IMG/VR virus record: IMGVR_UViG_3300017917_002096
Coordinates: 1 to 52,105 of that record
Origin: a virus
Reading direction: 5' to 3' (one strand)
Length of the DNA: 52,105 nucleotides
The notes beneath the pieces were generated by a model. It was not told the origin of the DNA, ran no database searches, and was given only the letters and a program-made list of their open reading frames with translations. Positions 1 to 52,105 of this stretch are shown here, one piece after another. Position 1 is the first letter of the stretch. Every line of letters starts with the position of its first letter. Made by a program: the position numbers and the translations under genes.

Positions 1-261
1 AGCTACTTCCATTGCGGGTACCTCTTTCTGTTGCATATCAGCGTCCAAAATAGTTGCCTTTTCCTGCTCTTCCACATCTTTAACTGACGGGGCAACAACT
101 ACGGTACTACTTGCCATAGTTGATGTTGCCCTTGTCGCTTGATCGATCATGAACTTGGCATAACCTTTCGCCCAATTGAACTTATTTGCTACATCATCTA
201 CGCTCTGGTTCTTGTTATACTCCGACATGATCTCACTAGCTGTTGGAACTTTCTTAGCCAT
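1..261 (-). CDS. Unknown phage protein, C-terminus cut by window edge
   Basis: The ATG at 261-259 follows an AAAGGA ribosome site, and the frame stays open to the left edge, so the C-terminus is missing. The visible 87 residues begin MAKKVPTASEIMSEY. The stretch VDDVANKFNWAKGYAKFMIDQA resembles a helix-turn-helix, so a DNA-binding role is possible but unproven. The rest is acidic and rich in Ala, Val, Thr and Glu and looks disordered. It is the most distal gene visible of the leftward cluster. I do not recognise a family. Confidence 0.6.
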   Translation of the reverse strand, partial: MAKKVPTASEIMSEYNKNQSVDDVANKFNWAKGYAKFMIDQATRATSTMASSTVVVAPSVKDVEEQEKATILDADMQQKEVPAMEVA

Positions 262-343
262 CTTCTGTCCTTTCTATTTATTGGGTTGTCTATCAGTGTA
301 AAAGATTATATCATAGAAGATCAATAAATGCAAACCCGTTTAT

Positions 344-469
344 TTAATAATCTTCCATATCGTCTAATTCATTTTCATCTACATCAATTCCCCAATTGGC
401 ATATTCTTCTATTCGTTCCCTTGTTTCTCTCTCTTCCACATATTTAATAGCTTTAAGTAAGGGATCCAT
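344..469 (-). CDS. Acidic 41-residue unknown protein
   Basis: A 41-residue frame starts at ATG 469-467 and stops at 346-344. The start overlaps the stop of the upstream gene by one base (TAATG), which indicates translational coupling. The product is rich in Glu and Asp at both its middle and C-terminus (ending DDMEDY) and has one likely helix. No family is recognised. Support comes from the coupled position inside a co-directional cluster of small genes rather than from similarity. Confidence 0.5.
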   Translation of the reverse strand: MDPLLKAIKYVEERETRERIEEYANWGIDVDENELDDMEDY

Positions 470-621
470 TATTCATATCCTTTCTCTTTGGCATACTTCA
501 TAAGATCAATAGATTCATCTCGGTTCATTCCTTTGCATTTGTCATACGGAAACATTCCGAATTGAAGACCAAATCTTTCACTTTTGGACAATTGTTCGTA
601 CAAACTCTCCACTTTACCCAT
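469..621 (-). CDS. 50-residue unknown protein
   Basis: The frame starts at ATG 621-619, six bases after a strong AGGAGG site. Its first bases overlap the end of the upstream gene by 8 nt, and its stop overlaps the next start by one base. The 50-residue product (beginning MGKVESLYEQLS) is charged, has a single Cys and shows no membrane segment. It belongs to the leftward small-gene operon. Function is not recognised. Confidence 0.55.
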   Translation of the reverse strand: MGKVESLYEQLSKSERFGLQFGMFPYDKCKGMNRDESIDLMKYAKEKGYE

Positions 622-826
622 CTTTCTCCTCCTTTAACTGGTTGTTTAGAACTTTTATGGACTCTTCTAATTCCGATATTAAATGCAAATATTTTAGTTC
701 CACATTGTTGTTATACATAACCGAACGTAAACTATCGCATGTCGGAGATATTAATCCTTGAACTCTTCCAACAAATTCCGCATAATAACCTATTCTATTG
801 GATAAATACCCAGAAATACTAACCAC
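614..826 (-). CDS. 70-residue unknown protein, GTG start
   Basis: The start is GTG at 826-824, chosen because an AAGGAG site lies about six bases upstream; the nearby ATG is in another frame. The preceding gene stops at 830-828, so spacing is minimal. The C-terminal half (roughly residues 40-68) is a charged heptad-like helix, ELEESIKVLNNQLKEEK, that could form a coiled coil. No family is recognised. It is a member of the leftward operon and overlaps the following gene by 8 nt. Confidence 0.55.
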   Translation of the reverse strand: MVSISGYLSNRIGYYAEFVGRVQGLISPTCDSLRSVMYNNNVELKYLHLISELEESIKVLNNQLKEEKDG

Positions 827-827
827 A

Positions 828-1106
828 TTAATCTCCTTTCTTCATATTATCTATTTCTTCCATAAGGAGATCCGTTATTTTTGTAACAACTGGTTCTATT
901 CTTTCTCCTGCCTTATCCGCACTATCACTATACGAAAACAAGCACATGGCAACCAGACTACAAGTAAAAATAGACAAAATAGCCGGAATACCACTCTCTT
1001 CTGTGGTTCTATCTAATTCCAACTTAATATAATCTTTCAATAGGTCATTTATTGCGGCTAAAATACTTTTTTGGGATAATTCAAACGATATAACCTTCTT
1101 TTCCAT
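828..1106 (-). CDS. 92-residue unknown protein, possible membrane segment
   Basis: A longer frame exists to 1121, but AAGGAG sits 6 nt before the ATG at 1106-1104 and decides for the shorter start (MEKKVISFEL). The middle part (about residues 40-60, IPAILSIFTCSLVAMCLF) is hydrophobic and could be a transmembrane or buried helix; both flanks are charged and helical. It may be a small membrane-associated phage protein, but no family is recognised. It lies between unknown genes of the leftward operon. Confidence 0.55.
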   Translation of the reverse strand: MEKKVISFELSQKSILAAINDLLKDYIKLELDRTTEESGIPAILSIFTCSLVAMCLFSYSDSADKAGERIEPVVTKITDLLMEEIDNMKKGD

Positions 1107-1161
1107 GCTTTTCTCCTTCATGGTTGTTAAAACCGCCCCGAACGATCGCTATATTGGCTGT

Positions 1162-1416
1162 TTATACAGAAATAGTCTTTTCCAACAACCTGGCTTCTCT
1201 CGGGCTTGTCTTGAGAAAGAACTCCATAACTTCATTCGTTGGTGCTACTAGGTCTCCACGTTTAAATGCTCTTCTGATCTCATCAAATATGTCCCCAATA
1301 TAACTTTCACTCTTACCAACTTGCTTGGCATATGTCTTATAATCAATTAAACCATCCGTGATAGCCTTATTTAACCAGAATTCCAAAGTTTCTTTCTTGA
1401 TCCTAAATTTTCCCAT
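1162..1416 (-). CDS. HTH-like small protein, first gene of leftward operon
   Basis: The 84-residue frame starts at ATG 1416-1414 after AGAAAGGA. Residues about 26-50 (YAKQVGKSESYIGDIFDEIRRAF) have the spacing of a helix-turn-helix, so a DNA-binding regulator is a fair guess. It is the promoter-proximal gene of the leftward cluster, about 220 nt downstream of a consensus promoter at 1645-1673. No specific family is recognised. The plus-strand frame at 1510-1719 lacks a ribosome site and was left out. Confidence 0.55.
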   Translation of the reverse strand: MGKFRIKKETLEFWLNKAITDGLIDYKTYAKQVGKSESYIGDIFDEIRRAFKRGDLVAPTNEVMEFFLKTSPREARLLEKTISV

Positions 1417-1644
1417 AATAACATCCTTTCTTCATTAAATATTAAATTAAACCATTCTTGCCTGTTTGCTCCCACGTCTTATCGTCGGAGAACTGCACTA
1501 TTCTTTCTGTTGGGAAGTGCTATATACCCAAGAGTTATATACACAAATACTGCCACCTATTTGTATATATCTCACCATTTCGCATTTCTGACATATAAAG
1601 AAATGCTAGTTATTAAAGAGCCGAGTGTTCTTCAGTATACGAAC

Positions 1645-1673
1645 ATTATAAATGAACCAACGAACTTTGTCAA
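1645..1673 (-). promoter_or_regulatory. Sigma-70 type promoter for leftward operon
   Basis: Read on the minus strand, a perfect TTGACA (1673-1668) and a perfect TATAAT (1650-1645) are separated by 17 bp. It would start transcription near 1638 and read the genes below 1416. Confidence 0.75.
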
Positions 1674-1717
1674 ACATTTTATTATCCGTTTTTTAGCAAG
1701 CTCTGCGGATATCTATT

Positions 1718-1798
1718 AAAACCACCTCACAGCTTTGATATATTGAGCTTTGGTTTGAATTCTGGTACTTCCCATAATGGTTTATATCCAAATTTGGT
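1718..1798 (+). repeat. Intergenic repeat element, copy 1
   Basis: The copy starts AAAACC and ends with the palindromic ATCCAAATTTGGT. It contains GGTACTTCCCATA, also found with small changes at 3881-3949 and 4717-4791. It lies between the divergent promoters, directly upstream of the rightward one. Confidence 0.6.
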
Positions 1799-1834
1799 CA
1801 AAAAAGTTCGGTATTCCGAAATTATAATTGGTTA

Positions 1835-1862
1835 TTGACATTTATGATAACAGCAGTATAAT
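1835..1862 (+). promoter_or_regulatory. Sigma-70 type promoter for rightward small genes
   Basis: TTGACA (1835-1840) and TATAAT (1857-1862) are both perfect and are separated by 16 bp. The first gene begins at 1904 after a GGAGG site. Confidence 0.75.
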
Positions 1863-1903
1863 CCTAACAATGAAGAACATCAAACACAAAGCGGAGGTGA
1901 ATT

Positions 1904-2056
1904 ATGCAAGAAAGAACTAACAATTCGGTCGTTGAAATCGAAAACTTACCAGAGGTAAACTATAGTTTATTAAGTAAACGAAAGAAATTTGTAATAGTCA
2001 GAGAAAATGGATACCTTATTAGAAAATTCATCAATTGGGAGAAAATTGGCTATTGA
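1904..2056 (+). CDS. 50-residue basic unknown protein
   Basis: The frame starts at ATG 1904 after GCGGAGGTG with good spacing and ends at TGA 2054-2056. The 50-residue product has an acidic N-terminal half and a basic C-terminal half (SKRKKFVIVRENGYLIRKF) that resembles a small beta-hairpin fold. It is the first gene behind a consensus promoter, so it may be made early. No family is recognised. Its stop codon is embedded in the -35 box of the next promoter. Confidence 0.6.
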   Translation: MQERTNNSVVEIENLPEVNYSLLSKRKKFVIVRENGYLIRKFINWEKIGY

Positions 2057-2081
2057 CAGATCTCATTTATCATGCTATTAT
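2053..2081 (+). promoter_or_regulatory. Second rightward promoter, extended -10
   Basis: TTGACA (2053-2058) overlaps the stop of the previous gene. TATTAT (2076-2081) follows after 17 bp and is preceded by TGC, an extended -10. It drives the gene group starting at 2123. Confidence 0.65.
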
Positions 2082-2122
2082 ATAATGAATGAAAAAACAA
2101 CCCATGAACAAAGGAGCCGAAA

Positions 2123-2233
2123 ATGAAAAGGATTATCAAGGGTATCAGGAAAAAGATCATTAAGGCGAACGATCCAATAGCTATCCGATTCTATAGAGAT
2201 CTTCTGGATGTGCTTACTTCAAAAGGAAAATAA
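2123..2233 (+). CDS. 36-residue basic peptide
   Basis: The ATG at 2123 follows AAAGGAG at ideal spacing and the frame ends at TAA 2231-2233. The product (starting MKRIIKGIRKK) is strongly basic in its first half and could be a nucleic-acid or membrane-surface binding peptide. It is too short for family assignment. The strong ribosome site and promoter are the main support. Confidence 0.5.
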   Translation: MKRIIKGIRKKIIKANDPIAIRFYRDLLDVLTSKGK

Positions 2234-2256
2234 CAATAATTAATTGGAGGTGAATT

Positions 2257-2736
2257 ATGGGTTTAGACATGTATTTATCTAGGTCGAAATTCGTTGGATT
2301 TAATTATGAACATAAAAGAAAGGAGTTGGAAGATCTCGGTATTGTTCTTCCTGATCTATCTTTTGCTGGTATTGACATTAAAAAGGTTACTACTATTACA
2401 GAAGATGTTATGTATTGGAGAAAGGCTAATGCAATTCATAAATGGTTCGTAGATAGAGTTCAGAATGGTAATGATGATTGCGAAGAATATCTGGTTTCTT
2501 CTGAAAAGTTGGAGGAATTGTATAACACGATCAAATTGGCTCTATCCAGCAGAGATAACGAAGAAATCGGCAATATAGAAGATATACTGCCAACTCAATG
2601 TGGGTTCTTTTTTGGAGGTACAGATTATGATGAATACTATTGGGGAGATCTCGTATCCACTAAAGAAATGCTGGAAAAGTTATTCAAAGATAAAACATGG
2701 GATACATGGGACTATAAATATCAAAGTTCATGGTAA
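2257..2736 (+). CDS. Conserved phage protein of the MGLDMYL family
   Basis: The 159-residue frame starts after GGAGGTG. The N-terminus MGLDMYL and the central motif YWRKANAIHKWF (about residues 53-64) are hallmarks of a small protein family I recognise from many unrelated phages; as far as I know its role has not been settled. The C-terminal part is rich in aromatic and acidic residues (TDYDEYYWGDL). It is the largest gene in the early-type cluster and has its own promoter upstream. Length fits the family. Function is left open. Confidence 0.75.
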   Translation: MGLDMYLSRSKFVGFNYEHKRKELEDLGIVLPDLSFAGIDIKKVTTITEDVMYWRKANAIHKWFVDRVQNGNDDCEEYLVSSEKLEELYNTIKLALSSRDNEEIGNIEDILPTQCGFFFGGTDYDEYYWGDLVSTKEMLEKLFKDKTWDTWDYKYQSSW

Positions 2737-2746
2737 GGAGGATAAA

Positions 2747-2809
2747 ATGAACGAAATAGAACTTCTTTTTGGTGAACTGTATACTTTTATTGACAACATG
2801 GAGGATTAA
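2747..2809 (+). CDS. 20-residue acidic peptide
   Basis: An ATG at 2747 follows AAGGAGG at good spacing, just after the stop of the previous gene. The 20-residue product ends at 2809, one base before the next ATG (2811). A longer frame from 2600 is a shadow of the preceding gene. It may be a real microprotein or a leader peptide coupling the next gene. No function can be assigned. Confidence 0.4.
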   Translation: MNEIELLFGELYTFIDNMED

Positions 2810-2810
2810 T

Positions 2811-2951
2811 ATGAAGTACATTATTGTTGGAGACAGGAATGCCTATCTTATGGAAGCATTGAATATAAACGATGCTTGGTTCTATGCTGAAATGGAGCTA
2901 AAATATCAATACACAGGCAATACCAAAATACAGACCGTATTAGAAAGGTGA
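2811..2951 (+). CDS. 46-residue unknown protein
   Basis: The frame starts at ATG 2811 with GGAGG seven bases upstream. The start of a larger frame at 2769 lacks a ribosome site. The 46-residue product begins MKYIIVGDRNAYLMEAL and appears to be a small alpha/beta fold. No family is recognised. It sits in a chain of tightly spaced small genes. Confidence 0.55.
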   Translation: MKYIIVGDRNAYLMEALNINDAWFYAEMELKYQYTGNTKIQTVLER

Positions 2952-2956
2952 TAACT

Positions 2957-3100
2957 ATGACAGATCATTGGGAAGCTAATGAAGATAAGTATATGGCAAG
3001 GTGTCCTTATTCTGGTAAGTACATTCTCCCAGAAGATGCTAATAAGTGTAATAATGGTGAGGGATGCGATAGTTGCCCGCATTATGATGAGGAGGCATAA
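2957..3100 (+). CDS. 47-residue Cys-rich protein, likely zinc-binding
   Basis: The ATG at 2957 follows AAAGGTG, and the frame ends at 3100. Four cysteines at about residues 16, 31, 37 and 40 (with CDSC near the end) and a following His suggest a small metal-binding knuckle. A different frame overlaps at 2979-3194, but this one has the ribosome site and the even spacing to the next gene. No family is recognised. Confidence 0.55.
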   Translation: MTDHWEANEDKYMARCPYSGKYILPEDANKCNNGEGCDSCPHYDEEA

Positions 3101-3101
3101 T

Positions 3102-3194
3102 ATGGCTAGAACAAAAATAGAAAGGATCGGTAGAGTGGTATATGAGTATGAATGGAAAGGAAATAAATGGGAATTAATAAGGGTTACTTGTTAG
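3102..3194 (+). CDS. 30-residue basic peptide
   Basis: The ATG at 3102 lies two bases after the previous stop, with GAGGAGG upstream inside the previous gene. The 30-residue product is rich in Arg, Lys, Trp and Tyr and looks like a beta-hairpin (VVYEYEWKGNKWELIRV). It is the last gene before a long non-coding stretch. Function is unknown. Confidence 0.45.
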   Translation: MARTKIERIGRVVYEYEWKGNKWELIRVTC

Positions 3195-3736
3195 TGAATA
3201 GAATAGTACCACAGAACAGTACAGTAATAGGGATATAAGTAATAATGGAGTATGCTACAATAAAGATCACAGTACCATAATATTAGATAATGATCGGAAT
3301 GGGGTCATAGAGGCAAAAACACTGGAAAAGGGCTATCATGTATCAAATAAAGGAAGAAAAGGGCTCCAAGGGCTTAATAAATGCAAATAAAGGTATTTAA
3401 AAGAAGTTGGATGAAGAACGTGACGATAATCGACCAATTCCTTTATGTCCAAATATAAATTATCAGTAAAAAAGGGGCTTATGGCTTTTATCCAAATGAT
3501 GTTTTTAGGTATTTATTTCTCCAATTATGGCCTAATTTATTTAAAAAATGGACAATATATGTCACTTTTGGTACTTTCCATAGGTATTTTTAATTAATTT
3601 TACCTTAATTATTGATTTAATTTTAAGTTATTGTTGGATAACAGGTTATGACAAAAATAAGGCCAATTTCGGTATGGTTTTCTCCTAGTAGACAAAATGA
3701 AATTAATTAATTTAAGTATTTTCAGTTCTATTTATT

Positions 3737-3859
3737 CTGGATTTTAATAGAAAATGCTGTAAGTCCTTTGGTTGCTAAAGCTCCAGAAACGCTCGTCGAG
3801 GATTTTATGTAAGTTGTTGAACGCCTAGTCACTTGGGTAAATAAACTAGCAAAATCCAG
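3737..3859 (+). ncRNA. Possible structured RNA element with 9-bp closing helix
   Basis: CTGGATTTT (3737-3745) pairs perfectly with AAAATCCAG (3851-3859). Inside are further short stems: CTTT/AAAG around GGTTGCT, TCCT/AGGA, and CTAGT/ACTAG near 3831-3849. The inner part is visibly less AT-rich than its surroundings. It matches no riboswitch or ribozyme core that I can recall. Strand is assumed from the flanking genes. Confidence 0.4.
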
Positions 3860-3880
3860 TTATTATTGTTATTATATTGT

Positions 3881-3949
3881 AAAACCGTCCTCATCCATAT
3901 GTATATTATAGGTTGGTACTTGCCATTTATAGTAGTATCCAAATTTGGT
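3881..3949 (+). repeat. Intergenic repeat element, copy 2
   Basis: It starts AAAACCGTC, contains ATATTATAG and GGTACTTGCCAT and ends ATCCAAATTTGGT, identical to the end of copy 1. It lies about 60 bp upstream of the promoter at 4007. Confidence 0.6.
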
Positions 3950-4006
3950 TAGTATTACTCCGCCGATTTGGTTAATATACTGTAAAAGAATGGAGTATAA
4001 TTTTAT

Positions 4007-4034
4007 TTGACAAGAGGAAGGTTTATGTTATTAT
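4007..4034 (+). promoter_or_regulatory. Sigma-70 promoter with extended -10
   Basis: TTGACA (4007-4012) is followed after 16 bp by TATTAT (4029-4034), preceded by TGT. It drives the three-gene group 4071-4601. Confidence 0.7.
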
Positions 4035-4070
4035 AGGATTAAGGATAAAATTAATTTAAAGGAGGATTTT

Positions 4071-4304
4071 ATGATCTACGAGATCGAACACGATCATCAG
4101 GACAAGGGAGAATTAAGTTTTCTTGTTAGTTATTGCGATCAACGTAATATTATTATCCAACTGAAAGGAGTGACCGAAGAGTTCCTGCTATTACGATTTA
4201 TAGGCGAGAAAGATAGTCTGGACGATCTCATGTTTCATTTAGGCATCTCTTCGTGGACTACCGTGAACATCAGTATCAAAGAAGAAAAAGTATTTGACGT
4301 ATAA
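4071..4304 (+). CDS. 77-residue unknown acidic protein
   Basis: The ATG at 4071 follows AAAGGAGG. The 77-residue product is acidic, with alternating hydrophobic strands (IIIQLKGV, FLLLRFIG, TVNISIKE) that suggest a small mixed alpha/beta fold. No membrane segment or signal peptide is present. It is the first gene of a three-gene unit bounded by a consensus promoter and an intrinsic terminator. No family is recognised. Confidence 0.6.
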   Translation: MIYEIEHDHQDKGELSFLVSYCDQRNIIIQLKGVTEEFLLLRFIGEKDSLDDLMFHLGISSWTTVNISIKEEKVFDV

Positions 4305-4314
4305 AGGAGGTTTT

Positions 4315-4473
4315 ATGACAACCACAAAAGACGATTACATGCTGACGCTGGAAGATTATGATAAGGAACTCGCTCGTTTATTGGCTATGCAGAAAAAGAA
4401 GGGCAAGAAATACGCTAGATGTTTTATATGTGGATTTGTATATGATGTAAATAAGGGATGCGAGATCTGTTAA
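4315..4473 (+). CDS. 52-residue zinc-ribbon-like protein
   Basis: The ATG at 4315 follows AAAGGAGG and the frame ends at TAA 4471-4473. The acidic helical N-terminus is followed by two CxxC pairs, C36-C39 and C49-C52, the spacing of a rubredoxin-like or zinc-ribbon knuckle. Such mini-proteins often bind nucleic acid or RNA polymerase, but that is inference. It sits between two other small genes of the same unit. Confidence 0.6.
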   Translation: MTTTKDDYMLTLEDYDKELARLLAMQKKKGKKYARCFICGFVYDVNKGCEIC

Positions 4474-4487
4474 TAGGAGGTCCAGAA

Positions 4488-4601
4488 ATGAGATACTATA
4501 TCTATATCTTTATTATAGGATGTATTATTGCCTTTCCAGTTGCACGATATGTAGGTCCGTGCGTAGATCAGGATATGGGTATTTATAAGATACATCAATA
4601 A
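4488..4601 (+). CDS. 37-residue single-span membrane peptide
   Basis: The ATG at 4488 follows TAGGAGG. Residues about 3-20 are hydrophobic (YYIYIFIIGCIIAFPVA), a likely transmembrane helix, followed by a short polar tail with one Cys. It is the last gene of the unit, 10 bp upstream of a terminator hairpin. It may act on the host membrane, but function is unknown. Confidence 0.5.
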   Translation: MRYYIYIFIIGCIIAFPVARYVGPCVDQDMGIYKIHQ

Positions 4602-4610
4602 CTATATTTG

Positions 4611-4654
4611 GCTCCCCAAAAGGGAGCATTATTACACCAAATATGGTGTTTTTT
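4611..4654 (+). terminator. Tandem hairpins with T-run, intrinsic terminator
   Basis: The first stem is GCTCCC/GGGAGC (4611-4627). The second is ACACCA/TGGTGT (4634-4649), followed immediately by a run of T to 4654. It closes the 4071-4601 unit. Confidence 0.8.
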
Positions 4655-4716
4655 CTATAACCATACAGAAATTCCATTATATTAGCAAGTATAAGACTTG
4701 CCATATGAAGTAGAAG

Positions 4717-4791
4717 AAAACCGTCTCTGGTGCTCCATATATTATAGATAGATACTTCCCGTATTTAGTTGAATACTATCCGAAAATGGAT
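4717..4791 (+). repeat. Intergenic repeat element, copy 3
   Basis: It starts AAAACCGTC, contains ATATTATAG and ATACTTCCC, and ends ATCCGAAAATGGAT, keeping the ATCC...GGAT inverted repeat. A partial copy (ACTTGCCAT followed by AAGTAG) lies just before it near 4695-4713. It sits between two converging terminators. Confidence 0.55.
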
Positions 4792-4841
4792 TTTAATTAA
4801 AAAACAAATTCAATTTGATAAAACATCAATAGAGAAAGTAA

Positions 4842-4874
4842 AAGAAAAAGGGAAGGTATGCAGTCCCTTCCCTT
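4842..4874 (-). terminator. Intrinsic terminator of the leftward regulator gene
   Basis: On the minus strand, GGGAAGG pairs with CCTTCCC (4872-4866 with 4856-4850), followed by TTTTTCTTTT. It lies 10 bp after the stop at 4885. Confidence 0.75.
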
Positions 4875-4884
4875 CGTCTTTAGG

Positions 4885-5337
4885 TTAGACTTGCGACCCT
4901 ATGCCCTTATTGATCGAGTAACAGAGCTTTTCAAGGCGATCGAGCTTGTTATCAGCGACATGAAGGAAAGAAGCGATACACCTGTTGCGACGTGTAACAG
5001 CCTCTGTCAGTTTTTCATGAACTGTGCTAGTAGCAAGCCCTAACTCTTTCGCAACTAACGAGGAAAAGACCCTCGCAGGGCGATTATAATTCTTTCCTTT
5101 TGCTGAATTGTTAGGATTATTATCGATCCCTTTGCTAGTTTCAAAGAGTTTAAGAAGGTACTCTTCGACCTTGCCTTTTGTTTTCTTTTCGAGAATTGCT
5201 AAAACCTCGAAAGCCTTATCAGTCACCCTTTTAGCCTCTGCGATCGATAACCTGCCTTTCTTAACATAATTACTTGCGTTAGTATCCTTCGACATTAAAA
5301 CAAACTTCTGATCTTGTGTCATTCCTTCTTTTTTCAT
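4885..5337 (-). CDS. Putative DNA-binding regulator with C-terminal HTH-like region
   Basis: The 150-residue frame starts at ATG 5337; AGAGAGGTG supplies the ribosome site. The protein is basic. Residues about 88-118 (ARVFSSLVAKELGLATSTVHEKL) have the pattern of a helix-turn-helix. The first half is helical and Lys-rich. It stands alone between a consensus promoter and its own terminator, opposite to the structural genes. The promoter region carries repeated 15-bp motifs shared with the divergent promoter, so autoregulation and control of the rightward genes is a reasonable inference. No exact family is recognised. Confidence 0.55.
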   Translation of the reverse strand: MKKEGMTQDQKFVLMSKDTNASNYVKKGRLSIAEAKRVTDKAFEVLAILEKKTKGKVEEYLLKLFETSKGIDNNPNNSAKGKNYNRPARVFSSLVAKELGLATSTVHEKLTEAVTRRNRCIASFLHVADNKLDRLEKLCYSINKGIGSQV

Positions 5338-5389
5338 ACATCACCTCTCTGTTAGAGTGTTTTATTTGATAAGGACCCTATTGCCTTAT

Positions 5390-5420
5390 CTGAATTAAGT
5401 ATAAACTGAATTAAGTATAA
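5390..5420 (+). repeat. Tandem 15-bp motif, operator candidate
   Basis: CTGAATTAAGTATAA occurs at 5390-5404 and 5406-5420, overlapping the minus-strand promoter. An inverted, slightly changed copy lies at 5481-5496 on the -10 box of the plus promoter. Confidence 0.55.
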
Positions 5421-5426
5421 TGTCAA
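5398..5426 (-). promoter_or_regulatory. Promoter of the putative regulator gene
   Basis: Read on the minus strand, TTGACA (5426-5421) and TATACT (5403-5398) are separated by 17 bp. Start of transcription is expected about 55 bp before the ATG at 5337. Confidence 0.7.
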
Positions 5427-5459
5427 ATTTTATTTTAATTTATTTTATTAATAAAACCC

Positions 5460-5487
5460 TTGACATATATATTATATATGTTATACT
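5460..5487 (+). promoter_or_regulatory. Divergent rightward promoter
   Basis: TTGACA (5460-5465) and TATACT (5482-5487) are separated by 16 bp. It points toward the packaging genes from 5884. Confidence 0.65.
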
Positions 5488-5540
5488 TAAATTTAGGTCT
5501 TTTTTAGCACATGGGTATATATAGTGAATAATTGTACGAC

Positions 5541-5571
5541 TGTATTCCTATATCGATTGTATTCCTATATC
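5541..5571 (+). repeat. Direct repeat TGTATTCCTATATC, two copies
   Basis: Identical 14-mers at 5541-5554 and 5558-5571 have a period of 17 bp. They lie downstream of the rightward promoter and may be a protein-binding site. Confidence 0.5.
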
Positions 5572-5883
5572 AATAATATATGGATTTCAGTATTACTTAT
5601 ACCTGCAAAGATCTCTCTCTTTTTTTATATTTAATTAGCCCATTTATCTTCTTTTCTTCTTACATGTCTTTTCTAAAAATTGGTGGCTGTTTTTTCTATG
5701 TCAAGGGTATTATAATATGCCTGTTATTTGCTTGGAATTGACTTATAGGCTCTTTTATTTATAAATGAGAGTAATGTATATATTATTCTCATAATAATTG
5801 ATCTTAGGGCTATTTATGCTGATTTTTCTTGTTTATACTTTATTTTTGTGTATTATTGATGTTTCGTCTATATAATATAACAT

Positions 5884-6672
5884 ATGGCAAAAAAAGATAT
5901 TAACGATAAGATAGCTAACAGGGTTAATCAGTATCGCAATTTCCCTGGGTACAAGAACAAAACTGAGGCCGATCTGAAAAAGATGGCCGAAGAAAAAGTA
6001 CGCATTGATATTCTTATTGATGAACTTGATATTCCTGGGCAGTTCGATGATGATACTGAGAAAAAAGAGTCTATATTAATGGCTAGGAAGTATTTTAAGG
6101 ATTATACTTTTGAGTTCGTATCTGATAAAAATACTCTTAAACAGTTGATATTCCTAGAGATAGTAAATAAGCGTTTACAGAAGATGCTTAATGAGTTCTA
6201 TACTGATTCTAAAGCTGTTCCAGTACAGATGATGGAAGCACTGCATAAGAATATTATGCAGATAACAGAATTGAAGAAAACCCTTGGTTTATCTAAGGCT
6301 GACAGGGAACAGAACTCTTCTGATGCTTTTAAAACGTTGGATATTTTAAAAAAGAAATTTAAAAGATGGGGAGATGAGAATAACGGTAGTAGAACTATGG
6401 TTTGTCCTCATTGCTCAAAGATGGTTTTATTAAGAATACGAACAGATATGTGGGAAGCACAAAAGCACCCATATTTCAAGGATCGTTTTCTTGCAAATGA
6501 GAAACTTATTGAACTTTATAAAAGAAATCGCTTGACAAAACAGGAATTATCTGTTATACTAGAAACAAGTGAAGATTATATTGATTGGATCATCAGCAAA
6601 CTTGCACCAAATAACATTAGGGATCTGAATACACTCGTAGAATCGAAAGCTGTAAAAGATGAGCAATTATAA
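5884..6672 (+). CDS. Candidate terminase small subunit with zinc knuckle
   Basis: The 262-residue protein is mostly helical and charged. A CPHCSKMV motif (about residues 175-182) could bind zinc. The C-terminal part (TKQELSVILETSEDYIDWIISKL) looks like a helix-turn-helix. Its place ahead of the large terminase and portal fits a small terminase, which recognises phage DNA for packaging, but no signature proves it. The start has no ribosome site; a TATAAT ends only 7 bp before the ATG, so a leaderless message is possible. The 3' end overlaps the next gene by 14 nt. Confidence 0.45.
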   Translation: MAKKDINDKIANRVNQYRNFPGYKNKTEADLKKMAEEKVRIDILIDELDIPGQFDDDTEKKESILMARKYFKDYTFEFVSDKNTLKQLIFLEIVNKRLQKMLNEFYTDSKAVPVQMMEALHKNIMQITELKKTLGLSKADREQNSSDAFKTLDILKKKFKRWGDENNGSRTMVCPHCSKMVLLRIRTDMWEAQKHPYFKDRFLANEKLIELYKRNRLTKQELSVILETSEDYIDWIISKLAPNNIRDLNTLVESKAVKDEQL

Positions 6673-7090
6673 AGAATATCAAAAATATGTAGAGTCATAT
6701 AATTGGAAGAAAAAGGCAAAGACTTTTTCTGAAACACAGCATTTCTGTTCTGTATGTAAGATATTTGGTAAAGATCATAAGATCAGACATATTAGATTAG
6801 ATAATCTTGGTAATGAAACAGAGAATGATATTGTAGTTCTTTGTAAAGATTGTTATAAAACAATATTGAATCAATTGATGGAACATGAAGGATTTCATGG
6901 TTTCTTACATGGGTTAAAGGTCTTAAAGGGATTATTTAGAAAATTTGATGGTCATCGAGGATTATCTTATGAGGCTGCCAGTAGTTATCGTTCAGATAAG
7001 CTAGATCAGGCTATTGAAAAGTATAAAAAAGACCCAAATCCTCATTTGAAGAATATTTTGATCGCACAGGTACTTAAATTACCTGTATAG
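6659..7090 (+). CDS. Degenerate HNH-like zinc protein
   Basis: The 143-residue protein has CSVC (30-33), RHIRLDNLGNE (43-53) and LCKDC (61-65). This layout follows phage HNH endonucleases (CxxC, HH, LGNE, LCxxCH). However, the usual HH pair is RH here and the final His is Tyr, so catalysis is probably lost. It starts inside the end of the upstream gene without its own ribosome site, so it is translationally coupled. Small HNH proteins often accompany terminases and can assist packaging; whether this one does is inference. The C-terminal half is basic and helical and unassigned. Confidence 0.55.
   Translation: MSNYKEYQKYVESYNWKKKAKTFSETQHFCSVCKIFGKDHKIRHIRLDNLGNETENDIVVLCKDCYKTILNQLMEHEGFHGFLHGLKVLKGLFRKFDGHRGLSYEAASSYRSDKLDQAIEKYKKDPNPHLKNILIAQVLKLPV
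7066..7086 (+). repeat. Perfect inverted repeat at the end of the HNH-like gene
   Basis: ACAGGTA (7066-7072) and TACCTGT (7080-7086) are perfect complements around CTTAAAT. The repeat sits on the last codons of the gene, just before the structured RNA. It could be an RNA processing stem or an operator. Confidence 0.45.
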
Positions 7091-7741
7091 CTCTTTTACA
7101 TATTTCTTAGTGACAGAACAAGACTCGCAAGGTCTATAGTATTGTAAATATTGTTGAAAAACAGTATTTTCAGGTTCTGCTCATCAAATGGTATAAAGCT
7201 GAAATAGCCGAGGTCGTACAACCTTGAGTGACGTAAGAACAGAACAAATCGACCCAAGACATGGATTGCTGTATTCTGTTGGGAGTATCCAATCTCTCCT
7301 AGCATTAAGCATCTTGAAGACGTTCTTGATGTGCTAGTGGCTGAATAATACTGCTTGCATGAGTAGTTGTAAGTATTCCATAATCTTACCTAAGAAATTA
7401 TATTTTCGCTCTTTTACAATTTAAGTCGTTAAACAAAGCCTCATGTGCAACCTATTGGCAATAGTCCTTGTACATGACAAGCAACCTTGGATAGAAGTAC
7501 GAAAGTACATGATAGCACAGTTTGACTAACTGGAGTCCCAAGGGGCCGTTTATCTGCGTCAAGCATGTCATAGAAAATAGAGATATGTTCTCGTTCTATG
7601 CAAATAAAGGCGAGGATATGAGAAGGTAAGCAACCCTAACAGACTGGGCCCTATAACCCTCATACTCCTTTAAAAAATCAGCCGTGTGTGTGGCTGTTGA
7701 CAGCGAAGGGATAAAACAAGATGCTGTTCGAGATTTTTAAG
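7091..7741 (+). ncRNA. Large ornate structured non-coding RNA, family unresolved
   Basis: This 650-nt stretch has no supported frame and a more balanced base composition than other spacers. Hand folding gives many perfect helices: a long-range helix 7102-7110/7390-7398 closing a 5' domain; 7114-7119/7174-7179; a 9-bp stem 7147-7155/7160-7168 capped by GAAA; 7299-7304/7332-7337 with inner 7310-7313/7328-7331. In the 3' part are 7441-7446/7472-7477 with 7452-7456/7460-7464; 7497-7500/7505-7508 capped by GAAA; 7569-7575/7594-7600; 7605-7610/7667-7672 with 7617-7622/7659-7664; and 7679-7683/7692-7696. Size, GNRA loops and phage setting recall the GOLLD and ROOL classes of large phage RNAs, but I cannot confirm membership. 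The strand follows the neighbouring genes. Confidence 0.65.
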
Positions 7742-7749
7742 TTACATAC

Positions 7750-7776
7750 TTAGTTATATTATATATATCTAACTAA
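7750..7776 (+). repeat. AT-rich inverted repeat after the RNA
   Basis: TTAGTTA (7750-7756) and TAACTAA (7770-7776) are perfect complements with AT-only sequence between them. It may end the upstream RNA, but it lacks a clean T-run. Confidence 0.35.
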
Positions 7777-7822
7777 TATAATTATATAATAATATATAAT
7801 TTTATAGTTATATGGCCATTCT

Positions 7823-7864
7823 CTGCCTTCAAGCATGTAGGCGGTTTTTCAGACTTGAAGGCAG
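7823..7864 (+). repeat. 11-bp perfect inverted repeat ahead of the HTH gene
   Basis: CTGCCTTCAAG (7823-7833) pairs with CTTGAAGGCAG (7854-7864) around a 20-nt loop that contains GGCGGTTTTT. It is GC-richer than its flanks. It could be a processing stem, an operator for the following HTH protein or a remnant of a mobile element. Confidence 0.5.
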
Positions 7865-7907
7865 GAAGTCTTTGTATTTTCTTTGGAAATTAACTAGGAG
7901 AAATTGG

Positions 7908-8114
7908 ATGACATTCACAGATGATGAAAAGAGACAATTGATCGATAAGATACAGATATGGAGATTTGATAATAGAAAGCCAGTTAAATTCATTTCAGAG
8001 AAACTGGGTGTCTCTATTACTAATGTTAGCAGATGGGAAAGAGGTACACAATTACCAACTGTTAAACATTGTTATTATATTACAAAATTTTTAAAAGAGA
8101 ATAATGTAGCTTAA
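7908..8114 (+). CDS. Small XRE-like helix-turn-helix protein
   Basis: The longer frame from 7812 runs through the inverted repeat. The ATG at 7908 has AGGAG upstream and is preferred. The 68-residue product has KFISEKLGVSITNVSRWERGTQLP (about residues 26-49), a clear XRE-type helix-turn-helix ending in the WERG signature. It is small and lacks a second domain. Sitting between the structured RNA and the large terminase, it may be a transcription regulator or a DNA-recognition part of the packaging machine; position alone cannot decide. Confidence 0.65.
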   Translation: MTFTDDEKRQLIDKIQIWRFDNRKPVKFISEKLGVSITNVSRWERGTQLPTVKHCYYITKFLKENNVA

Positions 8115-8139
8115 TGTTATCATTAAACTATAAAATAAT

Positions 8140-9729
8140 ATGTTGACAGAGAGGATCACTGATGAAGAACTCGAATTTATTGAGCTATTTTATAATCCAA
8201 TAGCTCTTACTGAGTGTGTCTTTTCTGATCTTGACAATATTGTTAGATTTGATGATGAATTCGCAAATGTTCGTTTGGGACAATATCCAATGTTCTCATA
8301 CGAATATTTAATTGATACAAGCAATCCTGCATTATCAAAAAAAGAGAATTTTAAATTAAAAGAGGGTGCAGGTAATATTTTTTGTTTTGGTGGTCGTAGA
8401 TTTGGAAAGACCATGATAGTAGAGCAAGTAGATATATTGCTCTCTATGTTATTGTTAGAGGGTGAGCATGTTGGATTTAGTTCTTTTGATGCCTTACATA
8501 TTCGAGGTATCATAGAAAAAATAATACAAGTACTTCGTTCTCATTCTTTTTTTAAATTGTTAGATGCTCAGATAAATAGAAGCCCCAATTATAGGATCAG
8601 TTTATTGTCTGGTTATTTATTTGAGAGCATAAACATGAATTTATCTGGGCAAACACCTGGTAGTGGTTTCTTTCAAAAACATTTACATAGATTGTATGTT
8701 GAAGAAGCAAGTTACGAAAATGAAGAAGTTTATAGTAAGCGTATAGATGCAGTTTCAGAAGATGGCTGCGTTTATAGACTTGCTGGTATGACAAATTTTA
8801 CAAAATATTCTCCTGCTGGTAAAACCTTCTTTGATTTTGCTAAACAATCCCAAGTATGTAATTTACCTCAATATGTTAATCCTAAGTGGGATATCAAAGA
8901 GAAAGAAAAGGCAATTAAAGAATATGGTGGTGAGCAGTCAGCGGGATATCGAGTTTTCGTTAAGGGAGAAGTAGTTGATGAAGGCATTGCGGTTTTTGAT
9001 ATGGAGAGAACTAGAAAGCAATACCTTTTTGATAAGCAAGTAAAAGTATTTGAAATAAATAAAGACAACTTTTCTCTCTTTAAAGATCTACTTGTTATTG
9101 AAAGACCCAATAATGCTTCTTCTGTTTATGTTTGTGCAGATATTGGAGAGACAGCCCCGACAGAAGTTGTTATTATTTATGAGGTCAACGGTGTTTATTA
9201 TTATACCTATGAGATAGTTGCTTATAGATTAGATGATAAACAGCAGTATGAAATGATAAGATATATTGCAGAAACAGTTAGAGCTAATGTTATTTCTCTT
9301 GATACAACAGATGGGACCGGTAGAGCAATATTTAGAATGTTATCCGAAGTTTTTCCTAAAGAGAACTGTGTTTACTGTTCTTTTAATGAAAAAATAGGAG
9401 TTGATTTTGAAAGAGATGATAAGGGTCGTATCAAGTTCGATATGGGAAAGCCGATTTTGAAAGAAGAATATGTTTCTGAGTGGTCCGTTCGAAGATTAAA
9501 AATGTTGTTCTATGAAAGTAAGTTATTTGTTCCTTCAGATCATAAATTAGATAAACAATTAAATTCTGTTATTGCAACAACGAACGGAATGAGAACAGTA
9601 TATAGCGTTGTTTCTGAAGAAGATCACCTATTCAGTGCTTTTAGAGTATTTGCTATTGCTCAATTCAATACTGAATTTATAGGCTTGCAACCGGTTAATA
9701 GAAAGAAGTTTAGTAAACTAGGAGCTTAA
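8140..9729 (+). CDS. terL: Terminase large subunit
   Basis: The packaging motor ATPase/nuclease of 529 residues has normal length for the family. The Walker A motif FGGRRFGKT lies at about 83-91 and the Walker B-like LYVEEA at 185-190. The C-terminal RNase H-like nuclease shows D334 (VCADIGE), D388 and D391 (SLDTTDGTG) and a third acidic site in SEEDH (492-496). It would cut concatemeric DNA and pump it through the portal. It starts 25 bp after the HTH gene with no clear ribosome site, and the portal follows after 6 bp. The call is secure; the packaging mode (cos or headful) cannot be read from this. Confidence 0.93.
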   Translation: MLTERITDEELEFIELFYNPIALTECVFSDLDNIVRFDDEFANVRLGQYPMFSYEYLIDTSNPALSKKENFKLKEGAGNIFCFGGRRFGKTMIVEQVDILLSMLLLEGEHVGFSSFDALHIRGIIEKIIQVLRSHSFFKLLDAQINRSPNYRISLLSGYLFESINMNLSGQTPGSGFFQKHLHRLYVEEASYENEEVYSKRIDAVSEDGCVYRLAGMTNFTKYSPAGKTFFDFAKQSQVCNLPQYVNPKWDIKEKEKAIKEYGGEQSAGYRVFVKGEVVDEGIAVFDMERTRKQYLFDKQVKVFEINKDNFSLFKDLLVIERPNNASSVYVCADIGETAPTEVVIIYEVNGVYYYTYEIVAYRLDDKQQYEMIRYIAETVRANVISLDTTDGTGRAIFRMLSEVFPKENCVYCSFNEKIGVDFERDDKGRIKFDMGKPILKEEYVSEWSVRRLKMLFYESKLFVPSDHKLDKQLNSVIATTNGMRTVYSVVSEEDHLFSAFRVFAIAQFNTEFIGLQPVNRKKFSKLGA

Positions 9730-9735
9730 ATTTAA

Positions 9736-11517
9736 ATGAATACGCCCCAAAAAGATAAAGAGCTTACAAAGAAGTCTATAGACAAGGCAGTATTTGTAAG
9801 AGCAATGGCAGAAGTTATGATGAATTTGACTTCTGATCAAATAAAAATACCAAAAGAATATCGCAATCAAGTTCTTTCAGTGAAAGAATTATTGAAAAGT
9901 GATACCTCTGGTCTTGTTAATAGTTTATTAGACTTTGCTATTTCTTGTGCTTTGGTTAACTATAGTGTTGAGACAAATAATCGTAGTTTGACCGAGCTTT
10001 TTAATGATTGGCTAAATAGTATAAACGACGATCTTAGAGGGCAGATCCCAACAGGAATAAATGCTTTAGCTAAAGAATATTTTCGTGAGAGGTGGAAGGG
10101 CAGTTCTTTCATTATTTTGAGGAGCATTTGGGAGAACAAGAACGGATTCATTGTTCCGACAAAACTTTGGTTCGTTAATGGAGAAGATATTGTTATTGAT
10201 GATAAATCTCAAGATACCTTTGTTATAGGAAAAGAGAAATATTTACTTCAGATCAACAGGAAGGAACAGAAGCAGATCCCAGTTGGTCGTTCAGAAAAGA
10301 TATTTGTTCAGAAGCCATACGAGTCATGGGGAACAAGCTATCCAATTCCTTTTATTATTCGTAGGGGTATATTTAAGAATCTAAAATTGTTAGATATTCT
10401 TGCCACTAAAGGCGAGTATATCATTGGCAAGGCTTTAGAATATCTTTTGTTACTTAAAAAAGGCAGTGAAAATCTTGCCCTTGCCAATCAATCTGAATTT
10501 ATTTATAGTAGCGAAGATCTAAAAACTATAAAAACTCAATTAGAAGACCTTATTACGGATAGAAAGAATATTGCTGGAACTCCTACCTATGCAACAAATT
10601 TTGATACTGAAATAGAACATCTTATTCCAGAATATGAAAAAGCGTTGAAGCAAGAACTATACACTCCGATGGAAAGAAGGCTTCTTGCTGGTCTTGGTCT
10701 TATTGATGTTCTTCAGGGTATTGCTTCAACACGCAGAGAGTCTACTCTGAATCCTAGACCATTTATTGCTGAAGTATCTTCTGGTATTGAAGATTTTAAA
10801 ATGATACTTTCAGATATTCTAGAAACTATTATAGAACTTAATAAGGACAGTCATCCTAAATATATCGGTCAGATAAGAAAAGTTCATAGTACTCCAATTG
10901 CTCAGTTCATTACAGATGATATGCGAGACCAATTCAAGGATATGTATGATAGAGGAGTTATTTCTAAGCAGACATACGTTGAAGTTGTTGGAGATCTTGA
11001 TCTTGTTGTAGAAGTAGACAGAAGAAGCCTTGAAACCGAAGATATTAATAAGATAATGTATCCTCCGGTTATTAAAAATGAAGAAGTCGCTCCGAATGCC
11101 CCACTAGATAATGATGAGGTTCCGAAGCCAGATGGAGAAGATGATATCTCTGATGAAGAACAAGCTATTGTTGAAGTTGGAAAATATGATTCTATAGATG
11201 ACCTTCCAGACAATGTAAAAAATGTTTTACCTCGCTCTGCACAATCTATTTGGTTGGAAACCTTCAATAAAACCTATCCAAAAGGAGAAGATTATGCGAG
11301 AAAGGTCGCCTGGACTGTTGTAAAAAAATTATATAAAAAAGTTGGAGATAAGTGGCTCCCAAGAAAGAAAGTAAAAAGTTCTTTTGGTTCTGTTGAACTA
11401 TCTTCTGAAAACGTCGATTCTTTGTTAATAGATGTTGCTAAATTGCAAGACATTGAATTAAAACTTGCTCAACTTAAATTAACAAAGAAACTTCTTGCAG
11501 AGGAGGAGAAGCAATGA
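9736..11517 (+). CDS. Portal protein with C-terminal ChaB domain
   Basis: The 593-residue protein directly follows the large terminase, and its first roughly 450 residues fit a siphovirus portal (helical stem region, MERRLLAGLGLIDVLQG near 310-330). The portal ring is the DNA channel and the docking site of the terminase. A short acidic, Pro-rich linker leads to about residues 483-547, where YDSIDDLPDNVKNVLP, AQSIWLETFNKTY and ARKVAWTVVKKLYKK match the small ChaB family, a helical domain otherwise known as a stand-alone protein of unclear role. The last part is a Leu/Lys-rich helix. The next gene overlaps by 4 nt. Confidence 0.82.
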   Translation: MNTPQKDKELTKKSIDKAVFVRAMAEVMMNLTSDQIKIPKEYRNQVLSVKELLKSDTSGLVNSLLDFAISCALVNYSVETNNRSLTELFNDWLNSINDDLRGQIPTGINALAKEYFRERWKGSSFIILRSIWENKNGFIVPTKLWFVNGEDIVIDDKSQDTFVIGKEKYLLQINRKEQKQIPVGRSEKIFVQKPYESWGTSYPIPFIIRRGIFKNLKLLDILATKGEYIIGKALEYLLLLKKGSENLALANQSEFIYSSEDLKTIKTQLEDLITDRKNIAGTPTYATNFDTEIEHLIPEYEKALKQELYTPMERRLLAGLGLIDVLQGIASTRRESTLNPRPFIAEVSSGIEDFKMILSDILETIIELNKDSHPKYIGQIRKVHSTPIAQFITDDMRDQFKDMYDRGVISKQTYVEVVGDLDLVVEVDRRSLETEDINKIMYPPVIKNEEVAPNAPLDNDEVPKPDGEDDISDEEQAIVEVGKYDSIDDLPDNVKNVLPRSAQSIWLETFNKTYPKGEDYARKVAWTVVKKLYKKVGDKWLPRKKVKSSFGSVELSSENVDSLLIDVAKLQDIELKLAQLKLTKKLLAEEEKQ

Positions 11518-11813
11518 AAATATATTCTGATCCTTCTTTGCAGGACAAGTATGAAGTAAAGGATCTTGATTTTGGTATTGTTCTTGCAGGAGATACGAAA
11601 AAGATAACGTATTATCTTTATAATGAGACAGAAGCAGAGGTTGTAGAATTAAAAGCATCTGTTGAAAATACAGAAGTAAAGATAATTGATTGTCCAACAG
11701 GATTAAAGAGTAAGACATCTTCCTCTGTTAGTTTTGAGTGGAGTCCCTCTATTACTATAAAAAAAGGACTTAAAACACAACTTAATCTTAAATTTTTTGA
11801 GTTGTATAGTTAA
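11514..11813 (+). CDS. Small Ig-like virion protein
   Basis: The ATG overlaps the portal stop (ATGA), with GAGGAG upstream. The 99-residue product has alternating strands, LDFGIVLAGDTKKITYYLYN and VELKASVENTEVKII, in the manner of single Ig-like or bacterial surface beta-sandwich domains that decorate phage heads. That fold is inferred from pattern. It lies among head genes and is likely structural. No membrane segment is seen. Confidence 0.55.
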   Translation: MKIYSDPSLQDKYEVKDLDFGIVLAGDTKKITYYLYNETEAEVVELKASVENTEVKIIDCPTGLKSKTSSSVSFEWSPSITIKKGLKTQLNLKFFELYS

Positions 11814-11831
11814 TTAAAAAGGAGATAAGAA

Positions 11832-12266
11832 ATGGCGAAATCAACGAATACATGTAATAGTCTTTTAGCACTGATCTTCAATGCTACTACGTTTGCGAAT
11901 ATTGCAGACAATGCTAGCGGTTCCCCACTTGGCAATCTTTATATTAGTTTACACACCGATGATCCTGGTGTTGGTGGGTCACAGACTACAAACGAAGCAA
12001 ACTATGGAAGCTACGGCAGAATTGCGGTTGTTAGAACAACTTCTGGTTGGGAAATTCCCGCGTCTGGTGAGACAAGCAATAAGGCAACAATTCAATTTGC
12101 TGAATGTTCTGGAAGCTCGAATACGATCACACACGTCGCTATTGGCACAGATGCTAGCGGTACAGGACGAGTTTTGTATGCCGGGCAGTTATCTGCACCC
12201 AGAACAATTTCTAGCGGTATTCAAGCACAGTTTAACGCAAACGCCCTTGTTGTTGCTGAGAGCTAA
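11832..12266 (+). CDS. Conserved phage virion protein with LHTDDPG and TNEANY motifs
   Basis: This 144-residue protein follows AAGGAG. Its central LYISLHTDDPG, TTNEANYGSYGRIAVVR and ATIQFAECSG are typical of a small structural protein family I recognise from many siphoviruses, usually encoded near head or tail genes. The Gly/Ser/Thr-rich C-terminal half suggests beta structure and surface exposure. The exact role (head decoration or fibre base) is unknown. Confidence 0.65.
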   Translation: MAKSTNTCNSLLALIFNATTFANIADNASGSPLGNLYISLHTDDPGVGGSQTTNEANYGSYGRIAVVRTTSGWEIPASGETSNKATIQFAECSGSSNTITHVAIGTDASGTGRVLYAGQLSAPRTISSGIQAQFNANALVVAES

Positions 12267-12281
12267 TAAAAGGAGTGATTA

Positions 12282-12422
12282 ATGGAAAAGTATGTTTGTA
12301 AAGAGTGTGGTAAGGATGCTTTTCTTAAAGATGGTCAAATAGTTCGTTCTTGTGAACATAATACTACCGTAACATTGCAGTTAGAAGTAGTTGTAACCGG
12401 AGACGGAGGATGTGATGCGTAA
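12282..12422 (+). CDS. 46-residue zinc-ribbon-like mini-protein
   Basis: The ATG at 12282 follows AGGAGTG. The first part has CKECG (6-10) and a later SCEH (23-26), a short zinc-ribbon pattern, followed by a beta-rich tail ending GDGGCDA. It lies between virion genes and overlaps the next gene by 8 nt. Too short for family assignment. Confidence 0.55.
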   Translation: MEKYVCKECGKDAFLKDGQIVRSCEHNTTVTLQLEVVVTGDGGCDA

Positions 12423-12573
12423 ATTCAATTGTATTAATGGAGAAATGATAGAGGCAGAAGACGGAGAATATGTTAAATATTCTGATGTGATTGCTATAGA
12501 TAATCTTACTGCTGATACTTTATTAATTCAATTGAGGGGCTTACAGGAGCAGATAGAAACCTGGTATGTCTAA
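12415..12573 (+). CDS. 52-residue unknown protein
   Basis: The ATG at 12415 follows ACGGAGG. The product (starting MRKFNCINGEMIEAEDGEYV) looks like a small beta-hairpin followed by an amphipathic helix. It overlaps both neighbours, by 8 nt each, which supports translation as part of the head operon. No function is recognised. Confidence 0.5.
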   Translation: MRKFNCINGEMIEAEDGEYVKYSDVIAIDNLTADTLLIQLRGLQEQIETWYV

Positions 12574-13429
12574 TAATCTTCGCACACTTATTACAGATGC
12601 ATATGAAAATGGGAAATATACTTATTCCACTTTTCGTAAGTTGCCAGCAATTGCTTCTACCGCTGGTTATTGGGTTGATCTCTCTATGGCACCTGGTACC
12701 CCAAAGCCAAACTACTATGTAGGAGATGAACGAGTCGCAACGGTTCCGACTGCTTGGTATAAACAGGGTCTGTGGCACGGCGGTGCTGTTCTACCACAGA
12801 AGAAATATTTACATAAGATATCCTTGTTGGGTGCTGGTGCCGCGGCAAATCCTGCTCCATACATTCTATGTGATTATCTCATGTATTACAGTCTCATAGA
12901 TATGGATTCTACCGATGTTCAAATTCTTGACAATAGTCTGACTTCTTTACCAAGATATACTACTGGAGAAGGAGTACAAGCATTTTTAGTTGCTACCCAG
13001 CCTTATATTGGCGGTGGGAGATTTCAGATAACTTATACTAATCAAAGTGGAGTATCTGGTAGGGTTAGTAAAATTACGACAACCAATACTTCGACTTATA
13101 TTGGAACTATTGTAAATTCTAATACCGCCGGGTTAACAAACTTTGGAGCATTTATTGAATTGCAAGCTGGAGATAGAGGGATTAGAAGTGTGCAGAGCGT
13201 AAACTTTTTTGCGGCAAACGGAGGTCTTGCTTCTTTGGTACTTGTTAGACCAATTGCTACAATTATGATACGAGAAGCTACCGCATTTGCTGAGTTTGAT
13301 TTCATTAAAGACAAGCCGAGTATACCAAGAATATATGATGATGCATACTTGAATTTTTTGACAATGCCAAATGGAACAATAGCCGCAGTTCCAATTATGG
13401 GCGAGATAACTACTATTTGGTCTTCATAG
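12566..13429 (+). CDS. Virion structural protein, short paralogue
   Basis: This 287-residue protein shares its plan with the next gene: an N-terminal block, GLWHGG (about 68-73), ITYTNQSG (about 154-161), ELQAGDRGIRSVQSVNF (about 197-213) and a C-terminal IPRIYDDAYLNFL. The next gene has GLWHGG, IAYTNQDG, PLQAGDYGIRQVDSLQF and LPRIRDGACLMFL at matching places. This is therefore the basic form of a phage surface protein family; capsid or tail decoration is likely. No catalytic site or signal peptide is seen. Confidence 0.65.
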   Translation: MSNNLRTLITDAYENGKYTYSTFRKLPAIASTAGYWVDLSMAPGTPKPNYYVGDERVATVPTAWYKQGLWHGGAVLPQKKYLHKISLLGAGAAANPAPYILCDYLMYYSLIDMDSTDVQILDNSLTSLPRYTTGEGVQAFLVATQPYIGGGRFQITYTNQSGVSGRVSKITTTNTSTYIGTIVNSNTAGLTNFGAFIELQAGDRGIRSVQSVNFFAANGGLASLVLVRPIATIMIREATAFAEFDFIKDKPSIPRIYDDAYLNFLTMPNGTIAAVPIMGEITTIWSS

Positions 13430-13445
13430 AATAAGGAGAATTCTA

Positions 13446-15533
13446 ATGGGTTTTACAAGTATAGACAATTTTATTTCAGAAGTTACTAATGGTAAGTTCT
13501 GGAGACAAGATTTTATAAAATTATATGCAGGTGGTACTGCTGTAGCAGGAAATTGGTATGACTTGCAACAGGGCAACGGAAACCCAGCACAATATCTCCA
13601 TGGAAATCTAGTTGTTAATGCTGACTTCGTAACAAGTTTACAGCCATGGGTCATTGGATCGTCTAACTGGGCATACACCCCGGCAACGCATTTAATGACT
13701 AGGACTGCAAACGCCGATGTGTCGACACTATACCAGACCATCAAGATCCAGCGCGGACAGCCCTATATGGTTGTCTATACTCTTACTCGTTCTGCTGGTT
13801 CTATTACTCCTTATCTTGGAGGTACAGCAGGAACATCAAGATCGTCTGCCGCAACTTTTAGAGAAATTATTGTAGCAGGTTCAACAGATAAAAATATTAC
13901 CTTTACTCCAGATGCAACCTTTGCTGGTACCGTTGATCTTGTCTCTGTCCAGCCCATATATGGCGGGTTTGTTCCGTATAACGATCTGACCGAAGGTGGT
14001 CTATGGCATGGTGGGGACGTTTCTCCAGACACAAAGCACCTTGTCAACTATGGCGCATGGACCAACGCCGCTACTGGCGTCGCCTCTGTCCTTACGCTGG
14101 TCGATGTGCTTGGCTGTTATCCTCGTGTCAGGACTGATTCTGCGGCGATACAGTCTCTTCATGGATCCGATGCTTATACAGGCAATATAGTGCATAACTG
14201 TCAGGTCGGCTGGAATGAGCAGACCCCGGCTAACACCGCAAATTCGCTAGTTGTAAAAGCAACAGAGGGTGTAACTGGAGCAAGCTCGAATGCGTCATGC
14301 GTAAAGCTAACGGTCAGTAATGACACCTTCGCTACTGGTATCGTCGGTAGTCGTGTCGTGGCCCTGGCGACAACGGCTTACAACTTCGTCTACGCCAAGT
14401 ACATCTATGCCTGGGTTCGTTCAACAATAAGCCTAAATGCTGGAGATATCTCGTTCTGTATGGACGAGAGTGCTAACTTGGCCTCTTCGCAAGACTACAC
14501 GCTCCCGGCGTTGACGGCTAACACTTGGACCCGTGTCAGGCTGGACATTTCAGCTATGACAGCAACGGACAAGGATACCGTCATTTCTATCGGGATGAAG
14601 GTCAACAACGACAAGAACCAAGCCTTCAGCGTTTACTGGGATGATGTCCGTTGGGCCAACTGGGATGGCGTTCTTTATAATGGTAATTTTACGGGTGCGG
14701 CGACGGGTTGGACCCTGAATACTGGGTGGGCCTATAATTCCAACAACGTCAGACATACTGCTGGTAACGTCTTGACCCTTGAGCAGTCATCGCTTCCTGT
14801 CTACTCCAAGTGTCCGTACAGGGTGACGATCACCATGTCCAACAGGACCTCTGGTAGTGTCACGGTATCGCTTGGCGGTGGTACGGCTTCTTCTGCTATT
14901 TCTTCTAACGCAGATAATGAAGCAATCTTAACTTGTGGAACAGCAAATCAAACGCTTGTTATCACCCCAACATCAGACTTTGATGGAGATATTGATGATG
15001 TTATTTGCACACCCCTCTTGCCTCGATGCGATGAAACAGAATCCACCTTTGGTAAAGGCGTAAGAATGTACTACGTTATTGATAATGCTCTTGGTAACGG
15101 CGCTAACGCCGCAACAACGCAAATAGCTTATACTAATCAAGACGGTACAAAAGATAGAGCAATTGGAGCAACAATCAACAACATGGCCTCAGACGTTGTT
15201 GCCCATTTGCCGCACAGCGGGGTCGGTGCTGGTAAGTACGGCCCATTTATTCCATTACAGGCAGGGGATTATGGTATCCGTCAGGTCGACTCGTTGCAGT
15301 TCTCGGCAGCACAAGCTACAGCAGACGCCGCAGTAGATGTTATAGTTTGTAAGCCAATTGCCTCTATACCCTTGACTACAGCTTTTGTTGCCGCAGAGCG
15401 AGATCTAATGAACCAGTTGCCTTCTCTTCCTCGCATTAGAGACGGTGCGTGTCTTATGTTCCTTCATCATTCCGGGGCGGTGACAGCGTCTGGTACAGCG
15501 TTCATGGGGTATTGCGACTTTGCTTGGTCGTAA
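13446..15533 (+). CDS. Virion structural protein, paralogue enlarged by inserted modules
   Basis: The 695-residue protein has AAGGAG upstream. Its ends match the 287-residue neighbour, but extra blocks split the core. One (about 57-175) begins NLVVNADF and another (about 412-525) begins VLYNGNFTGAATGW. Both look like the same jelly-roll module of the carbohydrate-binding type, with a further block (about 240-410) between core parts. Parts of the insert are GC-rich (36 of 60 bases at 14041-14100), unlike the AT-rich phage backbone, which suggests acquisition. A host-glycan binding decoration protein is the likely role, by inference. Confidence 0.65.
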   Translation: MGFTSIDNFISEVTNGKFWRQDFIKLYAGGTAVAGNWYDLQQGNGNPAQYLHGNLVVNADFVTSLQPWVIGSSNWAYTPATHLMTRTANADVSTLYQTIKIQRGQPYMVVYTLTRSAGSITPYLGGTAGTSRSSAATFREIIVAGSTDKNITFTPDATFAGTVDLVSVQPIYGGFVPYNDLTEGGLWHGGDVSPDTKHLVNYGAWTNAATGVASVLTLVDVLGCYPRVRTDSAAIQSLHGSDAYTGNIVHNCQVGWNEQTPANTANSLVVKATEGVTGASSNASCVKLTVSNDTFATGIVGSRVVALATTAYNFVYAKYIYAWVRSTISLNAGDISFCMDESANLASSQDYTLPALTANTWTRVRLDISAMTATDKDTVISIGMKVNNDKNQAFSVYWDDVRWANWDGVLYNGNFTGAATGWTLNTGWAYNSNNVRHTAGNVLTLEQSSLPVYSKCPYRVTITMSNRTSGSVTVSLGGGTASSAISSNADNEAILTCGTANQTLVITPTSDFDGDIDDVICTPLLPRCDETESTFGKGVRMYYVIDNALGNGANAATTQIAYTNQDGTKDRAIGATINNMASDVVAHLPHSGVGAGKYGPFIPLQAGDYGIRQVDSLQFSAAQATADAAVDVIVCKPIASIPLTTAFVAAERDLMNQLPSLPRIRDGACLMFLHHSGAVTASGTAFMGYCDFAWS

Positions 15534-15542
15534 GGAGTAAAA

Positions 15543-16724
15543 ATGGGATTACTGCAAAATATCTCTGTTTTAGCGGCAGAGCCTATACGCAACATGGGCG
15601 GTGCGGGCGTCATGTGCATAATCCGCACGAGCTATAATAGACCAGAACAACAGATGAATATGTGCATTGGTTCTGGGAGTTTTACAGCAAGTAGCGGTTA
15701 TCCAACTGGTTATGCTCCTCCTTATCAGTGGTGGCTTCCGATAAAAGATGGTGGAATGTCATCTTTTAAACAGATATCTGGATCTGGGACAGTTAATAGT
15801 ACTTCTTTTCTTAGAAATACAAAACCTTGTCAGTCCAGAATTACTGGAAGTGGTCAAATAAATAATTCAGCATTGACCATGTTGATATTTATTCTTGCTG
15901 ATCTAGTTGCCTCTGGAACAGTTACTTCTTCCTCGCATTTAACAGGAAATATTAAGATAGCCGCAGACCTTATTGGTTCTGGCCAGTTGGATATTGCAAC
16001 TAATTTCGTTTCAAATCTACTTTGTGATATAGCCGGATCTAGTTCTGTTACAGGTTCTGTTACTGGCATTAGAAGTTTATCTGCTTCTGTATCTGGGCAG
16101 GGCAACGTGTCTGAAGCATCGTTATCACTAATCGTGCAGATATTGGCTGATCTTGCAGGAGAGGGCTTACTTTCTGCTAATGCTGGTGCTATTGTAAAGT
16201 TGTCTGCCTCTCTTTTAGGGCAAGGCGATGTTACTTCTGCTGCCAATGTTATTGTGTGGATGATATCTAATCTTGTTGGAGAGGGAACGCTTGATGGTAG
16301 CATATTAAGAGGCAAGGCTGGACTTTCTGCTGAGATAACTTCTCAGGGAGAACTAGTTACTGCTAAATCATGTGCCCAAGCTGTTTGGGATGAACTTCTT
16401 AGCGAACATCAAATAACAGGTTCAGCAGGTAAAGCACTAACTGATGCCGGTTCAGCAGGTAATCCATGGAGTGCTGATCCTTCAGTAAATAATGATCCAA
16501 ATACAATGGGTGAGTTAGTTCAAAATATCAAAGCAAAAACAGATACAATAACTTGGGATGATATCGAACTCATAAAGAATATTGAATCTGGTCGATGGAA
16601 GATAGAAAACAATCAAATGATCTTTTATAAACCAGATAATGTTACTGAATTATTTAGATTTAATTTAAAAGATATTAATGGTCAGCCAACAAATGATGCA
16701 GTTACTGAGAGAGTTAGAGTGTAA
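15543..16724 (+). CDS. Repeat-containing tail or decoration protein
   Basis: This 393-residue protein follows AAGGAG. Residues about 75-275 are a chain of imperfect 20-30 residue repeats built on ISGSGTV, LVASGTV, LIGSGQL, VSGQGNV, LAGEGLL, LLGQGDV and LVGEGTL, likely stacking as a beta-solenoid or fibrous rod. The next part, AVWDELLSEHQITGSAGKAL, and the C-terminal block (ESGRWKIENNQMIFYKPDN) are motifs seen in phage tail and head-fibre proteins. It probably forms a surface spike; ligand unknown. Confidence 0.6.
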   Translation: MGLLQNISVLAAEPIRNMGGAGVMCIIRTSYNRPEQQMNMCIGSGSFTASSGYPTGYAPPYQWWLPIKDGGMSSFKQISGSGTVNSTSFLRNTKPCQSRITGSGQINNSALTMLIFILADLVASGTVTSSSHLTGNIKIAADLIGSGQLDIATNFVSNLLCDIAGSSSVTGSVTGIRSLSASVSGQGNVSEASLSLIVQILADLAGEGLLSANAGAIVKLSASLLGQGDVTSAANVIVWMISNLVGEGTLDGSILRGKAGLSAEITSQGELVTAKSCAQAVWDELLSEHQITGSAGKALTDAGSAGNPWSADPSVNNDPNTMGELVQNIKAKTDTITWDDIELIKNIESGRWKIENNQMIFYKPDNVTELFRFNLKDINGQPTNDAVTERVRV

Positions 16725-17329
16725 TGAATGCTCTTATTACAAGAGGATTAAAAAAATCTGGATATAATTCTCTTATTACAAGAGGATTTGAAAGTGTATT
16801 TGTTCCTGTAGAAGTTCCAGCTGGATCGATAACTCGACTATTTCCTAGAAATTATATACCGAGGAATGAGTTTTTTGATATAGATGGTAAAAAGTTATTT
16901 GATCGTAAGATTTTATTATTTATCAAAGGAATATTAGCATTTTATAATGTAGGACTATATAATATAGTAGGTCATGTAGGGTTTATTGTCTCTAAACTAT
17001 ATAATATCACAGCTTTACAGTTAATAAATAAGTTACTTGTTGTTGATGTTTCAGCTATTGATAAAGTATTAAATAATGAATTTAGAGAAGTATATGCAAG
17101 ACTCAAGATATTTGTAGATAGTTCTAAATTATTTATTGGTATATCTGCTTTTTACCGCGGCAAGAAGATAGATGTGTTGTCTATTTTAAAGCAGATAAAT
17201 TTTTCTGCTATTTCTTTATCTGGAATAAAACGGTTAAATCATGATAATAATTTTCTTATCGCTGGTAAAAAGAATATAACTAATTTACTTATGGCAGTTG
17301 GTATTTTAACAAATAATAAAAAGGAGTAG
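16724..17329 (+). CDS. Structural protein with repeated LITRG motif
   Basis: The ATG overlaps the previous stop by one base. Residues 3-7 and 17-21 repeat LITRG, mirrored in the DNA by a 15-base repeat. Small phage head proteins with LITRG or LVTRG repeats are familiar from siphoviruses, where their role is undefined. The rest is rich in Ile, Leu, Lys and Asn with a few hydrophobic stretches (KILLFIKGILAFY) but no clear membrane topology. Length is 201 residues. Confidence 0.5.
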   Translation: MNALITRGLKKSGYNSLITRGFESVFVPVEVPAGSITRLFPRNYIPRNEFFDIDGKKLFDRKILLFIKGILAFYNVGLYNIVGHVGFIVSKLYNITALQLINKLLVVDVSAIDKVLNNEFREVYARLKIFVDSSKLFIGISAFYRGKKIDVLSILKQINFSAISLSGIKRLNHDNNFLIAGKKNITNLLMAVGILTNNKKE

Positions 17330-17331
17330 AT

Positions 17332-17634
17332 ATGAAAATATTTAGAGCTATTGGAGATTTCTTTCAGAATGTATTTTTTCCTAAATTGAAATCATTCTTT
17401 TCTGCTGTTTTTACAAAGTCTGTTCAGATGATGCTTGCAGAGATCAAAGACGTTGTTAGAAATGTTGTTAGTGAAATTTCCGTTGAAGATCTTACTAATG
17501 CAGAGAAAAGAAACGAAGCATATAAAAGAATTGTTGCTGAATTAAAAGCCTCTGGAAAGACCGTTAAAGAAAGTATTATTCGTTTAGCCATAGAGATGGC
17601 AGTTACAGAGCTAAAGAATGTTATGGAGAATTAA
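17332..17634 (+). CDS. 100-residue helical protein, possibly LLH-holin-like
   Basis: AAAGGAG precedes the start. The N-terminal 30 residues are amphipathic and aromatic (AIGDFFQNVFFPKLKSFFSAVF). The C-terminal part, NAEKRNEAYKRIVAELKASGKTVKESIIRLAIEMAV, resembles the cytoplasmic end of LLH-family phage holins, but no clean transmembrane helix is present. Given its place before the protease it might instead be a minor head protein. Function is uncertain. Confidence 0.5.
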   Translation: MKIFRAIGDFFQNVFFPKLKSFFSAVFTKSVQMMLAEIKDVVRNVVSEISVEDLTNAEKRNEAYKRIVAELKASGKTVKESIIRLAIEMAVTELKNVMEN

Positions 17635-17636
17635 TA

Positions 17637-19046
17637 ATGAATAAAGTTAAATTAAATGAATTTTTAAAAGATCTAAGTTTTCATACTGAATATAGCTTTC
17701 TTGAACAAGGTAAAGATGATGCTGAATTGCAGAAGGTAGCAGAAAAAAGAGGCATTGCTCTACCTGCGAAGGATCTTGCAATCTTCAAAGGAAAATACGC
17801 TTTCATTGAAAGAACAAATCTCAATGGTTGTTCTTTGCCAAAAGAGGAAGTAGAGAAATCTCTTCATACCTTAGTTGGAAAAGCTATTGATTTCGACCAT
17901 ATTCGTGAACGTATTGTTGGTTTTTGGCTAGACGCAGAGATCATTGATGATACTATTTATGCTTATGGGGCATTCTTTAAGACAAATCTTGCAGAAGATT
18001 ATGAGATAGTTAAGGAATTGATGGATAAAAAGAATTTAGGTATTTCTTTTGAAGCGTATGGTATGCGTGAATTTAAGGACGACGATACTTATGATCTAAA
18101 GGATATTGAATGGGCTGGTGGTGCATTATTGATAAATACTAAACCCGCTTTTCCTGGTGCCGGAGTATTAGAGATGTCAAATCAAAAAGTATTGGAATTT
18201 GCAAATGTTATGACAGAACCACAAGAATTCATTAAGTCTTCAGAAGAGAAAAAAATGGAAAAGTCTAGATTTTTTACTTATGATATGGAGACGATCTCTA
18301 GACTTTCTGGTGAAGTTATTTGCCCAATGTGTAAAGCAAAGGGAACAATTGAGATCAATGAAATAAATTTTAAAGATAATTATATGGAAGCGACTTGCTG
18401 GATGTGTGCATCCGATATGAAGATCGAACTAACACCGAAGTCTACTCTGATGTTGAAAGACTCGGCTAGTGATAGAACAATAAAAAGCATTGAAATAGTC
18501 GCTAAGAAGGAGGAATTGTCAATGTCAAAAGAGGAGAATGGGTCCCCTTCTATCGAAAAAGCCGAAGAACTCATCAAGACAGAGGATGAAATTGTTGAGA
18601 AGGCAGAGGTAGAAGAAACTATTGAAGAAGTGATAGAAGAGGCAGAAAAAGAAGTAAAAGAAGAAGAAAAGACTGAAGTTATTACTGAAGCTGCCAAAAC
18701 TATTGAACAAAAGACACTTGAAGTTGAATCGTTACAGAAAGAATTGGCTACTTTGAAAGAACAGCTTGTTAAGGCTAGAGATGAAGGTAAATTAATTGGT
18801 GAAAGGCGTTCTATCTTAGGTGATTTTGCTAAAGATATGTCCGATAACGATGTTCTAGATGATGTTAAGTTTGAAAATGCTTCTCTTAAAAAGAAGCTAG
18901 TTGAGTTAGAGGCAAAAAAGTCTCTTGAAAAAGCTACTGAAGTTGATCCTGACGGGTCATTAGAGATCGGTAGTAAAGATAAAAAACCAAGTTCTGAGAT
19001 AGATGAGTTTGCGAAGAATGTTCGTAAACGTGCATTTAATCTCTAA
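17637..19046 (+). CDS. Capsid maturation protease fused to scaffold
   Basis: The 469-residue protein shows a prohead protease N-terminal region: FDHIRERIVGFW (86-97) with candidate catalytic H88, and LGISFEAYG (134-142) with candidate S137. It is followed by a four-Cys zinc ribbon (C229, C232, C254, C257). From about 300 the chain is a long Glu/Lys-rich coiled coil typical of scaffolding, ending in a basic tail (KNVRKRAFNL) that could bind the capsid protein. It lies directly before the capsid gene, as usual. An internal ribosome site suggests a second, scaffold-only product from 18522. The zinc ribbon between the domains is unusual. Confidence 0.82.
   Translation: MNKVKLNEFLKDLSFHTEYSFLEQGKDDAELQKVAEKRGIALPAKDLAIFKGKYAFIERTNLNGCSLPKEEVEKSLHTLVGKAIDFDHIRERIVGFWLDAEIIDDTIYAYGAFFKTNLAEDYEIVKELMDKKNLGISFEAYGMREFKDDDTYDLKDIEWAGGALLINTKPAFPGAGVLEMSNQKVLEFANVMTEPQEFIKSSEEKKMEKSRFFTYDMETISRLSGEVICPMCKAKGTIEINEINFKDNYMEATCWMCASDMKIELTPKSTLMLKDSASDRTIKSIEIVAKKEELSMSKEENGSPSIEKAEELIKTEDEIVEKAEVEETIEEVIEEAEKEVKEEEKTEVITEAAKTIEQKTLEVESLQKELATLKEQLVKARDEGKLIGERRSILGDFAKDMSDNDVLDDVKFENASLKKKLVELEAKKSLEKATEVDPDGSLEIGSKDKKPSSEIDEFAKNVRKRAFNL
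18507..18524 (+). promoter_or_regulatory. Internal ribosome site for nested scaffold start
   Basis: AAGGAGG (18507-18513) stands 8 nt before ATG 18522, in frame with the protease gene (codon 296). This is one of the best ribosome sites in the window and lies inside a coding region, exactly at the border between the zinc ribbon and the coiled-coil scaffold. Confidence 0.6.
18522..19046 (+). CDS. Putative nested scaffolding protein, internal start
   Basis: Translation from M296 of the protease gene would give a 174-residue acidic coiled-coil protein (MSKEENGSPS...) with the same C-terminus. Nested protease/scaffold genes are known from phage lambda (C and Nu3). Here the evidence is the strong internal ribosome site and the domain border at the start. 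It would supply many scaffold copies per protease. Not proven by sequence alone. Confidence 0.55.
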   Translation: MSKEENGSPSIEKAEELIKTEDEIVEKAEVEETIEEVIEEAEKEVKEEEKTEVITEAAKTIEQKTLEVESLQKELATLKEQLVKARDEGKLIGERRSILGDFAKDMSDNDVLDDVKFENASLKKKLVELEAKKSLEKATEVDPDGSLEIGSKDKKPSSEIDEFAKNVRKRAFNL

Positions 19047-19060
19047 TAGGAGAAATTAAA

Positions 19061-19990
19061 ATGGAAAAAGATACAGGAATGAAGTATTCGGGAATTGAAC
19101 TTGCAAAGATCCTGGGCGAACCTAAGGATCCCCGCAAGCCGTATACTATGTTACAGACTTCAATCTGCGAGACCGCAACTGCTGAACCAGAGGACTATGT
19201 TTATAGTTTCGATGTTCTACAGGACACTGATAAGATCTATACGATCACTGCAAATGGTGAGCTAACACAGGAAAATGTTACACCCGATTCTCCTGCTTTG
19301 CTTACTTTTATTGATGTTGCCTCTCCAGAGTATTATGTTAAGATCACGGATCTTGCAAAAAAGAAAGAAGATGTTCTTGCTCGCAAGACAATGACGATCA
19401 ATCGTGCTTTGAATGCTTACGAAAATCGTCTTATTGTTTCTGCTATTGACGGTGCAGTTCAGACCGCTAATCAGTTCACTCTTTCTTCGGCCAAGACGAC
19501 TTTCACATACGAGAATCTTGTTGACATGCTTGATGCAGTTCAGGATTACGGTGATAAGTTCGTATTGATCGCAGGAACCGCAGTTGCCAAGGATATCGTT
19601 CTTTGGGACTGGAATGATAATAAGTATCAGTCGCTCAAGGCGGCCCTCGCAGATCTGAATATTGACATCATTCGTGTCAATCAGACAGTAACGATCGATG
19701 GTTCACCCACTTCCGTTATTGCTTCTACGAAGGCTTATCTCGTTGCAACGGATACTGAAGTTGGAAAGCCGGTTCTATTTGTTCGTAAGAAGCTGGATAG
19801 CGTTGCTATGCTTGGCGGAGTTATGTCAGAGTCTGGCGATGTTCCCGAGCGTCTTATTATCTCTTCCAACAATCCTGTTAGCGTACTTACTTCTAGCAAG
19901 CGTTATCTTGCTGTAGGTGTAACTGGATATGAAGAGATCGTAGTATCCGTGACCAACCCGTATGCAATCGCTTGTTTTACTCGTAGTTAA
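19061..19990 (+). CDS. Major capsid protein
   Basis: The 309-residue protein follows the protease/scaffold gene after TAGGAG and is followed by a strong terminator, as expected for the most abundant head protein. The alternating helices and strands and the C-terminal SSKRYLAVGVTGYEEIVV fit an HK97-type capsid fold, although no single motif is diagnostic. Base use is more GC-rich and even than in the neighbours, which fits high expression. The protein has no long N-terminal delta domain, consistent with a separate scaffold. Confidence 0.8.
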   Translation: MEKDTGMKYSGIELAKILGEPKDPRKPYTMLQTSICETATAEPEDYVYSFDVLQDTDKIYTITANGELTQENVTPDSPALLTFIDVASPEYYVKITDLAKKKEDVLARKTMTINRALNAYENRLIVSAIDGAVQTANQFTLSSAKTTFTYENLVDMLDAVQDYGDKFVLIAGTAVAKDIVLWDWNDNKYQSLKAALADLNIDIIRVNQTVTIDGSPTSVIASTKAYLVATDTEVGKPVLFVRKKLDSVAMLGGVMSESGDVPERLIISSNNPVSVLTSSKRYLAVGVTGYEEIVVSVTNPYAIACFTRS

Positions 19991-20029
19991 TGGATTGTAA
20001 ACATACACTCGTTGGATAAACATTGTTGA

Positions 20030-20064
20030 GGGGAGAAGGAGCGATAAACTTCTTCTCCCCTTTT
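20030..20064 (+). terminator. Strong intrinsic terminator after capsid gene
   Basis: GGGGAGAAG (20030-20038) pairs perfectly with CTTCTCCCC (20052-20060), followed by TTTT. It likely reduces read-through from the capsid gene into the connector genes. Confidence 0.85.
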
Positions 20065-20066
20065 CA

Positions 20067-20567
20067 ATGTATAGATATTTTACAGAAAGATTATTTATGA
20101 TCGCTAACTTGAAATTTGGTAAGAAATACGACGCTGATCTATTGAATTTTATAATAAATAAAGATAATTTATATATTACTAAAGATAATAGGCGTATTAG
20201 AGTCGGTGATATTTTAGGACTTAAAGCTCTTTATAGAACAAGCAGTTTATCACTTAGAAAAGAGAATAATGGAACGACTTCTGGGCTGTTATTTGTTTGG
20301 AAATCTAATAGTATAGAAACTCCTAGATATTATGTAAAGTTAGCTTATAATAATATTTCTGATGCTGATGATCTATTGATGATGTTGAATTGGAAGTTTA
20401 TGAAAGAAGTATATGTTAAATTAGATAAAAACTCTATGTTAGTTAATTCATTCAGAAAAAAAGGATTTAGATTTTGCTACAGTAGAGAAGATGAAATTTT
20501 ATTATTCAGAGGAAAGAACGAAAGACAATTTATTGCTCCTTTGAAAGAGGAAGACCTAGATGAATGA
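20067..20567 (+). CDS. GNAT-like protein of unknown role
   Basis: The 166-residue frame starts right after the terminator with no ribosome site; an alternative ATG at 20097 has a weak AGAAAG. The C-terminal half (EVYVKLDKNSMLVNSFRKKGFRF, about 114-136) resembles the last strands and helix of GNAT acetyltransferases (neighbour-residue and GF motif). The N-terminal half is less clear, and the acetyl-CoA loop is not obvious. It might be an inactive GNAT fold. It overlaps the next gene by 8 nt. Confidence 0.45.
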   Translation: MYRYFTERLFMIANLKFGKKYDADLLNFIINKDNLYITKDNRRIRVGDILGLKALYRTSSLSLRKENNGTTSGLLFVWKSNSIETPRYYVKLAYNNISDADDLLMMLNWKFMKEVYVKLDKNSMLVNSFRKKGFRFCYSREDEILLFRGKNERQFIAPLKEEDLDE

Positions 20568-21138
20568 CCTTACTACTATAGCTACATTAACTCGTACATT
20601 AATAAATGACGACGAGAAAACTGGTACTGATACGTTTGTCTATACAACTAGTTCTCTTTTTACTTTAACAGAAAAGAATGTTACAGAGATCACCTCTGTC
20701 ATGGTTAATGATACTGAAAGTGGAGTTTCTTATACTTCCGATCTTGTTCAATGCCGGGTTGATATCACTTCTGATCTATCTGTTGATGATGTTATTACTA
20801 TTGATTATTCTTATTATTCCAATTATTCTTTGAATGAATTATATGCTTACATAAAGACTGCGTTAGTTCATGTTTCTGTTAATAATATTAATACTTTTCT
20901 TATTGATGGGACAACTATTTATCCGGAACCAACAGATAGCGAAGTTAATTTGCTTGCTTTAATAGCAGCCACTATAATTAATCCTCAGAACATATCTTAT
21001 CGTATGCCGGATATCAGTATTTCTATGCCAAAAGATGTGAATACTTTAGATAAGATCCGAAAAATACTAGCAGTTTATAAGAAAGATAATACTGGTTCTT
21101 TATTCATAGCAACGGATCATAATATTTCTTCTATATGA
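20560..21138 (+). CDS. Head-tail connector protein
   Basis: The 192-residue protein follows GAGG. The N-terminal LTTIATLTRTLIND, the beta-rich middle and the helical C-terminal part (LNELYAYIKTALVHVSVNN, LLALIAATIINP) follow the layout of siphovirus connector proteins that sit on the portal. It lies between capsid and fibre genes. The stop overlaps the next start. The call rests on layout and place. Confidence 0.55.
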   Translation: MNDLTTIATLTRTLINDDEKTGTDTFVYTTSSLFTLTEKNVTEITSVMVNDTESGVSYTSDLVQCRVDITSDLSVDDVITIDYSYYSNYSLNELYAYIKTALVHVSVNNINTFLIDGTTIYPEPTDSEVNLLALIAATIINPQNISYRMPDISISMPKDVNTLDKIRKILAVYKKDNTGSLFIATDHNISSI

Positions 21139-24100
21139 AAAAAATAATAATTGGATTATTTATAGGCATCTTTTTGAGTATATTGAGTGTATTTTCTTAT
21201 GCTCAGACAACTCGTTATACCTGGATGCGTCAAGTAGCTAATTCTTGCTCTGCTATAACCGATGCAAAGAATAATGATCTTTGTTATCAGAAGTCAGATA
21301 ATAGTTTATTCGTGTGTCAAACTACCGCTACTAATTGTGGAGCTTTGGATTGGGTACAGGTCGGTGGTGCTGTTGAATGGGGACACATTGGTGGAACAAT
21401 TTCAGAGCAGTTAGATCTACAGGAGGCACTTGGAACAAAATTAGAGGATGCCCCATCCGATGGTCAGCAATATACTAGAAAAGATGGTTCTTGGTCGTCT
21501 GTGGATGGGATGATATATCCAACACAAGGTATTGCAGTATCAACCGGTACAACTTGGGATACTTCTATTTACGGTACTTCTTCTGAATTTGTTAAGGGAG
21601 ATGGTTCTTTAGATAGTTCTGTATATTTGACTTCTGTAAATTGGGAAGAAATACCTTTATTACAGACGGACAATATTAATTGGGATGGAGTTAATGAAAA
21701 TGTTCTTTCTGCTATAAATTGGGATTATTATGACCCCAATAATTATCCAGTAAATTGGCAAGAAGTTCCAAATTATGAAGACGATCCACTCTCTTTACAT
21801 TTAGATCAGACTTCTCCTCAATCAGTTATTAATGGCGCACCACAGTTTGAAGGACTTCAGTTCGATATTTCTCCAATGTCTTTTACAAATGTAGATGGTA
21901 TTTTAAGGTGGAATCCAACAGAAGGAACACTTGATCTTGGTATGGGTGGTGGAGAAGTTACACAGCAAGTAGGGCAAGAATTATTTATTCAGGTGTATAA
22001 TGATACAGGAGTAGAAATACAGGATGGAACGCCTGTAGCCGTTGTGGGGAGGCATGGTCATTTGCCCAAAGTTGTTCCTGCTCGTTCAGATTCTAATACT
22101 ACTGCAAATGTTCTTGGTTTAGCTACTCAGAATATTCCAACAACTGGAGCAAAGACAGGTTTAGTAACAACATTTGGTCTTGTCAGACAGATAAAAACAG
22201 ATTATTCTGGTACTGGAGATTGGGGAACAACCTGGTCCGCAGGAGATAATCTTTATATTTCTAAAACTATAGCAGGACAGTTGACAAATGCAGAACCAGC
22301 TGAGCCACATCATTCTGATATTGTTGGGCAAGTTGCCACAGTAGGAGCAGCCGGAGTAGGTTCAATTGAGGTTTATATAAGTAGACATAAGACACTAACA
22401 GAACTTTCAGATGTTGATGGTACTGCTTTGACTGTTACAGGACAGATAGCAGTTTGGGATAATGACTCTCAGTATTTTGATTTTAATCATAATATTAGTG
22501 AATTTCTTACTGCGGAAGTAGATCCAACGATATATTCAACTAATAGTGGTAATTTCTGCAAAGGTACAGGGACGCAGATAGCGTGTTCGGACGGGTCGAC
22601 ATACCTGACAGCGGAGACGGATCCCCAAGTAGGTTCGTTGACGAATGGAAAATGGTGTACTAGCGACGGTTCAGCGGTAAATTGCACGACGGACGCCCCG
22701 GTTTTGTCAGAGGTCGATGCAAAGGTAGGAACATTATCTACAAATAAAGTTCCAAAATGGAACACGACCACGCTCGTCGATAGTCAGATATATGACAATG
22801 GAACGAACGTCGGCATCGGCTCTACTGCTCCAGTAGCCAAGCTGGATGTCGATGGGACCATATATGCTCATGGTAACGTAGCGATAGGCACGACCGCTCT
22901 TACTGGTGGTCGTCTTGTTGTGCAGGGTGGGAACGTTGGGATAGGAACAAATACTCCTTCTACGACATTGGATATCGAGGCTAATTCTGCGATCAATGTT
23001 GATATAAACGGAGTACCTACTGGTTATGGTGGGTGTGACGCCAACGCCCTGATACTCACTCATGCTGACGGGGTCGATGGAAGCACGACTTTTACAGAAG
23101 CGAACTGTACTGGTGTGGGAGCTAGAACTTCTACTCGGTATGGTTCTTCACAGATCGACACAGCACAATTCAAGTACGGAACAGCTTCTGCTCTCTTCAA
23201 TAGTGATGGTGGTTTTTCTTATCCGAACGATCCCGTGTTCAATGTTGGTACTGGTGACTTCACTATTGAGTTCTATCTTCGTCTGACATCTTCTGGGACT
23301 TCACTTTATCTGTATTCATATGGTGCTAGTGGAAATCCTGATGAGTTCAGGGCGTGGGTATCGTCTGGTGCAATATCGTACATTTGCGGTACTGGGACCC
23401 GTGCGGCTGGTATTACCGGGATAAATGATGGTCAATGGCATCATATCGCAATAGTCCGGGCTTCTGGTGTCATTAAGACGTATCAGGATGGTGTTGAGAA
23501 AGATAGCGTTGCTGATGGTGACAACTGTAGCGGTACTGGGACCAGTATATTTACTATCGGAGGTTATGGTACGTCATCTTTCTCATTGAACGGCTGGATG
23601 GACGAGATCCGTTACTCTAACATAGCTCGTTACACTTCCACACCGTTCACCCCGCCAACTGCTCCGTTTGACAACGCCTCTGCCGACTCTGCGGTGCGTC
23701 TACAAGAGGGAGGGACGACAAAGTATACTCTGGGTAGGGATGGTGCTGACTTTGGCAAGTTCAAGATCGGCACTACTTCTTTATCGACAAATACAATGTT
23801 GACTATCGATGTAAATGGAAATGTTGGGATCGGAACTACGACCCCATCTTCTCTCTTAAATATTACTACAAACACGACAGCAAAAGGAATAACCACCCAG
23901 ACACAGGCTTCCGCTGATACTGACAGTTACGATATTTTGTTAAATAAGGCTAGAGGGACTGTCACCTCTCCGACGGTCATCACCACAGCAGACGAACTTG
24001 GAACGATACAGTTCAAGGGATACAGCGGCGCTGGTGGATATGTTACTGGAGCGGCGATCAAAGGGATATCAGAGGGTACTGTTGCCACGACAAGAGTGCC

Positions 24101-25607
24101 GGGTCATCTCTCATTCTGGACGGGAACAGATGCGGCCCCCACGGTCCTGACGGAAAGGATGAGGATCAACAGCGGAGGCAATATCGGACTTGGGACCACG
24201 TCTCCGTCATCTCTGCTTGAGGTTGGCGCACAGAAGCTCAATGTGTTGTCGGCAGGGAACGTCGGAGTAGGTGACACCACGCCTGATCTTGCCCTTGAAG
24301 TACAGCCATCGTTCGGTGTCTCGAGTTCCGCTTCCGGCGATGGGGATTATTTCAAAGTTGCGTCTGGCAATGTTGGTATCGGCACAGTTAGTCCATCATC
24401 TATTGTCGATATTGAAGGCAATACTCCAGTTAATGTTCACATCAACAGTAAATCTGCTCCAGCTACAGTTACAGAATATCCGACAGCAAACGGAGATGGT
24501 ACGAGTGGGTTGAAAAATGGATCGAATACTGCATATGCAGAATGCTTATCTGTTGGAACGCAACTTGAGATCACCTCTATCGGGTGGTTCATGTCAAAAA
24601 CTGGAAGTCCAACTGGTAGTGCTTATGCAAAGGTATATGCCTCTACAGGAACAGTTGGGACCGACGCAAAGCCAACCGGGTCCGCTCTATATACTTCCAA
24701 TGCTTTAGATGTCTCAACATTGACGGGTTCAGTTACGGAGAAAACCTTCACATTTTCTTCCAATCCCACAGTCTCTGTTGGTAATGTCTGCATATCCATA
24801 GAGTTTACAGGGGGGAGCGGATCCAATTATGTAAACGTCCAAACCGATGGAAGCTCGCCAACATATACTACGGGGAACTTTTCTGCTTATTATTCATCTT
24901 GGACGGCCTATAGCACGACCGATTTGACTTTTAAGATCACTGGTATTTCTGGAACTTCAAGTTCCATAATGTATCAGTCCTCTGGTACGAATGTGTGGAC
25001 CGTTGGAGTAGATGGAGCAGATGCGTCAAAGTTTAAGGTTGGGACAACAGCTCTGTCAACGAACACAAGACTCACCATAGACGCTAGTGGGAATGTTGGC
25101 ATTGGAAGCACCTCACCAGCGTCGCTACTTGATGTTGGTACAAAACTTAATGTTCTATCAGCCGGAAATGTTGGGATAGGGACGACTGTTCCTGTAAGTT
25201 CTCTCGCAGTCTCCGGCAATATGTCCATCGGAACGACATACGCCGCAACGTCAGCCCCGACGAATGGTCTGATCGTCGTTGGCAATACCGGGATAGGGAC
25301 GAGTTCGCCATCTGGTCGCTTGGATGTCGAGGGCGGGGACGTGTTCATCGGCACGGGGACGCTGACCAACGCAACGGCTGGCGATGACCTATCTGTGACC
25401 GGGGCATTAGAGGTAGACAGTAACATCTACGCTATCGGCAATGTGTCAATAGGCACTCTGTCACCAACGTACAAGCTGACAGTCGATGGGACGATATATA
25501 GTACGGGCATGACAGTATCTGGCAATGTTGGGATATCAACGACCGGGGCTTCATGCACTATCACAGCAATAACTGGTGGGATCATAACGGGAGGGTCTTG
25601 CTCATGA
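21135..25607 (+). CDS. Giant fibre-like protein with signal peptide and GNVGIGT repeats
   Basis: This 1,490-residue protein starts with a classic Sec signal (MKKIIIGLFIGIFLSILSVF then SYAQ), odd for a virion part. Next comes a Cys-containing block, then a region with PVAVVGRHGHLPKVVPARSD. Many repeats of the type GNVGIGTTTPSSLLDVG occur between about 560 and 1480, familiar from long surface fibres. A LamG-like domain (about 631-852; FTIEFYLRLTSSG, WHHIAIVR, MDEIRYSNIARY) is inserted, and a second beta-sandwich lies near 1095-1275. It lacks a chaperone end. It may be a host-derived adhesin or a receptor-binding fibre. Parts are GC-rich (36 of 60 at 22561-22620). Confidence 0.65.
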   Translation: MKKIIIGLFIGIFLSILSVFSYAQTTRYTWMRQVANSCSAITDAKNNDLCYQKSDNSLFVCQTTATNCGALDWVQVGGAVEWGHIGGTISEQLDLQEALGTKLEDAPSDGQQYTRKDGSWSSVDGMIYPTQGIAVSTGTTWDTSIYGTSSEFVKGDGSLDSSVYLTSVNWEEIPLLQTDNINWDGVNENVLSAINWDYYDPNNYPVNWQEVPNYEDDPLSLHLDQTSPQSVINGAPQFEGLQFDISPMSFTNVDGILRWNPTEGTLDLGMGGGEVTQQVGQELFIQVYNDTGVEIQDGTPVAVVGRHGHLPKVVPARSDSNTTANVLGLATQNIPTTGAKTGLVTTFGLVRQIKTDYSGTGDWGTTWSAGDNLYISKTIAGQLTNAEPAEPHHSDIVGQVATVGAAGVGSIEVYISRHKTLTELSDVDGTALTVTGQIAVWDNDSQYFDFNHNISEFLTAEVDPTIYSTNSGNFCKGTGTQIACSDGSTYLTAETDPQVGSLTNGKWCTSDGSAVNCTTDAPVLSEVDAKVGTLSTNKVPKWNTTTLVDSQIYDNGTNVGIGSTAPVAKLDVDGTIYAHGNVAIGTTALTGGRLVVQGGNVGIGTNTPSTTLDIEANSAINVDINGVPTGYGGCDANALILTHADGVDGSTTFTEANCTGVGARTSTRYGSSQIDTAQFKYGTASALFNSDGGFSYPNDPVFNVGTGDFTIEFYLRLTSSGTSLYLYSYGASGNPDEFRAWVSSGAISYICGTGTRAAGITGINDGQWHHIAIVRASGVIKTYQDGVEKDSVADGDNCSGTGTSIFTIGGYGTSSFSLNGWMDEIRYSNIARYTSTPFTPPTAPFDNASADSAVRLQEGGTTKYTLGRDGADFGKFKIGTTSLSTNTMLTIDVNGNVGIGTTTPSSLLNITTNTTAKGITTQTQASADTDSYDILLNKARGTVTSPTVITTADELGTIQFKGYSGAGGYVTGAAIKGISEGTVATTRVPGHLSFWTGTDAAPTVLTERMRINSGGNIGLGTTSPSSLLEVGAQKLNVLSAGNVGVGDTTPDLALEVQPSFGVSSSASGDGDYFKVASGNVGIGTVSPSSIVDIEGNTPVNVHINSKSAPATVTEYPTANGDGTSGLKNGSNTAYAECLSVGTQLEITSIGWFMSKTGSPTGSAYAKVYASTGTVGTDAKPTGSALYTSNALDVSTLTGSVTEKTFTFSSNPTVSVGNVCISIEFTGGSGSNYVNVQTDGSSPTYTTGNFSAYYSSWTAYSTTDLTFKITGISGTSSSIMYQSSGTNVWTVGVDGADASKFKVGTTALSTNTRLTIDASGNVGIGSTSPASLLDVGTKLNVLSAGNVGIGTTVPVSSLAVSGNMSIGTTYAATSAPTNGLIVVGNTGIGTSSPSGRLDVEGGDVFIGTGTLTNATAGDDLSVTGALEVDSNIYAIGNVSIGTLSPTYKLTVDGTIYSTGMTVSGNVGISTTGASCTITAITGGIITGGSCS

Positions 25608-25930
25608 GGACGATATTCTTACTAGCTTTATCTGTAATGTTCTTAACCACAGTTAGAGCAGAAGTGTTTCAGTTGTTGGATGACGGATCATATCTGACTA
25701 CTACAGGAGTTAAATCAAAACAAGATATAGAAGCAGAAGTTTTAAAGGCTCAACAGGATTATAGTGACAGTGTAGATTATTGCGAGAAAAGGATAGCAGA
25801 AAAAAGAGCAATACTTGATACGGTATTACTAGAACAAGAAGAAGTGCGTTTATTGGAACCAGAAGTACTTATTTTAGAAGATCAGCCTGTTGAAGTCGTG
25901 ACTTCAGTTGATAATGTTGTTTATCAGTAA
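25604..25930 (+). CDS. Secreted or periplasmic coiled-coil protein
   Basis: The ATG at 25604 overlaps the fibre stop and has GGAGGG upstream; the longer frame is a shadow. Residues 1-19 (MRTIFLLALSVMFLTTVRA) form a signal peptide. The mature part (about 90 residues) has a helical, Glu-rich middle (residues 40-75) and a Val/Glu-rich tail. Like the preceding giant protein it seems to be exported; both may work together on the cell surface. No family is recognised. Confidence 0.6.
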   Translation: MRTIFLLALSVMFLTTVRAEVFQLLDDGSYLTTTGVKSKQDIEAEVLKAQQDYSDSVDYCEKRIAEKRAILDTVLLEQEEVRLLEPEVLILEDQPVEVVTSVDNVVYQ

Positions 25931-25933
25931 AAT

Positions 25934-26416
25934 ATGATAGTAAAAGATAAGATCACTTCGCAATTATATGAAGTTATTGTCGATGATGGTGGTATTGCTT
26001 TAATGACATCTACTACTCCAATTGGGACTTTTTTGCCAATTATTAAAGCAGACGATGATACTTATTGGGAATTTATTGTTGAAAGTGGCACCATAGCAGT
26101 TAAGGAGAGTTCTTCTGTAACAGAAACTATTAATTTTGTTAGAGATAGGATAACATCTCAACTGTGGCAATTCAAGGTAGCAGATGGGCAGTTCTATTTA
26201 TTGGCAAGCACTCAAGTAGGTTATACTCGCATACTTGAGATAAAGGTCGATAATTATAATGAAATATTAGTAGATGATATTGTTGAAGATGGTATAAAGT
26301 TCACAATTGGGGACGATGTTACTAAAGTTGTTGAAACTTTTGAATATTATGATATAAAGTTGACAGCAGACGAATTATATAAGCAAAATGTTGTAATAGA
26401 AGGTTTAAAATTATGA
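25934..26416 (+). CDS. Tail-associated protein with internal duplication
   Basis: The 160-residue protein has two related halves: KDKITSQLYEVIVDDGGIAL (4-23) and RDRITSQLWQFKVADGQFYL (70-89). The DRITxQLW motif recurs in phage structural proteins. The C-terminal part is acidic. It overlaps the next gene by 4 nt. A role in the virion is likely but unspecified. Confidence 0.55.
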   Translation: MIVKDKITSQLYEVIVDDGGIALMTSTTPIGTFLPIIKADDDTYWEFIVESGTIAVKESSSVTETINFVRDRITSQLWQFKVADGQFYLLASTQVGYTRILEIKVDNYNEILVDDIVEDGIKFTIGDDVTKVVETFEYYDIKLTADELYKQNVVIEGLKL

Positions 26417-26685
26417 AGAGAAAGTATGTTCTTGGCACAGCAGTAAAAGTTACCTCCATTGTCAGTACGACTCCTGATGCTATGTATATTACAGTTAAAG
26501 ATCCAAACGGAACGACAAAATTGGATGAAGGAGCAATGTCAAGAGATAGTGATAGAGTTTATTCTTATATTTATCAGAGTTCGGATATTGATACGCAGGG
26601 TATATATAATATAATAATCAAAGCTGTAAATGGAAGTTATACTTCCGTAACCACTACGCAGATCGAGATGGAAGATCAGCCGTAA
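26413..26685 (+). CDS. Small Ig-like beta-sandwich protein
   Basis: The 90-residue protein shows strands typical of a single Ig-like phage domain: AVKVTSIVS, AMYITVKDPNG, RVYSYIYQSSDIDTQGIYNIIIKA. The start overlaps the preceding stop by 4 nt (ATGA). No signal peptide is present. It probably decorates a virion protein or forms part of the tail. Confidence 0.55.
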   Translation: MKRKYVLGTAVKVTSIVSTTPDAMYITVKDPNGTTKLDEGAMSRDSDRVYSYIYQSSDIDTQGIYNIIIKAVNGSYTSVTTTQIEMEDQP

Positions 26686-26703
26686 ATAGCTATTGGAGAC
26701 ATC

Positions 26704-26934
26704 ATGGGTTCAGATAAACAACAAGAGCAAAGCGACTGGTACGAGTACAAACGATTAGTTCTGGCAGCCTTAGAGCAATCTGATAGAAATCACAGAGAAC
26801 TTGTAAAGAAAGTAGGCGATCTAGAGGTTGCTGTTGCAATGTTACAGACAAAGGCTAGTATTTGGGGTGCAATTGCTGGTTTTATATGTAGTTTTATTGC
26901 TTCTATAATTCTTTATATATTTAAAGGTCGTTAA
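26704..26934 (+). CDS. XhlA-like tail-anchored protein, holin candidate
   Basis: The 76-residue protein has a helical coiled-coil N-terminal part (YEYKRLVLAALEQSDRNHREL) and one C-terminal transmembrane helix (about 54-73), ending KGR. This layout matches hemolysin XhlA-like and related phage lysis-region proteins. It is followed closely by a three-span membrane protein, so a holin pair is possible. GGAG precedes the start. Confidence 0.6.
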   Translation: MGSDKQQEQSDWYEYKRLVLAALEQSDRNHRELVKKVGDLEVAVAMLQTKASIWGAIAGFICSFIASIILYIFKGR

Positions 26935-26935
26935 A

Positions 26936-27361
26936 ATGAATAACATTGAAGTCATAGGGTTACTTATACAGTTAGTAGTTCCAATATTCGGAACTATAAT
27001 AACTTGGAAAATATATAAACTTATTAATCATGGTAATGGTTGGTGGTTGATGAGTGCCGGGTTCTTTATGTTCTTTATTCAAACTCTTATTACTCTGTTT
27101 GCTCCTAAAGATAGTGCATTTTGGTATGATATTAGATTAGTATATTCTCCAGTATTAACAAGAAGTTTCTTTTTGTTGAGTGCCTATCGTATCTTGCTTG
27201 CAGCCACAGAAGAACATAAAGAAAAATTAGCAGCCGAGCATGCCGCAGAAGATAATTTAAGTAAATTAAGAGAATTAACAGAAAAGATAGATAATGTTGT
27301 AACAAATTGTAATTATTGGGATGAAGAAAGTAAAAAGTGCAACTTATTAAAAGATAAATAG
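26936..27361 (+). CDS. Membrane protein with about three spans, holin candidate
   Basis: The 141-residue protein has hydrophobic segments at about 5-24, 35-55 and 70-90, followed by a coiled-coil cytoplasmic tail with two Cys. It begins two bases after the previous gene. Together they resemble a lysis pair, but no endolysin was found nearby, so the assignment stays tentative. Confidence 0.55.
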   Translation: MNNIEVIGLLIQLVVPIFGTIITWKIYKLINHGNGWWLMSAGFFMFFIQTLITLFAPKDSAFWYDIRLVYSPVLTRSFFLLSAYRILLAATEEHKEKLAAEHAAEDNLSKLRELTEKIDNVVTNCNYWDEESKKCNLLKDK

Positions 27362-27363
27362 AT

Positions 27364-27540
27364 ATGCTGATCGAACTTACTGATAACCAGTATGATGCTC
27401 TCTTGCACGATCTAAGAGATATTGCGTTCTATTTAAAGAAGACCTCAGAATATTTTGATGAAGAAGGAATGAAGAATTGTTATATTCGTCTTATACAGAT
27501 AAAAGAAGAACTTAGACAATGCACAGATACGAAAGATTAA
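27364..27540 (+). CDS. 58-residue helical unknown protein
   Basis: The ATG at 27364 lies two bases after the preceding stop and the frame ends one base before the next ATG. The product (MLIELTDNQYDALLHDLRDI...) is an amphipathic helical protein with two Cys. No clear ribosome site is present; coupling is likely. No function is recognised. Confidence 0.5.
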   Translation: MLIELTDNQYDALLHDLRDIAFYLKKTSEYFDEEGMKNCYIRLIQIKEELRQCTDTKD

Positions 27541-27541
27541 T

Positions 27542-27937
27542 ATGCCTAGAATGATGGGAGCTGATAATCCTGCTTATAGAGGTGGGGTTACACATCTTAG
27601 AACCTTGATAAGAAATTCAAAGATGTATAAAGATTGGAAAGAAATAGTTTATCAGAAAGACAGATATAAATGCTGTCATTGTGGTATGTTTGGTGATAGA
27701 AGAAGTCTTGAAGTTCATCATGTAGACAGAGAATTTGCAGATATTTTACAAGATTTTATAAAGAAATATGAAGACAAATATGAACTTCCAAGAGATGAAC
27801 AAAAGTTATTAATGTTAGCTGAGGTTTATGCTCCTTTCTGGGTTGTCAAAAACGGCATATCTTTATGCAAGCAATGTCATAAAGATCATCACAGGAAGGA
27901 AAGAGAGATGCTTAAAAATGCAGATACCATTCATTAA
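27542..27937 (+). CDS. HNH endonuclease
   Basis: The 131-residue protein carries a complete HNH site: CCHC at 44-47, EVHHVD (57-62) with both His, and LCKQCH (108-113) with the last His. The N-terminal NPAYRGG and WKEIVYQKD are typical of free-standing phage HNH enzymes. It would nick or cut DNA with a metal ion. It sits as a separate gene between a helical protein and neck genes and may be a homing enzyme. It contrasts with the degenerate HNH-like protein at 6659. Confidence 0.85.
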   Translation: MPRMMGADNPAYRGGVTHLRTLIRNSKMYKDWKEIVYQKDRYKCCHCGMFGDRRSLEVHHVDREFADILQDFIKKYEDKYELPRDEQKLLMLAEVYAPFWVVKNGISLCKQCHKDHHRKEREMLKNADTIH

Positions 27938-28298
27938 AGACCTTATTAGAATAAATGGGACTAAAATATATATTTATATGGGAATGAAATCTGCTGGTGA
28001 TGATTTTGATCCATATACAAAGAATTATACTTATACTGATATGAACCCAAAAGTAATAAAGGGCTACATTCAGATGATATCTCCAGAGAAACTTGTATGG
28101 AAGCAATACGGGTTACAAGAGATGGGTGCAGTAGAAGTCCTATGTGAATCTAAATATAAAGAGCTTTTTAAACATTGTAATCGAGTTGTTATAAACGGAG
28201 AAGATTATAGTGTCTTTAAGGTAGGCTCAGGAAATAGAGTTCTAGTGCAAGATCGACCCGGTGATATTATTAGAGTTGTTCTTGAAAAGAAGGGGTAA
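27918..28298 (+). CDS. Probable neck protein
   Basis: The frame opens earlier, but the ATG at 27918, overlapping the HNH gene end by 20 nt, gives the natural N-terminus MQIPFIKDLIRINGTKIYIYMG. The 126-residue product is beta-rich with a terminal VQDRPGDIIRVVLEKKG, similar in layout to head-completion or tail-completion proteins. Its neighbours are other neck-type genes. Assignment is by position. Confidence 0.45.
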   Translation: MQIPFIKDLIRINGTKIYIYMGMKSAGDDFDPYTKNYTYTDMNPKVIKGYIQMISPEKLVWKQYGLQEMGAVEVLCESKYKELFKHCNRVVINGEDYSVFKVGSGNRVLVQDRPGDIIRVVLEKKG

Positions 28299-28300
28299 GC

Positions 28301-28762
28301 ATGTACTTTACACGCACTCGTAATGTAGAATTATCTGTCATACAGGGTATTGAGGACGCAGTTAACAATAGTTGGACTGGTATTCCTGTATTAAAGGCTT
28401 TTTTGAAGGCATACTCTACACAATTGCCCTGTATTTGCGTCAGGATGCTCTCAGTTGATAGTTTTCGTAAAGAGATAGGTGCGAATACGCTTAGACAACA
28501 ATATCTCTTCTCCGTTGATATATTCGCAAAATCAGATGGTCAGAGGCTTGATCTGGCTGATTTTATTACGAATACTGTAAAAGAGGGCTTTATTTACTAT
28601 GAATATTCTCATAGTTCTGGTAATGCTGAACAGCTAACAAGAGAGACAGATGGTAGGATAATATTCTTATCTTTTATTAATAATGAGAGGGTTGACTTTT
28701 CCGATGATGTTGAAGAACATGATCGATTTAGGCATAGTATTAGTTTTTCTGTAGAGAAGTAA
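28301..28762 (+). CDS. Probable tail completion protein
   Basis: The 153-residue protein follows AGGGG. An N-terminal helix (LSVIQGIEDAVNNSW) is followed by strands and a C-terminal beta region (HDRFRHSISFSVEK). This alpha/beta layout and the place between neck and tail tube genes match tail terminator proteins of siphoviruses. No diagnostic motif is seen. Confidence 0.5.
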   Translation: MYFTRTRNVELSVIQGIEDAVNNSWTGIPVLKAFLKAYSTQLPCICVRMLSVDSFRKEIGANTLRQQYLFSVDIFAKSDGQRLDLADFITNTVKEGFIYYEYSHSSGNAEQLTRETDGRIIFLSFINNERVDFSDDVEEHDRFRHSISFSVEK

Positions 28763-28763
28763 T

Positions 28764-29324
28764 ATGGCAGTTAAAAGAACTGTTAAAATAAAGAACGATC
28801 TTCCAGCAGTAAAAGCGAAAATAACTAAGGCTTTAAAAATAGATCTCACTGAATCTGGAGATATTATACGACAAGTTTTGATTAATTTTATAGATGATGC
28901 TAGAAAGCGTCCTAAAAAAGTAAAAGAAGAAAGGTATAAAGGGCGTTATTCTAAACACATAGAAGATGTTCTTGAGATAAAAAAGACAAAGAATGGTATT
29001 GGTATTGGAGATATCGAGAAACTAGACAAAGAAGTTCCATATTGGAAAGTACTTAATTTCGGTGGTTATACCCCCCCATCTACGATAGGTATTTTTACAA
29101 ACGGTATGCCAAAACCAGGGGTTACTGGCGGATCATTCATGTATACTAAGAATGGTGGTTTGATGATACCACAGAAACCAATTCAAGGTATACATTTTAT
29201 AGAGAAAACTGCAAGTTGGATCAGAAAGAATATGCGAGCCCATATTGGTGGTATAATTGGTAAAATATTTAAGGATAATAGAAATACTTCCTTAATAACA
29301 TTGAACAAAAAGAAGAACTTTTAG
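28764..29324 (+). CDS. HK97 gp10-like neck protein
   Basis: The 186-residue, highly basic protein contains a helical start, then VLEIKKTKNGIGIGD and WKVLNFGGYTPP, resembling the HK97 gp10 family that joins head and tail. A C-terminal basic helix follows (RKNMRAHIGGIIGKIF). It lies just before the tail tube gene. A modestly supported assignment. Confidence 0.55.
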   Translation: MAVKRTVKIKNDLPAVKAKITKALKIDLTESGDIIRQVLINFIDDARKRPKKVKEERYKGRYSKHIEDVLEIKKTKNGIGIGDIEKLDKEVPYWKVLNFGGYTPPSTIGIFTNGMPKPGVTGGSFMYTKNGGLMIPQKPIQGIHFIEKTASWIRKNMRAHIGGIIGKIFKDNRNTSLITLNKKKNF

Positions 29325-29360
29325 TAAGGCGAACATAAATAGTAAGATCGGGATAGCCAA

Positions 29361-29377
29361 AGTCTAAAGGTGAGACT
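29361..29377 (+). other. Small hairpin upstream of tail tube gene
   Basis: AGTCT and AGACT are complementary around AAAGGTG, in the 84-bp gap before the tail tube gene. No T-run follows, so it is not a terminator. It may stabilise or process the abundant downstream message. Boundaries are approximate. Confidence 0.3.
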
Positions 29378-29408
29378 GAGGCAATTAATTCTCTAAGGAG
29401 GAGAAAAG

Positions 29409-30641
29409 ATGATACATACGAGTTTTTATAGACCATGTGTTATTCCTGTCAACGGCGATACTACAAAAAATGAGATCGATCGTTTACAGGATATGACTGC
29501 TTCTGTTACTCTTAACAGAACAAAGATCAAGGAAATTGGTAGAGATGGTATTGTTGGGTGGAGAGCTAATATCCCCACAGTCAGTGTTTCTTTGCGTCAA
29601 TTGGAATATGGTAGCGTTGCTTTTTGGAATGAACTAGCTAATTTGGCAGCCAATAATACGGTTATTACACTTAATGACTTTAAGACCTCGCTGATAGATA
29701 TCGCAGGTTATAAAACGGACGACGATGGTACTTTTCTTGGTACTATTTGGTATCCAAACCTTCGCACTTCTGGATTTGGTTTGAATATTGGAGACCCAGA
29801 AGCACTTGCAGAAAGATCATTTAGTCTAACAGGAGAAGATGAGATATTCTGGCAGAACAATAATAAGTATCTTATTTTCTTGAAGGATGATTCATGCCTT
29901 ACTTCAACTCATAGTATTGTTATTGGAGCAGGTGCTTGGACTGATTATCCAGATCCAGTATTAGATCCAGATACTTCTGCTACTTATATTCTGAAGGTTA
30001 TTCGTGTACGCTCTGGAGTTAGTGAAGAATTGGTTGAGGGTACTGACTTTACATATAATAGTGGTACAACTACTATTGATTTTGATGTTTCCGGTGCTGG
30101 TTCTGCCTCTGGAGATGTTTATAAAGTTTGGTACACAGCATCTTCATATATTGCTAACGTTGATCCGTTTGTCAACAACGACAGTGATATGGATGCTATT
30201 CCAGCAGAAAATGTTAGTATTTATTTAGCTACAACTCAGTACGTTTATCGTTTACAAAGCGTAGCTATCGATGTTACATTTGAACGCTCTGACTTGAAAG
30301 AAATAGGCAATAGTGAAGTCGTATCTAGAGGTATTAAAAATAAGACGGTTAGGGTTACTCTAGGTCGTACACTAGAGCAATTCACGATTGAAGAGATCCT
30401 CAGAGATAAGACCGGTCAGAACTGGGGTAAGTTGAATCCTAGAGAATTTGCAGATAATATTAAACTTATTGTAAAGTTCTATGAAGATAAAGAGAAGACT
30501 ACCTTCAAACTTGGTTATAGTATTACTGACTTATCTCCAGTTAGTTTAGATGCTGGTGTACCGCTAGATGATTATGCTACTAGAGGCACTACTCTTGAAG
30601 CAGAGGCCATGACAATTACCTCTGTTGAGGGAAGTCTTTGA
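29409..30641 (+). CDS. Major tail tube protein, two-barrel form
   Basis: This 410-residue protein has a strong AAGGAGGAG site. Two related blocks, ASVTLNRTKIKEIGRDGIVGW (about 31-51) and DVTFERSDLKEIGNSEVVSRG (about 286-306), indicate an internal duplication, so one chain may supply two beta-barrels of the tail tube. An inserted strand-rich domain (about 165-250) with GTDFTYNSGTTTIDFDVSGAG resembles exposed tail decorations. A terminator-like hairpin follows, as after the capsid gene. Confidence 0.7.
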   Translation: MIHTSFYRPCVIPVNGDTTKNEIDRLQDMTASVTLNRTKIKEIGRDGIVGWRANIPTVSVSLRQLEYGSVAFWNELANLAANNTVITLNDFKTSLIDIAGYKTDDDGTFLGTIWYPNLRTSGFGLNIGDPEALAERSFSLTGEDEIFWQNNNKYLIFLKDDSCLTSTHSIVIGAGAWTDYPDPVLDPDTSATYILKVIRVRSGVSEELVEGTDFTYNSGTTTIDFDVSGAGSASGDVYKVWYTASSYIANVDPFVNNDSDMDAIPAENVSIYLATTQYVYRLQSVAIDVTFERSDLKEIGNSEVVSRGIKNKTVRVTLGRTLEQFTIEEILRDKTGQNWGKLNPREFADNIKLIVKFYEDKEKTTFKLGYSITDLSPVSLDAGVPLDDYATRGTTLEAEAMTITSVEGSL

Positions 30642-30656
30642 GTCTAGGGAGTAATT

Positions 30657-30692
30657 ATGGCTTGTAAAGGAAAGAATAAACCTAAGAAGTAG
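30657..30692 (+). CDS. 11-residue basic peptide, tentative
   Basis: TAGGGAG precedes ATG 30657 at good spacing; the frame ends at TAG 30690-30692. The product is M-A-C-K-G-K-N-K-P-K-K. It sits between the tail tube gene and a hairpin. It may be a leader or a real microprotein; the only evidence is the ribosome site. Confidence 0.25.
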   Translation: MACKGKNKPKK

Positions 30693-30713
30693 TAAATGTT
30701 AGTCTATATAATA

Positions 30714-30762
30714 CAGTATGAGAGGGTAGAGAATGGTCTTTATCCTCTCTACTGTGTTATTT
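30714..30762 (+). terminator. Terminator-like hairpin after tail tube gene
   Basis: CAGTA-GAGAGG (30714-30725, one bulged base) pairs with CCTCTC-TACTG (30744-30754), followed by T-rich TGTTATTTT. It is weaker than the capsid terminator because the T-run is interrupted. Confidence 0.55.
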
Positions 30763-30778
30763 TATGTAAGGGTAAGGT

Positions 30779-31021
30779 ATGGAAAAAAAGTATGAGATCT
30801 CCTCGGTCTATTTGAAAGAAATAGTAGATCAGTCTGCTAGAACTCTTGTGGGTAAGATCTGCAAGAGATTTGAAATCTGCGATAATCCTACCACCCTTAA
30901 ATCAGAAGTTAAAGAACTAATTTACGAAAATTTCAGAGATATGATGTCTTTATTGGATGCTCATCAATATGGATATGAGCAAAAAGTGTGGAAATTTATA
31001 AATACGAAAGGTAAGGAATAA
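30779..31021 (+). CDS. 80-residue helical unknown protein
   Basis: The product (MEKKYEISSVYLKEIVDQSAR...) is charged and helical, with two Cys near residues 28 and 34. AAGGGTAAGG lies before the ATG. It lies between the tail tube and a candidate tail assembly chaperone. No family is recognised; a minor assembly role is possible. Confidence 0.5.
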   Translation: MEKKYEISSVYLKEIVDQSARTLVGKICKRFEICDNPTTLKSEVKELIYENFRDMMSLLDAHQYGYEQKVWKFINTKGKE

Positions 31022-31022
31022 T

Positions 31023-31673
31023 ATGAACGAAGAATCATTAACACCAGAACAGACGAAGGAAGTTGATAGCATTCAAACCCAGATAGAAAAGGCAATGGAT
31101 AAGGATTTTATTGAGGATGTGACAAAGAATAATACTAATGAGTTTATTCACAATAATATTAAATATCGTGTAATGAAACCTACTTATGAACAGAAACAAG
31201 AAGTTTATAAAGAAAGAGTAAGGAAATTTACTCAATTATTGAAGGATCCGTCTTATGCTTTAGAAAAAGACCTCAAGAAACAGTACTTACTTCGTGATAT
31301 TGATATAGATGCCATGACAAAAGCTATTGCTAATCTTGAAGTAAGAAAGAACGCAGTTCAGATGAAACTTGGAGAACTTTTAGAGAAAGACGGGTCTGAC
31401 ATTGATTGTCAGGCGTTAAAGAAAGAGATAGAATCTATACAGGAAGAACAGCGTCGAGTTATTATAGAAAAGCAGGATCTACTTGAGTTCTCTATAGAGA
31501 ATCAGGTTATTTTACATATTTATAATTATTTGACTTATACTATTACTGAAAAACAAGAAGGAAATAGTTGGGTAAAGGCTTTTAGATCGTTTGATGATTT
31601 CATGAAGTCTGAAGAAGTATTGATAAACAAGTTAGCTTTTATTGTAACAGTGTCTTATAATGATATTATATGA
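31023..31673 (+). CDS. Candidate tail assembly chaperone (upstream)
   Basis: The 216-residue acidic, helical protein has a coiled coil around 100-165 and lies between tail tube and tape measure, the usual place of chaperones that coat the tape measure. Its stop overlaps the next start (ATGA). No slippery heptamer was found at the junction, so the usual frameshift fusion is not supported; coupling by overlap is. AAGGA precedes the start. Confidence 0.5.
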   Translation: MNEESLTPEQTKEVDSIQTQIEKAMDKDFIEDVTKNNTNEFIHNNIKYRVMKPTYEQKQEVYKERVRKFTQLLKDPSYALEKDLKKQYLLRDIDIDAMTKAIANLEVRKNAVQMKLGELLEKDGSDIDCQALKKEIESIQEEQRRVIIEKQDLLEFSIENQVILHIYNYLTYTITEKQEGNSWVKAFRSFDDFMKSEEVLINKLAFIVTVSYNDII

Positions 31674-32038
31674 GAAAAGATCCCTTAGTTATATTAAGGG
31701 AGTTAGCAAAAACCGACTATTATCAGTCGTTATACAACAGTGCTAAAGACCTTGGTTTACAGATCTTTGAAAATAAAACTCAATTAACAAAGATCCAATT
31801 GTGGTTTTTGTCTTATATCGCAATGTATTCTTCTATAAATTTAGATATTGCTACAGAAGATGTTAGTGATAAGGTACTTGATAATGTGATATATGAAGAT
31901 GCTTATTTGCATTATAAGAGAAAGAAAAAAATAAAGAATAAAAACAAAAGACCCATGGTAAAAGCAAAAACTGAAACTTCAGAAAAAGAAGTTGTTCGTA
32001 CTTCTTCTTGGGTTCTAAAACGAACAAAGAAACAATAA
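31670..32038 (+). CDS. Candidate tail assembly chaperone (downstream)
   Basis: The 122-residue protein starts on the overlapping ATGA. The first 85 residues are helical (LVILRELAKTDYYQSLYNSA, IQLWFLSYIAMYSSINL); the tail is very basic (KKKIKNKNKRP). Its place directly before the tape measure fits the second chaperone. It is in the -1 frame relative to the preceding gene. Confidence 0.5.
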   Translation: MRKDPLVILRELAKTDYYQSLYNSAKDLGLQIFENKTQLTKIQLWFLSYIAMYSSINLDIATEDVSDKVLDNVIYEDAYLHYKRKKKIKNKNKRPMVKAKTETSEKEVVRTSSWVLKRTKKQ

Positions 32039-32039
32039 T

Positions 32040-35000
32040 ATGGATATAGGAAAACTCTTATTTCAAATTGCTTTTGAAACGTCTGGGGCACAGCAAGCCA
32101 TAGCAGCCACAGGAGCTTTAACTAGAGAGACAGAAAAACTTGGAGTTGCTGAGAAAATTCTAGGACAAGCCCAGGCAAGAACTATTCAAGCAACTCAAAA
32201 ACAAACTTTATTGAAGCGAGAATTTGTTCGCTTAGAAACAATTGAAAAAGAAGTAAGAGATAAAAAGACCGGGCAACTAATTAAAGAAAATATTATGCTA
32301 GAGCGTAATATTGATTACGTTAGGAAACTGAATGGTGAGATAGTAAAATATAATACGGTCATAGGTAAGGTCGTTGGGTCAAGTAAAGCTCCTCAATTAG
32401 TAAGCGTTTTTGCTGGAACTGTGAAGGGCAAGGAGCTTGAACAATTTCAACCCAGAAAAGGATTTACCGAAAGATTTTTGGATCCAAACGATAATATTGA
32501 CGTAGCAGGACTTGTAAAGAGAGCAGCCGTAACTATTCCAGTATGGTTTGCAATGCGTCAGGTAATGACGGCTGTAACAACAACTGTTACGGATAGTATT
32601 CAAAGATTTAAAGATCTAGACCAGGCTATAATAGATGCAGCCGCTCAGACAGACAATAAGTTTATTCCTAATTTTGAAGCATTTTCTGGGAAGATGCGTT
32701 CTGCTTTTGGAGACCTATCAAAAGAAACCGGGCAAAGCATTTCTGAGATAAGTAAAGCATATATCGAGTTCTCTACTACTGGGTTGAGTGTTGAAGAGTC
32801 TTTGGCTGGTATGAGTGTGGCAGTTAAAGGATCTATTGCTACTATGGCAGACCAAAGAGAACTAGCTAAATTATTAGCAACTAGCTATAATAATTTTAAT
32901 GATAGTAGTGTTGAGGGAGTTACTGCTCAGGAAAGAATGTCCTATATTATGGGAGTTCTTAATAGGCAATTTAAACAAAATTCAGGTAATTTACATGAAT
33001 ATATTTTAGCTATTAGTAACTTTGCTGGTGTTGCCAAAGGGTGGAATGTAACATTTAGAGAGATGGTAGCCCTAGTAACAGTTATGCATAATTTAGCTCA
33101 GGTAGGAGGCACAGTAGGTACTCAGTTAGCCTATGCTTTTCAAGAAATAACTCAGAATAGAGAAGCAGTCGAGAGATTTTTAGGAAGAAATATAGCCGCA
33201 GAACGACCTTTTGATGTTTTTATAGATGTTATTGATAAATTGAATGGAATAACTGACGTAACTGAGAGAACAACTAAAGTTATGTCGATGTTCGATAAAA
33301 AAGGTCAGAAAGCAGTTTTGGCAGTAGCAGACGATTCTGGCTGGAAAAGAATTAAACAACAATTAGAAGAACTGATGTCTTTTAAACTTGGAGATGCTTT
33401 ATATTTAAATGAGGAAGAGTTCAATAGAAGAATGGACACGATTAATAGGCAACTTCTAAGAACAAAAGTACTTTTGAGTGATATAGGATTAAATTTTCTT
33501 ACAGGCTTATTTGATATTAATACTAATGATCCAGTGAAAGCCTTAAAAGAACTAAATAAGTCTCTTTCTGATTTTATTGTAACTGGTAGACAGTTTGGCG
33601 AAATGATGCATGTTTGGGCTACAAATCCTGTTGCTCTTGCTTTATTGGGTCTATGGGGATTTAGTAAAGCATCGAAATTAACCAGTCTTGTTGCCTCAGA
33701 TATAGGTGGTACCGTTGGAAGTAAAGTGGCCCCAATTGTTACAGGGGCAGGAGCAATGGTAACTGGAGCAATGACTCGACCCGCCCAGACCTCTATCAAT
33801 CAGTTGGCATTGCACACTGGATTAAGGTCAGAAAGGGGTATGCCATGGATCCACCCATGGTATCAAACTGATATATATAAAGTAGCTGGTACTAAAGTTG
33901 GTGGTGGTAGTACTCCCTCTGGTGGGTGGAACATAGGTACAGGAGTTGCAACTATAGCTATAGGAAAGACCATAATAGATAATATAGTAGCTTCTATTGG
34001 CAAAGTTCCCAGTGCTGAGCTTGCTTCTGTTATCAGTTCTGGTGTATCTTTATTTGTAAATCGTTTATTTGCGATACTAGCGGCTCAGACAGTTGTTGCA
34101 GCCATACCTACGGGTGGAGGAAAGAACTTTGGAGATAGAATAAGAGATATTATTTTGAAAGGTATGGATGATGATACTACTATGAAATGGTATACTGCTA
34201 TACCTCAAATAGAGATCGCTTATGTGAAAGGTTTTTTTCGTTCTATTATTGGATTATTTAGGAAAAAAGTAGAGAATATGGCCCTTACTGATGGGGATAT
34301 GAGGGAAAATATTAGGGGGTTTTGGTCAAAAATGGGTATCTCTGGCCCTGCGGCAGATAAATTGATCGACGCCCAGATGAGAAGATTAACTAAGCCAGGT
34401 GGTGTATTAGAGAATCCGAAAGAAAAAGCTGAGAGAGATGAAGAAGAACTTGAAATAATAAAGTTGCGAACCGATAATTTGAAAGAACAGCTATTATCTC
34501 AAGGATTTTTGCTCTCGGAAGTATTGAAGTCTATTGATGCTTTCAAAGATCTTAATAAACTAGATGACGATAGTATTGAAAAGAAAAAAAGACAACTTGA
34601 GATAGAAAAAGCTCTTACAGAAGAAAAGAAGTCGCAAGTTAAATTAAGTTCAGATACAATGAAGCTATATGATATTGCTCAGAAAGGACCCAAAGGTATT
34701 TTGGCAGCAAAGGAAATCGGAGAGGTTCTACAGGGAAGAACTTCATTAGAAGACTTTCTGAAAGATGCAAGTCCTATGGCAGTAAAAGAGTTCAAGAGCA
34801 GTTGGGCTGATTTTTTGAAGAACGCTCAAGCATTAGCATATTTCAGAGGAGAAGATATTCCTGGTGGAGAAAAAGCCCCAATGTGGTCTATGGGTTTGAC
34901 AGGAAGAGATATACCCATATCAGAAGAGGGAGTTAGATTGCCAATAGAAGACGCTGTTAGAAATATTTTAGCAAGTCAAACGGAGACGTTTAGATCAGTA

Positions 35001-35303
35001 CAAGCAGGATCATTATTGCAAAGAGAAGGAGAGAGCAAGTATTTTACTGGGTTAAATGCAAATACTTTAGCTACAGAAAGACTTACGAGTGAGATGATTA
35101 ATCTATATGTAGCTTTAAGAGGACTTGCGATATCAGATGTTAATGCTTCAAGTAGTAGGTTGAATGTAGGTATTGGTCTGGAAAATCTATTAAATAATCC
35201 GAATAGTGTTGAAGCATTAAAAGTAACACGCATTGTTATGCAAAAGGCAGGATTGGCAGAAGCAAGTCAGGTTTGGGGAACTGGGATACAAGATAGGAGC
35301 TAA
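32040..35303 (+). CDS. Tape measure protein
   Basis: The 1,087-residue protein is the longest helical gene of the tail module. Residues about 195-430 carry the TP901-type tape measure core (ETGQSISEISKAYIEFSTTGL, WNVTFREMVALVTVMHNLAQVGGT, MSMFDKKGQKAVLAV). Hydrophobic segments at about 525-540 and 635-700 could act in genome ejection. The N-terminus is coiled coil. It sets tail length and is expelled with the DNA. A tail tube and no sheath point to a siphovirus. Confidence 0.88.
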   Translation: MDIGKLLFQIAFETSGAQQAIAATGALTRETEKLGVAEKILGQAQARTIQATQKQTLLKREFVRLETIEKEVRDKKTGQLIKENIMLERNIDYVRKLNGEIVKYNTVIGKVVGSSKAPQLVSVFAGTVKGKELEQFQPRKGFTERFLDPNDNIDVAGLVKRAAVTIPVWFAMRQVMTAVTTTVTDSIQRFKDLDQAIIDAAAQTDNKFIPNFEAFSGKMRSAFGDLSKETGQSISEISKAYIEFSTTGLSVEESLAGMSVAVKGSIATMADQRELAKLLATSYNNFNDSSVEGVTAQERMSYIMGVLNRQFKQNSGNLHEYILAISNFAGVAKGWNVTFREMVALVTVMHNLAQVGGTVGTQLAYAFQEITQNREAVERFLGRNIAAERPFDVFIDVIDKLNGITDVTERTTKVMSMFDKKGQKAVLAVADDSGWKRIKQQLEELMSFKLGDALYLNEEEFNRRMDTINRQLLRTKVLLSDIGLNFLTGLFDINTNDPVKALKELNKSLSDFIVTGRQFGEMMHVWATNPVALALLGLWGFSKASKLTSLVASDIGGTVGSKVAPIVTGAGAMVTGAMTRPAQTSINQLALHTGLRSERGMPWIHPWYQTDIYKVAGTKVGGGSTPSGGWNIGTGVATIAIGKTIIDNIVASIGKVPSAELASVISSGVSLFVNRLFAILAAQTVVAAIPTGGGKNFGDRIRDIILKGMDDDTTMKWYTAIPQIEIAYVKGFFRSIIGLFRKKVENMALTDGDMRENIRGFWSKMGISGPAADKLIDAQMRRLTKPGGVLENPKEKAERDEEELEIIKLRTDNLKEQLLSQGFLLSEVLKSIDAFKDLNKLDDDSIEKKKRQLEIEKALTEEKKSQVKLSSDTMKLYDIAQKGPKGILAAKEIGEVLQGRTSLEDFLKDASPMAVKEFKSSWADFLKNAQALAYFRGEDIPGGEKAPMWSMGLTGRDIPISEEGVRLPIEDAVRNILASQTETFRSVQAGSLLQREGESKYFTGLNANTLATERLTSEMINLYVALRGLAISDVNASSSRLNVGIGLENLLNNPNSVEALKVTRIVMQKAGLAEASQVWGTGIQDRS

Positions 35304-35305
35304 TA

Positions 35306-35719
35306 ATGAGTTGGTCACCAACATTTAAGTTATATTCCTCTGATGGAGTAACATTACAATATACTTTTCCAATTGTACAAGATACTAATGAACCATCTGA
35401 TCCATATGATTATGTTAAAGTAGATGGATTAAGAGGTATTGGATCATTGATTATTCCAGGGTCTGCTCAATCTTGGACATTAAATCTAACTTTTGTTATA
35501 CAGGGAGAAGATTACGAAGATCTTATGCAAAAGGTGGATGATCTAAACACAACTGTTGAAATGTTTACTCCGTATATTTTAAAAATAGATCGAAGTCAAT
35601 CATCTACTAAAGATTATAGAGTTAAGAGAATCGTTCCTTTTGCTATTACTAATACAGCAGAGAATTATAGAATTGATACAGCAATAATATCAGCTTCTTT
35701 TTTGGTAAATTCTTGGTAA
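35306..35719 (+). CDS. Probable distal tail protein
   Basis: The 137-residue beta-rich protein (MSWSPTFKLYSSDGVTLQYTF..., IIPGSAQSWTLNLTFVIQGEDYEDLMQK) matches the layout of the N-terminal ring-forming domain of Dit-like proteins at the tail end. It follows the tape measure with AGGAG upstream. The galectin-like second domain of classic Dit is absent. Moderately sure. Confidence 0.55.
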   Translation: MSWSPTFKLYSSDGVTLQYTFPIVQDTNEPSDPYDYVKVDGLRGIGSLIIPGSAQSWTLNLTFVIQGEDYEDLMQKVDDLNTTVEMFTPYILKIDRSQSSTKDYRVKRIVPFAITNTAENYRIDTAIISASFLVNSW

Positions 35720-35731
35720 GGAGATAAATAA

Positions 35732-36361
35732 ATGACAGCGATAACAATAGCAGTAAATACTGGAAATACTGATCTTGCCTATGGCATTAGTGGGTCTGAA
35801 TGGGTAGATATTGTGCCAGCATCAGATTACTTAGTATTTTCCAATGGTTCAGATGTTGTAGCAGACGGGGAAACTATCCCCTCAGAAAGTGATTTTATTC
35901 AGGCTGGAGTTTTGTTAACAGGCATTGAACAGACAGTATCTAAATATTTTTTAGCAGATCAGAGTGCTAATCAATTGAAAGAGATAAGTTTGATGGGAAA
36001 TGTTGATGCACAACACGTTTTTGCGTTTGATTTTGATGGAGCAACAGCTTCAGAGCCCGTTTTAGAATTATGGGATGATTCTGGGCTAGATACTATCGAT
36101 GGTACGACCCTGGGTGCAGGGACAGCGGCCAATTCTTGGTGGAGAGGAATTACAACGACAACCGCCTCTTCTGGAACAAATTGGGTTGGTAGTAGATTGG
36201 CAGGAAGTGGAGAGGGATATTTTCTATGGTTGAATAATCAAAATGGCCCATTGTCAGTAGCCGATACTTTATATTGTCAGTTAAAAGTAGTTGTCCCTGC
36301 AAGTGCTGTTACCGGCGGGTCAGCGGCACCAAAGATAGTCGTAAAATACGCTTCAAATTGA
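35732..36361 (+). CDS. Tail-end structural protein, beta-rich
   Basis: The 209-residue protein follows AAGGAG. Two halves are visible: an N-terminal ITIAVNTGNTDLAYGISGSEWVDI block and a C-terminal GTNWVGSRLAGSGEGYFLWL block, both beta-rich and lacking catalytic motifs. Similar mid-size proteins occur in the baseplate area of siphoviruses. Function is unknown, probably structural. Confidence 0.5.
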   Translation: MTAITIAVNTGNTDLAYGISGSEWVDIVPASDYLVFSNGSDVVADGETIPSESDFIQAGVLLTGIEQTVSKYFLADQSANQLKEISLMGNVDAQHVFAFDFDGATASEPVLELWDDSGLDTIDGTTLGAGTAANSWWRGITTTTASSGTNWVGSRLAGSGEGYFLWLNNQNGPLSVADTLYCQLKVVVPASAVTGGSAAPKIVVKYASN

Positions 36362-36362
36362 T

Positions 36363-36953
36363 ATGTCAACAGAACGTTTTAACTATTCTGATAATACTAT
36401 CACTTCTATTGCTGTTGATAGCACTAATAAACGAGTATGGCTAGCTCATCAGCAAAATAGTGACGGAGTTTGTGTACTTCGTTGTGTTGGTTTATTTGAT
36501 CCAAGTGTAGAATATTTTACTTGTGATATTGAAGTTTCTGCGATAGTTAAAGTTATTATCGTTGGTAATTGGGTATATCTAATAGTAGAAGATGCCACTG
36601 ATTTCCTGTATCTTCTTTATGTAACCTCCCCTAATAGTTACAGATATGTTGTTTCTATTCCTGCTGGAGAAACAGAGTACCCTATAGACATAATAGCTGA
36701 CAATAATTATTGTTATGTTTTAGTCCCAGGATCTGCTAGCGGGCAAAATGCTAAAATATATAAGTATGATTTAACTACTGGGACATATGTTGAGACTATA
36801 GATCTTTCTGTATCTGGTGATAGTGTAACAAACGCAGTTAGTATGACGTTTTATGATCCAGATATCTGGATACTGACTAGCGAATATGATAGCTATTTGG
36901 TGAGAGTATATAATGATGGGGTATGGAATTATGAAAAGACTTTAATTGAATAA
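36363..36953 (+). CDS. Beta-propeller-like tail protein
   Basis: The 196-residue protein is built of repeating strands: ITSIAVDSTNKRVWLAH, VKVIIVGNWVYLIVED, IDIIADNNYCYVLVP, MTFYDPDIWILTSE. About four such blades suggest a partial propeller or an open beta sheet. It may bind host surface ligands. It begins one base after the previous stop with no ribosome site. Confidence 0.45.
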   Translation: MSTERFNYSDNTITSIAVDSTNKRVWLAHQQNSDGVCVLRCVGLFDPSVEYFTCDIEVSAIVKVIIVGNWVYLIVEDATDFLYLLYVTSPNSYRYVVSIPAGETEYPIDIIADNNYCYVLVPGSASGQNAKIYKYDLTTGTYVETIDLSVSGDSVTNAVSMTFYDPDIWILTSEYDSYLVRVYNDGVWNYEKTLIE

Positions 36954-36963
36954 TGGAGGAAAC

Positions 36964-37419
36964 ATGCTAGATACTAATATATTAAAGATGAGTTATAATA
37001 TTGAATTAGAGGTAAGAGATGAAGAGACTAATGAACTACTTGAAAAGAGAGAAGTTCACAATCTTATCACTAATGATGGCTTACAACGTATTGCAGAGCT
37101 ATTAAATAATGTTAGTTCAACTTATTTTAGAGCTATTGCTATTGGAGAAGGCTCATCCGGTCCAACTAACGGAGACAGTGCTTTAGGAAGTGAAGTTGCA
37201 AGATCTTCTGCTACATTAACATACGAAGCTAGTTATAAAGCTAAATTTGTTCATCAGTTTACTTTTGCTTCAGGAGATTCTTACGCTATTACAGAGGTTG
37301 GAGTACTTGATAATAATACTTCTGGTGGGGCGTTGTTGAATAGAGCAGTATTTGCCGCAATAAACGTAGATAGTACAAAAACCTTAACAGTTACTATTAC
37401 TGTTACAGTTGCCAGGTAA
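36964..37419 (+). CDS. Tail fibre-family protein
   Basis: The ATG at 36964 has GGAGG directly upstream and is preferred over the TTG at 36946. The 151-residue product has VHNLITNDGLQRIAELL (about 32-48) followed by RAIAIGEGSSGPTNGDSALGSE and a beta-rich C-terminus. I recognise this motif pair from many siphovirus and myovirus tail-fibre-associated proteins. Exact role unknown. Confidence 0.65.
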   Translation: MLDTNILKMSYNIELEVRDEETNELLEKREVHNLITNDGLQRIAELLNNVSSTYFRAIAIGEGSSGPTNGDSALGSEVARSSATLTYEASYKAKFVHQFTFASGDSYAITEVGVLDNNTSGGALLNRAVFAAINVDSTKTLTVTITVTVAR

Positions 37420-37431
37420 GGAGTAATTAAT

Positions 37432-37896
37432 ATGCCTAATAAAATATTTGCCGAACACGACGAAAAAGCTACAATGACCATTACCCTGGCTAGTTTAGCG
37501 AGTTCGACTGCTGGTGTTGGTAGACAGACAACAATGATCGATAATACCGACAATGCTCAAATGGTTAGAGTATATTTTAAAGTTACTACTGGAACATCCC
37601 CAACAAACAATAAAACTATTCAGTTCTATTTATTAACAGGTGATGGGTTATCTCCTAATATTGCTACAGATAGTGCAGGAGCGAATGATGCTGGAATTAC
37701 GATAGTTACAGCCCCATTGGTTTATATTGTACAGACTAGCAATACCTCCGATGTGACCTATAAGGGTTCTTTTTTAATTAGAAATCCAGGGCCGTATTGG
37801 GGAATTGCAGTAGTACATGATACTGGAGTTAATTTGAATGCTACAGCAGGAAATCACGCAATTACCTATGTAGTTGAAAATCAGGAAATACAATAA
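37432..37896 (+). CDS. Tail structural protein, beta-rich
   Basis: The 154-residue protein follows AAGGAG. It is Thr/Ala/Asn-rich with strands such as RVYFKVTTGTSPTNNKTIQFYLLTGD and HAITYVVENQEIQ. It resembles small baseplate or fibre-collar proteins by composition. No catalytic residues or export signals. It abuts the tail hub gene directly. Confidence 0.5.
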   Translation: MPNKIFAEHDEKATMTITLASLASSTAGVGRQTTMIDNTDNAQMVRVYFKVTTGTSPTNNKTIQFYLLTGDGLSPNIATDSAGANDAGITIVTAPLVYIVQTSNTSDVTYKGSFLIRNPGPYWGIAVVHDTGVNLNATAGNHAITYVVENQEIQ

Positions 37897-40800
37897 ATGG
37901 AATTTTCTGGAAATTTTATTATTCCTACTTTTGGCACTGGTTATGCCCTATCTTCTGGGGATTCTAGATATCCAGGATTATGGAAAAATCTAGTTGGTTA
38001 CTGGTCTCCTGGACTCGGTAAACAGGGTAGTACTCTTTATGATGTTTCTGGTAGAAAAAGAAATGGAACTGTTAGCGGTGTAGATCCAGCTACTCAAATT
38101 GTAGGTGGTAAATTTGGTTATGCTTTATCATTAGATGGTACCGGAGATGATGTTAATTTTGGTACAATTGATGAATTCAATGGAACCTATACTGCTCTTG
38201 ATATGACCTGGTCTTTCTGGTGTAGTTTAAATACAGGACAGACAGGGAACAGGGCATTATTGACATATGATGCTAATAATAACTATTCGGTAACGGATGA
38301 CGTTCTTATTTATCAAAATACAGGTGGAACTGGTTACTTAAACGGTTGGGGACAGAATTCTGGTTGGAATTTAGGAATTGATCTTCGCTTAGGTAGATGG
38401 GCACATTATTGTATTACTATGCGAGGAACAAACGTTTACTTCTATTTAGATGGGGTTTTGCGGCATACTCAATCTATTACTAGGAATCATAATAATTTTA
38501 CAAGTTCATATGTTTTTGCTTTTGGAAAACCCGGCAATATGAGTCGACCAATTTGTCTTTTAGGAGACATTGGCATTTGGACTCGTTCTTTTGGGGGAGA
38601 AGAAGTAAGATTATTAACTAGAGGTGCTTCTCCTTTAGTTCCGCATAGCAACATCAATACTTGCACATGGTATGATGGTACTTTAGATATTAATGAAACA
38701 GTTGTAGCAGAAGATACGCTTTTACAAGATATTACAGCGGAAATAACAGAGGGATTGAGTTTTTCAGAAACAAATAGCGAAGTTGAAGGTTTAGCTAATG
38801 ACTATTCTCACAACGAAACTGAATATGTTTACGTTTCGGATAGTACGAATATTGATGTAGCCATTAATGTAATTGAAAGTGTTACCGCAAGTTATACGGC
38901 TGTCGAGACTATTCCAGTTAGTTTTCATAATGGATTGAAGGTCATATCTTATAATCCTCTATTATTGATAAGTACTCAGGATCCTATCAGAGTTATAGAA
39001 GTTGATATTTCTATCCCGGCAAGTCCAGCATTTTATCAGTACTTTTTCTCGGAATCTGGAGCAACAGATATCTGGATAAATGAGACGGAGAATTATTTAT
39101 ATATCTCGTGTGCTAATGGTAAATTAATAAAAGCACAGCTTGATGATCTTAATACTTATAGTGTATTAGATGTTAATGACACCGATGAATTAATGCAAGT
39201 TGAAGGAAACGAGGATAATTGGATATCTTTTGCTTCTACTAACAATAGCACGGCAGAATTATATAAGATAGATAATCGCACTGTAGAAGAGTTATCTACA
39301 AGAGTTGACTACTTATCGAATATGATAGTTCCATTTGATACTTATTTGACTTTTATTGAGGGAGAAACAATATCAACAAGATTTGATTATCTTGGCAGTG
39401 TTGAATCTTCTATTAACACGAAATTCTATTGGTTAAGTGATGCCCCAGAGAATACTTCTCCCATGCCTAGAACTTCTGTAAGAGTTTACCTAGATAATGT
39501 AGAATTACACGCAAATGATATAGATCTGAATTCTATAGTTATAAGGCATTCTGTTGGAACAGATAGCACAGCTTCTTTCAATTTAGCTAGAAGACACGAC
39601 GCTTTAAATATCGATGGTGCTGGGAATTCTAGAACGATAACATCTAAAAATCAAATAAGGATCGAAATCGACGGAAATATAGAATTTGATGGTAAAATAG
39701 GTGAATTAGATTGTCGTTATGATGTTAGCACAGAGTTAGTAAGTGTAACAGCATATATGACCCAACCTACAACTGTGAAGAATGATGTAACTTTACCGCT
39801 ACCAGGATTAACTGAAAGAAGAAATCTATATCATATTATTTTACAAAATCCAAGAATGATAAATCCATATCTTGACGAAAATGACACTAATCCTCGTTAT
39901 TATAATGGAGTGCAGGTAGATCTAGGAGAAATTAGAGAACAGCAACTAGAGATGACTAGATTGTTTGGTCCATTAACACCATTTAGCAGGGTTAGAGAAT
40001 TTCTGGATGATGTGACATTTTCTACTGGCGCAGAAAAAGAAGCGGCTTTTGTTAACGCAGTATTAAGTGGTGAATGGAGACCGAAGGCTGGATATACATA
40101 TTTTTGGCACGTTACTGTTGATAATTATAACATTTTTTCTGATGCCGCAGAATTCAATTATAGGGGTTTATTTACTATTGATGAGGAACAGAGCATACTT
40201 AATGGAGAAACAATATCTAGAATAAAGATAGAACAGCCTACGATATATAACGACCTTTATATTGGTACTTCTCCCTCTCAATTAAATGGGCCTTGGAGTT
40301 TATATAGTATCAGATATTATGCTCAGAAAATAAAACAAGAAAGTGTTACTGATGTATTGAGTGATTATGAACCGCAAGAGATCCCAGAAAGCGGAATTAT
40401 TCCAGTTGGGTATATTGAAAGAGGGGGAATGGCTCATAAAGCATATACCCTTGGGTCTGCTCCATATAAGACTATAACAGCTAAGAATGGGAAATATATT
40501 ACAAAATATCGTTGGCAAGACAACTCTGATGGTTTATATCTTATTAGAGATGCAGGATATGACTATATAGATTATGCAAAGGAAATTGCTCGTATAGAGT
40601 ACGAAAAGTTAAAGACAATTGGCGGTACATTATTTCCATTAACATCGTGCGACATGAATCTAACTTTTGATGCTTATTATTTTTATAATCTTAACCTATT
40701 AACTCGTATTAATATTTCCAATACAACAGTAGCTAATATTTATAATAATAGTAATGGTTTCCCTGTTAGTATTAAAACTATTGAAATAAATTGTAGTAAT

Positions 40801-41067
40801 ATGCAAGTAACTTTGCGTACTGATAATCAATTGTCTCAAGAAGAATTAGATGAGCTTGATGAGGAAAAGCCAGATGAGAACGATGTCTTATATCGAGGTC
40901 GTACACTTGATGAGTTGAATTATCGTCCCGGATATTATGAAGTTGGAGCTACTGGAGAATATAATTTTATTGGTAGCACTGGTTATCTCGGCCCTATGGA
41001 TGCTCATTCTGTGCGACAATCTAGAAAATATATTATCACCACAGATGGTCCAAGATGGGCAATATAA
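37897..41067 (+). CDS. Tail hub protein with N-terminal LamG-like domain
   Basis: The 1,056-residue protein begins with a concanavalin/LamG-like domain (about 30-245: WKNLVGYWSP, YALSLDGTGDDVNFG, WAHYCITMRGTNVYFYLDGVL, LGDIGIWTR). A beta-rich middle follows. From about 525, SVRVYLDNVELHANDIDLNSIVI, IRIEIDGNIEFDGKIGELDC and VTAYMTQPT match the hub proteins that plug the siphovirus tail tip. The acidic C-terminus (about 985-1005) precedes a repeat-like tail (YNFIGSTGYLGPMDA). A receptor-binding lectin domain fused to the hub is likely. Confidence 0.65.
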   Translation: MEFSGNFIIPTFGTGYALSSGDSRYPGLWKNLVGYWSPGLGKQGSTLYDVSGRKRNGTVSGVDPATQIVGGKFGYALSLDGTGDDVNFGTIDEFNGTYTALDMTWSFWCSLNTGQTGNRALLTYDANNNYSVTDDVLIYQNTGGTGYLNGWGQNSGWNLGIDLRLGRWAHYCITMRGTNVYFYLDGVLRHTQSITRNHNNFTSSYVFAFGKPGNMSRPICLLGDIGIWTRSFGGEEVRLLTRGASPLVPHSNINTCTWYDGTLDINETVVAEDTLLQDITAEITEGLSFSETNSEVEGLANDYSHNETEYVYVSDSTNIDVAINVIESVTASYTAVETIPVSFHNGLKVISYNPLLLISTQDPIRVIEVDISIPASPAFYQYFFSESGATDIWINETENYLYISCANGKLIKAQLDDLNTYSVLDVNDTDELMQVEGNEDNWISFASTNNSTAELYKIDNRTVEELSTRVDYLSNMIVPFDTYLTFIEGETISTRFDYLGSVESSINTKFYWLSDAPENTSPMPRTSVRVYLDNVELHANDIDLNSIVIRHSVGTDSTASFNLARRHDALNIDGAGNSRTITSKNQIRIEIDGNIEFDGKIGELDCRYDVSTELVSVTAYMTQPTTVKNDVTLPLPGLTERRNLYHIILQNPRMINPYLDENDTNPRYYNGVQVDLGEIREQQLEMTRLFGPLTPFSRVREFLDDVTFSTGAEKEAAFVNAVLSGEWRPKAGYTYFWHVTVDNYNIFSDAAEFNYRGLFTIDEEQSILNGETISRIKIEQPTIYNDLYIGTSPSQLNGPWSLYSIRYYAQKIKQESVTDVLSDYEPQEIPESGIIPVGYIERGGMAHKAYTLGSAPYKTITAKNGKYITKYRWQDNSDGLYLIRDAGYDYIDYAKEIARIEYEKLKTIGGTLFPLTSCDMNLTFDAYYFYNLNLLTRINISNTTVANIYNNSNGFPVSIKTIEINCSNMQVTLRTDNQLSQEELDELDEEKPDENDVLYRGRTLDELNYRPGYYEVGATGEYNFIGSTGYLGPMDAHSVRQSRKYIITTDGPRWAI

Positions 41068-41564
41068 TATCATTTCTTCAAACGCAGAATAAAGTCACTA
41101 CTGATCGTATTGATAAATACAAATATAAATATCACGATATACGATTTGACACAAATTATTTTTCCAACAGTGTATATAAAAAAGTAGTATTAGAAGTAAA
41201 TGCAGAAGAAGGTGGTTATTCAGATAGAACAACTTTAAGACTGTATAATATTACAAGCAATCATGTTCTTTATTCTACATTTTCTCCAGTAATTGAGTTA
41301 TCTTCAAAAATAGGAGGAGTAACAGACTTCACTGTAGGGGGCATTTATTATACTTATAATTCTGAGATCGTATTATTAAATACTTTCTGGCAGAGTTATT
41401 TGTCCTATAGTTTTATTCAAATAGACGATACTACTTTTGAAGTTCCTATTGATTATTCTATTAACTGTCGAGAAATAAATTATCCAAATACTGGTATTCC
41501 TTTATCCCCACCAATTAAATTGTATATTTATTTTATTTATAATAATCCATATATATGTTCATAA
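41055..41564 (+). CDS. Tail-tip protein of unknown function
   Basis: The 169-residue protein overlaps the hub gene by 13 nt and the next gene by 10 nt. It is very rich in Tyr, Ile, Ser and Asn and beta-structured (RLYNITSNHVLYSTFSPVI, VGGIYYTYNSEIVLL). Coding DNA here is among the most AT-rich of the window (14 of 60 G+C at 41101-41160). Likely a tail-tip or fibre part; no family is recognised. Confidence 0.45.
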   Translation: MGNIISFLQTQNKVTTDRIDKYKYKYHDIRFDTNYFSNSVYKKVVLEVNAEEGGYSDRTTLRLYNITSNHVLYSTFSPVIELSSKIGGVTDFTVGGIYYTYNSEIVLLNTFWQSYLSYSFIQIDDTTFEVPIDYSINCREINYPNTGIPLSPPIKLYIYFIYNNPYICS

Positions 41565-43012
41565 AAGATATTTCTAAACTTAGCAAGTCAAATAGTATAG
41601 AGATAGCAAAGCTCAATAAAAACAAGAATGTTGCTTTTGCAGAATATTCTACAGATAATAATTCTATTTCTGGTAATTTTGATTTTGAGAAAGTTGTTTC
41701 TGACGGTGATGGTAGTAAATATGCTAATACTTTAAATACAACAAACGTTGATTGTATTCACTTTGATACCACTCTTAACTGCACTGATACTAAAGAAGAG
41801 TTACTTTGTAGAAGTGTTTTTTTCAATAAGGATTTTATTATTAGAGATATTCCTAAAGAGTTAGTACCACTAATTGATTTTAGAGCTATTTGGAGATCGA
41901 ATGATCCATTAGTTTCATTTACTTCTCTGCCATATTTTAAACAAGTGAATTATATTGATACTTATGGAAAGATAGTTAATGAAAATACTGGAGACACTAT
42001 TTACGAAGGATTTTTGAATCTATTAGACTACTATTATTTCAGTTATACGAGTGAACCAAATGACGATATATATGTAGTGCCAGGCTTATTAACAGATTCT
42101 GCTATAGAAGGATGTAATCCTAATTATTTGAGGGATGCATTTGATTGTACAATAAATGGGCAAACTGGTAGACTTGGTGGGGTTGCCTCGGCAAGCAGAA
42201 GCATCGCTAAGATCACAAATGTTACGACTTCTTATATATCTGGGTATAATATAGATGACGAATATCAAGTTATAAATTGGAGCAATGTTGTTGGTATTGA
42301 TTTTTATACAAATACTGAAAGTATCTCTGCTCCTTTTACTTGTACTGAAGTAGTATCTGGGAAAGTTATTACAAGCGACAAAACATTAGACAGTAGTAAT
42401 TTCAATAATTGGTGTTTTATTTTAATAGATAGAACAAACGAGACAGGTTATGGTGGTGGTACTGGAATTTACGGAGATAGAATAAATTTGTGCGGAGGAA
42501 ATTTTGCAACAACACTAAGACTTTATCGCAATCATGATAATTATCCGGAAAGTGTTAATATTGCTAAATTTACTAGAAATAATCAATTAGAACAGTATTG
42601 GACATTTCCGAGGTGGGCTCCATATTTTGAAGAAGATATTTTAATAAATAAGAAACATCAAATTTATAATAAGTATTTATATTCTTCTTATTTAAATCAA
42701 GTTACAGATCACTTAGCAGATATTAAGATATCTATGAGAACAGATAAAGATGTTAGATTTAGTATCTGTGCGTATGCTCATGTTCTTTATCCTGCTACAA
42801 TATCAACTTCTATTGCGGTTCCTGTAGATAATTTTTCAGGAACTGTATCTTCGTGGAGTAATTCTTGGTTTGGTGTTCGTAATTATGATCGTAATCCTAC
42901 TTATAAGAATATAGAAGGATTTTATAAATTGCCAGATAGTATAGAGGTAGAGTGCAAAATAATACCATATATCAATAGTGCAAAGTTATGTAAAAATGTT
43001 ACTTATAAATAA
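41555..43012 (+). CDS. Large tail-tip protein of unknown function
   Basis: The 485-residue protein is beta-rich with many aromatic and Asn residues and several Cys. Features seen are YGGGTGIYGDRINLCGG (about 297-313) and FPRWAPYF (about 352-359). No catalytic, lectin or chaperone motif is clear. It overlaps both neighbours and shares their base composition, so the three were probably acquired or evolve together. A receptor-binding role is a guess. Confidence 0.5.
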   Translation: MFIKDISKLSKSNSIEIAKLNKNKNVAFAEYSTDNNSISGNFDFEKVVSDGDGSKYANTLNTTNVDCIHFDTTLNCTDTKEELLCRSVFFNKDFIIRDIPKELVPLIDFRAIWRSNDPLVSFTSLPYFKQVNYIDTYGKIVNENTGDTIYEGFLNLLDYYYFSYTSEPNDDIYVVPGLLTDSAIEGCNPNYLRDAFDCTINGQTGRLGGVASASRSIAKITNVTTSYISGYNIDDEYQVINWSNVVGIDFYTNTESISAPFTCTEVVSGKVITSDKTLDSSNFNNWCFILIDRTNETGYGGGTGIYGDRINLCGGNFATTLRLYRNHDNYPESVNIAKFTRNNQLEQYWTFPRWAPYFEEDILINKKHQIYNKYLYSSYLNQVTDHLADIKISMRTDKDVRFSICAYAHVLYPATISTSIAVPVDNFSGTVSSWSNSWFGVRNYDRNPTYKNIEGFYKLPDSIEVECKIIPYINSAKLCKNVTYK

Positions 43013-43535
43013 TTTATATAAAACAGCAAAAGTAAATACTCACACATTAGATATTATAAATTATAATATGTCTAATAGAAGAGATGAGTATGATAATATA
43101 ACTCATAGTGGATTTAATATTTCTTCTGATTATATTTCTCCAAATTATATTTATTTAAATCAGGGACTTTCTAGTGGAAATTATGCATCTGATTGTGCTA
43201 TATTTGCTTGGGAAGTAAATTTGAATGGGTTTACTGAAGAACAATTAACACAAGTATATGTTAATCATTTAGTAAAGGATTTATATCCTATTGAGGGATT
43301 TAACTATAATAACAATAGCAATTATAGGAATTATTTCATAGTTCCCCATAAAGTAATTTATTTAATATCAAATATAAATGATATTCTATCTAATTATAGG
43401 TTATCTTATAGTGTTTATGTAGGTATTTCTAAAGTAAATGATCTGACAGAGAGACAAACAAGAATAGCAGAAGTAAAGGCGAGATTATTATGTTCTTATG
43501 TACCTAATACATTTAAATTAAGAAGAGAAAGTTAA
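42996..43535 (+). CDS. Tail-tip protein of unknown function
   Basis: The frame opens with GTG at 42978, but ATG 42996 (MLLINNLYKTAKVNTH) is the likelier start; neither has a ribosome site and both overlap the preceding gene. The 179-residue product is Asn/Tyr/Ser-rich and beta-structured, ending with a basic helix (RQTRIAEVKARLL). It is the last rightward gene; its stop codon overlaps the stop of the converging gene. Confidence 0.45.
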   Translation: MLLINNLYKTAKVNTHTLDIINYNMSNRRDEYDNITHSGFNISSDYISPNYIYLNQGLSSGNYASDCAIFAWEVNLNGFTEEQLTQVYVNHLVKDLYPIEGFNYNNNSNYRNYFIVPHKVIYLISNINDILSNYRLSYSVYVGISKVNDLTERQTRIAEVKARLLCSYVPNTFKLRRES

Positions 43536-43912
43536 GTTTTGAGTAATTCTATAGCCCCAATTCCTCCTATCCCATTCTTCCATCCAGTAGTAGCATTGTT
43601 CATATATTCCTGACCAATATATCTAGTTATTTTTCTGAATTTCATCTTCTGAACATCTATTTCTATTCCTTCAATATATGATTTTGTTTTACCAAAGACA
43701 TATATCTTGTTGATCTGTTCTTTTCCAGACAAGAAGGAAGCTCTTTCAACAATATGATTATATGCATCATATCCAGTTAATCTGATAACAGTTGTAGCGG
43801 CAGCAAATAATAAGGTCTTTATATGTTTATTTTCTTGTTCATTCCAGTTACTATTAAGACTCTCTCCAGTAAAGTTAGTATTATCGGTGTATTCAATGAA
43901 ATATTTGAACAT
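43532..43912 (-). CDS. Small phage protein with YIGQEY motif
   Basis: The ATG at 43912 overlaps the preceding stop (TAATG), preferred over a longer frame. The 126-residue protein begins MFKYFIEYTDNTNFTGESLN and contains RYIGQEYMNNATTGWKNG (about 102-119), a motif I associate with small phage proteins of unknown role. It is the last gene of the leftward glycan operon, converging with tail genes. Beta-rich and soluble. Confidence 0.55.
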   Translation of the reverse strand: MFKYFIEYTDNTNFTGESLNSNWNEQENKHIKTLLFAAATTVIRLTGYDAYNHIVERASFLSGKEQINKIYVFGKTKSYIEGIEIDVQKMKFRKITRYIGQEYMNNATTGWKNGIGGIGAIELLKT

Positions 43913-44100
43913 TATTTTGCTCTCATTTCCCAATTATAACAATTAATAAGTTGCGTACATATTGGAACATCTGAAGGCTTAGTTCCCACCTGACCCCAAC
44001 AAACATTAGGAACATTCTTACAACCCTCCACCTTAACATCCTGATGTCCCTTAAAAGAAGAACAACCAGCAATAAATAAACATAATATAAGATAACGCAT
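43912..44100 (-). CDS. Small lipoprotein, possibly lysis or exclusion related
   Basis: The 62-residue protein starts after AAGGAG with a short signal ending in a lipobox (CLFIAGC, Cys at about 13). The mature part, about 50 residues, holds four more Cys (about 27, 34, 48 and 54). Size and lipidation fit outer-membrane spanins or surface-exclusion lipoproteins; no inner-membrane spanin partner is seen next to it, and it rides in a sugar operon. Role therefore uncertain. Confidence 0.6.
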   Translation of the reverse strand: MRYLILCLFIAGCSSFKGHQDVKVEGCKNVPNVCWGQVGTKPSDVPICTQLINCYNWEMRAK

Positions 44101-44101
44101 A

Positions 44102-44299
44102 TTAACTCCTTAGATCTCTCTCTATTTTCTTTATTTGTTCGTCTATCTTCATTACTTCTTGAGCAGTCTTATCAGTGCAAGCCTCTAGCATTATCTTACT
44201 TCTTTTTTCCTTTAGTTCTTCCAATTTAATACGCTTTTGTTTCATTCTCTGTTCTACGCTGAACCATCCAGATATGTGTGAAATAAAGTCTATATTCAT
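44102..44299 (-). CDS. Coiled-coil small protein
   Basis: The 65-residue protein follows TAGGAG. From about residue 15 it is a continuous charged helix (EQRMKQKRIKLEELKEKRSK, EVMKIDEQIKKIERDL), a likely coiled coil. There is no membrane anchor, which argues against a spanin. It stands between the glycosyltransferase and the lipoprotein. Function unknown. Confidence 0.5.
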   Translation of the reverse strand: MNIDFISHISGWFSVEQRMKQKRIKLEELKEKRSKIMLEACTDKTAQEVMKIDEQIKKIERDLRS

Positions 44300-44306
44300 A
44301 TTTCTC

Positions 44307-45254
44307 CTATAAAGTATTTATAATATTGACCAACTCTTCAGTTCTATGTCTATTAGTATGTCTGTTCAATATACATTTTCTACCGTTAGTGCTTACTTCG
44401 TATATTAGAGCGTCATTTTGCAATAAGTTATATACTTTTTCTACTGCATTACTTCCGTTTAGTTTAATATTAATGTAACAGTCGTCTGGGAATAATGAAC
44501 TTAATCCAGAGAAAGGAGTTGTTACTAGAACAGATCCACTGCTCATTATTTCAAAATTCTTCGCCGCACAGATATCAAATGCAGATCCAGTCGATAAATG
44601 AGCTACATAGGATTGCAAGCATTTTATATAACCATCATTTACTTTTTGCCTGTTTTCAAATATATCAATGCAATCAGCTTGTTTTAGTGCATCACATATA
44701 AATCGACGCTCTGGATATGGGTTGGTAATATGACCAGTAAAACATATTTTGCGTATTTTATTGCAATGTTCTGGTTTAAATACTGAAGCATCCACTGAGA
44801 ATGGTAACCATAAAGTTTTAATTCCCCAATCTCGTAAAGATTGAGAATAATGTCTTTGTAGAATAAGGTCTATTCCTTGTTCCTGATACCATTTTCCATC
44901 AGATTCATAGTGAGCATCTTCTTCTATCATTATCTTTGGGATAGCTTTAGAACTAGCAAATCCATTAGGAAGAATGCATCCCCTAGCTTCCTTAGTATGA
45001 GGAGAATAATGTTCAAACATTCTACTCTTTGTGTTAAGGATAGCTACTGTTGGTTTTATTTTATGTAATAAAGTATCCCAACTTATTTCTGGGTTATAAG
45101 GTATTTCTATAAGATCCTTATATTCATGTTGAATGCTTGGACCATAAACAACTATATCATATCCATTATTCTTCATCCATCTGACATATTCTAAATGGAA
45201 CCACTTATCAATATTATAGTTAGCTACATATTTATATATCCATAGTATCTTCAT
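44307..45254 (-). CDS. Glycosyltransferase, GT-B fold (CgeB-like)
   Basis: The 315-residue protein starts MKILWIYKY. The C-terminal half has KICFTGHITNPYPERR (about 168-183) and the acceptor/donor loop AAKNFEIMSSGSVLVTTPFSGL (about 230-251), typical of family-1-like GT-B enzymes that use nucleotide sugars. It overlaps the upstream methyltransferase stop by one base. Substrate unknown; it likely adds a sugar to the glycan built by this operon. Confidence 0.75.
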   Translation of the reverse strand: MKILWIYKYVANYNIDKWFHLEYVRWMKNNGYDIVVYGPSIQHEYKDLIEIPYNPEISWDTLLHKIKPTVAILNTKSRMFEHYSPHTKEARGCILPNGFASSKAIPKIMIEEDAHYESDGKWYQEQGIDLILQRHYSQSLRDWGIKTLWLPFSVDASVFKPEHCNKIRKICFTGHITNPYPERRFICDALKQADCIDIFENRQKVNDGYIKCLQSYVAHLSTGSAFDICAAKNFEIMSSGSVLVTTPFSGLSSLFPDDCYINIKLNGSNAVEKVYNLLQNDALIYEVSTNGRKCILNRHTNRHRTEELVNIINTL

Positions 45255-45862
45255 TAAGCATTGCTCTTTCTTAGATATACTGCATTGCCACTAACTGTTT
45301 CTAATAATTCATAGTGTGGATCAATATAATGGATCCAATTTGACCTGTAATCTACGTTTCTAACTAAGTATTCTATGATAATAAGTTTAGGAGTAAATTT
45401 TAGGAAGTCACAGCACTCAAGGGCTTTATGCTCGTTTGTTTCTATATCTATAGTAAATAGATCAGCGTTCCAATATTCTGGATACATACTTAAAAGAGTG
45501 TTCATTGTCATACAACGTTCTTTTCTAACTGGAGGATGATATCCATCTAACATACCAACAGTGGAATATTGATCTCCTATATAACTTCCAAGGGTAGCAG
45601 TTTCGCACATGTCTATTTCACCATCATAGTTTGAAATAGCAGTATGTATATTGATATCTTCTGGTCTTTTTTCTACATGAGAAGCATATTCTTTATATAA
45701 TGGGTCTACGCAAATACCCCTCCATCCTTTTAAGTACAACGAATATGTATTACTATATAAGAGAGCATCTCCAGCACCAATATCTACATATTTACCATGT
45801 TCAATATGACCTAAAACTCTTTCAATTATTTTATCTTCGTATGCTTGCGAATATTGCATCAT
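45254..45862 (-). CDS. FkbM-family methyltransferase
   Basis: The 202-residue protein shows GKYVDIGAGDALLYSNTY (about 23-40) for S-adenosylmethionine binding, RGICVDPL (about 48-55) and LFTIDIETNEHKALE (about 135-149), the FkbM signature. Such enzymes O-methylate sugars. GGAG precedes the ATG. It is embedded between two glycosyltransferases, so it probably methylates the phage-directed glycan. Confidence 0.82.
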   Translation of the reverse strand: MMQYSQAYEDKIIERVLGHIEHGKYVDIGAGDALLYSNTYSLYLKGWRGICVDPLYKEYASHVEKRPEDINIHTAISNYDGEIDMCETATLGSYIGDQYSTVGMLDGYHPPVRKERCMTMNTLLSMYPEYWNADLFTIDIETNEHKALECCDFLKFTPKLIIIEYLVRNVDYRSNWIHYIDPHYELLETVSGNAVYLRKSNA

Positions 45863-46557
45863 TATTTCTCCCAGGTTTCTCCCCAGAGCTTACCTTCTGA
45901 TTGTCTTTTATTGAACAATAATCTATCTACGATAAAAATATCAGGCACTCTAACAATATGATGAGTTTCGTCCATTTCTTCTTTTTTAAAAGCTGGATGA
46001 TAATGGTTCAATATAGCATCTTTATCATGTATAGCTAGTTCATTCTTTATAGCATATTCCCACATTTCCTGATCCTGATAGAAATGAGTATAATAAGGAC
46101 AGCATACTTGATGATTGACATCTTTATATCTATCTATGAATGTTCTCCCCATTAAAGTCTGTCCATACGGTTTATAGCTATAATTGCTTATTCCGGGGCA
46201 TTTCTGTGTTAACCCTATCACAGAGTCGTCTCCAGCGTTTTTAAGCGTTCTAAGGGCTGTTTCCAAGCAATTATCGTACAGTTCTACGTCATCACACAAC
46301 ATCAAATGAGCATCATAGCCCTTTAGTCTGTGCATATAGTTCCAACAACCTATAACATATAGCTGAGTAGGACTAACCACGAAATAGGCTTTTATATCTC
46401 CAAATTCTTTAGCTATTTCTAACATACTGTCATTATCATTATTATCGAAAACTACGCATATTTGATAATTTTGATATGTTTGACGTTTTAGAGAAAGAAG
46501 TAATCTTTTTAATTTCTCTGGTCTTTTATATGTAGCTATGCCTATAAGTGCTTTCAT
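45862..46557 (-). CDS. Glycosyltransferase, GT-A fold (family-2-like)
   Basis: The 231-residue protein begins MKALIGIATYKRPEKLKRLL, a GT-A start, and has the metal site LMLCDDVEL (about 86-94). The C-terminal HYHPAF (about 185-190) may supply the catalytic His. It uses a nucleotide sugar donor; the acceptor is unknown. It directly touches the neighbouring methyltransferase genes. Confidence 0.75.
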   Translation of the reverse strand: MKALIGIATYKRPEKLKRLLLSLKRQTYQNYQICVVFDNNDNDSMLEIAKEFGDIKAYFVVSPTQLYVIGCWNYMHRLKGYDAHLMLCDDVELYDNCLETALRTLKNAGDDSVIGLTQKCPGISNYSYKPYGQTLMGRTFIDRYKDVNHQVCCPYYTHFYQDQEMWEYAIKNELAIHDKDAILNHYHPAFKKEEMDETHHIVRVPDIFIVDRLLFNKRQSEGKLWGETWEK

Positions 46558-47118
46558 TTATTCCTTTACAGCAATACATCCTATCATGGGATAATCATGT
46601 TTGACAACATCAGTAAAATGTACATTATACCAATTTGATCCTAGCATTTCTCTAAAGGTTTCTCTTGTATATCCCCATTTATGAAAACTATATTCATTTT
46701 TACCGTTACAATAAATAAGCTCCATCATGTATTCTGGGTTGTTGCTATATTGTTCTACAACTGTCTTTATATCTGGGAAATCTATTTTCAGTACTCCTCC
46801 AGATTTAAGTACCCTTTTACATTCTGATATTATAAATTCTGCTTGTTGTTTAGAAAAATGTTCAATACAGCATATCATCAATATTTCATTAACAGAATTA
46901 TCCTTAAAATCCCAAGGCTTTAATAGGTCTAGTTGTTTATCAATAATTGGGCTTGTTCTTTTTCTTTTATTTGGATCTTGCTCAAATGGTGTCTTATAAT
47001 AATTATTAAATGTAGTTAAATTAGGATTATCTGTTATATCTGAGGCAAATATACCCCAGGCATCGCAATTAATATAATCCTTTAAGTAAATGGACCCACA
47101 CGCCAGATGTAAATTCAT
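46558..47118 (-). CDS. SAM-dependent methyltransferase
   Basis: The 186-residue protein begins MNLHLACGSIYLKDYINCD, the compact SAM-binding start found in sugar-cluster methyltransferases. It continues with NEILMICCIEHFSKQQAEFII and RVLKSGGVLKIDFPD, the class I C-terminal pattern. AAGGG precedes the ATG. The 4-nt overlap with the upstream methyltransferase supports joint expression. The target is unknown, probably a sugar hydroxyl. Confidence 0.75.
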   Translation of the reverse strand: MNLHLACGSIYLKDYINCDAWGIFASDITDNPNLTTFNNYYKTPFEQDPNKRKRTSPIIDKQLDLLKPWDFKDNSVNEILMICCIEHFSKQQAEFIISECKRVLKSGGVLKIDFPDIKTVVEQYSNNPEYMMELIYCNGKNEYSFHKWGYTRETFREMLGSNWYNVHFTDVVKHDYPMIGCIAVKE

Positions 47119-47849
47119 TTTGTTCCCTTTATCAATAATGTTCTTGAATCAATAATAATATTGCCATTATTAATTCTCATATTATAGAATGACTTGACTT
47201 CTTTTGGGGCATTTAGATGCAACTCATATATCTTTTTTTGTATTTTTTTATCCTGCCCAGAATTTTCTAACCAATCATTGATAGAGAAAGTATTATCTAT
47301 AATAGTTTGCAATTGTATATTCTTAAATCCTGCTTTCTCATAATACTCATATAGTTCTTCTATAGTAAAGTTGTGCCTATCTTCTTTAAGTTTCATCATA
47401 TTGGCATACCACTTAATAATGCCTATTTCGGTTTTATTGATGACTCCTCCTTCTTGTATGATAAGTTTACCAGAAGGAAGTAATGCATTATAACATTTTT
47501 TGAATACTTTATTGAATTGTTTAAGATGATGAAACAACATTCTACTAACAATAATATTATATTTATCTTCTATCTTGTCTTTTTCAACATCTAATTGTTT
47601 TACTGTAAGTCTAGATATGTCATATGGTTGGAACTTATCTAACATGGCTTGAGAATAATCTACAGCAGTGACGTGTTTTGCTTTGTTAATAATTGCCATA
47701 GATACAGCTCCAGTTCCACATCCAAGATCCAATACTTTATCAGATGATCTTATATCTGAGAATTTTACAAGAGCGTTAAGACTATTTTTGTTATTAACCC
47801 ATTGCAGTTTTTCATATTTAGTAGCTCTAATAGACCAGTAATCTTTCAT
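47115..47849 (-). CDS. Class I SAM-dependent methyltransferase
   Basis: The 244-residue protein has motif I VLDLGCGTGAV (about 39-49), VTAVDYSQAMLDKF (about 60-73), and MLFHHLKQFNKVF and LLPSGKLIIQEGG further on. The C-terminal 80 residues are helical and form the substrate part. It starts seven bases after the preceding gene with AGGA upstream. It is one of three methyltransferases in this operon; substrate unknown. Confidence 0.8.
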   Translation of the reverse strand: MKDYWSIRATKYEKLQWVNNKNSLNALVKFSDIRSSDKVLDLGCGTGAVSMAIINKAKHVTAVDYSQAMLDKFQPYDISRLTVKQLDVEKDKIEDKYNIIVSRMLFHHLKQFNKVFKKCYNALLPSGKLIIQEGGVINKTEIGIIKWYANMMKLKEDRHNFTIEELYEYYEKAGFKNIQLQTIIDNTFSINDWLENSGQDKKIQKKIYELHLNAPKEVKSFYNMRINNGNIIIDSRTLLIKGTK

Positions 47850-47855
47850 AATTTA

Positions 47856-48644
47856 TTATCCTGTTAATTTTGGGCCCCTGATATCGCCTGTATTTGTTTG
47901 TTTCAATGTATTAATGATCTCTGGTATCATAGTTAAATGATAGTTCAAAAGGTTAGTTGCAGATTCGCTAGGTTTTTCCCAATCATGATATTGATGAATG
48001 ATAGGATAGTCTAATTCTGGTATATCTTGTAGAATATATTTTGCACGATAATATGCTTCGTTATCTTCTCCACCATAACCTATATAACTTTCGTTCATTC
48101 CTCCAAATCTGTTAAAGAAGAAGTCTTTATTGCAGTACCATATTCCTCCAAGCATTCTTAGCATATCTGGTCTATTATAACGACATATTGGATTATCTTT
48201 CCCTATTAGAGTTATATGAAGATTCCAACATAATGCTAATTGTTTAGGAGTAAAGTTATTTTCATAAAGTCTTCCAAGTACAAAGTTCTTTATTCTTATT
48301 AAGTAATCATTCCCGAATAACATTTCTGCGTCTAGGAATATAAGATTATCATAGATCGCCTTTCTGGCCCCAACATTCATACACCAGCTTTTGTTGAACT
48401 TGCTATTATGCTCTAACTTGATATGTGTCAGATTGTTATAGCATTTTGAGTAATCGATGTTGCTTGAATGTTCAGCAATCTGTTCCACAATCAGTACTTC
48501 GTAATTAGTAACTTCTAATTCTTCTCTTGTTTCTTGATTATATAGAGAATTAAGAGTATTTAGTAACGCCTTCTCTCGCAATTCATTGCCGCTTTTCCAT
48601 GGTATGACAATGCTGAAGTTTGTTGTTCTTCTAATATTGCTCAT
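47856..48644 (-). CDS. Glycosyltransferase with GT7/GT27-like C-terminus
   Basis: The 262-residue GT-A enzyme has FSIVIPWKSGN (10-20), a DxE-type metal site LDAEMLF (104-110), NKSWCMNVGAR (84-94) and the acceptor-side FGGMNESYIGYGGEDNEAYYR (180-200), the GGEDxE loop known from galactosyl- and GalNAc-transferases. It starts within the end of the upstream gene (4-nt overlap). Donor sugar is unknown. Confidence 0.8.
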   Translation of the reverse strand: MSNIRRTTNFSIVIPWKSGNELREKALLNTLNSLYNQETREELEVTNYEVLIVEQIAEHSSNIDYSKCYNNLTHIKLEHNSKFNKSWCMNVGARKAIYDNLIFLDAEMLFGNDYLIRIKNFVLGRLYENNFTPKQLALCWNLHITLIGKDNPICRYNRPDMLRMLGGIWYCNKDFFFNRFGGMNESYIGYGGEDNEAYYRAKYILQDIPELDYPIIHQYHDWEKPSESATNLLNYHLTMIPEIINTLKQTNTGDIRGPKLTG

Positions 48645-49528
48645 TTATTAATACCGAATATAGCTGTATGAACTCTGGGCCAAACTTGTAGATTATTTAA
48701 AAGAATATCTCTAGCAATAGCAAGTTCTTCTATGTGTTTTTCATAAAAATCGTTATTTATGATGTCTATTACATCTTCTCCATTACCATTAATGTTGATA
48801 TATCTAAAGGCAGTTTCTGGTATAAATGTATGTAAACCCTCTCCACCCCAATATAAAGGCATAGCCCATAATAGTATGCAATCAAGTATTCGTTCTGAAA
48901 AGTAGAACTTGCCAGTAGCGTCAAATTCTAGCATATATTTATATGCTTCATATACTGGTTCTTTCCCTGACCAATAATCTCCACTACTAATAGTACTTTC
49001 GCTTTGCCCACATACACCCTTATAGTTTGCTACAATGTTATCAAAAGGAACTATTCTGCCATAGACATCTAATCTTCCGTTGTATTTAGAACAAAATCTA
49101 TTAATATATGCTTTGCGAACACGATGAGGTTCTATTGTTTCCGAATTACTTACTATTGTTCCTAGTGTTTTCGTTTTGCTAATTGGTTGCAAATTCATTA
49201 AATAGTCATAATCATATTTAATCCACCATTCTAGAAAGCCTATAGTTTCTGCACAGTCGAATTTTGCTAAGCAGTTGAACCCAGACATATCTTGATATGG
49301 GCGTATAGTTTCTGGATGTGCCCCAAGGAATACACATTTACTTTCTTTAACTTTGCCTTTATAATCAGATGGTATTCTATCAATAACTGCGAAATAGTCT
49401 GCTTCTTCTATATTTCCAGTTCCTTCCAATTGTCCCCAGCATCCACTTCTTCCTGGAGTCATTTTGCTGAATATTTTTAGTAATCGTTGTGGGTGTTCTG
49501 AATTACCCAAAAAACACAATTTACTCAT
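48641..49528 (-). CDS. GT10-like (fucosyltransferase-type) glycosyltransferase
   Basis: The ATG at 49528 (MSKLCFLGNSEHPQRLL) overlaps the previous stop as ATGA and is preferred over the frame start at 49567. The 295-residue product has YKYMLEFDATGKFYFSERILDC and WAMPLYWGG, followed by FRYIN, matching the conserved core of GT10 enzymes (Y-x-x-x-L-E-N ... S-E-K ... P-V-Y-W-G). Here the Lys of the SEK motif is Arg. GT10 enzymes use GDP-fucose; with a Gmd-type gene next door, a GDP-deoxysugar donor is plausible. Confidence 0.72.
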   Translation of the reverse strand: MSKLCFLGNSEHPQRLLKIFSKMTPGRSGCWGQLEGTGNIEEADYFAVIDRIPSDYKGKVKESKCVFLGAHPETIRPYQDMSGFNCLAKFDCAETIGFLEWWIKYDYDYLMNLQPISKTKTLGTIVSNSETIEPHRVRKAYINRFCSKYNGRLDVYGRIVPFDNIVANYKGVCGQSESTISSGDYWSGKEPVYEAYKYMLEFDATGKFYFSERILDCILLWAMPLYWGGEGLHTFIPETAFRYININGNGEDVIDIINNDFYEKHIEELAIARDILLNNLQVWPRVHTAIFGINK

Positions 49529-50046
49529 TTTAGTATATAAGCTCCATTCTTTTTTGGTATTGTCCAACTTGTTCCATACGTTATAGTTAAAAATTCTTTG
49601 CTGTCTCTAGGTACTCTTACTTTAATACCATTAAAGTTTATCAGTTTGCAATTATCAAAGAATCTTTTTTCGTACTTTACATTAGAACATCTATTTGGGT
49701 CGTAGATATATATTTCGTCCTTTTCTTCAAATGCCCACATTTCTAATTTCTCGTCATCTTTAATAATATTTATATCATGCAAATGTGGTAACTTTTGTAA
49801 TTCAAATGAAGGCAACTCAGTATTTATTATATCTAATATCTTTTCTCTGTCTTTCCAAAATACTGCAATATCCATATCATTATCGTAGGATATAAAGTCT
49901 TTTTCTCTGATAGCTCCAAGTAGTGTACCGAAGATTAGACAATACCATACATTATTTTTATCAAACGCAGAGATAAATTCTTTTAAATTGCTTAGAGCCA
50001 CTACTTTATTTATGAATTTCTTTCCTTTTTCAAAGTTATGATACAT
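49525..50046 (-). CDS. LicD/fukutin-like nucleotidyl- or phosphotransferase
   Basis: The 173-residue protein shows WYCLIFGTLLGAIREKDFI (34-52) followed by SYDNDMDIAVFW (53-64), the signature of the LicD/fukutin family with the DxD metal residues. Family members transfer phosphocholine or sugar phosphates to glycans. It is shorter than most LicD proteins. It overlaps the aminotransferase gene by 11 nt. No choline kinase or uptake gene was found, so the transferred group is open. Confidence 0.75.
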   Translation of the reverse strand: MYHNFEKGKKFINKVVALSNLKEFISAFDKNNVWYCLIFGTLLGAIREKDFISYDNDMDIAVFWKDREKILDIINTELPSFELQKLPHLHDINIIKDDEKLEMWAFEEKDEIYIYDPNRCSNVKYEKRFFDNCKLINFNGIKVRVPRDSKEFLTITYGTSWTIPKKNGAYILK

Positions 50047-51133
50047 AGAAATCCTTTATTATATCACAAATATGCTTGATAGTCTCATCTTCTAGTGTTA
50101 AGGATGATGGTAACCACAATCCCATAGAAGATAAAGAACTACTGATATTAAATTCTTCTTTAGTATTATATTTATCTTTCAAATATGGCTGCGTATGTAT
50201 TGGAGGATATATTTTTCTTGTTTTTATATTATTTTTTAATAAGTAAGTCAATAATGCATCTACATTATCAATATAAATGTCTACGAACCACGGAACAGTA
50301 TAAGAAAGGTCTGTTGGAATAAAAGATATCCCACTGATATATCTGAGTTTTTCTCTATATAACTCGTAGATATGCTTCTTTTTCGCTGTTCTATATTCAA
50401 TTGTTTCAAGTTGTGTAAGTCCTAGTACTGCTTGTAGTTCTGTAAACTTGCTATTAATACCATAGTCAATGTGAGTATCAATACCACCGCTGCTTCTACC
50501 AAAGTCTTTCAGTCTACGAAGTTTCTCAGCTAACAAGATATTATTTGTTGTTAAACATCCGCCTTGCCCAGTAGTGATTATTTTTGGCATAGAAAAAGAA
50601 AAACTCGTTATATCGCACGATCCGCCTATTTTTCTGCTATGCACATCATTAGACCCAAAAGACTGTGCGGCATCTTCTATGATACATATATTTTTTTCTT
50701 TGCACCATCTGATGAAATCTTCTTCTAGTAAAGAGAAAGATCTACCATTAAGAGATACATAAATAACAGCTTTAATATCGTGTTTATTGATAATATTTTT
50801 TGCTTTCTCTGTATCTAAAAGAAGCCTTTCATTAACGTCGCATAAAACAGGTATAGCTCCGATGAATATTACAGCATTTATAGTAGCTATCATTGTAAGG
50901 TCAGGAATAATTACCTTATCTCCTGGTTTAATACCAATAGCAAGCAAGGCTAAAGATAGACTTATTGTGCCATTATTAACAACTATGCATTCTTTTACAT
51001 TCAGATATTCTGCTATCTTTTGTTCAAAAAGAGTAGTATTTTTATATTCAGTAATGAAACCAGGATCCTTCATATACTGATTGATCGCTTCTTTTTCTCT
51101 GTCTCCAATAAGAGGTTCGTACTGTTGTATCAT
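50036..51133 (-). CDS. DegT/DnrJ/EryC1/StrS aminotransferase
   Basis: This 365-residue PLP enzyme has full family length. NNGTISLSLALLA (54-66) binds the cofactor phosphate, IIEDAAQSFG (151-160) gives the Asp for the pyridine nitrogen, and SFSFSMPKIITTGQGG (177-192) holds the Schiff-base K184. With a GDP-mannose 4,6-dehydratase upstream, the likely reaction is transamination of GDP-4-keto-6-deoxymannose, that is, GDP-perosamine synthesis; other keto-sugars cannot be excluded. It overlaps the cupin gene by 4 nt. Confidence 0.85.
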   Translation of the reverse strand: MIQQYEPLIGDREKEAINQYMKDPGFITEYKNTTLFEQKIAEYLNVKECIVVNNGTISLSLALLAIGIKPGDKVIIPDLTMIATINAVIFIGAIPVLCDVNERLLLDTEKAKNIINKHDIKAVIYVSLNGRSFSLLEEDFIRWCKEKNICIIEDAAQSFGSNDVHSRKIGGSCDITSFSFSMPKIITTGQGGCLTTNNILLAEKLRRLKDFGRSSGGIDTHIDYGINSKFTELQAVLGLTQLETIEYRTAKKKHIYELYREKLRYISGISFIPTDLSYTVPWFVDIYIDNVDALLTYLLKNNIKTRKIYPPIHTQPYLKDKYNTKEEFNISSSLSSMGLWLPSSLTLEDETIKHICDIIKDFYVS

Positions 51134-51513
51134 ATATTTGAGAGATTGATAGCTTCTACTACTTTTCTAAATGCTTCGTTCTTTTCCTTTTTCTCTTCTA
51201 TTCCTGGGCCCCATTCCATAACAACAGAATCTGTTAGAGACACAAAATAATGAGGAGTTTGTTTATCTATTGTATAACTTTGTCCTGTTGATAATGTTAT
51301 CTCTTTTATTTCGCTATTTACTTCTGTATAGAACTTTATTATTCCTTTTAGTACACAAATATGTTCTTTACTGCTATTATGTATACATCCGCCCCTAGCA
51401 TATCTAGCGTTAGTTTTGAATATTGTTATTTCGTCGTATGGTATTAGTTCTTCTCCAGTTAAAGAAAGTATTTGTCCTCTCTTATCTGAATGAATTGGAT
51501 CAATTTTTAACAT
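51130..51513 (-). CDS. Sugar cupin (WxcM/FdtA-like)
   Basis: The 127-residue protein starts MLKIDPIHSDKRGQILSL and has the cupin core RGGCIHNSSKEHICVLKG (39-56) and later QTPHYFV (84-90). Family members act on nucleotide sugars as 3,4-ketoisomerases or epimerases, or serve as non-catalytic cupins. One of the usual metal-binding His positions appears to be Ser here. If it is a ketoisomerase, the aminotransferase product would be a 3-amino rather than a 4-amino sugar. It overlaps the Gmd-type gene by 14 nt. Confidence 0.65.
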   Translation of the reverse strand: MLKIDPIHSDKRGQILSLTGEELIPYDEITIFKTNARYARGGCIHNSSKEHICVLKGIIKFYTEVNSEIKEITLSTGQSYTIDKQTPHYFVSLTDSVVMEWGPGIEEKKEKNEAFRKVVEAINLSNI

Positions 51514-52105
51514 TATTATACTCCAATAGAGCCTCTTTCATGTCTTCATCTACCATCTCTTTTACTAATGCATCGAAGGTATATATTGGTTCCCATCCCA
51601 ATATTGTTCTAGCTTTTCTTGAATCTCCGCAGAGATAGGGAACTTCCACAGGTCGTTTATACTGATCGTTGGATACCAAATATTGATAAAAATCAAGCCC
51701 AAGGTAGCTAAATACTTTTTCTGCAAATTCCCTAACAGTGTAGGCTTCTCCAGTTGAAATAACAAAGTCGTCTGGAACTTCATGTTGCAGTATCATCCAC
51801 ATTGCTCTTACATAGTCTTTTGAATGCCCCCAATCTCTCTTTGCATCTAGGTTCCCAAGTTGGATCTCTTTTACCATTCCAAGTTTTATCCTGCAAGCAA
51901 TGCGAGTTATTTTTCTTGTTACAAAATTTACTCCACGTCTAGGTGATTCATGATTAAAAAGAATACCATTAGATGCAAAAATATTATAACCTCTACGATA
52001 TACCTTTGTAATATGATATCCAAATAATTTTGCACATCCATAAGGAGATGCTGGTTCAAAAATAGTCGTTTCATTCTGTGGAGGAGGAGTCAAACCATAA
52101 ATTTC
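51500..52105 (-). CDS. gmd: GDP-mannose 4,6-dehydratase, N-terminus cut by window edge
   Basis: The frame is open to the right edge, so the N-terminal Rossmann part lies outside. The visible C-terminal 201 residues start EIYGLTPPPQNETT, the end of the STSE(I/L)YG catalytic loop, then ASPYGCAKLFGYH (YxxxK, with Tyr and Lys present), GILFNHESPRRG and NLDAKRDWGHSKDYVRAMW, all diagnostic for GDP-mannose 4,6-dehydratase. It makes GDP-4-keto-6-deoxymannose from GDP-mannose. It is the most upstream visible gene of the leftward glycan operon. Confidence 0.92.
   Translation of the reverse strand, partial: EIYGLTPPPQNETTIFEPASPYGCAKLFGYHITKVYRRGYNIFASNGILFNHESPRRGVNFVTRKITRIACRIKLGMVKEIQLGNLDAKRDWGHSKDYVRAMWMILQHEVPDDFVISTGEAYTVREFAEKVFSYLGLDFYQYLVSNDQYKRPVEVPYLCGDSRKARTILGWEPIYTFDALVKEMVDEDMKEALLEYNNVKN

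Follow-up and report, generated by a model that had tools for sequence, protein, structure and literature searches.

A structured phage RNA family of about 300 nt related to manA, with two palindromic loops predicted to pair between copies

Natural assemblies consisting of RNA only have been established only recently, namely for OLE, ROOL and GOLLD. In OLE the switching of loop L9.3 between palindromes (GGCC to GAUC or AGCU) was used by Kretsch et al. to support the intermolecular pairing seen by cryo-EM, and palindrome switching in L21a of GOLLD likewise supports its intermolecular bridges (PMC12286853). A long non-coding RNA of L. salivarius which reaches the level of 16S rRNA, without a clear knockout phenotype (PMC5643018), has been identified as ROOL RNA (PMC12286853). 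The RNA that proved closest to the locus described here is manA (RF01745), which, being often found in possible 5' UTRs, was classed as a candidate riboswitch (PMC2864571).

The window, i.e. the whole stretch of DNA analysed, is a virus record of 52,105 nt (52 kb; G000). Its HNH-like gene ends at position 7090 and is separated by about 1,050 nt from the gene of the large terminase subunit (TerL, 8140-9729). The first ~820 nt of this interval, as far as a small HTH gene at 7908, are free of supported genes. An earlier note, made from the sequence of the window, had proposed that 7091-7741 lacks a supported frame, which was borne out for the plus strand by the list of open reading frames: the sole frame of at least 60 aa encodes 69 aa on the minus strand (7096-7305). 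A protein-coding reading was rejected, since frame support is absent and the relatives keep the RNA helices. The neighbouring HNH gene suggested a HEARO element, the model of which does not match. No tRNA gene was detected in the window itself.

Extent, relatives and structure of the RNA

The first relatives were detected by a sensitive search of phage records, in which a 59-nt match (window 7193-7251) was obtained in Lak megaphages and in a 735-kb phage. Further members were collected by pattern searches of viral and genome contigs with the words TGAGTGACGTAAGAA..CAAATC common to these sequences, and were checked by HMM and covariance model. The resulting family comprises 38 members including the window (37 relatives), originating from phage genomes, viral or prophage-like contigs and three MAGs (including one of Bacteroidales and one of Mycoplasmatota). 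Ten larger records with a match were searched whole and contain one copy each. The window is a long-branch member with a best identity of 60%. One pattern hit (L016) was rejected as a poor match to an apparently coding sequence, and two hits of the RNA model R1 in Bacteroidales genomes (L078 and L079, 23-27 bits), in which only the 5' helices align and the core motifs are missing, were left uncounted. No published description of this RNA family was found in the open-access literature.

The relatives are frequently located close to tRNA genes, which were detected within 1 kb of the RNA in 26 of the 38 members and within 2.5 kb in 28, on the same strand in all listed cases. In Lak-B1 and L015 tRNA genes lie within ~25 nt on both sides of the RNA, and L003 also has close tRNA genes on both sides. 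A tRNA-Pyl was called by ARAGORN ~1 kb downstream of the RNA in both L013 and L018, which are also alike in the sequence directly after it. The 735-kb phage (L002, 1750-2010) and a relative (L019) have in common a second structured-looking stretch downstream of the RNA, with a terminator-like hairpin at its end; according to blastn it is unrelated to the 3' half of the window's intergenic stretch.

The earlier note had described one two-domain RNA of ~650 nt. The structured RNA is real and corresponds to the 5' half only (7100-7400, RNA A in Table 1): conservation ends at 7400, where the closing stem P1 ends, and the conserved unit therefore measures ~300 nt. Its folding energy is below that of shuffled sequences (z -2.9, 0 of 100 shuffles as good), whereas the values for the whole 650 nt (z -1.8, 1 of 20 shuffles as good) and for 7409-7741 (z -1.3, 8 of 100) are unremarkable; the folding of the minus strand resembles that of shuffled sequence. 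Sequence searches with the 3' half (7408-7741) found no relatives. Taking together the end of conservation at P1 and the 3' half without relatives found, a single RNA of 650 nt was rejected. Other details of the earlier description stood. The 9-bp helix proposed between 7102-7110 and 7390-7398 is exact and represents P1, with two-sided changes in the relatives, and of the GAAA loops one is located at 7156-7159 (a C-UGAAAA-G loop in the relatives), with GAAA also in the 3' half.

The secondary structure, written by hand from the first alignments, consists of P1, P2/P2a, P3, the long-range P8a/P8b with an AA/GAAUA internal loop, P4, P5, P6, P7/P7b and P9. It was evaluated on a MAFFT alignment made without structure (A3), in which 89.6% of cells are paired, compared to 66.3% in shuffled alignments, and 57 of the 70 pairs have two-sided changes; none of 500 shuffles reached any of these measures, and sliding the partners lowers pairing to ~38-44%. 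In the alignment of all 38 sequences (A4), which was fitted to the model's own structure, 93.3% of cells are paired (~66% shuffled, 0 of 500 shuffles; ~36-42% with partners slid by 1-3 columns). In A4, 60 of the 70 pairs have two-sided changes. A further contact, of four pairs, emerged when all column pairs were scanned: it joins loop L2a (7127-7130) to 7266-7269, with 97-100% pairing in the three pairs that were scored, and could be formed within one chain or between chains.

Table 1. Positions of the RNA, its structural elements and flanking features in the window
Feature	Position	Strand	Basis
BoxA-like GCTCTTTTACA before RNA A	7090..7100	+	11-mer repeat
RNA A, conserved structured RNA closed by P1	7100..7400	+	R1 match of 237.5 bits (window sequence in the model's training set); covariation
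P1 5' strand (ATTTCTTAG)	7102..7110	+	9 Watson-Crick pairs with 7390-7398; two-sided changes in relatives
P2a hairpin	7121..7135	+	98.9% paired; loop 7127-7130 pairs with 7266-7269 in nearly all members
P3 hairpin, GAAA/UGAAAA-type loop	7150..7165	+	94.3% paired; two-sided changes in all 5 pairs
P8a/P8b 5' strand	7191..7201	+	pairs with 7338-7342 and 7348-7351; 99-100% paired, compensatory changes
P4 hairpin with palindromic loop L4	7209..7226	+	alignment
L4, GUAC in the window; predicted symmetric kissing loop	7216..7219	+	self-complementary in 38/38, four types, at least 11 switches on tree
P5 (7238-7244/7274-7280) and inner loop	7238..7280	+	99.6% paired, five pairs two-sided
P6 hairpin, counterpart of ROOL consensus GGUAAnCAAUCC	7281..7298	+	99.5% paired; ROOL consensus
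P7/P7b hairpin with palindromic loop L7b	7299..7337	+	97.8% and 96.2% paired
L7b, ACGU in the window; second predicted symmetric kissing loop	7320..7323	+	Watson-Crick palindrome in 32/38, 6 kinds, plus one G-U type
P8 3' strand, UGGCUGAAUAAUAC stretch, within ROOL-shared GUGGCUGAAUAAUA motif	7338..7351	+	motif also in ROOL of L061 and in ROOL consensus
P9 terminal hairpin, shared with manA	7369..7389	+	100% paired; manA alignments
P1 3' strand (CTAAGAAAT)	7390..7398	+	pairs with 7102-7110; same basis as P1 5' strand
BoxA-like, second identical copy, before the 3' half	7408..7418	+	11-mer repeat
RNA B, 3' half, possible second RNA	7419..7741	+	unsupported by comparison
Overlapping inverted repeats, possible transcript end	7823..7864	+	sequence; absent from terminator scan

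Kinship with manA and ROOL

In a scan against Rfam no family reached its threshold anywhere in the window, and at E<=10 only an irrelevant match was obtained in 6900-7950. The earlier note had considered a divergent member of GOLLD or ROOL. As judged by the Rfam models this did not hold: ROOL (RF03087, cut-off 99.1 bits) has no match at E<=10 in the window, GOLLD (RF02032, cut-off 150 bits) is not over its cut-off there, and the nearest family is manA. Neither did OLE, group I/II introns or other Rfam families identify a member in the window. Twenty records carrying the new RNA are free of matches to RF03087, a model which does match in G001 and G036, and no GOLLD match over the cut-off was detected in records carrying the new RNA.

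The closest known RNA is manA, an RNA of cyanophages and marine sequences. The RF01745 model matches the element at its own position in most of the tested member phages, with scores (best 28.7 bits) below the membership cut-off of 55.2 bits; it matches neither the window itself nor any of 8 ROOL records. Conversely, R1, which was built without any manA, detects the authentic manA of P-SSM4 with 34.1 bits (E 8e-11 locally, 1.5e-9 for the whole phage), and with filters off manA is its top hit in S-CREM1 and P-SSM2. Both RNAs have in common the closure by P1, the conserved 5' GUGACUGAAUAA with the P2 hairpin, the terminal P9 hairpin with its loop (GGUA..CAGGAAUCC) and the occurrence in phage genomes, with tRNA neighbours of manA in S-CREM1. 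However, manA measures ~190 nt compared to 300 nt, it lacks the GAGUGACGUAAGAA..CAAAUCG core of P4-P5 as aligned, and the matches are confined to the P1/P2/P9 frame. Furthermore, manA is annotated as cis-regulatory, whereas the relatives of the new RNA lie in tRNA arrays rather than in 5' UTRs of metabolic genes, and HTH and TerL genes follow it in the window. In S-CREM1 (OP535465, 10215-10429; L109) manA itself is located between tRNA-Leu and tRNA-Asn, with a wcaG RNA and other tRNAs nearby. Since it lies between these tRNA genes, a stand-alone RNA appears to suit manA better than the published riboswitch proposal.

The likeness to ROOL concerns the 3' module and rests on short motifs: in the consensus comparison both RNAs present the GGUAAnCAAUCC hairpin, a hairpin with a loop (that of L18 in ROOL), GUGgcuGAAUA, a last hairpin and P1. 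ROOL L18 is a symmetric kissing loop (PMC12286853), and L7b of the new RNA occupies the same place. The AA/GAAUA internal loop and the tRNA niche are shared as well. On the other hand, the ROOL model has 574 positions compared to 307, the central domain and linker differ, and the Rfam ROOL model does not match. A search for the module pattern at ROOL spacing, the spacing itself being taken from ROOL, returned 11 loci, all of them ROOL. R1 gives weak, partial hits at the expected place in ROOL loci; they count little, as most of these loci were fetched by the shared motif and the result is partly circular. We infer from these similarities a common descent of RNA A with ROOL.

Full R1 matches were absent from the viral ROOL records just as ROOL was absent from 20 records with the new RNA, both being small samples with many fragments; such mutual absence would be expected if both RNAs do the same job. 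One MAG (L061/G001) carries ROOL and the new RNA on separate contigs, and one phage contig (L072) contains both GOLLD (2351-2795, with a tRNA inside) and ROOL (10074-10664). With GOLLD (RF02032) and OLE the new RNA has in common palindrome switching in loops, which in the new RNA are predicted to be symmetric kissing loops, and GOLLD often occurs near tRNAs (PMC12286853), but both are larger RNAs with other folds, and neither gave an Rfam match over the cut-off here. Of the earlier likeness to GOLLD and ROOL there remain an ornate phage RNA with covarying helices, relatives that usually lie in tRNA arrays, a 3' module in common with ROOL and signs of self-association in the comparison, whereas Rfam membership, size and architecture do not fit.

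Palindromic loops and proposed self-association

Every member of the family carries one of the four self-complementary tetranucleotides GGCC, GUAC, GCGC or GGUC in L4 (38/38; the loop of L085, in which P4 is extended, was read by eye). A tree built without the P4 hairpin requires no fewer than 11 changes from one type to another. The rule also holds in all members found after it had been noticed (L075, L076, L083, L085, L086, L087, L089, L090 and L091). The adjacent central columns 7217/7218 covary perfectly with 100% pairing (rank 15 among all column pairs). No intramolecular partner of L4 was detected, every other position of the RNA being complementary to it in at most 40% of 30 members. 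L022 and L058 belong to the same supported clade and carry GUAC and GCGC, respectively, as if the specificity of assembly had switched.

A similar pattern was found in L7b, which is self-complementary in 33 of the 38 members (AAUU 12, AGCU 8, GAUC 6, CAUG 4, ACGU 1 in the window, GUAC 1 and the G-U type GGCU 1), compared to a mean of 14.7 and a maximum of 24 after column shuffling. Counting Watson-Crick palindromes only, 32 of 38 members contrast with a shuffled mean of 7.6 and a maximum of 17. The five misfits at the aligned register are GACG (three members), UGCU and UUAU. GACG tetraloops self-kiss in a retroviral RNA.

The comparison reveals a new conserved RNA family, its secondary structure, one contact between loops and two palindromic apical loops; the model of the family and that of manA detect each other. 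Since palindrome switching, as seen in L4 and L7b, is what has been published in support of symmetric kissing between molecules of OLE and GOLLD, a homo-oligomer is predicted. We regard it as likely that 7100-7400 encodes a stable non-coding phage RNA of ~300 nt, belonging to a family outside Rfam and related to manA, whose copies bind each other by symmetric kissing at both of these loops. With two distinct self-pairing faces, each chain could take part in a doubly bridged dimer or in a closed ring or cage of higher order, of the kind formed by ROOL, a homo-octamer, and GOLLD; symmetric kissing could also give dimers only. In infection the RNA would probably act as an abundant RNA particle with a scaffolding, storage or sequestering role.

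A monomeric structured RNA binding a protein or ligand, with the palindromic loops contacting a third partner or reflecting a local loop preference, seems unlikely, although it deserves the most weight among the alternatives. The kissing loops are read from sequence, the L2a-J5 contact could be intramolecular, and raiA, another large conserved RNA, is a monomer (PMC12286853). However, adjacent bases such as the central ones of L4 are unable to pair within one chain, L4 is self-complementary throughout the family in four types without a covarying partner in the same molecule, and L7b presents several different palindromes.

More improbable is a role in cis, with the RNA regulating the gene downstream of it or serving it as a riboswitch; this was the original proposal for manA, on account of its positions in possible 5' UTRs (PMC2864571). 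In the window the RNA is indeed followed by a small HTH gene and TerL, and the inverted repeats at 7823-7864 could serve as the switch, but no consistent downstream gene was seen among the relatives, which reside in tRNA arrays and are in part closely flanked on both sides (L003, L015), as is manA in S-CREM1 by its two tRNA genes.

The position in the packaging region, which the earlier note had pointed out, is probably incidental. A TerL search in phages returned no matches. R1 gave no match in three TerL relatives (L080-L082), in two of which (L080 and L081) TerL is directly adjoined by TerS or HNH; for these reasons the RNA looks inserted in the phage of the window and a role in packaging is unlikely. 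A pRNA-like component of the terminase motor is therefore very improbable: the RNA does lie between TerS/HNH and TerL, and pRNA, too, assembles into rings through pairing between loops, but synteny disfavours this reading, the RNA being absent at TerL in relatives and its own relatives lying elsewhere in tRNA arrays.

Returning to the self-associating RNA, it is conceivable, if rather doubtful at present, that manA, the new family and ROOL constitute one clan of phage tRNA-array RNAs which form closed RNA-only particles via self-complementary loops, manA being a small member rather than a riboswitch and the new family a cage of 300-nt chains. If so, the latter would be a natural RNA cage much smaller than ROOL or GOLLD, and an old riboswitch candidate would be tied to the same clan. 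The family adds a compact RNA that occurs in Lak megaphages and for which the comparison provides evidence of two self-pairing faces. Synthesis, mutation and imaging are far easier for an RNA of 300 nt than for ROOL, so that the role of phage RNA particles becomes testable, and palindrome-switching loops may provide a simple sequence signature for finding other RNA assemblies.

BoxA-like repeats, the 3' half and a possible transcript end

The 11-mer GCTCTTTTACA occurs in the window in exactly two copies, one directly before RNA A and one before the 3' half (7090-7100 and 7408-7418). BoxA, with the gamma-proteobacterial consensus GYTCTTTAANA, is located upstream of both 16S and 23S rRNA (PMC5725501), and the 11-mer has one mismatch to this consensus, which is that of gamma-proteobacteria. 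In 13 of the 38 members a BoxA-like word precedes P1 by no more than ~20 nt, where well under one is predicted from the background, the members not being independent; most members are without such a site. By analogy with rRNA, NusB/S10 recruited by the BoxA-like site may allow transcription of this long RNA, which is not translated, to run to completion, and P1 may be trimmed as in rRNA; both steps are proposed with less confidence than the self-association.

The 3' half may be a second RNA unit, since its own BoxA-like copy precedes it. A second copy of RNA A was rejected, as the resemblance is limited to a short P6-like AGGTAAGCAACCCT at 7624-7637 (4 bits). Further downstream the overlapping inverted repeats offer two options, either 7823-7828/7839-7844 (CTGCCT/AGGCGG) followed by TTTTT, or 7823-7833/7854-7864 (CTGCCTTCAAG/CTTGAAGGCAG). 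These are mutually exclusive and resemble a terminator/antiterminator pair upstream of the HTH gene.
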